Source: Kofleriaceae bacterium
GTDB taxonomy: Bacteria; Myxococcota_A; Polyangia; Haliangiales; Haliangiaceae
DNA: 55,309 nt
Reading direction: 5' to 3'
Assembly: GCA_022842285.1 (NCBI GenBank)
Contig: JALHPV010000008.1
Location: 5,803-61,111 of the forward strand
The position numbers were made by a program, and so were the translations under genes. The notes below the pieces were generated by a model. The model had not been told where the DNA came from. It did not search any database and saw only the letters and a program-made list of their open reading frames with translations. Shown piece after piece: positions 1 through 55,309 of the stretch; positions within the stretch are counted from its first letter, which is position 1; every line of letters begins with the position of its first letter.

Positions 1-699
1 TCGATGGAGGGGCTAACCGCCGCAGACACGTATGTCTATACCGGGAGCGCGATCAGCGGCGGCGTTGGTCTGGAGTCCCCCGTCGGGAGCTACAGCTTGC
101 CCTCCCACGAAGGCTCCGCACCACTGGCTCATCGGCTTCCCGTGGCTCTGCGCAAGCCCGAAGACATCGTGATGCTCTACGCGAGCGTCGAGCAGGCAAG
201 CGCCGGTGCGTCGTCGATGTACGTGATCCGAGAGTCGTACGACAAGGCTGCCGCGAACCATGCACTACCGGCCCTTCCGGACGTGCTGGCGTTCGCGCCA
301 CCGACCCTTGGGGCCGATGCGAGCACGCCCTGGACGTTCGCGCTGCCGCGCGTCCCCCTCGGCCCGGACAGCCGGCTCTACTTGACGACGACCTGGATGG
401 CGCTCACCGCCTCGGCCGCGTGGGTCAACCGAACGCCGACCCTGTCGATCCAGAATCCGACGCACCTCCCCGGATGGCGCGAGTCGTGGAACGTCGAGCC
501 GACGGAGTGGCTCAGGATCGGCTACGAGACCAGGACGGGCACGCAGGTCACCAGCACCGGCCTCGAGGGGCAACCGGGCCATGGTGCGGCGCGGGCGACG
601 AACCGCGAGGAGGGTTCGCAAGAACGGCCCATGCCCTGCGATCCCCGATGGGCGGACTGCGAGCTCCTCGGTCTCCGAGATCGAGCGCGCGCTCGCTAA
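1..699 (+). CDS. Hypothetical protein, cut by the left window edge
   Basis: The frame is open from base 1 to a TAA at 697-699 and has the codon bias of a real gene. An ATG at position 4 exists, but there is no room to see a ribosome binding site and the protein begins abruptly, so I read this as the C-terminal 232 or so residues of a longer protein. The visible part is rich in small and beta-forming residues, with no membrane segment and no motif I recognise. The last 50 residues are charged and low in complexity (for example NREEGSQERP). I cannot assign a function. An intact small protein starting at 4 is the alternative. Confidence 0.55.
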   Translation, partial: SMEGLTAADTYVYTGSAISGGVGLESPVGSYSLPSHEGSAPLAHRLPVALRKPEDIVMLYASVEQASAGASSMYVIRESYDKAAANHALPALPDVLAFAPPTLGADASTPWTFALPRVPLGPDSRLYLTTTWMALTASAAWVNRTPTLSIQNPTHLPGWRESWNVEPTEWLRIGYETRTGTQVTSTGLEGQPGHGAARATNREEGSQERPMPCDPRWADCELLGLRDRARAR

Positions 700-740
700 C
701 TAGTCCCAATGCTGGTCAGTTAGCAGGTTCTGGGGGCGTA

Positions 741-984
741 CACGTGCACGTGTCACGTGCTCGTTCACGTTCGTTCACGTCCACGATCATCGACCAAGAG
801 CAGCTTGGCCGCAGCCAGGTCCGACTCCGGCGCCACGCCGATCAGCCGGATGACGTCGATGATGGCGCCATATTCCATCGCCTCGCCTCGCGCGATCGCG
901 GACCGGTTGTTGCGATCGGCTTCGCTCGGTTTCCTCAGCCTGGTTGCCCAGTTCGTGGACGAGCACGTGGCACGTGGCACGTGG
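741..984. repeat. Inverted CACGTG-rich repeat pair bracketing a gene remnant
   Basis: The left arm at 747-768 reads cacgtgtcacgtgctcgttc plus ac. The reverse complement of 955-976 matches it at 20 of 22 positions. Both arms sit in longer runs of overlapping CACGTG units (741-780 and 963-984). The enclosed segment is the four-helix-bundle remnant at 765-980. IVP-type four-helix-bundle genes in 23S rRNA intervening sequences are known to lie between inverted repeats that form a stem. That this is a dispersed element of the same type is my inference. Confidence 0.6.
765..980 (-). pseudogene. Remnant of a four-helix-bundle (IVP/S23-type) protein gene
   Basis: The minus strand encodes about 40 residues with the central signature of four-helix-bundle proteins related to the 23S rRNA intervening-sequence protein: an R/N-rich turn, then SAIARGEAMEYGAIIDV and a leucine-rich helix. 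Intact family members are about 115-130 residues. Here the N-terminal helices are missing, and both ends of the 71-codon frame run into CACGTG repeat sequence (giving RERT and MPRATCS). I read it as a truncated copy rather than a functional gene. The family call rests on one short motif. Confidence 0.5.
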
Positions 985-1037
985 TCGAACGACCTTAACC
1001 GAGCGGAATTGTCGCTAGTCCTCCGACCGGGTCGACG

Positions 1038-1853
1038 TCACAGGTCGTCGAGCGGGGGCAGGTCAGACAGGTTCGGCTGCAGCACGATCTCGATGCGGCG
1101 GTTCTGCGCCTGGTGCTCGGGCGTGTCGTTCGCGGCCACTGGATCGAACTCGCTGTAGCCGGCGGCGGCGAGGACTTTCGGGCTCATGCCCTTGCTCACG
1201 AGGAACTGCGTGACGACGACCGCGCGGGCCGTCGACAGCTCCCAGTTCGACGGGAACTTCGACGTCTTGATGGGCACGTTGTCCGTGTGACCAGCCACGA
1301 GGAAGCGGCGATCGGGGATCGTGGCGAGCACGGTGGCGACGTTGGCGAGCGCGGCCTGGCCGTCCTTCTTCACGTCGGTCTTCCCCGACTCGAAGAGGAT
1401 GTCGTTCGGCAGCGCGATGACCATGCGGCCGTCGCGGATGACGACCTTGAGCTGACCGTTGTCGATCATCTTCTTGAGCTTCGCGAGCAGATCGCGGAAG
1501 ACCTGCACGCGCGCCTCGGCCGCCGCCTTCTGGCGCCGCAGCTCCTCGAGGCGCTGCGCAGCGGCGACCTTGTCCTGCTCGAGGCTCTCGACGGACTGAC
1601 CGAGCTCCTTCAGGCGCGCTTCCATCTGCGCGTTCATGGAGCCGGTGACCTCGACCTCCTTCTCGAGCGCGTTCTTCTTCGCGGTCAGGTCTTTGATCTG
1701 CGTGTCGAGCTCCGCGACCTTCTTCTCGAGCGCGGACTTCTCGTCGAGCGCGGTGGCCAGCTCGGCCTCCTTCGCACGATAGGTCGACTTCTTGACGCAA
1801 CCGGCGGCGCTCGTGGTGATCACGAGGGCCGCGATGAGGGCCTTGAGCTTCAT
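1038..1853 (-). CDS. OmpA-family lipoprotein with coiled-coil
   Basis: A 271-residue predicted outer-membrane lipoprotein that probably anchors the envelope to peptidoglycan. A signal peptide ends at lipobox SAAG-C19. Residues 25-130 are a Lys/Glu/Ala/Leu-rich coiled-coil of heptad type. An OmpA/MotB peptidoglycan-binding domain follows (about 140-260) with ILFESGKTDV, VAGHTDNVPI and the conserved NRRIEIVL. The layout resembles MotB-like or Pal-like spacer proteins, but there is no transmembrane helix, so it is not a stator subunit. Its ATG overlaps the TGA of the upstream leucine dehydrogenase gene as ATGA, which suggests translational coupling even though the functions look unrelated. Confidence 0.9.
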   Translation of the reverse strand: MKLKALIAALVITTSAAGCVKKSTYRAKEAELATALDEKSALEKKVAELDTQIKDLTAKKNALEKEVEVTGSMNAQMEARLKELGQSVESLEQDKVAAAQRLEELRRQKAAAEARVQVFRDLLAKLKKMIDNGQLKVVIRDGRMVIALPNDILFESGKTDVKKDGQAALANVATVLATIPDRRFLVAGHTDNVPIKTSKFPSNWELSTARAVVVTQFLVSKGMSPKVLAAAGYSEFDPVAANDTPEHQAQNRRIEIVLQPNLSDLPPLDDL

Positions 1854-2911
1854 GCGTGTGCCTTCCCCTTGCTGACGGCCGCGAGCTTCTCCTCGGCGAG
1901 CATGTCGGCGACCTTGTACGTCGGCGCGGCGAGGCGCTTGCTGCGCTCGCAGATGTCGTAAATCGTGTCGTAGATCTTGAGCGTCTTCTCGCGCGCCTTC
2001 CCGGCGTCGTAGCCCTGGGCCTCCTGCGCGACGTTCACGAGGCCACCGGCGTTGATGGCGTAGTCAGGCGCGTAGAGGATGCCGCGCGCGTGGATGTCGT
2101 CCCCATGACGGGGCTCGGCGAGCTGGTTGTTGGCCGCGCCCGCGACGATGCTCGCCTTCAGGTGCGGGATCGTCCCGTCGTTGAGGCCGGCGCCGAGCGC
2201 ACAGGGGGCGAACACGTCGCATTCGACCGACGCGACGTCGTTGATCGCGACCACGCTCGCGCCGAACTCGCGCTGCGCCCGCTCGCTCTTCAGCTTGTCG
2301 ACGTCGGCGACGGTGAGCTTCGCGCCCGCGGCGTGGAGCTCCTTGCACAGGTAGTAGCCGACATGGCCGACGCCCTGCACCGCGACGTGGATGCCCTTCA
2401 GGTCGGCCTTGCCGAGCTTGAACTTCACGCAGGCCTCGATGCCGCGCCGCACGCCGAGCGCGGTGAACGGCGACGGATCGCCGGAGCCACCGTGCGACGG
2501 ATCGATGCCCGTCACATGCTTGGTCTGCGTGCGGATGATCTCCATGTCCTCGAGGCCAGTGCCGCTGTCCTCGGCGGTGATGTAGTGGCCGCGCAGGTCA
2601 TCGATGAACTTGCCGAACGCGCGGAACAGGCCCACGCGGTCGAAGTGACCCTTGGGCTTGATGATGACGCTCTTGCCACCACCGTGGCCGAGGCCAGTGA
2701 TCGCTGCCTTGTACGTCATGCCGCGCGCGAGGCGGAGGGCATCGACGACGGCGTCGTCGTCCGTCGCGTATTCGATGAAGCGACAGCCGCCGAGCGCGGG
2801 ACCGAGCCGCGAATCGTGGATCGCGACAATCGCCTTGAGCTGCGTCGCCTTGTCGAGCTTGAAGTGAACCTCGCCGAAGTCGTACGAGGAGAGCTTGCCG
2901 AAGAGATCCAT
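1850..2911 (-). CDS. Leucine dehydrogenase (Glu/Leu/Phe/Val dehydrogenase family)
   Basis: NAD-dependent oxidative deamination of branched-chain amino acids to 2-oxo acids in the cytoplasm. Starting at the ATG at 2911 gives 353 residues. Counting from there, the two active-site lysines fall at K68 (MTYKAAI) and K80 (GLGHGGGKS), the same numbers as in characterised Bacillus leucine dehydrogenases, so I prefer this start to the upstream ATG at 2992. A Rossmann fingerprint (VQGVGHVG) binds the cofactor, and the AANNQLAE motif is typical of the family. In myxobacteria such an enzyme could feed iso-branched fatty acid precursors; that role is inferred. The gene overlaps the OmpA lipoprotein gene by four bases. 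Valine or phenylalanine specificity cannot be excluded. Confidence 0.9.
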   Translation of the reverse strand: MDLFGKLSSYDFGEVHFKLDKATQLKAIVAIHDSRLGPALGGCRFIEYATDDDAVVDALRLARGMTYKAAITGLGHGGGKSVIIKPKGHFDRVGLFRAFGKFIDDLRGHYITAEDSGTGLEDMEIIRTQTKHVTGIDPSHGGSGDPSPFTALGVRRGIEACVKFKLGKADLKGIHVAVQGVGHVGYYLCKELHAAGAKLTVADVDKLKSERAQREFGASVVAINDVASVECDVFAPCALGAGLNDGTIPHLKASIVAGAANNQLAEPRHGDDIHARGILYAPDYAINAGGLVNVAQEAQGYDAGKAREKTLKIYDTIYDICERSKRLAAPTYKVADMLAEEKLAAVSKGKAHA

Positions 2912-2988
2912 CGGCGAGGTTGTTACTACGGCATCCGAGGCGCGCGGAAGCAGCGCACCACTTCTTAAGAAGCTCATGACTGCCTGCG

Positions 2989-3870
2989 TCAACGCGCAGG
3001 CAGGGGCAGCACGAAGTCCGACGTCAGCGCCGCGTGATCGCTACCGCCGTAGCCGCGTCCATCGCGCCAGGTCCGCGACGAGCGCTCGATGCGGAGCGCG
3101 CCGCCCTCGGGCGCGATCAAGATGTGGTCGATCGCCTGCAGGTTGCCGTTGAACTCGTACGTGCCCTGCTGCGAGATCGGCACGTCGGCGGCCACACGAA
3201 TCAGGCCCGCATTCGTCAGCGCCGCGAGCGGTGGCGAATTCGGGGTGTCGTTCAGATCGCCCGCGAGCACGACGAGGGGGGCCTCGATCCCGAGAATGAT
3301 CGCCGCGGACGCCTGCGCCTCGGCCAGCCTGCGCCCCGGATCGTCGTCGGACTTCGCCTTGAAGTGTGCGGCCACCAGCACGATGTCACCGAGGTGCACC
3401 TCCAGCAGCTCGCGACTGAACTGCGTCGCCGTCCCGTCGGGACGCGTGAGCGGCGTCGTGGCGCGATGGGTGACGACCTCGCCGAGCGGCAGCCGCGTGA
3501 CGACCGCGACGTCCACCGACGCCGGATCGCCGATCTCCCCGAGTACACCGTTCCAGCCCGGGAGCCGCGCCAGCAGCGCCTCCAGGCTCGTCTGCGTCTC
3601 GATCTCCGCGAGCGCGACCGCATCCGCATCGAGGCCAAGGATGGCGGCGGCCAGCTCGTCCGCCCGCGCCTCGAAGTTGGCCAAGCTCGGCTGCTGCTCG
3701 TAATCACCCACCCCACACGCCTGCGAGTCGCACACCGGATCGAAGAACCGCCGCACGTTGAACGTGCCCAGGCGCACCCGCGTCCCCTCCATCGCATCGA
3801 CGGGCGTGGCTTCCGGCCGCGGCTCGCGACACGCCGTCACCAGCAGCGCGAGGGCGAGCACACGAACCAT
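2989..3870 (-). CDS. Endonuclease/exonuclease/phosphatase-family lipoprotein
   Basis: A 293-residue member of the Mg-dependent EEP fold (DNase I/AP endonuclease/phosphodiesterase). Visible motifs in order are GTFNVRRF (metal-site Asn), ALAEIETQ (metal-binding Glu), VAAHFKAK, AGDLNDTP (catalytic Asp/Asn) and GGSDHAAL (terminal Asp-His). The chosen ATG gives a short signal with lipobox LVTA-C14, so the enzyme is probably an exported lipoprotein. An upstream ATG at 3936 would add 22 uncharacteristic residues. The substrate is unknown: an extracellular nuclease or a phosphodiesterase both fit. Leucine dehydrogenase lies downstream on the same strand. Confidence 0.85.
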   Translation of the reverse strand: MVRVLALALLVTACREPRPEATPVDAMEGTRVRLGTFNVRRFFDPVCDSQACGVGDYEQQPSLANFEARADELAAAILGLDADAVALAEIETQTSLEALLARLPGWNGVLGEIGDPASVDVAVVTRLPLGEVVTHRATTPLTRPDGTATQFSRELLEVHLGDIVLVAAHFKAKSDDDPGRRLAEAQASAAIILGIEAPLVVLAGDLNDTPNSPPLAALTNAGLIRVAADVPISQQGTYEFNGNLQAIDHILIAPEGGALRIERSSRTWRDGRGYGGSDHAALTSDFVLPLPAR

Positions 3871-3935
3871 GCGCGTTTGTAGCAAGGTCTTCGCGATGAA
3901 CCGGTGGGGCGAGACGGCGGACCGCCCGACGACCA

Positions 3936-3970
3936 TATAACTAGTTGGTTTGTATAATATTTTATTCCAA
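3936..3970 (+). promoter_or_regulatory. AT-rich putative promoter with a perfect -10 box
   Basis: A sharply AT-rich patch in a roughly 70% GC region contains TATAAT at 3953-3958, preceded by ttggtttg. It would fire toward the Gly-rich protein gene starting at 4014. No good -35 hexamer is visible at the usual distance. The patch could also serve the divergent gene at 3870. Confidence 0.4.
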
Positions 3971-4013
3971 TGCGAGGAGGAAGGATCGGACCGGGACCTC
4001 GGTATGATGGGCT

Positions 4014-4682
4014 ATGTCGGGACCGCTCTTCGAGCCTCTGACCCCTGATGTTTCTGGCCGTGCGCCCACCACGAATGGGCGACCCAATGCTGGCTTTGCG
4101 TATGGCAGCGCGAACCGCGATGCCGCCGGGAACGCGCGAGGCTACTCGGCGGGGGCCGGCTTCTTCTCGAGCCCCATCGGTACGAACGGCGGTCGCATCG
4201 ACTCACTCGCGGCGCAGGCCCACTTCGGTGGCTGGCGCGGCGAGAACGGCGACACCAACGTCGGCTTCAATGCCGATGCTGCCGGGGCCAGGTTCACCAT
4301 CCCGACGCCCTCGGGTCCGAACCTCATGGGGCCCGCGGGGCGCATCGACGGCGAGGCCTTCACGGCAAACGCGGGCGGCTATGCGAACTCGGAGACGGCC
4401 TCGCTTGGTGCGGGCGCGAACATCATCGCCGGCTCGGCGACGTTCGGCACGCAGGAGGAGCAGCGCCGCTACGGTCTGTCGCTCGGCGTTGGTGCGGCGG
4501 GTCGCGCTCACTACGGCGACGCCGACGGCGACGGTGTCCGCGAGCTCGGCTTCGGCTTCGACGCGGGTCCGCTGTCGTTCGATATCAAGTCCGAGACGCT
4601 TGGGCGCGGCTACAACTACGTTCGCGACAGCGCGGTCGGTCGCGGCGTGTCGAGCGCCTGGAACTCCATCACCTCCTGGTGA
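4014..4682 (+). CDS. Glycine-rich hypothetical protein
   Basis: 222 residues, with no signal peptide and no membrane helix. The chain is rich in Gly, Ala, Asn and Ser, with a recurring alternation such as GYSAGAGFF, AQAHFGGW, GFNADAAG and ANAGGYANSE. That suggests a repeated beta-strand structure, perhaps a beta-solenoid or barrel-like fold. Near residue 165 the segment GDADGDGVREL resembles an Asp-rich calcium loop. I do not recognise the family. It heads a plus-strand run with a small membrane protein, a DcrB-like protein and an MBL-fold enzyme. An export or secretion substrate is possible but not shown. Confidence 0.7.
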   Translation: MSGPLFEPLTPDVSGRAPTTNGRPNAGFAYGSANRDAAGNARGYSAGAGFFSSPIGTNGGRIDSLAAQAHFGGWRGENGDTNVGFNADAAGARFTIPTPSGPNLMGPAGRIDGEAFTANAGGYANSETASLGAGANIIAGSATFGTQEEQRRYGLSLGVGAAGRAHYGDADGDGVRELGFGFDAGPLSFDIKSETLGRGYNYVRDSAVGRGVSSAWNSITSW

Positions 4683-4718
4683 CGGGCTGCTTCGACGCTG
4701 CGTGCTAGGGTCGCCGCG

Positions 4719-4943
4719 ATGGACGATCAACGTGCGCAGTCGTTGCTGAAGATCCCCGCGCTCGTCATCGGTGCACTGTTCATCCTGATCGGCATTCTCC
4801 GCCCGGCCTTCGTCTGGGACATGGGCAAGGTGCGGAGCGGCCGCGAGTGGCTCGGCGAGGCCGGGATGAGCGGCCTCCTCATTGGGTTCGGCTTGCTGTT
4901 CTGCGGCGTCATCATCGCCACCTTCTTGAAGCGTTCCAAGTGA
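4719..4943 (+). CDS. Small two-helix membrane protein
   Basis: 74 residues with two hydrophobic helices, at about 11-30 (ALVIGALFILIGIL) and 49-68 (GLLIGFGLLFCGVIIA), joined by a polar loop containing RSGREWLGE. The C-terminus is LKRSK, so both ends may be cytoplasmic. The TGA overlaps the GTG of the next gene, which indicates coupling. I do not recognise the family. In this context it could be an accessory or immunity-like membrane partner for neighbouring products; that is speculation. Confidence 0.75.
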   Translation: MDDQRAQSLLKIPALVIGALFILIGILRPAFVWDMGKVRSGREWLGEAGMSGLLIGFGLLFCGVIIATFLKRSK

Positions 4944-5329
4944 ACCTGCTCTACACGCCGCCCGCGCTTCCACCGAGCGGGTGGACGTCGCTGCTTCCCC
5001 TGACCACGGACACAGAGCCGCAGCGCTGGATCGAGGAGCAACTCGAGGCGGCCGGCGCGCGCTTGCGCAAGCTCGAGACTCGACGCATCACGACAACTCG
5101 CGGCTGGCCGCTCGAGCTGTCGCACTACGAGGCCGACGGCCTCCGACTGGTGATCGCCTATTACGAGTTCGTGGACCTTGTCTCCGCCATCGCGATCGGC
5201 GGCCTCGAGTCCGCGTGGTGGGCAGCGCACGAGGCCGAGATCCTCGCCGCGCTACGGGCCGTCGAGCCCGACTGGGTCAGCGACGAACCGCGGACACTCG
5301 GCGCGCTCTGGAGCGAGCCAGTCACGTGA
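4940..5329 (+). CDS. Hypothetical protein, possibly DcrB-like
   Basis: 129 residues from a GTG that overlaps the preceding stop codon (GTGA). The order of strands and helices, with a final helix of the type HEAEILAALRAVEPDW, recalls DcrB/PsbP-like (DUF1795) proteins, some of which act as chaperones for secreted effectors. That resemblance is weak and structural only. The stop codon again overlaps a GTG start (of the MBL-fold gene), so three genes from 4719 to 6885 form one translationally coupled unit. Confidence 0.7.
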   Translation: MNLLYTPPALPPSGWTSLLPLTTDTEPQRWIEEQLEAAGARLRKLETRRITTTRGWPLELSHYEADGLRLVIAYYEFVDLVSAIAIGGLESAWWAAHEAEILAALRAVEPDWVSDEPRTLGALWSEPVT

Positions 5330-6885
5330 CCGGCGTGTGGCGGCTGTCGCCGCGCGCGACGCTCGAGGGCACCTTCTCGCGGAAGCCTGGGCCGTTCGGG
5401 AGCGTGGGCCCCGACACCTCCAAGCCGCTCAGCCTCTACATGCCGCCGGAGGTGCTGGGCACGCTCCAGCACGTTGCCGGGCTACTCCGGGAGGCGTGGC
5501 GCACCATGGTCGTGGCGGCGATCTCGCGCGATCGCATGCCGGACCGCGGCGAGGGCCGCGCGATCCTCGAGTCCATCGCGCGCGAGCAGGTCGCCGCGCC
5601 GCCCTTCTCGCACGTGCTGGCGCTCGATCCACCCGCCTCGCCATTCGGCTCGGCTGAGCGCTCCCGTTCGGCTGCGCTCGTGGAAGGCCAGCCGCTCCGG
5701 CTCGCGCCGACGATGCCTCTGCAGGTCGACGCCATCCAGTATCCGCTCGACCGCCTTGCGTGGTTCGGCGATCGGCGGCCCGAGTACGTGAGGCAACTAC
5801 CAGTGCGCGCGGTCATCCCGGTGCGCGGACCGAGCATTGCCATGGTCGCGGATCTGATCGCGCGCCTCGTCGCGGGGATGACGGCCGTCGAGCTGAGATC
5901 CGTCGCCGATCCGACGCTCGCCGGGTTGGTCGGGGCGCTCCAGTTCTCGGCGCTCTTCGTCGAGCAAGCGACCACGCCCCGCACGCTCGCACCAGGTGTG
6001 GTGATGCACCTCGGCCACGCGACGCTCCTCGCGAACCTCGGTGACGCGCACGTGCTCGTTGATCCGTGGCTGCCCCCCGCCAGCAAGGGCGACTCGCTGC
6101 CGCCCCTCGCCATCGCGGACCTCCCTCCGCTCGCGGGCATCTTCATCACGCACCACCACTGGGATCACGTGCACGTCGACACGCTGTTGCAGCTGCCCAA
6201 GCACGTGCCGATTTATGTTCCCGCCCAGGATGCGAGTGCTGCCCTGCGCCCGCGCACCGAGCAGCTCCTCGCGTACCTCGGCTTCACCGAGATTCGGACG
6301 CTCGCGCCCGGCGATGCGATCTCCGTCGGCGACGGTGGAGAGGTGGTCGCGGCTCCGTTCTACGGAGAGGATCCTACGCGCCTCCGCTACCGCGGCTGCT
6401 GCTACGTGCTCCGCCACCGGGGAGCGAGCGCGCTCGTCCATGTCGACTCGAGCACCGACGTCGACGGACGATCACTCGCGAGCACGGGTGACGCGGCGGC
6501 GCTGGTGGCGACGTACGGCCCCCTCGACCCGGTGTTCGCTACGCGGCGACAGGAGCGAGGCCTCGCGATCGATCACACCTGGGACTTCCTGCTGCAACCG
6601 AGCGATACCTGGCTCGCGCCGACGGAGAACTGTCACAACGGTGCGGCTGACCTCGCGGCGCTGGCCCGCGCGACGGGAGCCAAGCGCTGCGTGATCTACT
6701 CCGAGGGCGGGGCGGACTGGTATCCGGACGGTACGGACTTTCTGCGACGCGCCACTCCCACCGCGCGGGCCGCGCCCTTCGAGTACCTGTGGGATTCGCT
6801 CGCGACGATCGAAGCGGCGCTCGCCGAGGTCGGGACGACGATGATCCAGTCGTCGCCGTTCGACGAGTATCTGATCGGGTCCTAG
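5326..6885 (+). CDS. MBL-fold metallo-hydrolase with unusual N-terminal half
   Basis: 519 residues from a GTG overlapping the previous TGA. The C-terminal part (about 225-510) is a metallo-beta-lactamase fold: VMHLGHATLLA, DPWLPP, the metal motif THHHWDHVHVD and a later HVDSSTD metal ligand. It resembles UlaG/lactonase-type hydrolases more than beta-lactamases. The N-terminal 220 residues are unfamiliar. Residues about 165-210 (DLIARLVAGMTAVELRS) look like a winged-helix of the kind that binds peptides in some maturation enzymes. Substrate unknown. The gene is coupled to two small genes upstream, and its TAG overlaps the TAG of the convergent gene at 6882 in a CTAG. Confidence 0.8.
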   Translation: MTGVWRLSPRATLEGTFSRKPGPFGSVGPDTSKPLSLYMPPEVLGTLQHVAGLLREAWRTMVVAAISRDRMPDRGEGRAILESIAREQVAAPPFSHVLALDPPASPFGSAERSRSAALVEGQPLRLAPTMPLQVDAIQYPLDRLAWFGDRRPEYVRQLPVRAVIPVRGPSIAMVADLIARLVAGMTAVELRSVADPTLAGLVGALQFSALFVEQATTPRTLAPGVVMHLGHATLLANLGDAHVLVDPWLPPASKGDSLPPLAIADLPPLAGIFITHHHWDHVHVDTLLQLPKHVPIYVPAQDASAALRPRTEQLLAYLGFTEIRTLAPGDAISVGDGGEVVAAPFYGEDPTRLRYRGCCYVLRHRGASALVHVDSSTDVDGRSLASTGDAAALVATYGPLDPVFATRRQERGLAIDHTWDFLLQPSDTWLAPTENCHNGAADLAALARATGAKRCVIYSEGGADWYPDGTDFLRRATPTARAAPFEYLWDSLATIEAALAEVGTTMIQSSPFDEYLIGS

Positions 6886-7784
6886 AAGAGCTCGGGGACC
6901 AACGAGAAGGGGGCGTCCTGGCGCGGGGCAGGGACCGGCTGGATGGACGTCACCAGCTCGGCGTAAGCGCGGAGCTCGGGGTCCGAGTCTGTCGCGGTGG
7001 CGGCGTCGCGATCGAGGTACGTCGTGTACAGGTACCGCTCGTCGCGCAACAGGATCATCGTACGCTGCAACGAGCGGCCTTGCTCGTCGCGTACCGAGAG
7101 CTCCCAGCGCTGGCCGGCGAGGCTTTTGGTCCGGATCCCCTCGGCGGGGGCGGCCTCCGCGACGAGCTCGGCGGTGGACGGAGGACCGATGCGTAGCATG
7201 CCGAAGTGCGGGGCCTCGTCGACGGGTGCAGCGATGGGGAGCGCGGGGTAGACCGTGATGGACGTCGGGATGCGCGGGTGATCCGGCGGGAACCACGTCA
7301 TGAACAGCGGCAAGCGCGTGTAGGCATGCCACGTCGCCGGCGGCGTGTAGTCATAGCGGCGGCGCCGGACCCCGAGCATGAGCTGACTGTCGGTGACGAG
7401 GCGGCGCACCCAGTCGCTCATCGATGCTGCGAGCTCGGGCCGGGTCGCGACGCCGGTGACCTCGCTGTACCAGTCGTCGCCGAAGATGAACCCGAGCGAG
7501 CGCGCCAGCGGTTGCGGAGGACCGCCGCCCGGTGGTTCTTCGAGCACGCCGGCGATGTCGACGATGGCCGCGTGCTCGCCCTCGTTCGTGACCAGTGGCT
7601 GCACGGGGCTCAGGTTCGTGACGCGGAACCGCGTATCGGCAGCGCGGTCGCGCAGGATGGCCGCAACGGACTGCAGCGGCCGCAACCGTTCGCGGTAGCG
7701 GATCGAGACGCCGCCCGCCGGCGGGGCCATGGTGATGCCGCCGCGGCCAGGGACCCAGGTCCAGTTGGGGATACGCTGGATCAC
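6882..7784 (-). CDS. Hypothetical protein, possible DcrB-like repeat protein
   Basis: 300 residues from a GTG overlapping the TGA of the upstream gene. It is soluble, with no signal peptide. Segments such as GFIFGDDWYSEVTGVA and a C-terminal part with WELSVRDEQG and a final AYAELVTSIQPV helix fit an alpha/beta fold like DcrB (DUF1795), perhaps twice. I do not recognise the exact family. It is paired with the CesT/YbjN-like protein upstream and converges on the MBL-fold enzyme gene, so it likely belongs to the same functional block. Confidence 0.7.
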   Translation of the reverse strand: MIQRIPNWTWVPGRGGITMAPPAGGVSIRYRERLRPLQSVAAILRDRAADTRFRVTNLSPVQPLVTNEGEHAAIVDIAGVLEEPPGGGPPQPLARSLGFIFGDDWYSEVTGVATRPELAASMSDWVRRLVTDSQLMLGVRRRRYDYTPPATWHAYTRLPLFMTWFPPDHPRIPTSITVYPALPIAAPVDEAPHFGMLRIGPPSTAELVAEAAPAEGIRTKSLAGQRWELSVRDEQGRSLQRTMILLRDERYLYTTYLDRDAATATDSDPELRAYAELVTSIQPVPAPRQDAPFSLVPELF

Positions 7785-8182
7785 GTGGAGGGGATGAGCT
7801 CGCGGAGGCGGCCCGCTTCGTGTGCGACCAGGGTGCAGGCGCGGTCGAAGTACTCGAAGTCGAGGGAGTGGAGCGGGAAGATCGCCCGCATCACGTACAG
7901 GCCCTCGGTGATGGCGATGGCTCCGACCACGACTTCCATATTGTGCGCGAGCATCGCGGCCGGCTGTGCCTTCTCGATCTCGATGATGTCGCTGAGCAAC
8001 ATCACTTGCGGCTCGTTCAGCGCGTGGACCAAGTACAGCCGCTGGCGCTGCAGGACGTCGACATCCTCCTGGCCGGGCTTGCCCGACTTGAACTTCCACG
8101 TGAGCCCGAACCACTCACCGTGATCCACCGACAACATGAGCTTCTGTCGTACGTGCTCGCGCAACTCGTCCCACGTAGCCAT
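7781..8182 (-). CDS. CesT/YbjN-like small protein
   Basis: 133 residues starting at the ATG that gives MATWDELREHVRQKL. The pattern of an N-terminal helix, a five-stranded sheet and a long C-terminal helix (FDRACTLVAHEAGRLREL) resembles YbjN and type III secretion chaperone (CesT/Tir) folds. This is judged from sequence pattern only. Such proteins bind partner proteins rather than catalyse reactions. It is translationally coupled (GTGA) to the downstream 300-residue protein. A longer frame starting at 8254 runs into the duplicated pfk sequence and is less likely. Confidence 0.7.
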   Translation of the reverse strand: MATWDELREHVRQKLMLSVDHGEWFGLTWKFKSGKPGQEDVDVLQRQRLYLVHALNEPQVMLLSDIIEIEKAQPAAMLAHNMEVVVGAIAITEGLYVMRAIFPLHSLDFEYFDRACTLVAHEAGRLRELIPST

Positions 8183-8230
8183 GGTCCCCAGTATCCCCCA
8201 ATCTCGGGCGAGCGTGCTGCATGCGCTGGC

Positions 8231-8330
8231 GACGAGCACTGCACGGACCCGCAAGGGCGATCACGTGAAGCGCACGGGAATGATCGTCTCCGGCCGCGAA
8301 CGCCGTCATCTCCGCCGCCGCGATCTCCGT
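8231..8330 (+). pseudogene. Broken duplicate of the 5' end of the phosphofructokinase gene
   Basis: These 100 bases align with 9625-9736, the start of the phosphofructokinase gene, with only a few substitutions and one internal 14-base deletion (the bases encoding part of the GGPAPA loop). The ATG context (gacgagcact against gatgagcact) is altered to ACG, and the similarity stops at 8330. Weaker similarity continues some 20 bases upstream. It is a non-functional direct repeat lying on the other side of the GNAT gene from the intact copy. Confidence 0.85.
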
Positions 8331-8342
8331 CCGGCCGAGGGG

Positions 8343-9521
8343 TCAAGTCTGAAGCTGCGCGAGCTGCCATCGCAGCTCCGCGTCACGCGCCGCCTCGGCC
8401 GCATCCAGATCCTGCGTGCGCACGAACGTCGCGAGATAGACCGCGGTGCGCGTCTCATCCGCACTCGTCGGCAGGTTGTCGCTGTTGGCGAGCCCCCGCT
8501 GGATCGCCTGCGTCGCGCCCATCACCGCGCGCGCGACGGCGACACCGATCTGCATCGGATGATCCTCCGCACCGCGGGTCCGCTCGATCGTTGCGTCCAG
8601 CGCCTCGCGTACTGGCTCGAGCTCGGCCGGGGGCGCGCCGTCGCGGGCTAGCCGAAGCAAGCGCTTCGCGATGGCGTGATCGTGCTGCGCCAGCGCGCGC
8701 TCCGCACAGGCGAGATCGAACGCCTCGCGCGCCTCGTGCGTGAGCTGCCGGTAGGCGTCCTCGAACTGCGTCCGCATCGCGACGAAGTCCTCGTTCACGC
8801 GGTCGTGGTAGCTGTTCACGGCTGCCACCACCTCGAAGCCCAGCCGCTGGAGGATCGGGGCGGAGGTCGCCGCGATCGCCCGCGTGGTCACGAGCTCGAG
8901 GCCGGCGGCACGCGCATCCGCGATCCGCCGCGCCACCATCGCCCGGTATACGCCCCGGTGCCGGGCCTCCGGCCTCACGACGCCACCGATCAGGTAGGCG
9001 GAGCGAGGAAACATCACGAGTCCGGAGGCTCCGACGGCGCGGCCATCGAGGCGGGCCAGATACAGCCGGTGGTGCTCCGAGGCGAGCGTCTGCTCGTTCG
9101 CCGCGATCAGGGGGCGCGGATCGATGCCCCATGCCGCGGCCATGGTCTCGGTGTACTCGGCGAGCGTGTCGGCGGTGATGAGCTCGACGTCACCGGGCCC
9201 GTCGACGGGGCTGGTGTCGCGGCACAGGGCGAGACTCTCGACCACGCGGAACCCACGCGCGAGGAGCAGCTCGGCCAGATGTGCGGGCGCGCTATCGGGG
9301 GCCACGTACCAGCGGAAGGCGAGGCCGCGCGCCCGGTAGCCCGCGATCACGGCGTCGATCTCCACATCCTCGTCGGCGCAGTGGGCAACCTCGTTGTAGC
9401 CGCCGGTCCGGAACGCGCGATGCCTCACCTGCAGGAAGGCGGGGCGCTCGATGACCTCGATGCCAGCCACACGCGCGAAGGCGCGGCGCGGTGCTACGAC
9501 GGCTTCCTCGAATTTGCCCAC
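8343..9521 (-). CDS. GNAT-family N-acetyltransferase
   Basis: 392 residues from a GTG at 9521. The N-terminal half (about 60-140) resembles a degenerate GNAT module. The second module has the acetyl-CoA motif GGVVRPEARHRGVYRAMV (R/Q-x-x-G-x-G/A type) around residue 200 and the closing pattern SAPILQRLGFEVV. The C-terminal 110 residues are a charged helical tail. Tandem GNAT proteins acetylate amines such as aminoglycosides or protein N-termini; the substrate here is unknown. The frame is open to 9638, but that start would overlap the phosphofructokinase ATG, so the start is uncertain. The gene sits exactly between the two copies of the pfk 5' sequence. Confidence 0.8.
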   Translation of the reverse strand: MGKFEEAVVAPRRAFARVAGIEVIERPAFLQVRHRAFRTGGYNEVAHCADEDVEIDAVIAGYRARGLAFRWYVAPDSAPAHLAELLLARGFRVVESLALCRDTSPVDGPGDVELITADTLAEYTETMAAAWGIDPRPLIAANEQTLASEHHRLYLARLDGRAVGASGLVMFPRSAYLIGGVVRPEARHRGVYRAMVARRIADARAAGLELVTTRAIAATSAPILQRLGFEVVAAVNSYHDRVNEDFVAMRTQFEDAYRQLTHEAREAFDLACAERALAQHDHAIAKRLLRLARDGAPPAELEPVREALDATIERTRGAEDHPMQIGVAVARAVMGATQAIQRGLANSDNLPTSADETRTAVYLATFVRTQDLDAAEAARDAELRWQLAQLQT

Positions 9522-9544
9522 GGCGAACGATAGCTGGAACGCGC

Positions 9545-9565
9545 GACGTTGCGTTTGGCAACGTC
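9545..9565. promoter_or_regulatory. Perfect inverted repeat in a divergent promoter region
   Basis: The arms gacgttgc (9545-9552) and gcaacgtc (9558-9565) are perfect inverted repeats around the 5-base centre gtttg. They lie between the divergent GNAT and phosphofructokinase genes, 24 bases upstream of the proposed GNAT start. A dimeric regulator's operator fits; a small hairpin is the alternative. Confidence 0.45.
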
Positions 9566-9625
9566 TGCACGAGAGCACGAGGTCCGTCGCCAAGCCGCCG
9601 CGATGCCGTGTTACACGCGCCGCTG

Positions 9626-10939
<1,314 letters not shown>

Positions 10940-10995
10940 CGGGCGGTGGTTCCATCGCGCGCTGACGGCTTTCAGACACGAATGTCACGGATCGG

Positions 10996-11050
10996 TCGGA
11001 CCGTCCGAGCGGGCACGATCTGGCAACCGCCATCGTTCTGAACCGTTGCC
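10996..11050. promoter_or_regulatory. Nested inverted repeats between pfk and the next gene
   Basis: TCGGAC-c-GTCCGA (10996-11008) is a 6+6 palindrome. GGCAAC (11022-11027) and GTTGCC (11045-11050) form an interrupted inverted repeat enclosing GTTC-t-GAAC (11035-11043). There is no T-run, so a classical terminator is unlikely. Operator sites for the lipoprotein gene at 11083, or an RNA hairpin after pfk, both remain possible. Confidence 0.35.
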
Positions 11051-11082
11051 CGACGTGGCGGCACAGGCATGATGACTGCACC

Positions 11083-12168
11083 ATGGCCGGACCCATGCGC
11101 GTCATCGCCGCCGTCACCGCTGCTCTCCTGGGGGCATGCGGTCCCAAGATCACGATCACCGACGACATCGATCTCACGTGGGACCTCGACTTCACGTTGG
11201 ATCGGTTCGAGGACAACCTCCACGACCCCTACGTGCGCGGCGCGACGATGACGATGTACGTCACGTCCGACGACGACGACGAGCGGTTCCGCGGCTGGAC
11301 GATCTCGCCGGTCGAGACCGAGCTGCTCGAGATCTCGGAGTCGACGTACGACGGATCGTCGCTGACCGCCGAGGTGACGGCCCTGCAGGAGGGCGACGCG
11401 ACCATCCAGATCCTCGACGATCGCGGGGAGGTTCAGGGTGAAACCACGGCGCGCATCCGGGTGCCGGACGAGGTCCAGCTCGATGCCCACGGCTACCTGA
11501 TCATCGGTCAGGACGAGCGGGCGCCGGTCGATGACCTGCGGATCGTCGAGAACGGCACCGCGACCTACCTCGCGCGGTACTTCGCGGCCGGCGAGGAGCT
11601 CCATGGCAACGGCGTCCTGGCGGGCGAGTCCCCGGGGCTCGTTGTCGAGAACCAGACCTCGTACTTCTTCGAGGATCGCGAGTGGCTCACCGTCACGGTC
11701 GGGGCCGCAGGCACCCAGGACGTGGTCCTCTTCGCCGACGGCGAGCCGCTCCCCGTGCGGCGGGTGAATGCGGTTCCGGAGCGCGACATCAGGCAGGTCG
11801 AGCTCCTCGGCAAGGACGAGTCGCGGAGCGAGGACGGCGACTGGATGGTCCTCCTCGCGCAGTCCTACGATGCGATGGGGCGTCGGATCTTCGGGGTGGG
11901 CTACGAGTGGAACGTTGGTGGCGTCCAGGAGCTCGGGGTGGGGGATCTGTACCGCTACAAGTTCGAGCGCGGCTCGATGATGATGGCCGTCGCCACGCGG
12001 GCCGGCCTCTCCGACCAGGTCGAGATCCAGTCGGGTGGCGGCTTCGTGGACAGCACGAACAACGTCGGCTGCTCGACGACGACGCCGGCGGGCTGGCTCG
12101 TGCCGCTGGGGGCGCTGGCCGCACTGGCGCTGTCGGGTCGGCGTCGACGCGCCGTCGTCGCGTCCTGA
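11083..12168 (+). CDS. MYXO-CTERM lipoprotein of unknown function
   Basis: 361 residues. A signal peptide ends at lipobox LLGA-C19 (C15 if the ATG at 11095 is used). The mature part is Asp/Glu-rich and beta-rich with Ig-like spacing; the first 100 residues carry DDDDERF. The C-terminus has the MYXO-CTERM arrangement: an invariant Cys in VGCSTT, a hydrophobic helix (LVPLGALAALALS) and a closing GRRRR. Proteins with this tail in Myxococcota are processed by a rhombosortase-type or related system and displayed at the surface. A protein carrying both a lipobox and this tail could be anchored at either end; I cannot tell which is used. Confidence 0.85.
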   Translation: MAGPMRVIAAVTAALLGACGPKITITDDIDLTWDLDFTLDRFEDNLHDPYVRGATMTMYVTSDDDDERFRGWTISPVETELLEISESTYDGSSLTAEVTALQEGDATIQILDDRGEVQGETTARIRVPDEVQLDAHGYLIIGQDERAPVDDLRIVENGTATYLARYFAAGEELHGNGVLAGESPGLVVENQTSYFFEDREWLTVTVGAAGTQDVVLFADGEPLPVRRVNAVPERDIRQVELLGKDESRSEDGDWMVLLAQSYDAMGRRIFGVGYEWNVGGVQELGVGDLYRYKFERGSMMMAVATRAGLSDQVEIQSGGGFVDSTNNVGCSTTTPAGWLVPLGALAALALSGRRRRAVVAS

Positions 12169-12314
12169 AGTCCGGGGGGCGCGACCCCCTGCGGCTAGGT
12201 CGGCGACTTCTCACGAGTGGCAACCTGAGTAGCCGTGGCATCAAGACACGAACGCGTCACATTGGTCGCGCAACCGCTTGCTATCACCCGGGTCCCCGGC
12301 CGAAAACTCGGGCC

Positions 12315-13691
12315 ATGAAGCGCTTGTCCTTGTCAGTCACCGCGGCAGGTGTCGCACTTGCCGCAGCCACCGCGACGCCGGCTCGCGCCGGTGTGGAAAT
12401 CGGCGGTACCGCCGGTCTCCGCACGTTCAGCAAGGACGGTGCGCTCGGCATCGTCAATCCCGACTCGCCGAACGGCGCTGACGGTCTGCGCAACTCTGCG
12501 CTGTTCGGACTTCGCGTCAGCGTTCTCTTCACCCCCATGTTCGGCGTCGAGCTCGAGGGCGGGTTCATCCCGACCGAGCCGCGCTCGCTCCTCTTTGATG
12601 TCTCCTCGATCACGTATCGCGCGCAGTTCATCGCGCAGCTCCGCGCCAATGTCGAAGAGAACCACTTCCTGCCGTTCGCCGTCCTCGGCGCCGGTATGAC
12701 GCAGATCATCAACACCGACCGCTCGGAGATCGTCGAGAAGGACTCCGCTTTCGCGCCGTACATCGGCCTCGGCGTCAAGTACCGCACGAACACCGGCTGG
12801 GGCGTCCGCCTCGACGGCCGCTTCCTGCTCTCGAAGGGCGACGATCGCCCGATGAACGAAGACGACCAGGCGAGCTTCGCGCCCGAGTTCGAGGCGCTCA
12901 TCTCCGTCTATCGCGAGTTCGGTCGCGACAAGAAGAAGGAGATCGTGGTCGAGCCGCCCCCGCCGCCGCCGGTGGACGAGGATCCGGACAAGGACGGCGT
13001 CGTCGGCGCGGCTGACCAGTGCCCGACCGACCCCGAGGACGTGGACAGCTTCGAGGACGAGAACGGCTGCCCCGATCCCGACAACGATCAGGACGGCATC
13101 GCCGACGCGTCGGACCAGTGCGCGCTCGAGGCCGAGGACAAGGACAACTTCGAGGACGAGAACGGCTGCCCGGACCCGGACAACGACGCCGACGGCGTGC
13201 CGGACGCGGCTGACCAGTGCCCGCTCGAGGCCGAGACCAAGAACGGCTTCGAGGACGACAACGGTTGCCCGGACGAGATCCCGGAGAAGCTGAAGCAGTT
13301 CACGGGTGTCATCCAGGGCATCAACTTCAAGAGCGGCCTCGCCGACCTCGAGAAGTCGTCCTCGAAGACCCTCGACAAGGCCGTCGCCGTCCTCCAGGAG
13401 TTCGCGACGGCTCGCCTCGAGATCCAGGGCCACACGGATGACGCCGCCCCGAAGAAGGGTGGCAAGTTCGCCGACAACGAAGCCCTCTCGCAGGCGCGCG
13501 CGGAGACGGTGAAGGCGTACTTCGTCAGCAAGGGCATCGCCGAGGACCGCGTCACCGCCAAGGGCTATGCGTCCTCGGCGCCGGTCGAGGACCCGACGGG
13601 GCTCAAGGGTGGCAAGCTGAAGTCGGCCCGCGCGAAGAACCGCCGTGTCGAGTTCAAGCTCATCACCGACGCTGGCGCCCCGGCTCCGTAA
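12315..13691 (+). CDS. OmpA-family outer membrane protein with TSP3 repeats
   Basis: 458 residues. Signal peptide to about residue 24 (ATPARA). Residues 25-205 look like a small outer-membrane beta-barrel with alternating strands. A proline run (about 216-221) leads into about three thrombospondin type 3 calcium-binding repeats (222-320; DPDKDGVV, DNDQDGIADASDQC, DNDADGVPDAADQC). The OmpA peptidoglycan-binding domain is at about 325-455 (INFKSGLADL, LEIQGHTDDAA, NRRVEFKL). Role: structural link between outer membrane and cell wall, with calcium-stiffened linker. This architecture is very common in Myxococcota. A strong hairpin terminator follows at 13710. Confidence 0.93.
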   Translation: MKRLSLSVTAAGVALAAATATPARAGVEIGGTAGLRTFSKDGALGIVNPDSPNGADGLRNSALFGLRVSVLFTPMFGVELEGGFIPTEPRSLLFDVSSITYRAQFIAQLRANVEENHFLPFAVLGAGMTQIINTDRSEIVEKDSAFAPYIGLGVKYRTNTGWGVRLDGRFLLSKGDDRPMNEDDQASFAPEFEALISVYREFGRDKKKEIVVEPPPPPPVDEDPDKDGVVGAADQCPTDPEDVDSFEDENGCPDPDNDQDGIADASDQCALEAEDKDNFEDENGCPDPDNDADGVPDAADQCPLEAETKNGFEDDNGCPDEIPEKLKQFTGVIQGINFKSGLADLEKSSSKTLDKAVAVLQEFATARLEIQGHTDDAAPKKGGKFADNEALSQARAETVKAYFVSKGIAEDRVTAKGYASSAPVEDPTGLKGGKLKSARAKNRRVEFKLITDAGAPAP

Positions 13692-13709
13692 GCACCAGCT
13701 CGGAACGTC

Positions 13710-13743
13710 AAACGGCCATGCGCCTCGCGGTGCATGGCCGTTT
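13710..13743. terminator. Strong hairpin terminator between convergent genes
   Basis: The arms aaacggccatgc (13710-13721) and gcatggccgttt (13732-13743) are a perfect 12-bp stem around a 10-base loop. The sequence continues tctcgttt, and the stem begins with A residues on the other strand. It ends the OmpA/TSP3 gene at 13691 and can also serve the minus-strand gene ending at 13779. Confidence 0.8.
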
Positions 13744-13778
13744 CTCGTTTCGGTCGAAGCGGTCGTCGTGACCGGTCG

Positions 13779-14726
13779 CTACTCTTCGTCCCACCCGCCG
13801 TCGTCGGTGGGCTCTTCCGGGGGAGTGCACGTGGCCTCCGCGGCCGAGTAGCCGCTGGAGTAGCCGGCCGAGTAGCCGTCGTCGTAGCCGGGCTCGTAGC
13901 CGCTGGCGAAGCCCGCTTCGTAGCCGTCGACGTACGCGATCGACCAGCAGCCCTCGTAGAGACCCGCGGACGCGTCGATGTAGCCATCGTCGTAACCGAC
14001 GAGCGCGCCGTCGTTGTAGCCATCGGTCTGGCCATCGGCGGTACCGCGCTCGTACGCGAGACCGTAGGTCGCACGGTAGCCGGCCTGGTAGTCAGGGTTG
14101 TCGAGCTTGCCCTGCGCGAGGCCCGCGTCGTACGCGAACGCGTCGATGGTGTCGGAGTAGCCGCGCGAGTAGCACGCCTGCAGATCCTCGGGATCCGCTT
14201 CCTCGCGGGGCTCCTCGTCATCGGGGGTCGTCTCGCGCGGGGTGACGACGCCACCCTTCAGGTTGGGTTCACCGGCCGCCACACACGACGCACCCCACCA
14301 GCCAGCTTCGTAGCCCGCGCCTTCGCCATCGGACCAGCCCGCGTCGTACGCGTCGTCGTAGCCGTCGGCTTCGCCGGCGAAGTAGCCATCATTGGTGCCA
14401 TCCGCACACGCGAATGGATCGTTGGAGCCGTCGATCGAGCCGTAGGCGTACGCGTCGCGATAACCCGCGTCCCATCCAAACGGGCCGGCATAGCCGTCGC
14501 TGTACCCCGCGTTGTAGCCCTCGTACTCGCCGTCGCGCTCGCCATCGAGGCGCGTCAGCCGCAGGCCGGCTTCGTGGCCAAGGTTCCATTCGGCGATGTT
14601 CTCGTTGGTGGCGACGGTCTCGCCGTCCCGATAGCTCGCCTCGAGGGGGCCCTGATCGAAGCAGTTCAGGTCATCGCACCCCGTGAGGAGGGCCGCCGCC
14701 GCTGCCAGTGCACAGAGGATCCGCAT
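13779..14726 (-). CDS. Lipoprotein with dense GY/DG repeats
   Basis: 315 residues from the ATG giving MRILCALAAAAALLTGC, with lipobox LLTG-C17. Nearly the whole mature protein repeats Gly-Tyr/Asp units spaced every 4 or 8 residues, for example EGYNAGYSDGYAG, GWDAGYRDAYAYG, GQTDGYNDGALVGYDDGY and SGYEPGYDDGYSAGYSSG. An acidic spacer rich in Glu, Pro and Asp breaks them near residues 175-195. Several Cys lie at the edges. The 4-residue period would align Gly and Tyr on one side of a helix, or the repeats may coordinate calcium through the many Asp. I know of no named family. Function unknown; an outer-surface structural protein is my guess. Confidence 0.85.
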   Translation of the reverse strand: MRILCALAAAAALLTGCDDLNCFDQGPLEASYRDGETVATNENIAEWNLGHEAGLRLTRLDGERDGEYEGYNAGYSDGYAGPFGWDAGYRDAYAYGSIDGSNDPFACADGTNDGYFAGEADGYDDAYDAGWSDGEGAGYEAGWWGASCVAAGEPNLKGGVVTPRETTPDDEEPREEADPEDLQACYSRGYSDTIDAFAYDAGLAQGKLDNPDYQAGYRATYGLAYERGTADGQTDGYNDGALVGYDDGYIDASAGLYEGCWSIAYVDGYEAGFASGYEPGYDDGYSAGYSSGYSAAEATCTPPEEPTDDGGWDEE

Positions 14727-14830
14727 CGTGAGCAACGGATTGTGCAAACCGAGATCCGGCCCTGACGCCCGCAACCGCGCGAAACCACGCGGGTGCTGGT
14801 GTAGCGCGCTTACTACAGTCTCTTAGACGT

Positions 14831-16795
14831 TCACGGTTTGCGAAGCTGTGTGAAGGGGCAAACCCCATTGGGGGCGATCACGGTCGGCACACCGGTGGCG
14901 ATGTAGGACGCGAGGAAGCAGCCGTACTGGGCCTTCACGGCGTCGAGCTGCCGATAGATCTGATGCGAATCGACGATGCCGTCATCGGCGTACTGCACCA
15001 CGACGCCGGTGGTCCCGCGGTTCGCGCTCACGGGATAAGCGATGACGCCCTCGAGGCGATCGGTCGCGAGCGCCTCCTGCGTACCGATCCAGATCTCATC
15101 GCCTGCTTGCTCGTTCCCGTACGCGAGCGCCGCTGCGTCGAACACCGCATTCGGGAAGTAGCGATCGTCGAGACCGATCGGCTGATACACGTGGCGCCCA
15201 CCGCCGATCGGCCGCCGCTGGAGTCGCGCCATCGATGCGCCCGGCTCCGCGATCTCCCAGCCGAGGCCGAGCATGCCGAGCACCGGATGCACGAACGTGA
15301 AGCGCTCGGCATCGACACCGAGGAAGCCCGCGAGGATCACGTCGGCATCGGGAACCGCCTCGGTATCGAGGATCATCACCGGCCAGAAGCCACCGGCCCC
15401 GAACGGCGTGAGCGCGCCGTACCGTGGCTCGACGGCGCCGATCATGTTCGCGTACATGCCGCCCATCGAGTGCCCGCCCGCGGTGAGCGTCGCGGGGTCG
15501 AAGCGATGCACGGGGGCATTCGCGGGGAGCGTGACCCCCGCGCAGACGTCGGTGATGCGCAGCGCGAGGAGAGCATCGAGGAGCATGCGCTGCTCGAACA
15601 CCCCCTGCTGGAACGTGTACGGCAACGCGCCGAGGTTCTGGAGCTGGAGATACGCCTGCGCATCCGCGCCCGGGATGCGCTCGGGATTGACGGGGAGCGC
15701 CGTGGCCGCGGTCGCGATGCCGTACGCCGCGGCGACGGTACCCGGACCCATCCCCGCCACGGGCGGCTGCCCCGCGACGCGCGTCGGGCCCTCGTCGACG
15801 ATGTCGAACGATGCGCCGCCCGAGCCATGGAAGTACTGCCACAGTGGCCAGCCACTCGCGGGCATCTCGCCGAGCGGCAGCGTGATGCGCAGCGGAATCG
15901 TGCTCGTCCCCTGGGCCATCGGAAGACCGTCGGCGTCCAGCACGAAGCGTCCGCCGTCGTTCTCGTACGGAGCGGTCCCCGCCTGGTACATCGGCACCGT
16001 CACGTCGCCCGCGAGTACGCAGTAGCCCGCGGTCGTCGTCTCGACGTGCAGGTTGCTGATGCTCGCGTCGTCGCGCGCGATGATCGCGTCGCTGCGATCA
16101 GCGAGGAGCTGCACCTCGTCGCCGGTCGTGAACACCGTCGCCACCAGCGCATCGTCGATGCCCAGCTCGTCGAGCATGGGCCACAGCGGCGCGTACACGT
16201 CCGCGGCGGGCCCGGTGCTCGAGGGCAGCGCCGTGAATGCAGCCGGCGCGCTCACCCCCGGCGCGAACGCCGAGCGCAGCACGACCGCATAGCGCGTGTT
16301 CCCCCGCAGCACCGTGCCCGGCCGCGTCGCGACCGCGATCAGCGCTCCATGATCCACCCCGATCTCCGGCCGGAGGGTGAAGTCATCATCGGCGAGCGTC
16401 TGCGCCACCACCGGAAAGGTCGTGCCGCGCTCGGGCGAGGCGTCGTCGATGTCCACCAGCACCGCGAGCTCGTCCCCGAGGACAATATTCGCGTCGTGCT
16501 GCGGCGCCCGCTGGGTGAAGCGAAACCACACCGTCGGCATCACCGGGAACCCGCGCCGCTCCTTCGCGACCTCCACGAGCTGCGACACGAGCGAGATGCC
16601 GTTCGGGTTCGGAAAGGCCGCCAGGTCCGGTCGGCCCTCCGCCGTCAGCCGCAGGTCACTCGGAAACGGCGAGTCCCAGAAGCCCTCCCCGGCGACGTCG
16701 AACGCCACCGTCGGTGCATCGAACACCGGCCCGCCATCGTCGCAGCCATACGCAGCCATCAGGAAGAGCGCCGTCACGGTCCGCAGCCAGGTCAT
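14831..16795 (-). CDS. Large esterase/lipase-like exported protein
   Basis: 654 residues. The N-terminus MTWLRTVTALFLMAAYGC is a signal peptide with a non-standard lipobox (AYG-C18). The N-terminal third resembles the beta-rich region of bacterial virulence-factor lipases (the FDSPFPSDLR-type opening, here FWDSPFPSDLRL). An alpha/beta hydrolase part follows with the oxyanion-type YFHGSGG and the nucleophile elbow GGHSMGG at about residue 442. A candidate acid is in VVQYADDGIVD and a candidate His in DSHQ near the end. Hydrolysis of an ester or lipid outside the cell is inferred from the elbow alone. It is downstream of two MYXO-CTERM genes on the same strand. Confidence 0.8.
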   Translation of the reverse strand: MTWLRTVTALFLMAAYGCDDGGPVFDAPTVAFDVAGEGFWDSPFPSDLRLTAEGRPDLAAFPNPNGISLVSQLVEVAKERRGFPVMPTVWFRFTQRAPQHDANIVLGDELAVLVDIDDASPERGTTFPVVAQTLADDDFTLRPEIGVDHGALIAVATRPGTVLRGNTRYAVVLRSAFAPGVSAPAAFTALPSSTGPAADVYAPLWPMLDELGIDDALVATVFTTGDEVQLLADRSDAIIARDDASISNLHVETTTAGYCVLAGDVTVPMYQAGTAPYENDGGRFVLDADGLPMAQGTSTIPLRITLPLGEMPASGWPLWQYFHGSGGASFDIVDEGPTRVAGQPPVAGMGPGTVAAAYGIATAATALPVNPERIPGADAQAYLQLQNLGALPYTFQQGVFEQRMLLDALLALRITDVCAGVTLPANAPVHRFDPATLTAGGHSMGGMYANMIGAVEPRYGALTPFGAGGFWPVMILDTEAVPDADVILAGFLGVDAERFTFVHPVLGMLGLGWEIAEPGASMARLQRRPIGGGRHVYQPIGLDDRYFPNAVFDAAALAYGNEQAGDEIWIGTQEALATDRLEGVIAYPVSANRGTTGVVVQYADDGIVDSHQIYRQLDAVKAQYGCFLASYIATGVPTVIAPNGVCPFTQLRKP

Positions 16796-16855
16796 GCGAA
16801 TCGATACCGCGGGCCCTGTCGCCCCCGCGCCCTATAGATTCGGCCATCGCGCTGG

Positions 16856-17593
16856 CTACGCGAGGCGCCGGCGCCGGCGCAGCGCCAGCAGACCGAGGAG
16901 GCCACCTGCACTCGCCCCGCCCGTCGAGCAGCCGCCGCCCTCGCCCTCGGCGGTCATCAGCATCTCGCCGCTGCGATTGCCCGACAGGTCCTCGGACCAG
17001 ACCTTGAGCTGCACATCGCCGGTCGCATCGAACTCGATAGGCAGGCCACACGCTCCCCCGATGCGCTGCAGGCCGCCATCGGGGTTCACATAGAACCGCT
17101 TCGTCTGGCCGTCGCTCGTCAGCTCGACCCCGAGGATGTCCGCCTCCGGGGCGGTGACGGTGCCCTCGATCGCGTACAGGTTGTCGCCGCAGCTACTCGC
17201 GCCGAGCTTGCGGATGGTAAAGCCCACCACCGTCGGCGCAGGAGGGGCCGTGGTGTCCACGTCGGTCCCCGTCGTGAAGTACGTGATGTCCATGCTCGAG
17301 CCCCGCAGCGCGTAGCTCGTGCTCGGCGCGAGCGTCCCGTCGATGTCGAAGCGCCGCCCTTGCGAGCGATACGCATCGTCGGGCTCTGACAGAGGGATGG
17401 AGACTCCGGTCGCATCGACGAGCACCAGCGGCTCGCCGACCAGCACGTCATTCGGCACGAACAGCTGCTTCGTCGATGCCGGCAGGTTCGTGGCCCCGAC
17501 CTCGGGCGCCCCGAACGGATCAAGCGCGCAATCGCACGCCTCCGCCGGTCGGACTTCAAACAGAGCGATCGCTAGCACCATCCACTTCAGCAT
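16856..17593 (-). CDS. MYXO-CTERM surface protein
   Basis: 245 residues: signal peptide ([19 protein letters not shown]), a mature N-terminus starting CDCALDPFG, then two Ig/fibronectin-like beta regions (RRFDIDGTLAPSTSYAL and the DLSGNRSG-type strand pattern around residue 205). The MYXO-CTERM tail is GGGCSTGGASAGG, a short hydrophobic helix and RRRRR. It is a paralogue of the adjacent upstream gene: both share the ACxC start, a GATxxPxxxxQLF strand and the tail. The ATG overlaps the upstream stop by 7 bases. Function unknown; likely a surface-displayed structural or binding protein. Confidence 0.85.
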   Translation of the reverse strand: MLKWMVLAIALFEVRPAEACDCALDPFGAPEVGATNLPASTKQLFVPNDVLVGEPLVLVDATGVSIPLSEPDDAYRSQGRRFDIDGTLAPSTSYALRGSSMDITYFTTGTDVDTTAPPAPTVVGFTIRKLGASSCGDNLYAIEGTVTAPEADILGVELTSDGQTKRFYVNPDGGLQRIGGACGLPIEFDATGDVQLKVWSEDLSGNRSGEMLMTAEGEGGGCSTGGASAGGLLGLLALRRRRRLA

Positions 17594-18480
17594 CGTCTCC
17601 TCCTCCGCAGAGCAAGCAGCCCCAGCGCGATGCCGGCACCGCCGCCACCGGTCGAGCAGCCGCCATCATCAGACGTCCGCATGTCGATCTCGGCGACGCG
17701 CGCCTGGGCCGTGACCTCGGTGCTCGTGTTCCCGGCCGCGTCCTCGGCCCAGATCGCCACCGCCACGTCAGCCTCGGCGGGCAGGTCAACGAGCGAATCG
17801 CAGCCGCCCAGGAACGCGAACGGATCGCTGTCGGCAGGCAGGTAGTACGTGGTCACCGCGCCGCCCGCGATCGTGAGCCGGACGCCGAGCACCACCGCAT
17901 CGGGCGCCGTGATGGTCCCGGTGACGCCCGAGAGCTCGGTGAAGCCGCAGTCGGACGGATCGTAGAGGGTGCGCGTGAGCGCCAGGTTGGCCACGGTCGG
18001 GGCGGCGGGAGCCGTCGTATCGGCGGCGGCGGCCGTCGTGAACAGCGCGGTGGCCGGGCCTTCGGTCCCGCGCTCGCGCACGTAGTACGGCGCGTTCGCA
18101 TCGAGCGTGCCGCCGATGGTGAATCGCTCGGCGGCGGTCTTGATGCCGTCCGCCTCCACGCGCGTCAGTGTCACGACCTCCTGCGTGTTCCACTGCACGA
18201 GCTCCAGCTCCGTCGCGCCGGGGACGAGCGTGACCGGATCGAGGAACAGCTGCGTGGCGTTCGTCGGCACGCCGGTGGCGCCGACGGCGGGCGCCGTGAA
18301 GCCGAGGTCGCCGCAGCTACACGCGTCGGCCGGGCGCGCCTGGATCAGCGCCAGCAGGCCGACGCTAAGCGCCGTGACACTTCTTGAACTTCTTGCCGCT
18401 ACCGCAGGGACACGGCTCGTTGCGGCCCGTCGTGGCGATCGCGCGCTTGGGGACGTCTTTGACGATCTCGCCGTCGACAT
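17587..18480 (-). CDS. MYXO-CTERM surface protein with ambiguous start
   Basis: About 245-297 residues depending on start. The signal core [18 protein letters not shown] is followed by CSCGDLGF, Ig-like beta regions with DAAGNTST, and a MYXO-CTERM tail ([11 protein letters not shown], helix, RRRRRC). It is a paralogue of the next gene downstream. Oddly, no ATG, GTG or TTG lies in frame just before the signal core. The nearest are ATGs at 18480 and 18495, inside the YchJ gene. Using 18480 gives an Arg/Ser-rich 35-residue extension before the hydrophobic core and a 116-base overlap. A rare start codon closer in, or such an extended signal, are the two explanations. Confidence 0.7.
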
Positions 18481-18853
18481 AGAACCATTGTCCATCGATT
18501 CGCTCGAAGGTGGACAGCTCGCGTTGCGCGAAGGGCGTGCCGCGCGTCACGCCGCGGGCGATGAACTCGACCTTGCCCGTCGTGTCGTCCTTGCCGCCCT
18601 TCTCGGTCGCGAGGATCTCGAGGCCCTGCCACTTGGTGTCCTTCGACCACTGCTCGGCCGCCTTCGCATCGACGCTGCTGCGCGTGGCCGCCGTGTGCGT
18701 GGCGATCACGTGACCGATGGCCCCGCGGACGTATGCCGTGTAGCGCGAGCGCATGAGCTCGACGGCCGTGGTGGCCTGCTTCCCCTGGATGATCGGCAAA
18801 CAACACACGGTATCGGGAGCGCCGGAACCGCACGGACAAGGCACGAGAGACAT
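18365..18853 (-). CDS. ychJ: YchJ-family protein with two SEC-C motifs
   Basis: 162 residues, cytoplasmic. It begins with a SEC-C zinc motif ([14 protein letters not shown]), continues with the YchJ middle domain ([15 protein letters not shown], a cystatin/NTF2-like fold) and ends with a second SEC-C motif ([17 protein letters not shown]). This is the standard YchJ (UPF0225) layout and length. The zinc motifs match the C-terminus of SecA, but the physiological role of YchJ is not established. The 3' end overlaps the long N-terminal frame of the neighbouring MYXO-CTERM gene. Confidence 0.92.
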
Positions 18854-18896
18854 CGCTTCCCGTGCGTAACACGAGCGGCGCCGCTAAGGTTCGCGC

Positions 18897-19505
18897 ATGG
18901 ATCCACGCGTCGATGACGTCCTCGTCACCTGGTTCGGCATCGACCCCGTGCCGTCGCCCGACATCGTCGCGCGCTGGTACCGCAAGGACCCCGGCTTCGA
19001 CGCCGAGATCCGCACGCGCTTCGGCGAGCTCTACGAGGAAGCGGCCCGCGGCGCGCTGGATGCCTGGCGCTCGGCCGCGCGCTCGGAAGCCGCGCTGCTC
19101 GTCACCCTCGACCAGTTCCCGCGCAACATGTTCCGCGACGACCCGCGGGCCTTCGCCACCGATCCCAAGGCCCTCGAGCTGGCCCGCGATCTCCTCGCCT
19201 CCGGCCGTGCCCGCGAGCTGACCTGGCACCAGCGCGTCGTGGCGCTGCTGCCGTTCCAGCACGCCGAAGATCGCGGCGCGCAGGCGGATGGGGTCGCCGC
19301 GTACGAGGCCCTCGTCGCCGAGGCCACGGCCGCGGATGCACCGCCTGCCGCCCTCGAGACCGTCGCCCAGTCGCTCGACTACGCGAAGCGGCACCAGGTG
19401 GTCATCGACCGCTTCGGCCGCTTCCCGCACCGCAACCGGGTGCTCGGCCGCGCCTCGACCGCCGAGGAGACCGAGTTCCTGAAGCAGCCCGGCTCCTCGT
19501 TCTGA
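18897..19505 (+). CDS. DUF924 family protein
   Basis: 202 residues, soluble. Family markers: VLVTWFG near the N-terminus, LVTLDQFPRNMFRD around residue 68, the LLPFQHAED helix and the closing FGRFPHRNRVLGR. DUF924 proteins adopt an all-helical TPR-like fold and have no established biochemical role. Length is typical. It stands alone between a minus-strand YchJ gene and the convergent methyltransferase gene. Confidence 0.9.
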   Translation: MDPRVDDVLVTWFGIDPVPSPDIVARWYRKDPGFDAEIRTRFGELYEEAARGALDAWRSAARSEAALLVTLDQFPRNMFRDDPRAFATDPKALELARDLLASGRARELTWHQRVVALLPFQHAEDRGAQADGVAAYEALVAEATAADAPPAALETVAQSLDYAKRHQVVIDRFGRFPHRNRVLGRASTAEETEFLKQPGSSF

Positions 19506-19541
19506 GCGCCAGCCTCTCTGCTCACCCGAGTGTGACGCCAA

Positions 19542-20351
19542 CTACGCAGGCATGCCGAAGGCGGCCCGCACGGCGCGAAAGGCATCGGTCCAGATGCCGG
19601 CCTCGTCGCGGACCGTGAGGGAGTGCGAGGTGTGCGGAGCGGGCTGCGCGGCGAAGACATCGACGCAGAGGAGGGGCGCCTTGCCGGCGCGCGGGATGAT
19701 GTCCCAGTGCTCGGTGTGGTGGAGTGCGGGCGCGACGATGCGGTCGCGCTGGAGGATCGACGAGCAGATCACGACGCGGCCGGTGGGCGCGACGAGCGGC
19801 GTGGCGGTGGCGAGGTAGTCCTCGGGACCCCCGCGCGCTTCGAAGCGGCAGGCCATCGCGTGGGCCTTGTCGGACTCGGTGCCCGTGCCGCGTGGGAAGT
19901 AGGGCGGGGTGCCGGTGATGAGATCGAACGGGCCGGTGAGGGGCGTGGTGCGGAGGTCGCCGTCGAGGATGCGGGCGCGCGCACCGTTGTAGGCGATCGA
20001 GCGCCGGCCCATCGCGGCGCGATCGAGCTGGGCCTCGATGCCGGTGACGTCGGCGTGGGGGAGCTTCCAGGCGACCATGAGGAGCACGCTGCCGAGGCCG
20101 CAGCCGAGATCGAGAGCGCGGTAGGGCTGCTCGAGACTCATGCCGCGGGTGGCGACGTAGGCGGTGACGAGGTCGTCGAGGGACCAGCGGTGGCCTTGCT
20201 GCTTCTGGAAGAGGCGCCAGTCGCCGGCGAGGTAGCAGAGGTCCTCGTCGTCGGCGGGCGCGAGGTCGGGGCGGCCCTGGTCGCCGAGGGGAGCGGGGCC
20301 CGGAGCGGTCCAGCCCGGCGGGCGGCGCGCGGTGCGGATGATGCCGGGCAT
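19542..20351 (-). CDS. TrmN6-like methyltransferase
   Basis: 269 residues. A class I SAM-dependent methyltransferase of the methyltransferase-small type that methylates N6 of adenine 37 in tRNA-Val in Escherichia coli. SAM motif I is LDLGCGLGSVLL; motif IV is ITGTPPYFP, a variant of the usual NPPY (Gly-Thr in place of Asn). The start is the ATG at 20351, giving [10 protein letters not shown]; it shares a base with the upstream stop (TGATG). A second copy of this subfamily (VTGSPPYFP) lies at 48194-48991. The genes upstream, an RluE-like enzyme and Tgt-MnmD, support an RNA substrate. The exact target is unproven. Confidence 0.8.
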   Translation of the reverse strand: MPGIIRTARRPPGWTAPGPAPLGDQGRPDLAPADDEDLCYLAGDWRLFQKQQGHRWSLDDLVTAYVATRGMSLEQPYRALDLGCGLGSVLLMVAWKLPHADVTGIEAQLDRAAMGRRSIAYNGARARILDGDLRTTPLTGPFDLITGTPPYFPRGTGTESDKAHAMACRFEARGGPEDYLATATPLVAPTGRVVICSSILQRDRIVAPALHHTEHWDIIPRAGKAPLLCVDVFAAQPAPHTSHSLTVRDEAGIWTDAFRAVRAAFGMPA

Positions 20352-20890
20352 CAGGCGACCGCCACCTCGCGCCATTCGCCGGGGGCGAGGCCGTCGAGGG
20401 CGTAGGGGCCGATCTGCGTGCGCACGAGGCGCAGCGTGCCGTGGCCGACGGCGGCGGTCATGCGGCGGACCTGGCGGTTGCGGCCCTCGCGGATGACCAG
20501 CTCGATCCACGTGTCGGGGACGGACTTGCGGAAGCGAATGGGCGGCGTGCGCGGCCAGATCCAGGCGGGGGGCTCGATCGCGCGGGCGTCGGCGGGGAGG
20601 GTGGGGCCATCCTTGAGGGTGACGCCTTTGCGCAGGCGAGCGAGGGCGTCGTCGGTGGGCACGCCTTCGACCTGGGCGAGATAGGTCTTGGGCGCCTTCC
20701 AGCGCGGATCGGTGAGGCGCTGGTTCAAGTGGCCGTCGTCGGTGAGGAGGAGCAGGCCCTCGCTGTCGTGGTCGAGGCGGCCGGCGACGTACACACGCGG
20801 GGGCAAGCCGAAGGCGGCGAGGGTGGGGCGGCCCTCGTCGTCGGTGAACTTGGTGTGCACCAGGTACGGCTTGTTGAGCGCGATCAGCAT
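20351..20890 (-). CDS. Pseudouridine synthase, RluE-like
   Basis: 179 residues of the RsuA/RluB/RluE group, without the N-terminal S4 domain, as is usual for RluE. The catalytic Asp lies in [17 protein letters not shown] (about residue 38). LNKPYLV at the start and the basic [11 protein letters not shown] motif near residue 145 are family marks. In E. coli RluE modifies U2457 of 23S rRNA; the target here is inferred. The ATG at 20890 overlaps the Tgt-MnmD stop as TGATG, and its own stop overlaps the TrmN6-like start in the same way. Confidence 0.88.
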
Positions 20891-22908
20891 CAGGGCCGGC
20901 CCCACTGCGGATGCGAGGCGATGACCTGCTCGAGAGCGTCGCGCGCGTCGGCCGGGATGTCAGCGCCGAGCTTGGCGGTGGAGCGCGCGCGGCGGGCGAG
21001 CCAGTCGGCGCCGAGGATCGCGTGGTGTGCGAGGTCGTCGGCGGTCGGATGCGCGAGGGCGATCGTCGTCTCCTCCTTGGGGCCCGACGGCACGCCGCGC
21101 GCGACGTAGAAGCCAGCGGCGAGGAGCGCGGAGCGGATCGCGGTGGACGCAGAGTAGGTGATCACCTCCGTCGGGCGATCGAGGAGGGCGAAGAGCGCGC
21201 GGAACGCGTCGAGGGTCCACATGCGCGTGTCGGTCTTCGCGGAGAAGGGATCCCAGAAGACGACGTCGGGGCGCGGCGCGCGGGTCATGCCGGTGAGGGC
21301 ATCGCCGTGGACGAGCTCCCAGCGGAGGCCGCCGCGCTCGTAGGCTTCGCCGCGCAGCAGGCGGTGCGGGCCTTCGTGGCGCAGGTGGATGAACGGCTTC
21401 TGGTGATCGAGGCCGAGGCGCAAGGCATCGAGGTCGTGCTCGAAGCTCACGATGCGCACGCGGCTCGACGGCGGCGCGGCCTCGACGGCGCGGATCAGCG
21501 CGAGGGCGTTGTGGGCAGCGCCGAGGCCGACGTCCCAGACGGTGATATCGCGGCGACCGGCGAGGGCATCGGCGATGGCACGCGACTGATCGACGTACAC
21601 CCGGCGAGCCTCGACGTCGGGGTCGTTGACCGAGTGCATGACCTCGCCCGACGCGACGTGCTGCACGCTCGTGAAGCCCTGCGGCGAGACGACGAGCGAG
21701 AAGGCGCCGCGGGTGGTGGCGGCCCGGGGCTTCGCGCGCGGGACTTTCCCCGGCGGATTATCGACGTCGCTGCGGCCCAGCTCGTCGCGGCGCCGCGGAT
21801 AGATCGACGCGAACGAGCCATCGCGGATCGCGGCGCGTAGCTCGGCCATGAGCGACAGGTAGAAGCGCAGGTTGTGGAACGAGAGGAGCTGCCAGCCGAG
21901 CGGCTCCTTGCACTTCACGAGGTGATGCAGGTACGAGCGCGAATACGTCGCGCACGCTTCGCACGGGCACGCCGGATCGAGCGGGACCTCGGCGGCCGCG
22001 TGCACACCGCGCACGAGATCGATGCGGCCGCGCGACGTGAAGGCGAGGCCCTGCTGCGCCCACGCCGTCGGCAGCACGCAGTCGAACATGTCGACGCCGC
22101 GATGCACGCCCTCGATCAGATCGAGCGGCGTACCGACGCCCATCAGGTAGCGCGGCTTGTCGCGCGGCAAGAGCTCCGTGACCAGCTCCGTCGTGTCTTC
22201 CCGCTCGGCGCGCGTCTCGCCGACAGCCAGGCCGCCGATCGCATAGCCGTCGAAGCCCTGCATGGTCGTCAGCACGTCGGCACTCACGCGCCGCAGCGCC
22301 GGGAAGCACGCCCCCTGCACGATCGCGAACAGCGCGTTGGGCGAGCCTTCGCGGGCGGCGAGCGAACGCGCGGCCCAGCGATGCGTGCGGTGCATCGCCT
22401 CCTCGGCGAGGGCGAGCGGGCTCGTGGAGTCGATCAGGTGATCGAACACCATCATGATGTCCGATCCGATCGCCCGCTGCATCCCGATCGATGACTCGGG
22501 CGTCAGCATGATGCGCCGCCCGTCGGCGGTGGAGCGAAACTCGACGCCGTCCTCGCTCACCGTCGCATTGCGCGAGAGCGAGAACACCTGGAAGCCGCCC
22601 GAGTCCGTGAGTAGCGCGCCCGGCCACTTCATCCACCCGTGGAGCCCACCGACGCGCTCGAAGTGCTCGCGGCCCGGGCGCAGCATCAAGTGAAACGTGT
22701 TGCCGAGGATGATCGTCGGCCCGAGCGCGGCGAGTTGTTCGCGCGTCTGCGTCCGCACGGCGCCGCGCGTGCCCACCGGCATGAACACCGGCGTCTCGAT
22801 CACACCGTGCGCGGTCGTGATCCGACCCGCTCGAGCGCGCGAGCCTTGAGCCTCGGCGAGGCGCGAAAATTCCACGGCCACGCTTGTACCGCGGCTCGCC
22901 GGAGACAT
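20890..22908 (-). CDS. tgt: Fusion of tRNA-guanine transglycosylase (Tgt) and MnmD-like methyltransferase
   Basis: 672 residues, two enzymes in one chain. Residues 10-385 are a complete Tgt, which inserts preQ1 at G34 of tRNAs: [12 protein letters not shown] (Asp about 101), GGLAVGE, nucleophile [10 protein letters not shown] (Asp about 274) and zinc ligands CPCEAC plus the His in LSFHNLRFY. After a basic Pro/Ala linker (about 385-400), residues 400-660 match MnmD/DUF752, the methyltransferase half of MnmC acting on U34: [13 protein letters not shown] (SAM), [10 protein letters not shown], a [10 protein letters not shown] helix and ITYSAST. Both act on the wobble base. No stop or frameshift separates them. 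GTGs at 22881 and 22875 are alternative starts. Confidence 0.9.
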
Positions 22909-22965
22909 GGGCGTGTCGCGCCGCCCGCACCCGCTCGCAAGTAGGCGCGCCCCCATCGGTCCGCG

Positions 22966-22981
22966 TGGCACGGCCGATGCT
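22966..22981 (+). promoter_or_regulatory. Putative sigma54 (-24/-12) promoter
   Basis: TGGCACGgccgATGCT matches the sigma54 consensus TGGCACG-N4-TTGCW at every fixed position but one, with the essential GG and GC at the right spacing. Transcription would begin near 22992, leaving a leader of about 40 bases before the TPR lipoprotein ATG at 23032. Myxococcota use many such promoters. No activator site is evident. Confidence 0.55.
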
Positions 22982-23031
22982 CTATCTCCTCGGCGGGAAC
23001 CGGCTTCGTCCGGTCTCGACAAGGATTCGCC

Positions 23032-23904
23032 ATGAAGAAGCTCCTCCTCTCCCTCCTCGTTCTGGGTGCGTGCGGCGGCGATCGGATCTCTCCGACGCCG
23101 ACCGAGGTCGCGCCCGCTCCTCTCCCGGTGTCGCCGGTCGTGCCCGTGCCCGACATCCCCACCACACCGCCGCCCGTCGCCATCGTCGCCGAGCCGCCCC
23201 TCCAGGAGCTGCCGGTCGTCCCCGACGTCGCGCCTGTCACCTACGCCGATCACATGAAGCAAGGCCTCGCCCTCGTTGCCACCGGCGACCATGCGAAGGC
23301 GCGCGCCATGTTCGAGGCCGCGGCCAAGCTCGACAAGCAGCAAGCCGCTCCGCACGTCGAGCTCGCCCGCAGCTTCATCACCGAGGGCGACCGCGCCGGT
23401 GCGATCAAGTCCGCCACCAAGGCCATCAAGCTCGCGCCCTCCTCCTCGCAGGCGTGGAACACCATGGGCCGCGCCGAGCTCCTCCGTCACGCCTACGACG
23501 CGGCCGTCGCCGCCTTCACCAAGGCCGTCGAGCTCGACGACTCCAACCTCTGGGCCTGGAACAACCTCGGCTACACCCACCTCCAGCGCAAGGAGTACGA
23601 GCTCGCCATCACCGCCCTCCTCGAGGCGACCGCGCACCCCAAGGCCACCGGCTACATGTTCAATAACCTCGGCACCGCCTACGAGCAGCTCGACGAGCTC
23701 GACGACGCCCGCACCGCCTTCACCAAGGGCGGCGACCTCGGCTCCGTCGCGGCCGCCTCCTCGCGCCAGCGCCTCGAGGGCGTCGACACCGTTGTCACCT
23801 ACAACATCGACGACGCCGAGCCGCCGATCGAGGAGGAGCAGCCGGCGCCGGACGATGATTTCGACGAGGACGCCCCGGTCGATGCAGGCGTCCCGGTGAC
23901 GTAG
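23032..23904 (+). CDS. TPR-repeat lipoprotein
   Basis: 290 residues. Start supported by the Shine-Dalgarno-like aagga 7 bases upstream. Signal peptide with lipobox LVLGA-C14. Residues 18-70 are a Pro/Val-rich extended linker. About four tetratricopeptide repeats occupy 75-225 (GLALVATGDHAKARAMFEAA, AWNTMGRAELLRHAYDAAV, AWNNLGYTHLQRKEYELAI, MFNNLGTAYEQLDELDDA), a scaffold for protein contacts. The acidic tail is EEEQPAPDDDFDEDAP. Located in the periplasm or at the outer membrane inner leaflet. Preceded by a sigma54-like promoter and followed directly by the palindromic repeats. Confidence 0.88.
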   Translation: MKKLLLSLLVLGACGGDRISPTPTEVAPAPLPVSPVVPVPDIPTTPPPVAIVAEPPLQELPVVPDVAPVTYADHMKQGLALVATGDHAKARAMFEAAAKLDKQQAAPHVELARSFITEGDRAGAIKSATKAIKLAPSSSQAWNTMGRAELLRHAYDAAVAAFTKAVELDDSNLWAWNNLGYTHLQRKEYELAITALLEATAHPKATGYMFNNLGTAYEQLDELDDARTAFTKGGDLGSVAAASSRQRLEGVDTVVTYNIDDAEPPIEEEQPAPDDDFDEDAPVDAGVPVT

Positions 23905-23905
23905 G

Positions 23906-24026
23906 TGTCGCAGGGGTCGGACCCCTGCGACAGGGAGTGCAGGTGTCGCAGGGGTCGGACCCCTGCGACAGGGATCTTCCCGGCCTCCCGGCCGCCAGGT
24001 GTCGCAGGGGTCGGACCCCTGCGACA
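23906..24026. repeat. Three copies of a 27-bp palindrome (REP-like)
   Basis: Identical copies at 23906-23932, 23944-23970 and 24000-24026. Each is a 13-bp arm (tgtcgcaggggtc), a single G and the perfect reverse complement. The conserved unit extends a few bases (ggtgtcg..gacaggga). The copies are separated by 11 and 29 bases, and the second and third gaps share cttcccggc/cctcccggc sequence. They lie just after the TPR lipoprotein stop codon and before recQ. They look like REP/BIME-type intergenic elements; transcript-end stabilisation or termination is possible. Confidence 0.85.
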
Positions 24027-24074
24027 GGGATCCTCCCGGCTGCCGGGGGTCAGACGGTGGTGATACGACGGGAT

Positions 24075-25703
24075 ATGGAGCCGTCGGCTGCACGGGCCGT
24101 TTTGCGCGACGTGTTCGGGCACGCGGACTATCGCGGCGGGCAGCGCGAGGCGGTCGAGGCGGTGCTGGCGGGGCGCGACGCGGTGGTGCTGCTGCCGACG
24201 GGGGCGGGGAAGTCGCTCTGCTACCAGGTGCCGGCGGTAGCGCTGGCGCGGGCCGGGCAGGGGACGACGATCGTCATCTCGCCGCTGATCGCGCTGATGG
24301 ATGACCAGGTGGGCGCGCTGGCGGGGCGTGGGATCGTGGCCGCGGCCATTCACAGTCATCAGGAGGATGACGAGCGGCGCGAGGTCATCACGCGGTTCGC
24401 GCGCGGCGAGCTGGAGCTCCTGTACGTGTCTCCGGAGCGGGCGGCGCTGGCGAGCTTCCGGCAGCTGGCGGCGCGGGTGCGGGTGGCGATGCTGGCGATC
24501 GACGAGGCGCACTGCGTGAGTCAGTGGGGGCATGACTTCCGGCCCGAGTACATGGAGCTGCACGAGCTGCGGCGGATCGTTCGAGCACCAACGATTGCGC
24601 TGACGGCGACGGCCACGCCGCGGGTGATGACGGAGATCGCGAGCGCCCTGGAGCTGGCGGAGCCGGTGCGGGTGAGCGGTGACTTCCGGCGGCCGAACCT
24701 GAGCTTCGAGGTGCGGCGGCTGCCGAAGGATGCGGAGCGCATCGCGGCGACGATCGCGACGCTCGACGAGGCGGGGCTGCGGGGGCGGGGGACAGGGCGC
24801 GCGATCGTGTACTGCGCCACGCGGAAGAAGACGGAGCTGGTGGCGGGCGAGCTGAAGTCGGCCGGCTTCGCCGTCGGGCACTACCACGCGGGCCGGACGG
24901 CGCTGGCCAGGGAGCGGTCGCAGCGGGCGTTCGCGACGGCGCGGACGCGGGTGCTGGTGGCGACGAGCGCGTTCGGGATGGGCATCGACTATCCGGACGT
25001 GCGCGTCATCGTGCACTTTCAGGCGCCGGGGAGTCTCGAGGCGTACTACCAGGAGGCGGGGCGGGCGGGCCGCGACGGCGAGCCGGGGCGGTGCGTCCTG
25101 CTGTTCGGGGCGAGTGACCTCGTCACGCAGCGCCGGCTGATGGAGCGCGGACGTGGCAGCGTGGCGGCGCAGACGCGGGCGGAGGATGCGCTCGCGGCCA
25201 TCGAGGCGTACGTGCACACGGCCACCTGCCGGCAGGTGCAGCTGTGCGCGCACTTCGAGCCGGCGGGCGAGCATGCGCGCTGCGCCAGGTGTGATGTCTG
25301 CACGGGCGTGGTCGCCGAGGAGCTGCATGCGCCGGTCGAGCTGCGGGCGAGCCCGCGGCCGGCGAAGCCCCGCATGCTCACGCCGCGCGCCGAGCGCAAG
25401 GCCGGTCGGCGTCCGCCGTGGCTCGCGAAGAACGCCGAGGGCCGCGCCGAGCGTCAGCGCGATCGTCGGCCGCGGACGAACAGTGTCACGCTCGAGCTGG
25501 ATACGTACCGCAAGCGCATGGCACGTCAGCTCAAGTGGAAGGCGTACATGGTCTTCCAGCAGAAGACGATCGCCGCCATTGCCGAGCAGCGGCCGCTGTC
25601 GCGCGATGCATTGCTACGGATCCCGGGGCTCGGTCCCGCGAAGATCGCGCGCTTCGGCGACGACATCATCGCCGTCGTGCGGCGTCACAGCCCGAGCGAG
25701 TAG
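24075..25703 (+). CDS. recQ: RecQ-type ATP-dependent DNA helicase
   Basis: 542 residues; unwinds DNA 3' to 5' in recombination and repair. Helicase motifs: Walker A LLPTGAGKSLCYQ (39-51), ISPLIALMDDQ, motif II DEAHCVSQWGHDFRPEY (142), TATATPRV, IVYCATRK, GMGIDYPDVR and YYQEAGRAGRDG. The RecQ zinc-binding cysteines are at C384 (CRQVQLC) and CARCDVC (about 403-409). The C-terminus is shortened: a basic linker replaces much of the winged-helix, and an HRDC-like end follows (LLRIPGLGPAKIARFG). The ATG at 24075 avoids the palindromic repeats. It overlaps the convergent tpm gene by 19 bases. Confidence 0.93.
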   Translation: MEPSAARAVLRDVFGHADYRGGQREAVEAVLAGRDAVVLLPTGAGKSLCYQVPAVALARAGQGTTIVISPLIALMDDQVGALAGRGIVAAAIHSHQEDDERREVITRFARGELELLYVSPERAALASFRQLAARVRVAMLAIDEAHCVSQWGHDFRPEYMELHELRRIVRAPTIALTATATPRVMTEIASALELAEPVRVSGDFRRPNLSFEVRRLPKDAERIAATIATLDEAGLRGRGTGRAIVYCATRKKTELVAGELKSAGFAVGHYHAGRTALARERSQRAFATARTRVLVATSAFGMGIDYPDVRVIVHFQAPGSLEAYYQEAGRAGRDGEPGRCVLLFGASDLVTQRRLMERGRGSVAAQTRAEDALAAIEAYVHTATCRQVQLCAHFEPAGEHARCARCDVCTGVVAEELHAPVELRASPRPAKPRMLTPRAERKAGRRPPWLAKNAEGRAERQRDRRPRTNSVTLELDTYRKRMARQLKWKAYMVFQQKTIAAIAEQRPLSRDALLRIPGLGPAKIARFGDDIIAVVRRHSPSE

Positions 25704-26305
25704 CAGTTGTCCTTGAGGAGTGGGTCGTCGGGAGCCCGGTAGTCGGGCCGCGTCTCGAGCAGGGTGATCTTCGCGCCTGGGTACAGGTGGCGCAGCTCGT
25801 ACTCCGAGACGGAGAACGGCGGGCCTTCGCGGTGTCCCTCCGGGTACTCGAAGCAGATCTGGAGGATGCGGGCGTTGGCGAGGCACAGCGACCGCACGTG
25901 CTCCGCGTAGCGAGGCCGCACATCCGGCGGCAAGGCCACCAGCGCCGCGCGGTCGTACACCGCATCGAACTGGCCGATGACGTCGGACGTCGCGGCGAAG
26001 ACATCGCCCGCGTAGATCGTGATCGCACCCGCCTCGTACTCGACGAGCGCGCCGCGAACGGTGATGACGGGCTCGAGCTGGTGCTCCGCGAAGAACGCCC
26101 TCACCGCATCCTCGACGAGCTCGACGCCGACCACCTTGTGCCCACGCTCGGCGAGCCAGCTCAGGTCCTCGGCCTTGCCGCACAGGGGCACGAGGACCCG
26201 CGGGGCTCCGGCCAGCACCGCGTGGTGCGCCTCGAGGAACGAGTTCGGCTTGCCCTCGTGAAAGCCGATCTTGTTCTCCGCCCAGCGGTCCTCCCAGAAG
26301 CCCAT
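25685..26305 (-). CDS. tpm: Thiopurine S-methyltransferase family enzyme
   Basis: 206 residues. SAM-dependent methyltransferase of the TPMT family, which in bacteria methylates thiopurines and also selenium or tellurium compounds. Family marks: FWEDRWAENKIGFHEGKPN at the N-terminus, VLVPLCGKAEDLSWLAERG (SAM site about 38-56), VVGVEL, and FDAVYDRAALVALPP. Length is typical. The ATG is fused to the stop of the upstream serine hydrolase gene (TGATG), so the two are co-translated. Tail-to-tail overlap with recQ. Confidence 0.9.
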   Translation of the reverse strand: MGFWEDRWAENKIGFHEGKPNSFLEAHHAVLAGAPRVLVPLCGKAEDLSWLAERGHKVVGVELVEDAVRAFFAEHQLEPVITVRGALVEYEAGAITIYAGDVFAATSDVIGQFDAVYDRAALVALPPDVRPRYAEHVRSLCLANARILQICFEYPEGHREGPPFSVSEYELRHLYPGAKITLLETRPDYRAPDDPLLKDNCYSLGL

Positions 26306-28341
26306 CACTTCACCTTCACGAAGTCGTACTTCTGCTGGCCCGCATCGAGCAGCAGGACCTGTTTGCCGTCCTTGGTCAGCGGCTGGAAGTCGAGGCCGAC
26401 GTACGGCGGATCCATCGTCCCGACATAGACGGTGCCGTCGCGGCCCGTGTGCTTGTGCACGCCCGACCGCCATTCGCCGGCGTTCACATCGAAGCCCTTC
26501 CCCGCGCGCTCGATGGTGAGGGTGCCGAGTGCGGCGTTCGAGTACGTGCCGAGCAGCGGCGCGATCCAGGCCTCGTCGGCCGGCGCGTACTGGGGCGCCT
26601 CCTCGGCGAGCGACTTCTGCCGGAGCGCGATCGAGGTCGCGAGGTTCTCCTTCGCCTCCGGCTTGCCGTCGAACATCAGCTCGTAGAGGTACCGCTTCAC
26701 CGCGCCGTGGAACGAGTTCGCCACCCCGCCGTTCGACAGGATCACCACGCCGACGTCGTGCTCGGGCAGGAAGTACAGCTCGCTCGTGAAGCCGAGGTTG
26801 TTGCCGCCGTGGCCCACCTCCACGACGCCGCCCACCTTCGTGAGAAACAGGCCGAGTCCGTAGGCCGAGTCCTCGTCGATCTTCGCCTGCGGCTCGCGGC
26901 GCTTCAGGAGGTTGGCCTCGCTGACGAGCTGCTTCGAGCCGACCTTGCCCTTCGCGAGCTCGAGCATCACGAACTTCGACATGTCGCGCACCGTCGACCA
27001 CGCCGCCCCTGCGGGCCGCACGTCGATCACCGCTCCCTCGTACGCGACCGGAATGGGCTCGTACGCCATCTCGTGGCCCCGCCCGTGCGGCAGCGCGAAG
27101 TCGCCCTTCTGCGCCGCCTTGAAGTCGAAGGTCGTCGACGTCATGCCAAGCGGCTTGAACACCAGCGACTGCATCGCCGCGTCGTACGCCGGTCCGAGCT
27201 TCTGCTTCGGGTTCATCACGTGGGCGCCGACCCAGCCGCCCGTCGCGACGAGCAGGTTCGAATACTGGAACGTCTCGCCGAAGCCCGTCGTCGGGCTCAT
27301 CGACGCCATGCTCGCGAGGCGGCGCTCGGGATCCCACCCGTCGTACTCGAACAGGAACTCGAGGTCCTGCCGCGGCATCCCCGTGCACGCGCACACCGTG
27401 TGCTGCACCGTCACCTGCGACGTGGTCGCGGCGTCGGCCAGCTTGAACGACGGCAGCAGGTCCACGACCTTGCTCGACCAGTCGAGCTTCTTGTCATCGA
27501 CGAGCCGCGCGAGCATGAGCGTCGTCAGCGACTTCGTCGTCGACCCGATCATGAACTTGGTCGCGGGCGTCACCTTCTGCGCCTTCTTCGCCCCGAGGGA
27601 CCGCACGCCGTAGCCCTTCTCGAACACGATCTTGCCGCCGTGAACGACGGCGATCGCCGAGCCCGGGATCCCGAACTGGACGCGTGCCTCCTCGAAGAAC
27701 GCGTCGAGCTGCTTCAGCTCCGCCTCGCCGAGCTTGGCCGGCTTCCCCGCGAAGCTCTCCTGGTCGACCCCGGGCACCTTCATGTCGGCGACGATCGAGT
27801 TGATCTGCGCGCCGCGCGCCTGCAGGGTCGGGACCGGACCGTCGAGGCCGGCGAAGTACCAGGTGTCGCCTTTGCGCAGGAGCAGCGCCACCACGACGCG
27901 CTGCGACTCCGCCGTCGTGACGTACACCCGCTGCACCTGCAGATCCCAGCCGCCGCGCCCGGGGGACTCCTGCTCGCCCTCGAGCTTCATGTCGAAGCCT
28001 GGCTTCACACGCTTCCAGCCCGCCGCGAACGCATCGGCGGCGTTCGAGGCCTGGACGGCCGTGAACGCGATCTCGAACTGCTTGTCCGGATCGCGGACCC
28101 GCAGCACCTCGGGCGTCTCGCTGACGTACCAGCTCGCGGGGACGGTGAACGTCGCCTTCCACGCCGTCGTGATGGCCGTCTCGGCCTCGACTTGCCGCAG
28201 CGCCACCTCGGTGGTCGGTCCCGTGATGGGCTGGTCCGCGCCGGTCGGCGCTCCACTTCCCGGGTCGCCAGCGACGGTCGGTTGCTGCTTCGTCCCCGAG
28301 CCACACGCCGCCAGCACGATCAGGAGTCCTGCGCTTCGCAT
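26305..28341 (-). CDS. Serine hydrolase (beta-lactamase/DD-peptidase fold) lipoprotein
   Basis: 678 residues. Lipobox IVLAA-C13, then a Gly/Pro-rich linker. Residues 50-190 resemble a PsbP/DcrB-like domain (ATFTVPASWYVSE). The class C beta-lactamase-related domain (about 215-560) has the nucleophile motif GSTTKSL (Ser about 266), tyrosine motif QYSNLL and the HGG triad in VGHGGNNLG. A beta-rich C-terminal domain follows (DUF3471-like position). Substrate unknown: D-amino-acid peptide or ester hydrolysis in the periplasm is usual for this fold. Its stop codon overlaps the tpm start. Confidence 0.87.
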   Translation of the reverse strand: MRSAGLLIVLAACGSGTKQQPTVAGDPGSGAPTGADQPITGPTTEVALRQVEAETAITTAWKATFTVPASWYVSETPEVLRVRDPDKQFEIAFTAVQASNAADAFAAGWKRVKPGFDMKLEGEQESPGRGGWDLQVQRVYVTTAESQRVVVALLLRKGDTWYFAGLDGPVPTLQARGAQINSIVADMKVPGVDQESFAGKPAKLGEAELKQLDAFFEEARVQFGIPGSAIAVVHGGKIVFEKGYGVRSLGAKKAQKVTPATKFMIGSTTKSLTTLMLARLVDDKKLDWSSKVVDLLPSFKLADAATTSQVTVQHTVCACTGMPRQDLEFLFEYDGWDPERRLASMASMSPTTGFGETFQYSNLLVATGGWVGAHVMNPKQKLGPAYDAAMQSLVFKPLGMTSTTFDFKAAQKGDFALPHGRGHEMAYEPIPVAYEGAVIDVRPAGAAWSTVRDMSKFVMLELAKGKVGSKQLVSEANLLKRREPQAKIDEDSAYGLGLFLTKVGGVVEVGHGGNNLGFTSELYFLPEHDVGVVILSNGGVANSFHGAVKRYLYELMFDGKPEAKENLATSIALRQKSLAEEAPQYAPADEAWIAPLLGTYSNAALGTLTIERAGKGFDVNAGEWRSGVHKHTGRDGTVYVGTMDPPYVGLDFQPLTKDGKQVLLLDAGQQKYDFVKVK

Positions 28342-28405
28342 GCCGCGACCCTACCTTTGATGAATCGCCGTGTCACATCGGCCGTCTCGGAGCATCTATC
28401 CTCTG

Positions 28406-28804
28406 ATGATGATCAAGCGGCATCGCAACCGCGTGATCGTTGGTATCGGCGTCGGAATCGCACTCATCCACGTCGTCGTTCGCCTGGCGTACGGCTCACC
28501 TGACGATTCCACGATCGCGACCTGGGGCGCGGTCGGTGCCGCGATTGGAGCGCTCCTGCTCGTCTCTGCGACCGATGGCGTCCTCGAGCTCATCGATGTG
28601 CACAGAGGTGCTTCGTGCAAGCGGAAGGAGGCCTACGACGCCATCCCGGGCGGGGTCTTCGCGCTGCTCGCCGGCCTCGCCTTCACGATCGGCATCAACG
28701 CGGCGTTCATCTACGACGCGAAGGAGCGCGCGACGCCGAACGTCTTCGAGATGATGAACCCGCTCGATCTGCCCGAGCCGCTACGGCCAAGGTTCGAGCA
28801 GTGA
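28406..28804 (+). CDS. Small membrane protein, first of a tandem pair
   Basis: 132 residues from the ATG at 28406 (28409 also possible). Basic N-terminus MMIKRHRNR, then three hydrophobic segments at about 9-29 (VIVGIGVGIALIHVVV), 36-60 and 84-105. The C-terminus is cytosolic or periplasmic and ends VFEMMNPLDLPEPLRPRFEQ. The next gene is a paralogue with the same order of helices and almost the same C-terminal tag; stop and start overlap (GTGA). I do not recognise the family. Confidence 0.75.
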   Translation: MMIKRHRNRVIVGIGVGIALIHVVVRLAYGSPDDSTIATWGAVGAAIGALLLVSATDGVLELIDVHRGASCKRKEAYDAIPGGVFALLAGLAFTIGINAAFIYDAKERATPNVFEMMNPLDLPEPLRPRFEQ

Positions 28805-29184
28805 AGCGCCGCCGCAACCGACGCGCCTGGGTCGCCCTCGCGCTGCTGCTGGCGGCCGCGCACGTCGGCGTGCGGGCGGTTTACGGTGTGCCGAGTACCC
28901 CGCTGATCACGTTCTACGAGCTGGGCGCCACGGCCCTGGCCATTTTCATGCTGGCCTCCGCACTCTCGACGGTGCTCGAGCTCCTCGACGGTGCATATGG
29001 CAAGGACGCCGGCGAGATCGTGACGAGCGCGGTGTGTAGCTTCTTGTTCGGCGCGATCTTCTACGTGGCAGCGAGCCACTCCGTCGTGACGACTTCGAGG
29101 AGGCTCACACGGCAGCCCAGCGCGCCCGACATGATGAACCCGCTCGATCTGCCCGAGCCGCTGCGGCCGAGGATCGAGCGTTAG
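28801..29184 (+). CDS. Small membrane protein, second of a tandem pair
   Basis: 127 residues from a GTG that overlaps the preceding TGA. Basic N-terminus VKRRRNRR, then hydrophobic segments at about 9-25, 35-60 and 75-95. The C-terminal tag PDMMNPLDLPEPLRPRIER is nearly identical to that of the upstream gene, while the bodies have diverged, so the tag is under stronger constraint. Function unknown; the pair may form a hetero-oligomer. Tail-to-tail overlap with the EAL gene. Confidence 0.75.
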   Translation: MKRRRNRRAWVALALLLAAAHVGVRAVYGVPSTPLITFYELGATALAIFMLASALSTVLELLDGAYGKDAGEIVTSAVCSFLFGAIFYVAASHSVVTTSRRLTRQPSAPDMMNPLDLPEPLRPRIER

Positions 29185-29996
29185 CGCGGGGTGCGCGTCG
29201 TTCGCGCGGGGCGCTTCGGTTCGCGCCGGCGCGTTTGCGTGCGCGCGGGGTCCGGCAGGTCGGGCCAGTTCACGGCGGGGAGCGGGAAGGCGGGCCGCGC
29301 GAGGAAGTAGCCCTGGCCGAAGCGGGCGCCGGCGGCGATGCAGGCCGAGAGCTCGTCTTCCGTCTCGATGCCCTCGGCGACGACCTGGGCACCGAGCTCG
29401 CGGCACATCACGACGATGGCGGAGACGAGGCGGAAGAGGCGCGAGTCGATCGTGAGGCCGGCGACGAGGCCGCGATCGATCTTCACGACGCGTGGCTGGA
29501 GGTCGGCGATGTACTTGAGGTTCGAGTAGCCGGCGCCCAGGTCGTCGACGACGAGGAAGACGCCGCGGCCACGGACCTCGGAGAGGATCGTCTGGCAGAG
29601 ATGGAAGTGCGAGAGCGGCACGCCCTCGGTGATCTCGAGGTAGACGTCGGCGGTGTGGTTGTAGATGGGGTCGCTCGGCTGGACGAGGAACTTCTCGTTC
29701 AGCTCGGCGGGGTGGATGTTGAGAAAGAGGGTCTCGTCCGGCGCATTATCGGACGCCATCTCTCGGAGCAGCCGGCCGAGCTCGCCCGTTCGTCCTTCGG
29801 CCACCGCCGCGGCGAAGAGGGCGATCGGACTCTCGAAGCCGGGCTCGCTACAGCGGACGAGCGCCTCGTGGGCGAAGGTCCGTCCGGTCCGGAGGTCCAC
29901 CACGGGCTGGTAGACCACGCGCATCAGGCGTTCATCGAGGACCCTGGCGAAGGCGCCTGGGGCGGCGGGGCCGCCGTAGTCGAATGGACTGCTCAC
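29181..29996 (-). CDS. EAL-domain cyclic-di-GMP phosphodiesterase
   Basis: 271 residues from a GTG at 29996. A lone EAL domain that would hydrolyse c-di-GMP to pGpG. The catalytic set looks complete: HEALVR (Glu of EAL), LFLNIHP (Asn), LEITEG (Glu), VVDDLGAGYSNL (Asp-Asp), VVKIDRGL (Lys) and VVAEGIET (Glu), ending QGYFLARP. Therefore an active enzyme is likely. There is no sensor or membrane domain. The basic C-terminal tail (RRREPKRPARTTRTPR) is unusual and may bind nucleic acid or membrane. A longer frame to 30284 is antisense to the next gene and is rejected. Confidence 0.88.
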   Translation of the reverse strand: MSSPFDYGGPAAPGAFARVLDERLMRVVYQPVVDLRTGRTFAHEALVRCSEPGFESPIALFAAAVAEGRTGELGRLLREMASDNAPDETLFLNIHPAELNEKFLVQPSDPIYNHTADVYLEITEGVPLSHFHLCQTILSEVRGRGVFLVVDDLGAGYSNLKYIADLQPRVVKIDRGLVAGLTIDSRLFRLVSAIVVMCRELGAQVVAEGIETEDELSACIAAGARFGQGYFLARPAFPLPAVNWPDLPDPARTQTRRREPKRPARTTRTPR

Positions 29997-30060
29997 CCGA
30001 GAGCCCGATGTTAGCGCGGACCCTTGCGCGCGTCGCGGGTCCCCAACACACTCGTCGAAG

Positions 30061-31353
30061 ATGTCTGCAAAGTCGGCCCGGGGACTCCAGGCGCTGGTCG
30101 TGGCCGCGCTCGTGGTGATGGGGGCTCCGGCCTGGGCGCAGTCCCGGCGGCCCCAGGGCGTGCCCGGGACGACGCAGCCCGAGGAGGTGCCGGAGCGCGT
30201 CAAGGCGCTGTACCAGCAGTACCCGGTCATCGAGCTCGTCACGATGGGCATCGGCTCGCTCATGTGGGAGCGCCACGGGCACATCGCGCTGTGCGTGCGC
30301 TACCCGAACCCCGCCGACGACATTTGCTACAACTACGGCATCGGCGACTTCAAGGCGCCGATCGGGATGGCCGCGGGGTTCTTTCGCGGCACGAAGAGCT
30401 TCTGGGTCGGCAAGCAGGACCCGAACCAGATGCTGAGCGTGTATCGCCGCTTCGATCGGACGATCTGGGTGCAGCCGCTGCCGCTGACGGCGGCGCAGAA
30501 GCAGCAGATCATCGAGAAGCTCGAGTACGACGTCCTCGAGGAGCACAAGCACTACGCGTACGACCACTTCTGGGACAACTGCACGACGCGCGTGCGCGAC
30601 ATCCTCGACGACGCGACGGGCGGCGCGCTGCGCCGGATGGAGGGCAAGACCTATGGCCGCACCTATCGCGACCTCGCGCGTGACGGCTTCCAGGGCATGC
30701 GGGTGCCGCTCATCATCACCGACATCGCGATGGGCCGGGTCACCGACGTCGTGCCCACCTACTGGGAGCGGATGTTCCTCCCCGACTACCTGCGGGATGC
30801 GGTGCGCGTGCTGTGGGGGATCGAGCCGATCGTGCTGTATCAGCGGCAGACCGACTACCTCACCGAACAGGGGCAGCTGGAGATCATCGCGCAGCGCATC
30901 GGGCTGCCGCCGCCGCGCAGTGGTTCCTCGGGGCGCCTGGCGTTCACGCTGATCATTCTCGCGCTCACGGCCCCCGCGTGGCTCACCCGCGTCATCGGGC
31001 GCTTCCAGCGCACCGGCCTCGGGTTCTCCCTCGCGCTGCCCGTGCTCCTCGGCAGCATCCTGTGGTTCCTCGCCATCATCAGCCCGCTGCCGTACGTGCG
31101 CTGGAACGAGAGCCTGCTGATCCTCCTGCCGCTCGATCTGCTCCTCGTGCGCGGGGCCATCGAGCGCCGCCGGAAGTACGCTGTCGCCCGCATCGGCATG
31201 CTCGCGGTGGTCGCGCTCCTGATGCTCGCCAACGTGCTCACCCAGCCGATCTGGCCCCTCTTGCCATGGGCGCTCATCCCGCTCGCGACCGTCGCGTTCC
31301 TCCAGCCCGACGGCAAGCTGTACTCGCCGCTGAACCCGTTCGCGAAGCAGTAG
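30061..31353 (+). CDS. DUF4105 (Lnb-like) membrane protein
   Basis: 430 residues. Signal peptide to about residue 26 (APAWA). The periplasmic DUF4105 domain has a His pair in ERHGHIAL (H72, H74), ICYNYGIGDF, and the Cys-containing motif HFWDNCTTRVRD (C174), a likely Cys/His pair as in papain-like enzymes. Four or five transmembrane helices follow (about 290-415). DUF4105 is the family later linked to Lnb, an alternative lipoprotein N-acyltransferase, so an acyl-transfer role on the many lipoproteins of this organism is plausible. This is family knowledge plus inference; a protease role is the alternative. Confidence 0.8.
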   Translation: MSAKSARGLQALVVAALVVMGAPAWAQSRRPQGVPGTTQPEEVPERVKALYQQYPVIELVTMGIGSLMWERHGHIALCVRYPNPADDICYNYGIGDFKAPIGMAAGFFRGTKSFWVGKQDPNQMLSVYRRFDRTIWVQPLPLTAAQKQQIIEKLEYDVLEEHKHYAYDHFWDNCTTRVRDILDDATGGALRRMEGKTYGRTYRDLARDGFQGMRVPLIITDIAMGRVTDVVPTYWERMFLPDYLRDAVRVLWGIEPIVLYQRQTDYLTEQGQLEIIAQRIGLPPPRSGSSGRLAFTLIILALTAPAWLTRVIGRFQRTGLGFSLALPVLLGSILWFLAIISPLPYVRWNESLLILLPLDLLLVRGAIERRRKYAVARIGMLAVVALLMLANVLTQPIWPLLPWALIPLATVAFLQPDGKLYSPLNPFAKQ

Positions 31354-31379
31354 GCATACGGAGTGCAACCGGTGGGCGC

Positions 31380-31826
31380 ATGGGCCGCATCACCGACGCA
31401 CTGGAGCAGTTGTCCTCGCAGCACGCGGCGCTGGACGCGCTCCTCTCCGACATCGCCTTGACCCCCGATGCCACGCTGCGCACGCGGTATGTCGATGACC
31501 TCGCCCACCTCCTGACGGCCCACCTGGCCATCGAGCAGGAGTACGTGTACCCGGTCATCGCGACCCATGTCTCGGCGGGCGTCCTGGCCGAGCTCTACGC
31601 GGAGCATGGCGAGATCAAGCGCGTCCTCGCGGACTTGCTGTGGCAGGACGCCGACGACGAGCAGTTCGTTCCGACCCTGAAACAGCTCACGGTGCTCCTG
31701 GACGGCCACGGTGCCTGGCAGGACGACCAGCTCTTCCCACCCGCCCAGGTCGCCCTCAGCCAGGCCCACCAGACCGTCATCGGTCAGCAGATCGCCCAGT
31801 GGTTGCCGACCGCGGCCGCGGCGTGA
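31380..31826 (+). CDS. Hemerythrin-like (HHE) protein
   Basis: 148 residues, four-helix bundle. Candidate di-iron ligands lie in order: SQHAALDAL (His 15), AHLAIEQEYVYPV (His, Glu), AEHGEIKRVL (His, Glu) and DGHGAWQDDQLFP (His, Asp/Glu). Such proteins bind oxygen, NO or iron, or sense redox state. No attached signalling domain. It starts 27 bases after the DUF4105 gene and may be co-transcribed with it. Confidence 0.82.
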   Translation: MGRITDALEQLSSQHAALDALLSDIALTPDATLRTRYVDDLAHLLTAHLAIEQEYVYPVIATHVSAGVLAELYAEHGEIKRVLADLLWQDADDEQFVPTLKQLTVLLDGHGAWQDDQLFPPAQVALSQAHQTVIGQQIAQWLPTAAAA

Positions 31827-31878
31827 GGTTTCCGACGAAGGGTGTGCGCTCGCGAGACGGAGCGGTAGGCTCGCGAGC

Positions 31879-32475
31879 GTGGGCGCCACGCTAAAGATTG
31901 TCCAACTCGGTGACCCCGTCCTGCGCCGCGTCGCGCGGGCGATCACTCCCGACGAGCTCCCCGTGCTCTCGCCGCTCGTCGAGCTGATGCGCGAGACCAT
32001 GCGGGATGCGCCGGGCGTCGGCCTCGCGGCACCGCAGGTCGGTGAGTCGGTGCAGCTCGTCGTCATCGAGGACCCGCCGCATCTCCACGGCGGCCTGTCG
32101 GCCGAGGAGCTAGCGGAGCGCGAACGGGCGGCGGTTCCGTTCCATGTCCTGGTCAATCCGACCCTGACCATCCTGGGCGACGAGGTGATCGAGGCGTTCG
32201 AGGGCTGCCTCTCGTTCGCGGGGATGACGATGGTCGTACCCCGCGCGCGGCGGGTCCGGGTGGACGCACTCGACGAGTCAGGCCAGCCCGTCTCGGCCGA
32301 GGCTTCGGGCTGGTACGCGCGGATCCTCCAGCACGAGGTCGATCACCTCCGGGGCGTCGTGTGCTGCGACCGGATGCGGCCGCGCACGCTCATGTCTACC
32401 GAGGCGTTCGGCCGGCGCTGGCGCGGCAAGAGCGTGTCAGACATCCGTAGCGCACTCGGCGACACGGACGCGTAG
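31879..32475 (+). CDS. def: Peptide deformylase
   Basis: 198 residues from a GTG; removes the N-terminal formyl group from nascent proteins. All three signature motifs are present: GVGLAAPQVG (about 51-60), EGCLSF (metal Cys 110) and QHEVDHLRG (metal His 152 and His 156). A 15-residue insertion (HGGLSAEELAERER) between the first and second motifs and a 30-residue C-terminal extension make it a type 1-like form slightly longer than average. The housekeeping context (fmt, rluB) is missing, so the genome may have another copy. Confidence 0.93.
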   Translation: MGATLKIVQLGDPVLRRVARAITPDELPVLSPLVELMRETMRDAPGVGLAAPQVGESVQLVVIEDPPHLHGGLSAEELAERERAAVPFHVLVNPTLTILGDEVIEAFEGCLSFAGMTMVVPRARRVRVDALDESGQPVSAEASGWYARILQHEVDHLRGVVCCDRMRPRTLMSTEAFGRRWRGKSVSDIRSALGDTDA

Positions 32476-32476
32476 C

Positions 32477-33499
32477 ATGGAGGCCGTGCGCGCTCATTGG
32501 TTCGGCTCGCTCGTGCTGCTAGCGGTGGCATGCGCGGGCGACCTCCACGACGCCGGCGACAGCGGCCTCGACGATAGCTCCCAGGACGACCTGGGCGATG
32601 ACGCCGCTGACGACTCGACGCGGCCCGACGCGCCGCCGACGGGCCTCGAGCCCGGCTCGCTCGACGTCACGTGGATCCACGGCGCGCCGAACTGCAACGC
32701 GAGTCCGGACCCGGAGTGGCAGCGGCATGTCTACAACGCGACCACGCTCATCTTCCGCCAGAGCAAGTGCGAGGACTTCGAGGGGCCGTTCGTGTACCTG
32801 CTCGTCGGCGAGACGCGCGCCCTCCTGCTCGATACCGGCGCGACCAACACGCCCGGTCTCCGTGACCTCGTACGCGCGGAGATCGGGACGAAGCCACTCG
32901 TCGTCGCGCACACGCACGCGCACGGCGATCACGTCGCATCGGATCCGCAGTTCGCGGGACAGCCGAGCACGCTGGTGGTCGGGCGTGATCGCGGCTCCGT
33001 CGAAGCCACGTTCGGCCTCGCGCCGTGGCCGACGGCGACCGGCACGTACGAGCTCGGCGGCCGCACGCTCGACGTGCTCGCCATCCCCGGTCACGAGGGC
33101 ACGCACATCGCGATCTACGACCGCCGCACCGGCCTCCTCCTGACCGGCGACTCGCTCTATCCCGGCATGCTCTTCATCAACGACTGGGCGACCTACCGCA
33201 CCAGCATCGCCCGCCTCGCCCAGTTCGCCGCGGGCAAGGCCATCGCGCATGTTCTCGGCGCGCATGTCGAGATGACGGCGACCCCCGGCCAGGCCTACCC
33301 CTACGGGACGACCTACCAGCCGAACGAGCACGTCCTGCAGCTCGCGCCCGCGCACCTCGTCGAGCTCGATGCGGCCCTGACGGCCATCGGTGACTCGCCG
33401 CGACGCCAAGTCAACGACGACTTCATCATCGATCCAACGGGGCTGCGCCCGGCCCTACCGGCAAAGCCGGCATGGACCCACCCCCTCTGGCCGCAGTAG
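32477..33499 (+). CDS. MBL-fold lipoprotein
   Basis: 340 residues. Signal peptide with lipobox LLAVA-C19, then an Asp-rich low-complexity linker of about 40 residues (DDSSQDDLGDDAADD). The metallo-beta-lactamase fold follows: YLLVGETRALLLDTG, metal motif AHTHAHGDHVA, AIPGHEGTHI and LTGDSLYPG. A zinc hydrolase exported to the envelope; the fold covers lactamases, glyoxalases and lactonases, and I cannot choose. It begins one base after the def stop codon, so the two genes are probably co-transcribed. Confidence 0.85.
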   Translation: MEAVRAHWFGSLVLLAVACAGDLHDAGDSGLDDSSQDDLGDDAADDSTRPDAPPTGLEPGSLDVTWIHGAPNCNASPDPEWQRHVYNATTLIFRQSKCEDFEGPFVYLLVGETRALLLDTGATNTPGLRDLVRAEIGTKPLVVAHTHAHGDHVASDPQFAGQPSTLVVGRDRGSVEATFGLAPWPTATGTYELGGRTLDVLAIPGHEGTHIAIYDRRTGLLLTGDSLYPGMLFINDWATYRTSIARLAQFAAGKAIAHVLGAHVEMTATPGQAYPYGTTYQPNEHVLQLAPAHLVELDAALTAIGDSPRRQVNDDFIIDPTGLRPALPAKPAWTHPLWPQ

Positions 33500-33508
33500 G
33501 TTCCGGTC

Positions 33509-34447
33509 ATGTCGCTCGCCGAACGCAAGGCCGCACTGATCAGGATGGCGGCGCGGACGATCGCGATCCCGTATCAGGACCCGGAGACCCACTGCACCAT
33601 CTGGATGAAGCTCGAGTACCTGCTGCCGTCGGGCTCCACGAAGGATCGCGTCGCGGCGTTCATCCTCGGCCACGGCGTCGAGACGGGCGCGATCAACGAG
33701 GAGACGATCGTCGTCGAGGCGTCATCGGGATCCACGTCGATCTCGCTCGCGATGGCGTGCGCGGTCATCGGCGTTTCGTTCCGCGCGGTGATGCCCGAGA
33801 ACGTCTCGCGCGAGCGCATGCTCATCATCAAGCGCTACGGCGGTGAATGCGTGCTGACGCCGAAGGCCGCCGGCATCCTCGGTGCGATGGAGGAGACGCG
33901 GCGCATGGCCGCTGCCGATCCGCGCATCTTCCTGCCGCGCCAGTTCGAGAATCAGCTCAACGCGCGCGCACACCAGCGCGAGACGGGGCCCGAGCTCATC
34001 CAGCAGGTTGGCACCACCATCCACGGCTTCGTGGCCGGAGTCGGCACCGGCGGCACGCTCATGGGGATCGCGCGGGCGCTCCGCGAGGCCGGCCATCCGA
34101 CGCGCATCGCCCGCGTGTTCCCCGAGAAGGGGTCTGCCTGCTTCCAGGGGCAGCCGGAGATCTGCGGTGGCATCCCCGGCATCGTCGATGGTCTCTCGAC
34201 CATCCTCGATGCGAAGGAGGTCGGCCTCGACGAGGACATCCGGATCGACGAGCGCGACGCCATCAATGCCGCCCGCGAGCTGTGCAAGCGAGGCCTACCT
34301 GTAGGCCCGTCGAGCGGCCTCAACTTCGCGGCCGCCCGCGTCATGGCGCGCCGCCTCGGGCCCGACAAGACCGTCGCCACCGTGCTCTGCGACCGCATGG
34401 AGCGCTACTTCTCGACCGAGCTGTTCCAGGACGTCGACTGCGCATAA
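33509..34447 (+). CDS. Cysteine-synthase-family PLP enzyme
   Basis: 312 residues, fold type II PLP enzyme. The Schiff-base lysine is K45 in LPSGSTKDR; EASSGSTSISLA is the substrate Asn/Ser loop; GVGTGGTLMG binds phosphate; VGPSSGLNFAA is the closing Ser motif. Length and motifs fit cysteine synthase or cystathionine beta-synthase-like enzymes that form cysteine from O-acetyl- or O-phosphoserine. The first loop reads SGSTKDR instead of the usual GGSVKDR, so a specialised substrate is possible. It starts 9 bases after the MBL lipoprotein gene. Confidence 0.88.
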   Translation: MSLAERKAALIRMAARTIAIPYQDPETHCTIWMKLEYLLPSGSTKDRVAAFILGHGVETGAINEETIVVEASSGSTSISLAMACAVIGVSFRAVMPENVSRERMLIIKRYGGECVLTPKAAGILGAMEETRRMAAADPRIFLPRQFENQLNARAHQRETGPELIQQVGTTIHGFVAGVGTGGTLMGIARALREAGHPTRIARVFPEKGSACFQGQPEICGGIPGIVDGLSTILDAKEVGLDEDIRIDERDAINAARELCKRGLPVGPSSGLNFAAARVMARRLGPDKTVATVLCDRMERYFSTELFQDVDCA

Positions 34448-34488
34448 GGCCCTGGAATAGGGGGCGGGACGTGCGACGTTTCAGGGCG

Positions 34489-36231
34489 ATGCGTCTCGCC
34501 GCTGCCGGGATCGTCGCGCTCGTCGCCATGGCGCCTGCCGAGGCCCATCACAGTGCGAGTGCCTCGGGGGCCCTGTATCGCAACCGGTACCTGATCTGCA
34601 CCGAGGCGCCGTGGGACCGCGCGATGTGCGCCGGCCCGAATCGAGCGCGCAAGCCGATCCTGGCCGCGCTCTCGGGCACCGAGGTGAGCAAGGCCCACGA
34701 CGCGGCGATCGCGGCTGTCTACTTCAACCTGAAGGACGCCATCGGACCGCTCCAGGCGATGCTCGGGTCGAACCGGCTGGTGCCGGCCGACCACGACCAG
34801 CACACGTTCTTCGACAAGAACGGGCTCCGCGCCGAGGCCGCCTACGCGCTCGCCAATCTCGGGGATGCCTCGCAGGTCGCCGAGATCGAAGCTGCGCTCA
34901 TCGACTTCGAGACGAGTGGCTATGGCTCGATCTGGGAGGAGACGCTCGAGGCCTACGCCGTGATCGACCCGGACCGCGCCGCGACCTATGCGATCGACTT
35001 CATCGATCGCGCGCGCGACTACCGCATGTCGCTACCCGGCGGCTCCGACAAGCTCGACGCGCTTCGCTACATCCGACCGCGCGATCGGGCCGCGGCGAAG
35101 ATCCTCGAGGCGGCCGCCACGCGCGAGGAGACCGGCTACGATCATGCACACTGCATGCTGCAGGCGGCCCGCGTGCGCGTCGACGCCGCCTTCCGGGCCA
35201 CGGTGCGCAAGCAGTTCGTCGGCAGCTACAGCGGCACGTGGCTCGCGGGCTGCGCGAACGACGTCATGCCCGAGCTCGGCGTGGATCCGGAGGACGCGGA
35301 TGCCTTGATCCGTCACCTCGGCCGCGACGATGCGGGCATGGACTACGGGATGGCGAACATCTCGTATCGCCGCATCATCGATCTCGTCGCGCGGCTGGAT
35401 GGCTCGGCGGCCGCGAAGGCGGCGCGCAAGAAGCTCCTCAAGGGCATGCACGAGCGCGACCGGTGGCCCCATGTCGCGGATCCGACGCACCGTCACTACG
35501 CACTCCACTTCGTCGCCTTCCACACCGCCGCGCTCGCCGGCCTCGGCGACGAAGCCGCGGTGAAGAAGCTCTGGACGCTCGTCGACGATCCCGGCGATCA
35601 GACGGGCGCGGCCTGGATCGCCGCCCTCGCGGCCCTGAAGCTCGACCTCCCCGGTGCGGTCGATCACGCCGCCGCCCTCATCGCGCGCGGGACCACCTAC
35701 CGCAACACCGAGCGCGGCGACGTCTACGATGACATCCGGCTGCGCGTCCTCGAGGCCTTCGTCGCGCGAGCCCCGAGCGATCCGCGCTGGGCGGTCTCGC
35801 TCCTCGACTTCTCGGGGCCGAGCAACGCCTCCGAGCGCGCCCTGTACTACCTGTCGCGCCTCTTGCCGGCCGGAGCCTGCGATGCCGTCGCGGCTGCCGC
35901 GCGTACCGCGCAGCCCGACCAGACGGAGTTCGCCTTCCTCGCTCTCACCGTCTACGGCACCCAGTGCCTGCCCGCGATCGAGGCCGTCTTCGACGACACC
36001 TCCGCCACGCCCGAGATCCGCGGCGTGGCGCTCGAATTCACGGGCGTCCTCGGCTCGAAGCAGCTCGCCTCGAACATCGCTCGCGCCCGCAAGGACAAGG
36101 TGTGGGAGCCGGCCATCCAGCGCGCCGAGCTGTGGCTGGGCCCGACGAGCCCTTCGCGCCCCGCGAAGCCCGGGAAGCCCGGCAAGCCGAACCAGACCTT
36201 GCCCCCACGCACGCACAAGCAGGGGATGTGA
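34489..36231 (+). CDS. Exported HEAT-like repeat protein
   Basis: 580 residues from the ATG that gives MRLAAAGIVALVAMAPAEA, a clear Sec signal peptide cleaved before HHS. The rest is all-helical with HEAT/ARM-like pairs, for example GLRAEAAYALANLGDASQVAEI and AALAGLGDEAAVKKLW, some with a paired Cys. The C-terminal tail is basic and Pro/Lys-rich (SRPAKPGKPGKPNQ). A periplasmic scaffold is likely; no enzyme motif is seen. Its TGA overlaps the GTG of the following lipoprotein gene. Confidence 0.82.
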   Translation: MRLAAAGIVALVAMAPAEAHHSASASGALYRNRYLICTEAPWDRAMCAGPNRARKPILAALSGTEVSKAHDAAIAAVYFNLKDAIGPLQAMLGSNRLVPADHDQHTFFDKNGLRAEAAYALANLGDASQVAEIEAALIDFETSGYGSIWEETLEAYAVIDPDRAATYAIDFIDRARDYRMSLPGGSDKLDALRYIRPRDRAAAKILEAAATREETGYDHAHCMLQAARVRVDAAFRATVRKQFVGSYSGTWLAGCANDVMPELGVDPEDADALIRHLGRDDAGMDYGMANISYRRIIDLVARLDGSAAAKAARKKLLKGMHERDRWPHVADPTHRHYALHFVAFHTAALAGLGDEAAVKKLWTLVDDPGDQTGAAWIAALAALKLDLPGAVDHAAALIARGTTYRNTERGDVYDDIRLRVLEAFVARAPSDPRWAVSLLDFSGPSNASERALYYLSRLLPAGACDAVAAAARTAQPDQTEFAFLALTVYGTQCLPAIEAVFDDTSATPEIRGVALEFTGVLGSKQLASNIARARKDKVWEPAIQRAELWLGPTSPSRPAKPGKPGKPNQTLPPRTHKQGM

Positions 36232-36743
36232 GGTTCACGCTCTGGCTCGCGCTTGCGGCGTGCGGAGCAGATTCCAAGCCGGCGGTCCTCCATCGCGAAG
36301 AACCCTCGCTCGCCAACCGTCGCCGGCTGTCGTCGCTCACGCCGGCAGAGACCGAGCAGTGGTGCAGCGAAGAGACCCGCCTCCCCGCCGAGGGCCCCAC
36401 GGCCGACCAGGTCCATCGCGTGGAGTGCACCGTCGCGGCGATCGCCCAGCTCGGTGACTCGACCGACCGGGCCGAGACCTGTCAGCTCCACGTGGAGACC
36501 TGCATGCTGAAGGACCCCGGTCCACGCCCGTGCACGCTCGGCACGCAGCCCGGTCCCTGTCGGCGCGCCACGCTCGGGCAGCTCCGCGCCTGTGTCGCCG
36601 AGATGCACGCGGCCACGGCCGCGCTCGCCGAACGCGACCTGTGCCTCGAGAGTCAAGGTAACGACGAGCTCTGGTGGGACGCGGCGAGCTACCTCTATGG
36701 ACCCGCTTGCATCGCCATCGCGCGCCTCTGCGACGCCGGCTAA
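36228..36743 (+). CDS. Ten-cysteine lipoprotein, copy 1
   Basis: 171 residues from a GTG overlapping the previous stop codon (GTGA). Short signal with lipobox ALAA-C12. The mature protein has ten Cys with spacing shared by the protein at 37334-37924: LTPAETEQWC, then ETC-x6-C, a PC pair, QLRAC, AERDLC and two closing Cys. Disulphide-bonded helices are likely. The two paralogues are separated only by ccdAB. I do not recognise the family. Confidence 0.78.
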   Translation: MRFTLWLALAACGADSKPAVLHREEPSLANRRRLSSLTPAETEQWCSEETRLPAEGPTADQVHRVECTVAAIAQLGDSTDRAETCQLHVETCMLKDPGPRPCTLGTQPGPCRRATLGQLRACVAEMHAATAALAERDLCLESQGNDELWWDAASYLYGPACIAIARLCDAG

Positions 36744-36752
36744 CGAACGACG

Positions 36753-36781
36753 TCGACGCGCATGAGACATGCGCATATACT
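36753..36781 (+). promoter_or_regulatory. Promoter of ccdAB with leaderless start
   Basis: TATACT at 36776-36781 is a good -10 box and tcgacg at 36753-36758 is a partial -35 (4 of 6) with 17-base spacing. The predicted transcription start is at or within a base of 36788, which is the A of the ccdA ATG. The transcript would therefore be leaderless, and no Shine-Dalgarno sequence is visible. Confidence 0.5.
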
Positions 36782-36793
36782 TTGCGCATGTCT
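36765..36793. promoter_or_regulatory. Operator palindrome over the ccdA -10 box and start codon
   Basis: Perfect 11-bp arms AGACATGCGCA (36765-36775) and TGCGCATGTCT (36783-36793) flank the 7-base centre tatactt. The centre contains the -10 box and the right arm contains the ccdA ATG. CcdA antitoxins are known DNA-binding autorepressors, so this is the expected position for the CcdA/CcdB operator. Confidence 0.75.
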
Positions 36794-37024
36794 CGACCGA
36801 CGCAGAGGCGTGAAGCGACCAACCTGTCGGCGCCTCGGGAGCTCGTAGCTCGAGCGCGCGAGCTCGACATCAACATGTCCGCGGTGTTCGAGTCGGCCCT
36901 CGTGAAGGCAGTCCGCGAGCGCGAGCGCGAGGCGTGGCTCGCAGAGAACCGCGATGCCATCGACGAGTACAACGCCGAGGTCGAGAAGTATGGTCTCTTC
37001 GGCGACGCGTACCGGACGTTCTGA
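36788..37024 (+). CDS. ccdA: Type II antitoxin CcdA
   Basis: 78 residues. The N-terminal part (REATNLSAPRELVARARELDIN) is the ribbon-helix-helix DNA-binding domain typical of CcdA. The C-terminal helix (WLAENRDAIDEYNAEVEKYGLF) is the disordered toxin-binding region, with the family's WxxEN and IxxYN pattern. It neutralises CcdB and represses its own operon. The stop overlaps the ccdB start (TGATG), the usual coupling. The palindrome at 36765-36793 is its likely operator. Confidence 0.92.
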   Translation: MSRPTQRREATNLSAPRELVARARELDINMSAVFESALVKAVREREREAWLAENRDAIDEYNAEVEKYGLFGDAYRTF

Positions 37025-37332
37025 TGGCGCAGTTCGACGTGTATCGGCTCCGGCCGGCGAACAAGCGCACCCCCCTCGTCGTGGACGTGCAATCGGACAC
37101 GCTGTCGTTGCTAGCGACGAGGGTCGTCGTTCCCTTGCGACCTCTTGACCGCAAGGCGAAGCCCATTGCTCGACTCAATCCGGTCGTCGTCATCGAGCGG
37201 GCCTCGTACGTCGCCGTGTTCCAGGAGCTGGCGGCGGTTCCGGTCTCGCTGTTGACCGACTGCGTGGCGAGCGTGCAGCGCGACCGCGATGCGCTGGTCG
37301 CGGCCGTCGACCTGGTATTCACGGGAATCTAG
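37024..37332 (+). CDS. ccdB: Type II toxin CcdB (gyrase poison)
   Basis: 102 residues, typical length. N-terminus MAQFDVYRL and the strands VVVPLRPLD and LNPVVVI match CcdB, which binds GyrA and traps cleaved DNA. In plasmid F CcdB the last three residues Trp-Gly-Ile are needed for killing; here the end is VFTGI, with Thr in place of Trp. Other chromosomal CcdB proteins may vary there, so toxicity cannot be excluded. It follows ccdA with a TGATG overlap and sits between two paralogous lipoprotein genes, which suggests insertion. Confidence 0.9.
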   Translation: MAQFDVYRLRPANKRTPLVVDVQSDTLSLLATRVVVPLRPLDRKAKPIARLNPVVVIERASYVAVFQELAAVPVSLLTDCVASVQRDRDALVAAVDLVFTGI

Positions 37333-37333
37333 A

Positions 37334-37924
37334 ATGGTCGCGATGCGTGGGCTCGTCGTCGTGATCCTGCTCGCTGGCTGCTATCGCACGGAGGAGAAGC
37401 CAGCTCCGGCCTCGCCCGTGACGACAGCTCCGGTCGAGGACGCGCCTCGGGCCCTACCGCGCGAGGCGACCGTCGACCTCGCCGACGATCGGCTCTACGC
37501 GTCGCTCTCCAAGCCCGAGCGCATCGCGTTCTGCGAGCAGGAGCGGCCTGGCACGCACGACCTCAGCCTCGAGGACATGCGCCTCGGGCTGTGCCGGTTG
37601 GAAGCCTTGCAGGTCCTGGTCACGCGGACCGCCACGTCGGCGCTCGCTCGGGAACGCTGCCAGGCGAGGGTGAAGGACTGCCTCGCCGAGCCGTACCAGG
37701 ACGAGCCGTGCGAGACCGACGAGGAGACGGAATGCCCGGGCATCACCGTCGGCGACTATCGCGGCTGCTACTACGAGCTGCGGCGCGAGCTCAAGTACGC
37801 CGCCGCCGAGGACCTGTGCGCGACCATGGATCCCAACGATCGCGCGGCAGCCTTCTCTCGCCGCGATGCGGCGCGCGAGGGGGCGGCCTGCACGACCGTG
37901 CGTCAGAAGTGCAGCCTGCCGTGA
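37334..37924 (+). CDS. Ten-cysteine lipoprotein, copy 2
   Basis: 196 residues from the ATG at 37334 (the ATG at 37343 gives a cleaner signal, MRGLVVVILLAGC). Lipobox ILLAG-C. Paralogue of the protein at 36228-36743: both have LSK/LTP-x(6)-C, an ERC-x6-C-type pair, PC, GC/AC, the EDLC motif and two last Cys, although the sequences between have diverged. Envelope-located, disulphide-rich, function unknown. Starts one base after the ccdB stop codon, and ends flush with the convergent aldehyde dehydrogenase gene. Confidence 0.8.
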   Translation: MVAMRGLVVVILLAGCYRTEEKPAPASPVTTAPVEDAPRALPREATVDLADDRLYASLSKPERIAFCEQERPGTHDLSLEDMRLGLCRLEALQVLVTRTATSALARERCQARVKDCLAEPYQDEPCETDEETECPGITVGDYRGCYYELRRELKYAAAEDLCATMDPNDRAAAFSRRDAAREGAACTTVRQKCSLP

Positions 37925-39406
37925 CTAGCCGAACTGGATGCCCTGGGCGAGGGGCAGGGACGTCGAGTAGTTGATCGTGTTGGTCGCGCGGCGCATGTAG
38001 CTGCGCCAGGAGTCGGAGCCGGACTCGCGACCGCCGCCGGTCTCCTTCTCGCCGCCGAACGCGCCGCCGATCTCGGCGCCCGAGGGGCCGATGTTGACGT
38101 TGGCGATGCCGCAGTCGCTGCCGGAGGCGGACGTGAAGCGCTCGGCCTCGCGGAGGTTCGTCGTGAAGATGCACGACGAGAGGCCCTGCGGGACGTCGTT
38201 CTGGAGGGCGATGGCGGCGTCGAGGTCGGTGTACGAGAACGCGTAGAGGATCGGCGCGAAGGTCTCCTCGCGCACGACGGCGGTCTGGCCGGGCATGCGC
38301 ACGAGGGCGGGCTTCACGTAGAAGCCGCCATCGAGACCCGCGACGTCGACGCGGGAGCCGCCGGTGATGGTGCCACCCTCGGTGCGCGCGCGGGCGAGGG
38401 CGGACTGCATGGCCTCGAAGGACATGCGGTCGATGAGCGGACCGACCAGCGTGCCGGCCACGCGCGGATCGCCGATGCGGATCTGGCTGTAGGCGCGCTC
38501 GACGCGGGAGAGGAGCTCGGCCTGGATCGACTCGTGGACGATCAGGCGGCGCAGGGTGGTGCAGCGCTGGCCGGCGGTACCGGCGGCCGAGAACAGGATC
38601 GCGCGCGTGGCGAGCTCGAGGTCAGCCGAGGGTGCGACGATCATCGCGTTGTTGCCGCCGAGCTCGAGCAGGACGCGTCCGAAGCGCTGGGCGACGATCG
38701 GGCCGATGGCGCGACCCATGCGGGTGGAACCGGTGGCGCTGACGAGCGCGACGCGTGGATCCGCGACCAGGGCCGCTCCGACGGTGGCGTCGCCGAGGAT
38801 GACCTCGGAGAGGCCGGCCGGTACGCCGCCGAACCGCTTCGCGGCACGCTCGAAGATCGCCTGGCAGGCGAGGGCCGTGAGTGGGGTCTTCTCCGACGGC
38901 TTCCAGACGACCGAGTCACCGCACGCGATCGCGAGGGCGAAGTTCCAGGCCCACACGGCGACGGGGAAGTTGAAGGCGCTGATCACGCCAACGACGCCGA
39001 GCGGGTGCCACGTCTCGCTCATGCGGTGACCGGGGCGTTCGCTCGCGATGGTCAGGCCGTAGAGCTGGCGAGAGAGGCCACAAGCGAAGTCACAGATGTC
39101 GATCATCTCCTGGACCTCGCCGCGGGCCTCGGCGGTGATCTTGCCGGCCTCGAGGGTGACGAGGGCCGCGAGGGCATCCTGGCTCGCACGGAGCTCCTCG
39201 CCGAAGAGGCGGATCAGCTCGCCGCGGCGCGGAGCGGGGACGTCACGCCACTGCGTGAACGCGGTGGCGGCGCGGTCGATGGCGGCCGTGGCATCGCTCG
39301 AGGCGAGGCGGCCCGTGATGGAGCCATCGATCGGCGAGTGCGCGGTGAGATCGCCGTCAGAAGGGAGGGCCAGGCCAAAGGCCGCCAGCTCGCGGGTGAT
39401 GTCCAT
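37925..39406 (-). CDS. Aldehyde dehydrogenase, ALDH7/AmaB type
   Basis: 493 residues from the ATG at 39406. Catalytic Cys is in TAGQRCTTLRR (about 281) and the general-base Glu in LELGGNN (about 247). The stretches ETWHPLGVVGVISAFNFP and GGEKETGGGRESGSDSW are characteristic of the ALDH7 branch (alpha-aminoadipic semialdehyde / piperideine-6-carboxylate dehydrogenase), which oxidises a lysine-catabolism intermediate with NAD. No other lysine catabolic gene is nearby. The open frame continues 159 bases upstream without family similarity. Confidence 0.92.
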   Translation of the reverse strand: MDITRELAAFGLALPSDGDLTAHSPIDGSITGRLASSDATAAIDRAATAFTQWRDVPAPRRGELIRLFGEELRASQDALAALVTLEAGKITAEARGEVQEMIDICDFACGLSRQLYGLTIASERPGHRMSETWHPLGVVGVISAFNFPVAVWAWNFALAIACGDSVVWKPSEKTPLTALACQAIFERAAKRFGGVPAGLSEVILGDATVGAALVADPRVALVSATGSTRMGRAIGPIVAQRFGRVLLELGGNNAMIVAPSADLELATRAILFSAAGTAGQRCTTLRRLIVHESIQAELLSRVERAYSQIRIGDPRVAGTLVGPLIDRMSFEAMQSALARARTEGGTITGGSRVDVAGLDGGFYVKPALVRMPGQTAVVREETFAPILYAFSYTDLDAAIALQNDVPQGLSSCIFTTNLREAERFTSASGSDCGIANVNIGPSGAEIGGAFGGEKETGGGRESGSDSWRSYMRRATNTINYSTSLPLAQGIQFG

Positions 39407-39570
39407 GCCGCGCTCGTACCACGGTTGCTTGCCTCTCCGGTCGCCTCCCGATCGCCGCCGCCGCCTGACATAGGCGTCATGGTTTCCGGTGACCTGGTCG
39501 AACTGGGCGCGGCCAACCTGGTGAGATCGCGCCGATCTGCGGGGCACGGGCCATGCGATGGGCAACCCCC

Positions 39571-41271
39571 ATGAAGCTGCGCCTGATGCTCTTCGCGGTC
39601 GCCCTGGCAGGGTGTTCCGGGGAACTCGATGCCTCCTCGGACTATGGGGGCGACTCCAGCGACGACGCGAGCGATGGGATCGCCGCCCCCGACGCGCAGG
39701 GGCTGTGCTTCACGTCGAGCGAATGCCCGACCGGGTACATCTGCAACGACTTCAATCGCTGCGAGTACGTGACCAGTCCCATCGGCGAGGACGGTGGCAT
39801 CCCGCCGCCGCCCGAGGTGGAGATCGAGATGAGCCAGCCGGTCAGCTCGGAGCGCTTCGTGTACGTCGCGATGACCGAGCAGGACGAGCTCGCGCGCATC
39901 GACGGCCAGACCGGCGCGGTGCGCTCGACGAGCGTCGGCGATGCCCCGAAGGTCGCCCAGGCCATTCCGCACAGCGATGGCGCGCTGGTCCTCGACTCGG
40001 TCAACGGGACGGCCACCATCGTCCGCCCCAACGGCGAGGACGACGTCGTCAAGGTCCTCCCGACGCTCCGCAACCTGAACCGCCTCGACATCGATCCGTC
40101 GGGCCGTTACGCGGTCGTCTGGTTCGATCTCACCAAGGCCATCGCCGACGGTGGCATCGACGGGATCGGGAGCTTCCAGGACGTGACCATCATCGCGCTC
40201 GCTCCGGGCGTCGAGCGAGCCGTCAACCTGACCGTCGGCTTCCGGCCGCGCAGCATCGCCTTCGACTCGCTCGGCACGCGTGGCTACGTCATCACCGAGG
40301 ACGGCGTGTCGGTCATCGACCTCGGCGTCGCGATCACGCAGGGGCCAACGATCGTGCCGCCGATTCCCGTGGCGGCGGCGGGGACACCCGCAAACGCGCT
40401 CGAGGTCGGCATCGTCTCGACGGGGGCGTACGCCGTCGTCCGCCAGACCGGCCTCAACGCGATTCGCCTCGTCAGCCTCGCGGGCGCCGAGCGCGGCCAG
40501 ACCTGGGAGCTACCGCTCAGCTCGCCGGCCACCGACCTCGACTTCGCTCCCAACGGCGGCCGCGTGTACGTGATCGAGCGCGAGGCGCAGCAGATGTCGA
40601 TCCTCGACGTGCCCGCCGACTTCCTGAACCCGGCCGGCGTCCAGACGCTCGATCTCACCGGCGCCGCGCTCGGCTCGATGCAGCTCTCCGCCGACGGCAC
40701 GCGCGCGCTCATGTTCACCAACGCGACGCTCGACGAGCGCATCACGCTCCTGCGGCTCGACCAGGCGACCGCCACCGCGACGACGTGGCCGCTGAAGAAG
40801 GCCGTCCGCGCCGTCGGCATCTCGCCCACGGGCACCACGGCCATCGTCATCCACGCGAAGGCGCCCGGCGATCCGGACCAGGCGATCAACGTCGATGACT
40901 TCATCGACAAGAGCTACGGCTACTCGATGCTCGACCTCGCGACGGGGTTCGCGAAGCTCGAGATCACGCCCGTCGATCCCGGCGCCCACGTCTACGCTCC
41001 CAACGGCCACAAGGCGTACATCGCCCTCGACGGCGGCGACCTCCCGACCGACATCCGCGCGCTCCAGATCGTCGACACGCGCACCGGTGTTGTCATCGTG
41101 AAGCAGCTCGGCTCGCCGCCGGAGATGGCCGGCATCCTGCCCGGCGCGGGCACGGGCGAGGCCTTCGTGCTCCAGCGTCATCCGCTGGGCCGCGTGACGT
41201 TCGTGAATCTCATGACGGACGCCTTCCGCACCGTCACCGGTTTCGACCTCAACGGGGACATCGTGAACTGA
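39571..41271 (+). CDS. Beta-propeller-like lipoprotein, operon gene 1
   Basis: 566 residues. Lipobox ALAG-C15, an Asp/Ser-rich linker, and a small cysteine knot (LCFTSSECPTGYICNDF) of a kind often seen in Myxococcota surface proteins. From about 95 to 566 the sequence cycles through strand units such as VYVAMTEQDELARIDGQTG, GALVLDSVNGTATIV and RVYVIEREAQQMSILDV, as in YVTN/WD40-like propellers. It likely acts as a ligand-binding or assembly scaffold at the outer membrane. Its stop overlaps the next gene's start (TGATG). Confidence 0.82.
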   Translation: MKLRLMLFAVALAGCSGELDASSDYGGDSSDDASDGIAAPDAQGLCFTSSECPTGYICNDFNRCEYVTSPIGEDGGIPPPPEVEIEMSQPVSSERFVYVAMTEQDELARIDGQTGAVRSTSVGDAPKVAQAIPHSDGALVLDSVNGTATIVRPNGEDDVVKVLPTLRNLNRLDIDPSGRYAVVWFDLTKAIADGGIDGIGSFQDVTIIALAPGVERAVNLTVGFRPRSIAFDSLGTRGYVITEDGVSVIDLGVAITQGPTIVPPIPVAAAGTPANALEVGIVSTGAYAVVRQTGLNAIRLVSLAGAERGQTWELPLSSPATDLDFAPNGGRVYVIEREAQQMSILDVPADFLNPAGVQTLDLTGAALGSMQLSADGTRALMFTNATLDERITLLRLDQATATATTWPLKKAVRAVGISPTGTTAIVIHAKAPGDPDQAINVDDFIDKSYGYSMLDLATGFAKLEITPVDPGAHVYAPNGHKAYIALDGGDLPTDIRALQIVDTRTGVVIVKQLGSPPEMAGILPGAGTGEAFVLQRHPLGRVTFVNLMTDAFRTVTGFDLNGDIVN

Positions 41272-42860
41272 TGAAGAAGCTGATCCTTCCTCTGCTGGCC
41301 ATTTCCCTGGCCGCGTGCACCTGGGACGACGACCGTCCGATCGGCTGGGAGCGCGACCGCACCGTCCTCGGCCCCATCCCGCTGAAGACGCAGGTCGCCT
41401 ACGTCGACTCCGCCCTCGATCGCGTCACGCTGCTCGACCTCGCCGCCGACGTGCCCGTGCTGTCGACGCGTGACATCGGCCGTCGCGCCATCACCGCCAC
41501 CCCGAGCGCCGACAAGCACTACCTCTTCGTCATCACGCGCGGCGAAGAAGCGATCGTCGAGGGACAGATCGATGAGGACCCGCAGTTCTGGTCCGTCGAC
41601 ACCCAGTCCGCTGACGCCGCCCCCGTCGCCTACGCGATCGGCTCGCCCTTCGATCGCATCGCGATCTCGCCCGACAACAGCATCGCCATCGCCTACTTCT
41701 CGGCCGCGGGACCGGACTCCACCGGCTTCTTCCGCAACCCGAACGAGCTCGCGATCATCGACCTCACCAAGCCCCCGGGCGCCGACAACCCGACCCTCAA
41801 GACCATCCGCTCGTTCGGCTCCGTGCCCGAGGGCATCGTGCTCTCGCCGCCCATGTCCGTGCCGGGCAGCGCGGATGCCGCCGCGCGCACCTTCGCGTTC
41901 GTCCTGTCCCAGAACAACCTGACCGTCCTCGACGCCACCCACGCCACGCGCCGCGAGATCTCGATCCGCCTCGATCTCGCCGCGGCCGCGGTGATGCCGA
42001 AGGAGATCGTCTTCGCTCCGCACACCGCCAGCGCCTACGTCCGCAGTGACAACGCCCGCGACGTGCTCCAGGTCCTCCTGATCGGCGCCGACGCCTCCGC
42101 CGAAGGCAACGGCAACGACTACCGCCCGCAGCTCGCCGAGCTCGGTGCCGGCGGAGGCCCGACCGACATCGCCGTCTACGACGACGCGCGCGGCCGTCGC
42201 ACCATCCTCGCCGCCACGCCGAACACCGGCGAGATCGTCGTCATCGACGCCGACACCGCCCAGTTCCGCGCCATCCGCGTCTCCGACCCCATCGACCGCA
42301 TCCTCCTCTTCAGCGCGCCCGGCGAGCCCCCGCACAAGGCGCTCTTCGCCTCCATCTCGTCGAAGATGAGCCGCGTCCACGTCCTCGACCTCCAGGACAT
42401 CGACAACCCACTCACGCAGGCGCGCCTCCGCCGCATCGACCTCGACCAGTCCGTCCGCGACGTCGTCCCCGTCCCCGGCCGCGACTTCGCCATGCTCGTC
42501 CACGATGACAACCGCACCGTCATCGGCCTCCTCGACATGGAGACCGAGTCCACCTCGCCCCTCCTCGGCGTGGGCCGCCTCGACTCCTACGACTTCTCCC
42601 CCGACGGCTCCTTCCTGATCGGCGCGACCCCCAACGTCGCCCGCGTGGGCTTCGTCGCCCTCGACAACCTCCACCCGACCGACTTCCGCCTCGACGACAT
42701 GCCCGCCCGCGTCATCTCCACCGCCAACGCCAAGATCTTCGTCGACCACGGCGACCCCCTCGGCCACGCCACGATCATTCCGTCCCCGACCTCCGAGCGC
42801 GCCGACGCCATCGTCCTCGCGGGCTTCCTCACCTCCAACCTCCTCGATGCGGAGCCCTAA
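41271..42860 (+). CDS. Beta-propeller-like lipoprotein, operon gene 2
   Basis: 529 residues. Lipobox SLAA-C16 followed by TWDDDRP. The body has propeller-type strand repeats (QVAYVDSALDRVTLLDLA, DKHYLFVITRGEEAIV, AFVLSQNNLTVLDATH, RRTILAATPNTGEIVVID), without the cysteine motif of gene 1. The two lipoproteins share fold type and probably ancestry but are quite diverged. ATG fused to the previous stop. It is followed by the beta-barrel gene after one base, so all three are one transcription unit. Confidence 0.82.
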   Translation: MKKLILPLLAISLAACTWDDDRPIGWERDRTVLGPIPLKTQVAYVDSALDRVTLLDLAADVPVLSTRDIGRRAITATPSADKHYLFVITRGEEAIVEGQIDEDPQFWSVDTQSADAAPVAYAIGSPFDRIAISPDNSIAIAYFSAAGPDSTGFFRNPNELAIIDLTKPPGADNPTLKTIRSFGSVPEGIVLSPPMSVPGSADAAARTFAFVLSQNNLTVLDATHATRREISIRLDLAAAAVMPKEIVFAPHTASAYVRSDNARDVLQVLLIGADASAEGNGNDYRPQLAELGAGGGPTDIAVYDDARGRRTILAATPNTGEIVVIDADTAQFRAIRVSDPIDRILLFSAPGEPPHKALFASISSKMSRVHVLDLQDIDNPLTQARLRRIDLDQSVRDVVPVPGRDFAMLVHDDNRTVIGLLDMETESTSPLLGVGRLDSYDFSPDGSFLIGATPNVARVGFVALDNLHPTDFRLDDMPARVISTANAKIFVDHGDPLGHATIIPSPTSERADAIVLAGFLTSNLLDAEP

Positions 42861-42861
42861 C

Positions 42862-43506
42862 ATGCGCCTCGCTCCTCTCCTCCTCCTCTGCGCCGCGGCC
42901 TCCCCCGCGCTCGCCGACACCAACGAAGTGTCGATCGGCTTCGCCGGCCGCTCGCTCCGCTCCGACAGCGCCAACGCCGTCTCCGACGACAACCTCGCCG
43001 GCGGCGAGCTCACCTACGCGCGCGGCCTCCCCGTCGAGCTCCCCGGTGACATCGGCATCCAGCTCATCGGCGGCTTCAACTGGAACAGCGTCTCCGGGAC
43101 GATGTTCAACACCATGCAGACGGAGGTCGACTCGACCGGCCTCTCCGTCGGCCTCCGCGCCCGCTACGCGCTCCTGTCCCGCGTCGTCCTGAACGCCCGC
43201 GTCGACCTCGGCATGAACCGCACCTCCCTCGACCTCGAGATGGGCGGTCGCAACCTCTCCGACGCCCGCTGGCACGCCATGACCCGCGGCTCCCTCGGTC
43301 TCGACGTCTACGCCGTACAATCATCGCGGGTGTCGATCGGGGCGCGCCTCGAGGCCGGCTATGTCCTCGCCTCCGACGTCAACCTCGCCCCGCGCGAGGA
43401 CGCCGGCGACGGCACCACCATCATGCTCCCCGAGACCCAGGCGTCCATCGGCAGCCTCGATCTCGGTGGTCGCTACGTCTCGGTCTCGTTCGTCCTCGGC
43501 TTCTAG
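42862..43506 (+). CDS. Outer-membrane beta-barrel-like protein, operon gene 3
   Basis: 214 residues from the ATG at 42862. Signal peptide ends ASPALA. The rest alternates hydrophobic and polar residues in 9-11 residue strands (GGELTYARGL, IQLIGGFNWN, GLSVGLRARYAL, VSIGARLEAGYVL) and ends with the aromatic SVSFVLGF typical of outer-membrane barrels recognised by BamA. Probably an 8-strand barrel. It is the natural membrane partner of the two propeller lipoproteins encoded just upstream. Confidence 0.8.
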   Translation: MRLAPLLLLCAAASPALADTNEVSIGFAGRSLRSDSANAVSDDNLAGGELTYARGLPVELPGDIGIQLIGGFNWNSVSGTMFNTMQTEVDSTGLSVGLRARYALLSRVVLNARVDLGMNRTSLDLEMGGRNLSDARWHAMTRGSLGLDVYAVQSSRVSIGARLEAGYVLASDVNLAPREDAGDGTTIMLPETQASIGSLDLGGRYVSVSFVLGF

Positions 43507-43705
43507 CTAGTCCTCCGACCGGGGCTTGGTGAGCTCGGCGCGGCCGAAGATCGCGCCGCTGCAACCGCTCATCCCGGCTGCTGCTCTGCGTGTGCGCAGA
43601 TGTATCCTCCTTTGCTTTGACCGCCGAGCCGTGCGAGCGACTGCATCCAACGTCTCTTCATCGACGAATTCATGACCGCCAGGCGTTTCTCCAACTGAGG
43701 TCCCT

Positions 43706-44383
43706 ATGAAACTCGTCTATGCGACGTCCCTGCTTGCACTCACCGCTTCGACGGCATGCGTGATCGCCCCAGAGGGCGTAGAAGCGGCGGGTGAAGGAGA
43801 GTCCGGCGAAGAGGTGTCAGGCCAGGTATTCGTCTCTAGCACTGGCCAGGAAGCACCGGCGAATCCTGATGAACCCACGTCGCCGGCGACGGTCACCGAT
43901 GGCGCTCTCCTCCTTCGGGGGGCCATCGAGGGCTGCACGTTCAACCACCTTTGGCTCAAGGATGCGACGGGAGATCTGAACTCGGGGCCCATGCTCACGC
44001 CTGAGTGGCCCGCCGTCGTCTCCGCGGTGGGGAACGAACTCATCTTGGCCGAAGAGACCCTGGCCATGTTCTCGGGCGGGGGCATTCGCGGCAAGATCGT
44101 GCTTCGCCTCGAATCGATCGACTCCCAAACTGGTGACTGGACCGTGGCCGCTCGGATCGACAACGCCGCGTGGGGTGGTTTCTACGGAAGCGGAGTTGCC
44201 GACGTCAGCCTCGGGGCTGTCAGGATCAATCCACAAAGCCCGGTCGTGGTCGAAGATGCGACCATCCAAGACCCTGTCGCCCCGGCTGAGCTCACGTTCG
44301 TGAGCGCCGACGGGTCGAGCGTTTCATACACGGCCAAGTGGGGGCTGGTCCAAAGCGTCGGGGTTGCCTGCGGCGAATTCTGA
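43706..44383 (+). CDS. Lipoprotein of unknown function
   Basis: 225 residues. A good ribosome binding site (tgagg) lies 7 bases before the ATG. Lipobox ASTA-C18, then an acidic Gly/Glu linker (EGVEAAGEGESGEE). The mature part is beta-rich with two Cys (IEGCTF and VACGEF), which could form a disulphide joining the ends. Codon bias looks somewhat weaker than in the operon before it. No family recognised. Confidence 0.75.
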   Translation: MKLVYATSLLALTASTACVIAPEGVEAAGEGESGEEVSGQVFVSSTGQEAPANPDEPTSPATVTDGALLLRGAIEGCTFNHLWLKDATGDLNSGPMLTPEWPAVVSAVGNELILAEETLAMFSGGGIRGKIVLRLESIDSQTGDWTVAARIDNAAWGGFYGSGVADVSLGAVRINPQSPVVVEDATIQDPVAPAELTFVSADGSSVSYTAKWGLVQSVGVACGEF

Positions 44384-44441
44384 CGGGCGGATCGGGTCGT
44401 CGAGAGCGCGGCGAGCGTTGTGGCCTTGAAGTGCCGAGGCC

Positions 44442-45107
44442 ATGGCCCCGGTTTGGAGCGTAGTCTCATGGCTCGTGCCGACACGGATCGTTCATTGCGA
44501 GGATGGCGTCGCGTTCATCGAGCGCAGTCGCTTCGCCGCCGACCACGCGGTCGTCACGTCGATGCCCGATCACAGCGAGCTCCCGGCCCTCGGGGTCGAC
44601 GGCTGGAAGCGCTGGTTCACGGACACGGCGGCGGCCTGCTGTCGCGCCGTCGCCGACGATGCGGTGGCCGTCTTCTATCAGACAGACGTGAAGCACGACG
44701 GGCGCTGGATCGACAAGGCGTTCCTCGTCCAGCAAGGTGCTGCCGCCGCCGGCTCGTCGCTGCTCTGGCACAAGCTCGTGTGCCGCGTGCCGCCGGGCAC
44801 GACGACGTTCGGTCGTCCGGCCTACGCGCATCTGCTGTGCTTCTCGCGCGAGCGGCGCCTGCTGCCGGGCGCGTCGACGGCGGATGTCCTGCCGGCGCTC
44901 GGCACGATGACGTGGTCGCGCGCGATGGGCACGGAGGCATGCGATGCGGTGGTGAAGTTCCTGCTGACGATCGGAACGAAGGTCGTCGTCGATCCGTTCT
45001 GCGGCCAGGGCTCGATGCTCGCGGCCGCGAACCGGGCTGGGATGGATGCGATCGGCGTCGAGCTCTCGCGTCGTCGGGCCGCGAAGGCGCGCGCCGCGGA
45101 CGAGTAG
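44442..45107 (+). CDS. Permuted SAM-dependent methyltransferase with atypical motif IV
   Basis: 221 residues. The SAM-binding FxGxG motif is at the C-terminus (VVVDPFCGQGSMLAAANRAG, about 175-194), after the catalytic region, as in beta-class DNA amino-methyltransferases. The place of the catalytic S/D/N-PPY is taken by VVTSMPDHSEL (about 37-47), so the usual PPY is missing. An N-terminal IVHCEDGVAFI resembles the family's entry strand. DNA or RNA base methylation is possible; the changed motif argues against a normal DNA N4/N6 enzyme. The start is uncertain within the first 16 residues. Confidence 0.7.
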   Translation: MAPVWSVVSWLVPTRIVHCEDGVAFIERSRFAADHAVVTSMPDHSELPALGVDGWKRWFTDTAAACCRAVADDAVAVFYQTDVKHDGRWIDKAFLVQQGAAAAGSSLLWHKLVCRVPPGTTTFGRPAYAHLLCFSRERRLLPGASTADVLPALGTMTWSRAMGTEACDAVVKFLLTIGTKVVVDPFCGQGSMLAAANRAGMDAIGVELSRRRAAKARAADE

Positions 45108-45109
45108 CG

Positions 45110-45256
45110 CTACCGCCGCTTTCGCCAGTACCCATGCTCGCGACCGCCATACACGACGGCCGTGATCTGATTTTCCACGGAAAGCGGTCGAGCACGAATC
45201 GACGTTCCGGGCCGTGCTCGTCGAAGGTCTGCCAGCCAATGCCGGGGCATCCTCGG
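45110..45256 (-). pseudogene. Remnant of a RelE/ParE-type toxin gene
   Basis: Two fragments in different frames spell the C-terminal half of a ParE-like toxin: ERRFVLDRFPWKI, then after a frameshift with a small deletion near 45170, QITAVVYGGREHGYWRKRR and a stop at 45110. The FPxxI strand, ITVVAVxHGRR strand and YWRKR ending are typical of ParE. The N-terminal half is absent. It is a dead gene immediately downstream of an antitoxin fragment. Confidence 0.65.
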
Positions 45257-45346
45257 TCATGCCGTCCAGCGCATTCGCACCTCGGCGCGTTCTTCCCGGC
45301 TGAGCCGCAGCGCTTGCTCGAGCAGGGCTTTGACGGCGGCCGTCAT
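45257..45346 (-). pseudogene. Truncated addiction-module antitoxin
   Basis: A 29-codon frame reads MTAAVKALLEQALRLSREER then AEVRMRWTA and stop. The helix pattern (A-L-x-L-x-x-x-E-R-A-E-L) is that of the addiction-module antitoxins (PF09720-type), normally about 70-80 residues. The C-terminal toxin-binding half is gone, joined directly to the toxin remnant. Family call is tentative because so little is left. Confidence 0.5.
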
Positions 45347-45391
45347 CGGATCACGCCTACAGCGATCGTCGTGGCCCTGCAGCCCGGGAAA

Positions 45392-46567
45392 TCAGGCGCG
45401 CCAGCGATGGGCGATCGAGGTCATGGCGGCGAGACGACGGCCAGCCCGGCCTTGCGCGCGCGGCTGCTCGACAGGGCCGAGGCTCGCGGCGAACTGCTCG
45501 ATGGAGCCGAGGCGCTGGTGCAGCTTGCGCTGCGCGACGGCGCGGAGGTCGAGGTGCCAGTCGGCGTGCTCGGGGAGCCAGCCGCCGGACTCGTGGACGA
45601 GGCGCGCGCTGTAGTGGCCCCAGCCGCCGATGATGTCGGTCGGGCGGAGGAAGGCGCGCAGCAGGGCGAGGGCGCCGTCGCGGTCGATGCCGGCGTGCAG
45701 GCGCTCCGGCGACAGGCCGGTGTGAAAGTGGGCGCTCGGCGAGAGCTCGCCGCGGGGGGCGATCACGAGCTCGAGGAGCTCGCCGGTGGCCGGGCGCTGG
45801 AGAGCGAGGTGGACGAGCTCGTCCGGCGTCCGGACAACGTCAGGGCCGACGTAGGGCCAGGCGTTGGCCTCGGCGACCATGCAGACGAGGTCGGTCCAGC
45901 GGGAGGACAGCGCGAGGGGCGGCGGCGCGGGCGGCTTCTTCTTCACCACCTGCCGGGTGAAGCGTTGCGGCGCCTTCGCCTGGGCGGCGAGCTGCGCATC
46001 GACCATCGCGTTCAGCGGGGCGAGCAGGCTGCGCATCTCGTCGGGGCGACCCTCGAGCGCGCCGAGGCAGTACATGAGCGCCTCGATCGTCGAGACGTAT
46101 TCGGCCTTGGGTTCCTTGCGGATCCGGTACTGCGAAGGTTCGGGGGCGGCGAACGCGTAGCGGGGCAGGGCGTGGAGGATCGGGTTGTCGCGCACGACGG
46201 TCTTCGCCTGCGACCACGTGCCGTCGACGACGACGAGCGTGACGGGGCCGGCCGGTGGCTCGCGCAGGATGTCCTTCGCGCCGGGGCCCGGATACAGGAG
46301 GATCGGCGGGCGCGCCAAATCCGCGAGCGCGGCGGCGAGCGCGGGGCTTTCGTCCCAGCGAACGCCGACATGCAGCTCCGCGTTGGGCAGGCACAGGCTC
46401 GCCATGCGCGCGGTGCCGATCGGCATGTCGCGTTCGCGCGGGTGCTGGAGGATCACGACGCGGGTGCGCGTCTCGATCTGCGGTAGCGCCGCGCAATAGC
46501 AAACGACCACCGGCCGACGGCAGCGCCGGCACATCGGTCGTTCTTCGCGAGCGGTGGTGGTGGCCAC
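45392..46567 (-). CDS. DTW-domain tRNA-uridine aminocarboxypropyltransferase
   Basis: 391 residues. N-terminal zinc cysteines C13, C16, C23 and C25 (MCRRCRRPVVVCYC), ILQHPRERDMPIGTARM, and the name-giving motif as VVDGTWSQAK (DGTW) at about 113. This family (TapT/TuaA) adds a 3-amino-3-carboxypropyl group from SAM to uridine in tRNA (acp3U47 in E. coli). A further C-terminal domain of about 160 residues (TPDELVHLALQRP, SAHFHTGLSPERL) is beyond the bacterial core of about 220 residues. RNA-modification neighbours are not adjacent. Confidence 0.88.
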   Translation of the reverse strand: MATTTAREERPMCRRCRRPVVVCYCAALPQIETRTRVVILQHPRERDMPIGTARMASLCLPNAELHVGVRWDESPALAAALADLARPPILLYPGPGAKDILREPPAGPVTLVVVDGTWSQAKTVVRDNPILHALPRYAFAAPEPSQYRIRKEPKAEYVSTIEALMYCLGALEGRPDEMRSLLAPLNAMVDAQLAAQAKAPQRFTRQVVKKKPPAPPPLALSSRWTDLVCMVAEANAWPYVGPDVVRTPDELVHLALQRPATGELLELVIAPRGELSPSAHFHTGLSPERLHAGIDRDGALALLRAFLRPTDIIGGWGHYSARLVHESGGWLPEHADWHLDLRAVAQRKLHQRLGSIEQFAASLGPVEQPRAQGRAGRRLAAMTSIAHRWRA

Positions 46568-46580
46568 GCGCCCACTTTAA

Positions 46581-47078
46581 TCAGAACGCGGCGTCGATAT
46601 CCTTCTCGAGCTGCGTGAACGTGTCGTTCACGTTCGTCTTGAAGTTGTCCCAGCCCGTGGCGGCCTGGTTCCGCGTCTCGTCGAGCTTCAGGGCGACCTG
46701 GTCACGCTTCACGCGGAGGGAGGCGGCGGTCTGCTTGGCCTTCGCATCGGTGCGGGCCTCGAGCTCGGCGAGCTTCGCGTCGATCTTGTCGAGGCGAAGC
46801 TTCAGCTCGGCGCGGTACTCGCCGCGGGCCGTGTCGAGGTCCGACTGGGCCGCGATGACGTCGCGCTTCTCCTCGGCGACATCCTTCTTCTCGCCCGCCA
46901 TGTCGTTCGGGTCAGCCGTCCGGACGTCCTTCATCTCCTCGCGGACGTCCTGCTTCTCGTCGCGCAGGTCTTCCTGCGCCTTCTCGACCTTGTCGGCAGC
47001 CTTCTCGCTGTCGCTCTTGCAGGCCGCTCCGAAGAGGGCGGCCGAAATGAACATCGAGCTAACAATCATCGTGCGCAT
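46581..47078 (-). CDS. Coiled-coil lipoprotein
   Basis: 165 residues from the ATG giving MRTMIVSSMF. Lipobox FGAA-C20. The remainder is almost wholly Asp/Glu/Lys/Ala-rich helix with heptads (KVEKAQEDLRDEKQDVREE, KLAELEARTDAKAKQ), interrupted by TADPNDMAGE. Such proteins form long rods in the periplasm, like Lpp-type or spacer lipoproteins. No enzyme motif. It lies on the same strand as the DTW gene but 13 bases upstream of it, so co-transcription is possible. Confidence 0.83.
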   Translation of the reverse strand: MRTMIVSSMFISAALFGAACKSDSEKAADKVEKAQEDLRDEKQDVREEMKDVRTADPNDMAGEKKDVAEEKRDVIAAQSDLDTARGEYRAELKLRLDKIDAKLAELEARTDAKAKQTAASLRVKRDQVALKLDETRNQAATGWDNFKTNVNDTFTQLEKDIDAAF

Positions 47079-47192
47079 GCGTCGGCAATTTGCAGCCGAC
47101 GTGCCCACCTAGGACTGCGTAATTGCTCGGGGCCTCTGTGCGCTCACGCGCGGGCCGCGCCGATGGTCGCGCTTGTACGCGACTGGTTACGT

Positions 47193-48158
47193 CTACTGCT
47201 TACCGACGACGACGGGCGCACAGGTCGAGACGCCCGCGCCCACGATCCGCTTGCCCGCGGCCGCCGTGTACGAATCGACCGCGCCGGTGGAGCCGTTGAT
47301 CTGGTAGACGGTCGTGTTCGCCTCGCCGTTCTTCATGAGGAACACCCAGTAGTCGCCGCCCCAGTACGCGAATGCCCACGCCGCCGGCGTGCCCTGCAGC
47401 ATGCCGCCTGGCATGTACGTGGTTTCGAGCGCGCCCGTGCCCTTGTTCACCTTACCGACGCGCGGGTTGCTGCCGGGGAAGAAGCCCCAGAGCTCCGCGT
47501 TCGAGTTGCCCGTGAGCTCGGGCGACCCGGGCACGGTACCGGCCGAGGTGACCTGCATCGTGTTGACGTCGAGGACGGCGAGTGAGGACGGATCGTCTGG
47601 ATTGATGTCGGCGCCGCCACCCGTGATGAACAGCTTGTCGGACGTGCCGCCGGCCTGGTCCGTCGAGAAGCCCATGCCGAACAGCTCGAGCCCGAGCTGT
47701 GGCTGATAGTTCAGGTTCTGGCAGGTCAGCGGCGTGACCGTCGTGTCGACTTTGAAGATCTTGCTGTTGCTGAACAGGATGTACGCGTTCGAGTCGCGAT
47801 CGACGGCCATCGAGAACGGCGTCGCCTCGCCACCGAGCGGGTTGTTCGGGTCGATGCCGGGGTTGCAGTCGAGCGTGCCGATCGTCGAGAACTGCTTCGT
47901 GGCCGGCGCGAACGTCGACAGCGTGTTGTTCGTGTCGACCGTGTAGACGAGCTTGGCTTCATCGGAGCAGCCATCGGCGGCGTCCGGGAACATGTCGCCG
48001 TCGCTCGAGTCCGCATCGCTGTCACTGTCGGCGTCGGAGTCAGAGTCCGCATCGCTGTCGGAATCTCCGCCATCACCATCGTTGCGGTTCTCGGGACCAC
48101 AACCAGCACCAAACGACGACAACGAAAGGAACGCTGCAACCAAGGTGGCAGTTCTCAT
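47193..48158 (-). CDS. Lipoprotein with Ser-Asp repeat linker and beta-propeller-like body
   Basis: 321 residues. Lipobox FGAG-C20 followed by a stretch of (D-S-D-S-D-A) repeats at about 33-52, resembling the SD spacers of Gram-positive adhesins. The body has strand units such as KLVYTVDTNNTLSTFAPA and KIFKVDTTVTPLTC, with several Gly/Pro turns and four Cys, consistent with a propeller. Calcium binding by the acidic linker and surface display are likely guesses. Function unknown. Confidence 0.82.
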   Translation of the reverse strand: MRTATLVAAFLSLSSFGAGCGPENRNDGDGGDSDSDADSDSDADSDSDADSSDGDMFPDAADGCSDEAKLVYTVDTNNTLSTFAPATKQFSTIGTLDCNPGIDPNNPLGGEATPFSMAVDRDSNAYILFSNSKIFKVDTTVTPLTCQNLNYQPQLGLELFGMGFSTDQAGGTSDKLFITGGGADINPDDPSSLAVLDVNTMQVTSAGTVPGSPELTGNSNAELWGFFPGSNPRVGKVNKGTGALETTYMPGGMLQGTPAAWAFAYWGGDYWVFLMKNGEANTTVYQINGSTGAVDSYTAAAGKRIVGAGVSTCAPVVVGKQ

Positions 48159-48193
48159 CGGCCGGGAACCTACACGGCCCCCCGGGGGGCGAT

Positions 48194-48991
48194 CTACGAA
48201 AATGTGCTGAACCCGAAAGACCGGCGGACAGCCCGCATCGCCTCGGAGACCTGTCCGTCGGCTTCGCGGACGACAAACGGCGCCGCGACGGTGCCAGGTT
48301 CCGTCACGGCGGCCCGGGGTCGGCAGGCGAAGAGCGTGAACAGCGGGGCCAGGCTCATGCGCGGGATCACATCCTGACGCTCTACCAGCGCGAGATCTGC
48401 GGCCTCGATGGCGGCGAGGGCGCGGGCCAGCTGAGGCGTCGGGAAACAGAAGGCGAACAGCCCATCCGGGGCAAGGTGCCGAGTCGCAGCGAGGCAATAA
48501 TCACGGACGTCGCCGCGGAGCTCGAAGCGGGCGTGCGCTTTTTGTGCATCGTCGGGCAGCACTCCCGTACCGAGGGGGAAGTAGGGCGGGCTGCCCGTGA
48601 CGAGCGGAAAGCGCTCGTCGAGGGCGAGGTCGCGCAGGTCGCCGAGCCGAGGCTCGACGCGGGCCCCGAGGTCGTTGAGGGCGATGTTCGCGAGGAGGAG
48701 CCGATGTGAAATCTCCTGCGCCTCGACACAGGCCAAGGTCGCGCCGGCGGGCAGGCCCCACAGCACGAGCAGGCCGACGGTCCCGATGCCGGTTCCGAGA
48801 TCGAGAGCGCGTGGCGCCGTCGGGCAATGCCGGAGCGCGTAGGCCGCCGTGAGCACGTCGTCGACCGAGTGTCGGTGACCGCCGGCACGCTGGAGGATGT
48901 GCCACTGGCCCGTGAGGCCGTCGAGCGTGACCTCCTCCCCGAGCGCAGCTGCGAGGTCCCGCTGTAAGATCTCGGCATGGGAAGGAACCAC
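48194..48991 (-). CDS. TrmN6-like methyltransferase, second copy
   Basis: 265 residues. Class I methyltransferase with SAM motif ALDLGTGIGTVGLL (about 62-75) and catalytic VTGSPPYFPLGTG (about 128). It keeps S/G-PPY instead of NPPY, like the copy at 19542-20351, and both share the H-x-x-S-V/L-DD-V/L segment (HRHSVDDVLTAAY against HRWSLDDLVTAYV) and the R-F-E-x-R-G stretch. The two are paralogues; RNA or possibly protein substrates. Its 5' end overlaps the divergent lipoprotein gene by up to 15 bases, so an internal start is possible. Confidence 0.8.
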   Translation of the reverse strand: MVPSHAEILQRDLAAALGEEVTLDGLTGQWHILQRAGGHRHSVDDVLTAAYALRHCPTAPRALDLGTGIGTVGLLVLWGLPAGATLACVEAQEISHRLLLANIALNDLGARVEPRLGDLRDLALDERFPLVTGSPPYFPLGTGVLPDDAQKAHARFELRGDVRDYCLAATRHLAPDGLFAFCFPTPQLARALAAIEAADLALVERQDVIPRMSLAPLFTLFACRPRAAVTEPGTVAAPFVVREADGQVSEAMRAVRRSFGFSTFS

Positions 48992-50260
48992 GGGGTCCTA
49001 GGTAGCATGCTGGTGTTCGCCGCATGCGGAGGCAACGATGTCGATCCGCGTGTCATCGCCGGCGGAGGCGTCGGTGATGGCGAGATCGACGGCGAGCTGA
49101 ACGTCTACGTGATCGACACGTCGACCGACGCGCCGATCGCGGGCGCGATGGTGCAGGTGGGGACCTCGTCGCCGTCGACCGATGCGACGGGGCTCGTGAC
49201 CTTCACGGACGTGGAGGGCAAGCAAACGATCACCGTCGTCGCGAATGGCTATCGGTCCGCGCAGTGGATCGGCGTGAACGGGGCGAACGTCACGGTCGGC
49301 CTCTCGCCGCGTGACCCGGCCACGATTCCGCAGGCGACGATCAGTGGCCAGATCACGGGCTACGACTCGGTCGTGGCCCCCAACGTGAAGGTCGGCCTCG
49401 TCCTCTACTCGCAGAACGACAACCTCGGGGATGCCGCGAACAACCTGCCCACGCCGGACGGCATGAACGTCTGCTTCGCCGGCACCGTCTGCGACTACAG
49501 CGTCGTCACCCGCACGGGCACGGTGTCGCTCCTCGGCCTCATCGTCGATTTCGACGGCAACGGCACGCCCGCCGACGACACCGACGACGTCCAGATCCCG
49601 ATCGCCTACGCCGCCAAGACCGGCATCACCGTCGCCGACGGCGTGGACCAGGCCACCAACAACCTGCCGCTCATCGAAGCGGGGAACCTCGAGAACGTCA
49701 GCATCGATACGGCGGGCGCGCCGGCGAGCCTCACCGAGCGGGCCACCATCATTGGCTATGACCTCTCCGCCGACGAGGTGGTGCAAGTCCCCGTCACCAC
49801 CGGCGCTGATCAGTCTGCCTACCTCGTGCCCAAGCCAGCGGCGCTCGGCGCCACGAGCTATCGCTTGTCGGCGATCGCGCAGACCGCTTCCGGCGATCGG
49901 GGCGCGCAGAGCATCGTGATCCGTCGCAACCTGACGGGCCCCGCGCTCAGCACCGGCGACTGGATCGTGCCGCCCACGGGGGTGTCCGCGACGCGGACCA
50001 CCGCGACCTTCACGCCGACCCCCGGGGCGAAGGCTCACAGCGTCACGTGGGAGACCACCGCCGGTGACGAGCTCTTCAACGTCACGATCTTCGACGAGAC
50101 GAGCTCCGTAACCGTCCCCGCGAGTGCCGCGCTGCCCTCGGGGGCCCTGCGTGCCCGCGTCACCGCGATCGGCGCGACGTTCGACGTGAACGACTTCAGC
50201 CTCGACGACGACATCGACCAGCTCTTCGGCCTCGCCTCGGAGCCGGTCGAGATCGAGTAG
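48977..50260 (+). CDS. Lipoprotein with carboxypeptidase-regulatory-like domain
   Basis: 427 residues. ATG at 48977 gives MGRNHGVLGSMLVFAAC, lipobox VFAA-C17; the ATG at 49007 is too close to the Cys. The segment at about 35-110 (ELNVYVIDTSTDAPIAGAMV, VGTSSPSTDATGLVTFTDVEG) is a carboxypeptidase regulatory-like (CarboxypepD_reg) beta-sandwich. The rest is also beta-rich with Ig-like domains. Function is probably adhesion or binding at the cell surface. It is divergent to the methyltransferase gene. Confidence 0.8.
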   Translation: MGRNHGVLGSMLVFAACGGNDVDPRVIAGGGVGDGEIDGELNVYVIDTSTDAPIAGAMVQVGTSSPSTDATGLVTFTDVEGKQTITVVANGYRSAQWIGVNGANVTVGLSPRDPATIPQATISGQITGYDSVVAPNVKVGLVLYSQNDNLGDAANNLPTPDGMNVCFAGTVCDYSVVTRTGTVSLLGLIVDFDGNGTPADDTDDVQIPIAYAAKTGITVADGVDQATNNLPLIEAGNLENVSIDTAGAPASLTERATIIGYDLSADEVVQVPVTTGADQSAYLVPKPAALGATSYRLSAIAQTASGDRGAQSIVIRRNLTGPALSTGDWIVPPTGVSATRTTATFTPTPGAKAHSVTWETTAGDELFNVTIFDETSSVTVPASAALPSGALRARVTAIGATFDVNDFSLDDDIDQLFGLASEPVEIE

Positions 50261-50270
50261 GCGCGAGAAT

Positions 50271-50322
50271 CAAGTCGGACATGATTTCTGCGCATGATGT
50301 GCAGAAACCAAGTCGGACATGA
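50271..50322. repeat. Direct repeats flanking a small hairpin
   Basis: The 14-mer caagtcggacatga occurs at 50271-50284 and 50309-50322. Between them tttctgc (50285-50291) and gcagaaa (50301-50307) form a 7-bp hairpin with a 9-base loop. It lies between the convergent genes ending at 50260 and 50329. A terminator or the footprint of a small mobile element are both possible. Confidence 0.5.
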
Positions 50323-50328
50323 CTTCGC

Positions 50329-51768
50329 TTACCGATCGCAGGCGGGCAGCGCTTGCGAGCCGCAAGTCGGGGCGGGCTGGTCGGTCGCGATCGCCTCGAT
50401 CCAGGCCACGACATCCTCGATGCGGCGTTCGAGGACGGAGTCGTGGGTGGCGATGGTGTCGACGCACAGCTGCGGTTCGACGCCCTCGGCGCGGAGCTTC
50501 GCGACGTCACAGGCGGCCTCGCCGGCCGCGGTCATCACCTGATCGGCGAGGCCCTGGACGATCAGGACGCGGGCGCCTGTGGGGTCGGCGGTGACGTAGT
50601 CGGACTCCATCCAGGCGTGGAACTCCTGACCGAGGCCCGCGCAGCCGGGCGTGCCGTCGATGCAGGCGAGGACCTGATCGCGGAACGCGGGGTCGACGAG
50701 GTCGCGTAGGTGGCGCTGCATGGCGTTGAGGGCGCCGCCGAGCGGGATGGTGCAGAGGCTGTTGATCTGGTCGATGAGGTCGTCGCGCTCGGAGGCCGGG
50801 AACGACGCGCCGGCCTCGGCCTCGCCGACGCGGTTCGCGAGGAACCCGTAGTGACGCAACACGGTCACCGTCGGAGGGGCGAGGCCCGCGAGCGCCGTGA
50901 TGCGGTCGGGGTTGCGGAGGACGTCCTCGTAGCCGAAGGATCGCGAAGAGATGGGCCACTCGGGAGCGATGGCGACGATGCCCTTCAGGGTGCGCGCACC
51001 CGTGAGCTCCTGTTCGAGGCCCTGGGCGGAGAGCACGACGCCTCCACCTTGCGAATAGCCGACGGCGCCGACGGAGGCCCCGACGGTGCCAGCGGGGAGG
51101 AGCTTCTCGAGAGCGCGGTGCGCGTCGAAGAGCTGCGCAGCGGCCTCGTGGTTGTCGAGGTAGGCGTGCGCACCGTCGTTGCCGAGGCCGGCGAAGTCGG
51201 GCGAGATGACGATGAAGCCGCGCGCGGCGAACGGGAGGATGTAGTTCGCGCCGGGCACCTCGTCCCGCGACAGAGCGCAGGAGTCGGCGAGGCCCGAGGT
51301 GCTGCGACCGACGAGGACCACGGGCGCGGGGAGCGCGCGGGGCTCGAGCGGGAGATAGGCGGTCGCGGTGCTGACGGTGGCCGTGCCGTCGCTGCGGACG
51401 GTGCGGTATGCGAGCTTGATCGTCTGCGCGCCCGTCTGCGCGACGACGCCCTCGGCACCGTCGTCGGACATCGCGGTCTGCACCGCGGCCGGGTCCAGGC
51501 GCGTGCCGAGCGTGCAGCCGACGATGGCGCCGCGCTGATCGGGCGTGAGCGGCGGCAAGGTCGGTGTCGCGTAGATGTCGGTGGCGGTGCAGTCCGGCGT
51601 GCTCGACCACATCGCGGGCGCATCGACCGGGGCGTCGGGGAGCGGCGGATCGTCGTCGGAGTCGTCGCTGGCGTCGTCGACCTGGTCGGTCGGGGCGTCC
51701 GCGTCATCGGCCGCGTTCCCTCCGCCACAGCCCACGAGCACACACACGGCGACGCCGAGGATCCTCAC
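50329..51768 (-). CDS. Secretory-lipase-like alpha/beta hydrolase lipoprotein
   Basis: 479 residues from the GTG at 51768 (ATG 51804 gives a poor signal). Lipobox VLVG-C14, then an acidic Asp/Ala linker (DDADAPTDQVDDASDDSDDD). The hydrolase part (about 95-470) has the nucleophile elbow VGYSQGGG (Ser about 254), the acid in IVQGLADQVM and the His in TIATHDSVLE. It resembles fungal-type secretory lipases (LIP family) and polyester-hydrolase relatives. Substrate unproven. Several Cys pairs may form disulphides. Confidence 0.84.
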   Translation of the reverse strand: MRILGVAVCVLVGCGGGNAADDADAPTDQVDDASDDSDDDPPLPDAPVDAPAMWSSTPDCTATDIYATPTLPPLTPDQRGAIVGCTLGTRLDPAAVQTAMSDDGAEGVVAQTGAQTIKLAYRTVRSDGTATVSTATAYLPLEPRALPAPVVLVGRSTSGLADSCALSRDEVPGANYILPFAARGFIVISPDFAGLGNDGAHAYLDNHEAAAQLFDAHRALEKLLPAGTVGASVGAVGYSQGGGVVLSAQGLEQELTGARTLKGIVAIAPEWPISSRSFGYEDVLRNPDRITALAGLAPPTVTVLRHYGFLANRVGEAEAGASFPASERDDLIDQINSLCTIPLGGALNAMQRHLRDLVDPAFRDQVLACIDGTPGCAGLGQEFHAWMESDYVTADPTGARVLIVQGLADQVMTAAGEAACDVAKLRAEGVEPQLCVDTIATHDSVLERRIEDVVAWIEAIATDQPAPTCGSQALPACDR

Positions 51769-51831
51769 CCGCGCGTCGTAATGCGGGGCCGCCAGGCGCC
51801 GCAAGTCCGAAGTTCCGATGTGATGACCGTG

Positions 51832-53043
51832 TTACCGGGACTTCACGAGTGTGACGCTCCACGCGAGCCAGCCCACGCCGTACACGGCCGCCACGGCGGC
51901 GAGGACCCAGGCGGCCGTCGAGACATCGGTCGCATCGGCGATGAGGCCAGCCGCGATGGCGGAGATGCCGATGGCGAGAGTGGCGAGGCCATAGTCGAGT
52001 GACAGCACGCGCCCTCGTAGGTGATCGGGCGTCGCGACCTGCAATCCGTAGGTCGAGAGCGACCACTGCGCGCCGCCCCCGATGTGCGCGAGGACGACGA
52101 CGACGAGCACGAGACCGAACAGCGGCGCCACTGGCAACAACCCATAGAAGGCGGCGTACGACAGCGTCGACGCACTGCACAGCAGGACGATCATGCGCAG
52201 CGACGGCGTGGGTCCGGCGATCCAGCGCGAGAGGAGCGGTCCGAGTAACGCCCCGAGGCCGCGCGCCGCGAGCAACATGCCCGTGGCCATGCCCGCGCCG
52301 GCGAACTTGGTGTGCGCGAACGTTGGCAAGAGCCCCACCGTGCCGTTCGCGCACGAGACGCCCGTCTTCGCGAGCACGAGGCGCTTCACGACGCGATCAC
52401 CACGAATGAAGCGGATCGCCTCTCGCACGGCGCCGGGCTTCTGGCCGGGTGACCGCGCTTCCTGCAGCGGGCGCCGGATCCCGGACACGAGCCACGCCGA
52501 GATCAGGAACGAGCAGCCGTCGATCACGAACGCCGCTTGTCGCCCCACGAGCTCGGCGACGAGCCCACCGAGGCCGGCCCCGACGAACAGCATGCTCCCC
52601 CACACCGCTGACATCAGCGCCTGCGCGGTGGCGAGGTCCTCGGGATCGACGACGTTGGGCGTCGCGGCGCTCGCGACGGGATCCCAGAAGCTCGCGCCCA
52701 TCGCGAGGAGGATCACGGCGGTGACCGCGAGCGGGACGTTGCCGATCGCCGCCGCCACACAGAGCAACAGCGCGAGCGGCACCCGGGCGAGATCCGCGAC
52801 CACGAGCATGCGCTTGCGATCCGTGCGGTCCGCGATCGCCCCGGCGATCGGCGATGCGATGAACACCGGGAGCACCGTCGCCGCGTAGACGTACGCGGGG
52901 GCCCCGGAGCGGCCGGTCAGCTCGGTGACGAGCTCGGCGACGGCGACGAAGGAGAACCAATCGCCGGCGAGCGAGATGACACTCGCGAGAAACAGCCGAC
53001 GAAAGTCGCGATTGCGCGCCAACAGCTCGCGCGAGGACCTCAC
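51832..53043 (-). CDS. MFS transporter
   Basis: 403 residues with about 12 hydrophobic helices. The MFS loop after helix 2 is present as GAIADRTDRKRMLVVAD, and helix 4 reads LARVPLALLLCVAAAI. The arrangement fits the MFS-3/EntS group of proton-driven exporters (siderophore, drug or metabolite efflux). Inner membrane. No regulator or substrate gene is adjacent; the upstream gene is a lipoprotein. Confidence 0.9.
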   Translation of the reverse strand: MRSSRELLARNRDFRRLFLASVISLAGDWFSFVAVAELVTELTGRSGAPAYVYAATVLPVFIASPIAGAIADRTDRKRMLVVADLARVPLALLLCVAAAIGNVPLAVTAVILLAMGASFWDPVASAATPNVVDPEDLATAQALMSAVWGSMLFVGAGLGGLVAELVGRQAAFVIDGCSFLISAWLVSGIRRPLQEARSPGQKPGAVREAIRFIRGDRVVKRLVLAKTGVSCANGTVGLLPTFAHTKFAGAGMATGMLLAARGLGALLGPLLSRWIAGPTPSLRMIVLLCSASTLSYAAFYGLLPVAPLFGLVLVVVVLAHIGGGAQWSLSTYGLQVATPDHLRGRVLSLDYGLATLAIGISAIAAGLIADATDVSTAAWVLAAVAAVYGVGWLAWSVTLVKSR

Positions 53044-53071
53044 GCGAGCAAGCTAGCGCGGCAGGTGCGAA

Positions 53072-53971
53072 CTAGCGCGCCTGGCAGCCCTGGATCTCGC
53101 CGTTGTTGCGCGCGGCGGTCTCGAGGCACGCGTTGGCGGCCTTGATGACGAGGTCGCGCGTCGGGAGGTAGCAGCTTCCGTCCTTCGACGTCTGGCTGAT
53201 CCACTTGATGAGGCTCGTGCGCCAGGCCCAGAGGCGCGAGGAGCTGGCGTCGCCGTAGGCCCCCGGGCCGCTGTAGTCGTCGTTCCAGTTGAAGAACGAG
53301 CCCGACCAGTTGGTCGTGTCACGGAGCTGGATGAGCTCGGCGGGCGCGTCCGCCATGATGGCCTCGAAGCGAATCGCGGCGGCCTGCATGCAACGGCGGC
53401 CGGCGTCCGTGCCCTCGTCGAACGAGTACGTCGGGTTGTGACCGCCGCTCCACTTCTGCCAGAACTCGGTGCCACCGAGCGAGAAGCCGTTGCCGTCCGG
53501 GTAGTCGTAGTCCGTCGGGGCTTCGGCGCCGACCGGGAACGTGATGAACGACTTGGTCACGTCGCGGGCGTCCGCGTAGATGTCGGTCGCGGCCGCGCAG
53601 GCATCCGCCACCGCGAGTCCGAGCTGGGTCAGCGCCACCTCGCCCACGAAGTCGACCGCGTCGACCTCGGCGAGATCCTCGAACGTGTTGTCGTCTTCCG
53701 TACCGAACGTGCCGTCCTCGCCATCGCGGTACGTCACCAGATTCTCGGATGCCCGGGCGTGGACGCCCTTGCCTTCGAGGTCCTCGATGGTGGCGCCGCT
53801 GTTCAGGAGCTTCAGGACCTCGGCCGTCTGGCACTCGGAGAGCTCCGCGCCGTCACCCTTGCCATCTCCGATACCGACGTCGTTGATGCCGTCCGGCGAT
53901 TCCGTCTGGGCACCATCCGTGGCGCAGGCGGTCAGGGCGAGGGGGAGGGTGAGGAGGAGGGAGACGCGCAT
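53072..53971 (-). CDS. Lipoprotein with helix-hairpin-helix-like N-terminal region
   Basis: 299 residues. Lipobox LALTA-C16. Residues 45-125 (VLKLLNSGATIEDLEG, ENLVTYRDGEDGTFGTEDD, FEDLAEVDAVDFVGEVAL) resemble the HhH-type module found in many Myxococcota secreted proteins; GEDGTFGTEDDNTF could bind calcium. The C-terminal half has Trp/Asn-rich segments (WSGSFFNWNDDY) and four Cys. Function unknown; the family is recurrent in this phylum, which is knowledge rather than seen here. Confidence 0.8.
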   Translation of the reverse strand: MRVSLLLTLPLALTACATDGAQTESPDGINDVGIGDGKGDGAELSECQTAEVLKLLNSGATIEDLEGKGVHARASENLVTYRDGEDGTFGTEDDNTFEDLAEVDAVDFVGEVALTQLGLAVADACAAATDIYADARDVTKSFITFPVGAEAPTDYDYPDGNGFSLGGTEFWQKWSGGHNPTYSFDEGTDAGRRCMQAAAIRFEAIMADAPAELIQLRDTTNWSGSFFNWNDDYSGPGAYGDASSSRLWAWRTSLIKWISQTSKDGSCYLPTRDLVIKAANACLETAARNNGEIQGCQAR

Positions 53972-54079
53972 GGTGTGCGCCCTAACAGCAAACCTTGCGC
54001 CACCGTGGACCCGTGTGATCGCGCGGACATGCGGACCGCTGTCCGCGGCAACTTGATCAGCCGGCTAGACCGCAGGTGG

Positions 54080-54967
54080 CTAGCGCGTCTGAATCTTCAT
54101 CTGCTTGCGGGCCGCCGGGTGCTCCTGGAGGACCTGGCGGGCGAGCTTCTGGAGCTCGGGGTGGACCTTGAACTGCGGCATCACGAACTTGCCGAGGTAG
54201 TTCGGGTCGTCGTCCGCGAGGGCGACGAGCTCGGTCCGCGCCTGGTTGCGCTGCGTCATGGCGAAGCGGGCGAACACGCGGGCGATGCGGCCCTGGAGGA
54301 CGATGTTCTCGCTGTCCTTGCCCTTGGGGACCTCGAGCTTGTCGAGGAGGGCGATCGCTTCCTTCGGCTTGCCGGTGCGGGCCCAGGCTTCGGCGACGAT
54401 CACGGAGGCGAAGGCTTTGATCTCCTTGCGCTGCGGATTGTCGAGGTTCATCGAGTCGGCCGACTTCCGCGCATCGGCGGTGCGGCCCATGTTCAGGTAG
54501 AGCTGCGCCTTCAGGAGCGACACGTCGTCCTGCATGGCGGGCGGGAACGTCTTCAGATCGTAGGGGCCGATGAGCTTGATGGCTGCGGCCGGATCCTCGG
54601 CCGCGAGGAGCTGGGCGCGCGCGAAGAGGTTGGTGGGCGAGTTGGCGTCCTTGCCCGCGGAGAGCTTGGCGAGGGCATCGCGGCGCGCCTCGGGCGACTC
54701 GACGGAGCCCTGGAGCAGCGAGACGACGCGCCGCTGCTTCTTCAGGGTGCGGAACGCCCAGACGAGGACGGCCGCGAGGAGCGCCGTCAGGACGCCGACG
54801 ATGATGTAGAGGACGAGGCTGTCGACGTAGATCGCGAACGCCCAGACGGCCGCCACGACCACGCCGAGGATGACGAGCGACTTCGTCGAGACACCGCCCG
54901 GTGGGGGCGCGGGAGCCGCGGGCGCGTCGCTCGCCTCGTTGGAAGCTTCAGGTGCCTGTCTGGCCAC
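54080..54967 (-). CDS. TPR-type inner-membrane protein
   Basis: 295 residues. The N-terminal 27 residues are Ala/Pro-rich and polar. Two transmembrane helices follow at about 30-48 (VILGVVVAAVWAFAIYV) and 52-70 (VLYIIVGVLTALLAAVLV). Residues 80-290 are helical repeats of TPR-like type (NLFARAQLLAAEDPAAAIKL, LLKAQLYLNMGRTADAR, AEAWARTGKPKEAIALLDKL). A membrane-anchored cytoplasmic scaffold is likely. It lies directly downstream (14-17 bases) of the helicase gene and may share its transcript. Confidence 0.83.
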   Translation of the reverse strand: MARQAPEASNEASDAPAAPAPPPGGVSTKSLVILGVVVAAVWAFAIYVDSLVLYIIVGVLTALLAAVLVWAFRTLKKQRRVVSLLQGSVESPEARRDALAKLSAGKDANSPTNLFARAQLLAAEDPAAAIKLIGPYDLKTFPPAMQDDVSLLKAQLYLNMGRTADARKSADSMNLDNPQRKEIKAFASVIVAEAWARTGKPKEAIALLDKLEVPKGKDSENIVLQGRIARVFARFAMTQRNQARTELVALADDDPNYLGKFVMPQFKVHPELQKLARQVLQEHPAARKQMKIQTR

Positions 54968-54983
54968 GGAGCGTGACTACCAC

Positions 54984-55309
54984 CTAAATGGGCGTGATGT
55001 GAATGTTCTTGTCCTTCGCATCGGGGCGCTTCACGGCCTCGGCGAAGCGTTCGCTGGCAGCGGGCGCGATCTCGACGCGCGTCTCCCGCTGCATGATCTG
55101 GATCTTACCGATGTCCTTCTTCGTGATGTCGCCCCGGCGGCACAGGAGGGGAACGATCCACTTGGGGTCGGCGTTCTTGAACTTGCCGACGTTGATCTTG
55201 AACCAGCGGCCACCACCCTCCTCGGCGGGGAGCGGTTCGCGCGGGCCCTTGTCGCGCTGCCCGAACGTCCTGCGCTCGCGCTCCGCCTCGGGGCGCGGAG
55301 CGTCGTCGC
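54984..55309 (-). CDS. C-terminus of DEAD-box RNA helicase with DbpA domain (cut by the right edge)
   Basis: 108 residues before the TAG at 54984-54986, open to the window edge. A basic linker (PEAERERRTFGQRDKGPRE) precedes a DbpA RNA-binding domain: GGRWFKINVGKFKNADPK, VPLLCRRGDITKKDIGKI and IMQRETRVEI. This RRM-like domain follows the helicase core in DbpA/CsdA-type helicases that work on 23S rRNA. The helicase core is outside the window, so activity cannot be judged. Confidence 0.85.
   Translation of the reverse strand, partial: DDAPRPEAERERRTFGQRDKGPREPLPAEEGGGRWFKINVGKFKNADPKWIVPLLCRRGDITKKDIGKIQIMQRETRVEIAPAASERFAEAVKRPDAKDKNIHITPI

Follow-up and report, generated by a model that had tools for sequence, protein, structure and literature searches.

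A phylum-wide three-gene module of Myxococcota encoding two paralogous propeller lipoproteins and a predicted eight-stranded outer-membrane barrel

BamA is an outer-membrane barrel with a periplasmic domain, and its partner BamB is a propeller lipoprotein. In Myxococcus, outer-membrane exchange depends on TraA and TraB, a surface adhesin and its small barrel partner, the latter carrying an OmpA-type domain. Among propellers of the YVTN/lactonase type, the known members found among our matches are mostly seven-bladed. Sortilin is given as the only known ten-bladed propeller in a 2013 survey (PMC3797127), and the title of a study cited there describes it as a receptor with ligands bound in its tunnel. 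Here, we analyzed a locus in a 55,309-nucleotide stretch of DNA (the window) from a Kofleriaceae bacterium, in which three consecutive genes combine proteins of these kinds:

Gene A: 39571..41271, + strand, 566-aa lipoprotein with a propeller of, apparently, about ten blades
Gene B: 41271..42860, + strand, 529-aa lipoprotein, paralogue of A, modelled as a ten-bladed propeller
Gene C: 42862..43506, + strand, 214-aa outer-membrane protein, predicted eight-stranded beta-barrel

The original prediction had described a trio with overlapping or one-base junctions; the genes lie head to tail, and both the coordinates and the junctions proved to be exact. The stop codon TGA of A (41269-41271) and the ATG of B (41271) overlap by one base (TGATG), and a one-base gap lies between the end of the TAA of B (42860) and the ATG of C (42862); if C were started at an alternative position, 42847, it would overlap with B. 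A consensus scan revealed neither a promoter nor a terminator, using a consensus that may not suit the host organism. The source genome (7.9 Mb, 550 contigs) contains one copy of A. Two further putative lipoproteins are encoded outside the trio. One of them, of 225 aa, lies 200 bases downstream of C (43706-44383, + strand), and it yielded no significant match in Pfam and no relative in 23 fetched neighbourhoods. The other (47193-48497, - strand) shows a long Asp-Ser-Asp-Ala repeat tether followed, as judged by eye, by a possible propeller.

We examined whether the three genes stay together across genomes. Among 56 related genomes, including the source, A was present in 26 and B in the identical 26, while a single-sequence search for C retrieved it in 16, and the fast-evolving barrel could be made out immediately downstream in the majority of the others. 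Genus g5 of the same family was sampled with seven genomes, none of which has A or B, so some lineages can do without the module. Across the phylum, A-type proteins were detected at an E value of 1e-10 or better in 130 of the 282 Myxococcota genomes drawn, and in 92 of 192 when good-quality genomes were considered. A scan of GTDB species contigs, with two short C-terminal patterns as the query, gave at least 55 loci among the 80 pattern matches listed. The titles of these listed matches named Myxococcota or its subgroups, 'Deltaproteobacteria', 'Proteobacteria', unspecified bacteria, or Oligoflexia, and the Oligoflexia-labelled genome is the same as one in the phylum search.

With A as the bait, 119 loci were collected and merged into 94 non-redundant groups, a design in which lone B or C genes would escape notice. 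In 79 of the 94 groups, a single strand carries A, another propeller gene (B, or one closer to A) and a barrel gene side by side. Twelve of the remaining 15 run into the end of their contig no more than 301 bases downstream. L134 and L157 are truncated on the upstream side, L157 being without partners downstream, and L146 carries A alone with 6 kb of sequence to either side. The gene order is A-B-C in most groups and B-C-A in at least six, from several families (L125, L132 and L150-L153); other groups have two or three copies of A. The orders B-A-C and A-C-B, printed for three groups, are due to long overlapping reading frames. At L065 (G048:C386), two tandem A copies with the same search scores stand ahead of B and C, which suggests a recent duplication in that genome. 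These data indicated that the trio is conserved phylum-wide, both as proteins and as neighbours, far beyond chance, contrary to the outcome that would have refuted the original prediction.

Gene A starts with a signal peptide and a lipobox (LAGC, lipobox Cys15), followed by an acidic, Gly/Ser/Pro-rich tether of about 80 residues that contains four Cys (46, 52, 58 and 64). The propeller region occupies residues about 90-566 and ends with the family motif QxHxxGRxTF...TGFxLN. In Pfam, A matched Gmad1 just over the cut-off, and the A family profile searched against PDB sequences identified the archaeal surface-layer protein 1l0q (7.9e-13) as well as lactonase-type propellers; PF10282 (lactonase-type) was matched by 5 of the 22 A members. 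The NCBIfam matches were to generic propeller models, and a few A members also gave weak matches to unrelated enzymes; the profile searches showed a family resemblance to hydrazine synthase beta and to PQQ-type models as well. Judged by its sequence, A is a propeller. When the A profile was compared with itself, it showed repeats spaced by about 50 residues, or by multiples of that length, between positions of about 87 and 548; together with co-linearity with the modelled B, these repeats make the A propeller appear to have about ten blades.

Alignment of the A and B profiles by hhalign gave an E value of 3.4e-24 over 426 columns, with residues 94-561 of A co-linear with residues 40-522 of B, and near their ends both proteins have His, Gly and Thr residues in this order, ahead of a Gly-Phe. 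At this level of profile similarity, A and B are paralogues that derive from one ancestor. A simple lipobox pattern fits every row except one in each family (21 of 22 for A, 22 of 23 for B), and both exceptions have a Cys nearby. Thus, the two diverged propeller-like lipoproteins of the original prediction were borne out, with lipoboxes in both and with the propeller supported by sequence in A and by paralogy and a structure model in B. The two families differ in their tethers: from anchor to propeller, the median was 75 residues (range 57-82, 21 of 22 rows) in A versus 16 (range 12-23, 22 of 23 rows) in B, counts that are slightly too long for about three rows of A and one of B, in which an upstream Cys was taken. 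A-family tethers are rich in Gly, Ser, Pro and Ala and mostly acidic, and the four-Cys segment is found in the rows closest to the window. With a long tether on A and a short one on B, B would be pinned to the membrane and A would be able to reach out. We also considered a haem reading of the propellers, which was dropped because the haem motif CxxCH is absent from every A and B row.

Gene B likewise begins with a signal peptide and a lipobox (LAAC, lipobox Cys16), and its tether is 17 residues long. The window protein had no match in Pfam, where 1 of 23 members gave one weak LVIVD match; the B profile had no match at 0.1 against PDB sequences, and NCBIfam returned three weak matches, each in one member. 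The structure model of B (pLDDT 89.9, pTM 0.87) contains 40 strands that fall, in order, into ten sets of four. Reading the blade number from this strand list, we predict that B is one propeller of ten blades with a closed ring. When the model was compared with solved structures, 340-368 residues were aligned to eIF2A/eIF3b at an rmsd of 4.3-5.0 Å, apart from one of the five rows at 9.4 Å, 302-331 residues to NirS/NirN/cd1 at 5.0-6.5 Å, and 255-267 residues to YncE at 6.4 Å. These references have nine, eight and seven blades, respectively. The alignment grows from the seven- to the nine-bladed references, as would be expected if the B ring had more than eight blades. The best Foldseek matches of B were large WD-repeat proteins with an rmsd near 15 Å and a TM score (query) of about 0.3, indicating no close whole-fold match; sortilin was not among the Foldseek matches listed for B, which excludes nothing. 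Of the two faces of the B propeller, the one with the s2-s3 and s4-s1 loops has the better conserved loops (0.510 versus 0.453, Mann-Whitney p 0.0025), a modest bias, as the top 50 conserved positions include 14 in the loops of one face and 10 in those of the other.

Gene C encodes an ordinary signal peptide (about residues 1-19) and ends with Phe, and an aromatic C-terminus (F, W or Y) was found in 18 of 18 C rows. Its model (pLDDT 86.8, pTM 0.80) has eight strands and holds, outside the barrel, only the signal peptide and loops. A second look at structural matches identified OmpA (Z 17.9, rmsd 2.8, 162 aligned), NspA (Z 17.7, rmsd 2.6, 153 aligned) and OmpW (Z 16.8, rmsd 2.8, 171 aligned). 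On this model, C is predicted to be an eight-stranded barrel of the OmpA/NspA type, and the small beta-barrel proposed originally is upheld by the strand count, the model confidence and the OmpA/NspA matches. Sequence searches gave less: C scored 23.6 bits against Pfam PF13505 (OMP_b-brl), under the gathering cut-off of 28.7, and 6 of 18 C members matched OMP_b-brl at an E value of 0.01 or better, while the C profile had no match at 0.1 among PDB sequences and NCBIfam gave no match. C is the fastest-evolving of the trio in 16 of the 16 loci with all three proteins aligned, with a mean identity across loci of 32%, compared with 52% for A and 58% for B. In the 14 closest rows, loops L1 and L2, extracellular by the usual topology, had conservation values of 0.53 and 0.64 versus 0.35 for the first periplasmic turn, a contrast that is weaker with all 18 rows, where the other two turns are at 0.44 each and L1 is at 0.44. 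The higher conservation of L1 and L2 relative to the first periplasmic turn fits docking of a partner at the surface side.

We then inspected the flanking genes, which were named by eye. A Ser/Thr-kinase-like family, probably comprising many paralogues, recurred in 16 of the 94 groups, an Lgt-like gene (prolipoprotein diacylglyceryl transferase) in 9, a RecJ-like gene in 7, and an EAL-domain-like gene in 7, mostly from the window's own genus. The Lgt-like loci are L097/L141, L100, L113, L138-L140, L147, L148 and L157, some of which have the RecJ-like gene beside them. A fourth partner gene did not emerge, as no flanking family is generally shared across the 94 groups. By gene neighbourhood, therefore, the module is self-contained, in line with the original claim, and the families that flank it in several loci are only local or generic. 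Searches of PADLOC and PHROGs, which cover anti-phage and phage families, returned 0 matches for A, B and C at 0.01.

The operon layout, the secretion and lipidation signals, the A-B paralogy, the conservation of the set and the tether asymmetry are observed features of this module. We infer that its three proteins may be physically in a complex, exposed at the surface and ligand-binding. Our preferred reading, to which we assign a probability of roughly 0.45, is an outward-facing outer-membrane complex in which C and B would make up the base and A would bind ligands as a tethered head. The eight-stranded barrel of C would serve as the membrane base; B, on a tether of about 16 residues, would be held tightly to the membrane beside C; and A, on about 75 flexible, mostly acidic residues, would be the reaching head. 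The propellers might bind a ligand, possibly a polymer or peptide, in their wide central channel or at their conserved loop face, in a manner likened to the ten-bladed tunnel of sortilin. Eight-stranded barrels of the OmpA/OmpX type are of a size that gives no wide pore. A more specific form of this proposal, which we regard as doubtful, is a Myxococcota-wide receptor in which paired paralogous ten-bladed propellers would be displayed on the surface by a dedicated barrel and the A head would capture a polymer or peptide via its wide channel. Were it true, these propellers would be among the first of ten-bladed size known in bacteria.

On balance, we place the propellers on the cell surface, and this preference draws on the conservation of the three genes as a set, on the unequal tethers, on the better conserved of B's loop faces, and on the conservation of L1 and L2 of C relative to the first turn. 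Against surface placement stands the rapid evolution of C, since possibly C alone is exposed and the propellers are periplasmic. The main rival builds on that arrangement: A and B would face the periplasm like BamB, as a scaffold or assembly device that helps with the insertion, retention or stabilisation of C or of other envelope components, and the long tether of A would span the periplasm. The barrel is far less conserved than the propellers, as one expects when exposed proteins are compared with buried ones, and a propeller lipoprotein with a barrel resembles BamA/BamB; moreover, the Lgt-like gene, lgt encoding the lipoprotein lipidation enzyme, lies nearby in one lineage (9/94 groups, by eye). 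However, C has eight strands and is without a periplasmic domain, unlike BamA, and the patchy presence (130/282 genomes) argues against a general assembly role; we consider this rival rather unlikely.

The faster divergence of C relative to A and B would also fit three separate envelope proteins that are co-transcribed under shared regulation and form no physical complex, but the set stays intact over many families despite the B-C-A order and the duplication of A, a retention that exceeds what shared regulation usually keeps and that makes this explanation improbable. We judge it quite improbable that A and/or B are extracytoplasmic enzymes, of the lactonase or another propeller type, with C as their outer-membrane anchor. 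The likeness of the A family to lactonase-type (PF10282, 5/22), hydrazine synthase beta and PQQ-type models points that way, as do polar residues invariant in the aligned rows, which include Q203 and H537 in A and H493 in B; yet the resemblance is generic within the superfamily, CxxCH is absent, and the loci share no common metabolic neighbour.

The surface complex that we favour was compared with described systems. No description of the three-gene module was found in the open-access literature or the curated families searched, in agreement with the initial view that no system of such make-up had been described. As far as sequence and these sources allow, the parts are of known kinds, and the combination, the paired, apparently ten-bladed lipoproteins and the phylum-wide module would be new to them. 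A trio kept over many families of one phylum, yet absent from the papers and curated families searched, represents unstudied envelope biology in bacteria noted for their predatory and social habits. If the ten-blade models are right, A and B would also constitute a second, unrelated lineage for a propeller size with one known example in the 2013 survey (PMC3797127). B, on its ten-blade model, would resemble sortilin/VPS10 in blade number, with no sequence relation seen. An Asp-box-like pattern, searched as a regular expression, had a single match in 2 of 22 A rows and in 0 of 23 B rows, and this near absence points to a different propeller class and indicates that any likeness to sortilin would be one of size, not of descent. 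YVTN/lactonase-type propellers (1l0q, YncE and 6-phosphogluconolactonase-like proteins) belong to the same sequence family as A, and to that of B only via A, whereas A and B are apparently ten-bladed, lipid-anchored, paired and linked to a barrel. C shares its fold with the small barrels OmpA, NspA, OmpX and Ail (Pfam OMP_b-brl), but full OmpA has a peptidoglycan-binding domain that C is without, and C is encoded with two lipoproteins. The BAM complex likewise joins an outer-membrane barrel to a propeller lipoprotein, BamA and BamB, while C is a bare eight-stranded barrel without POTRA domains and is encoded adjacent to two propellers. TraA/TraB resembles the trio in pairing an adhesin with a small barrel; in contrast, C does not extend beyond its barrel and lacks an OmpA-type domain, and its partners A and B are propellers.
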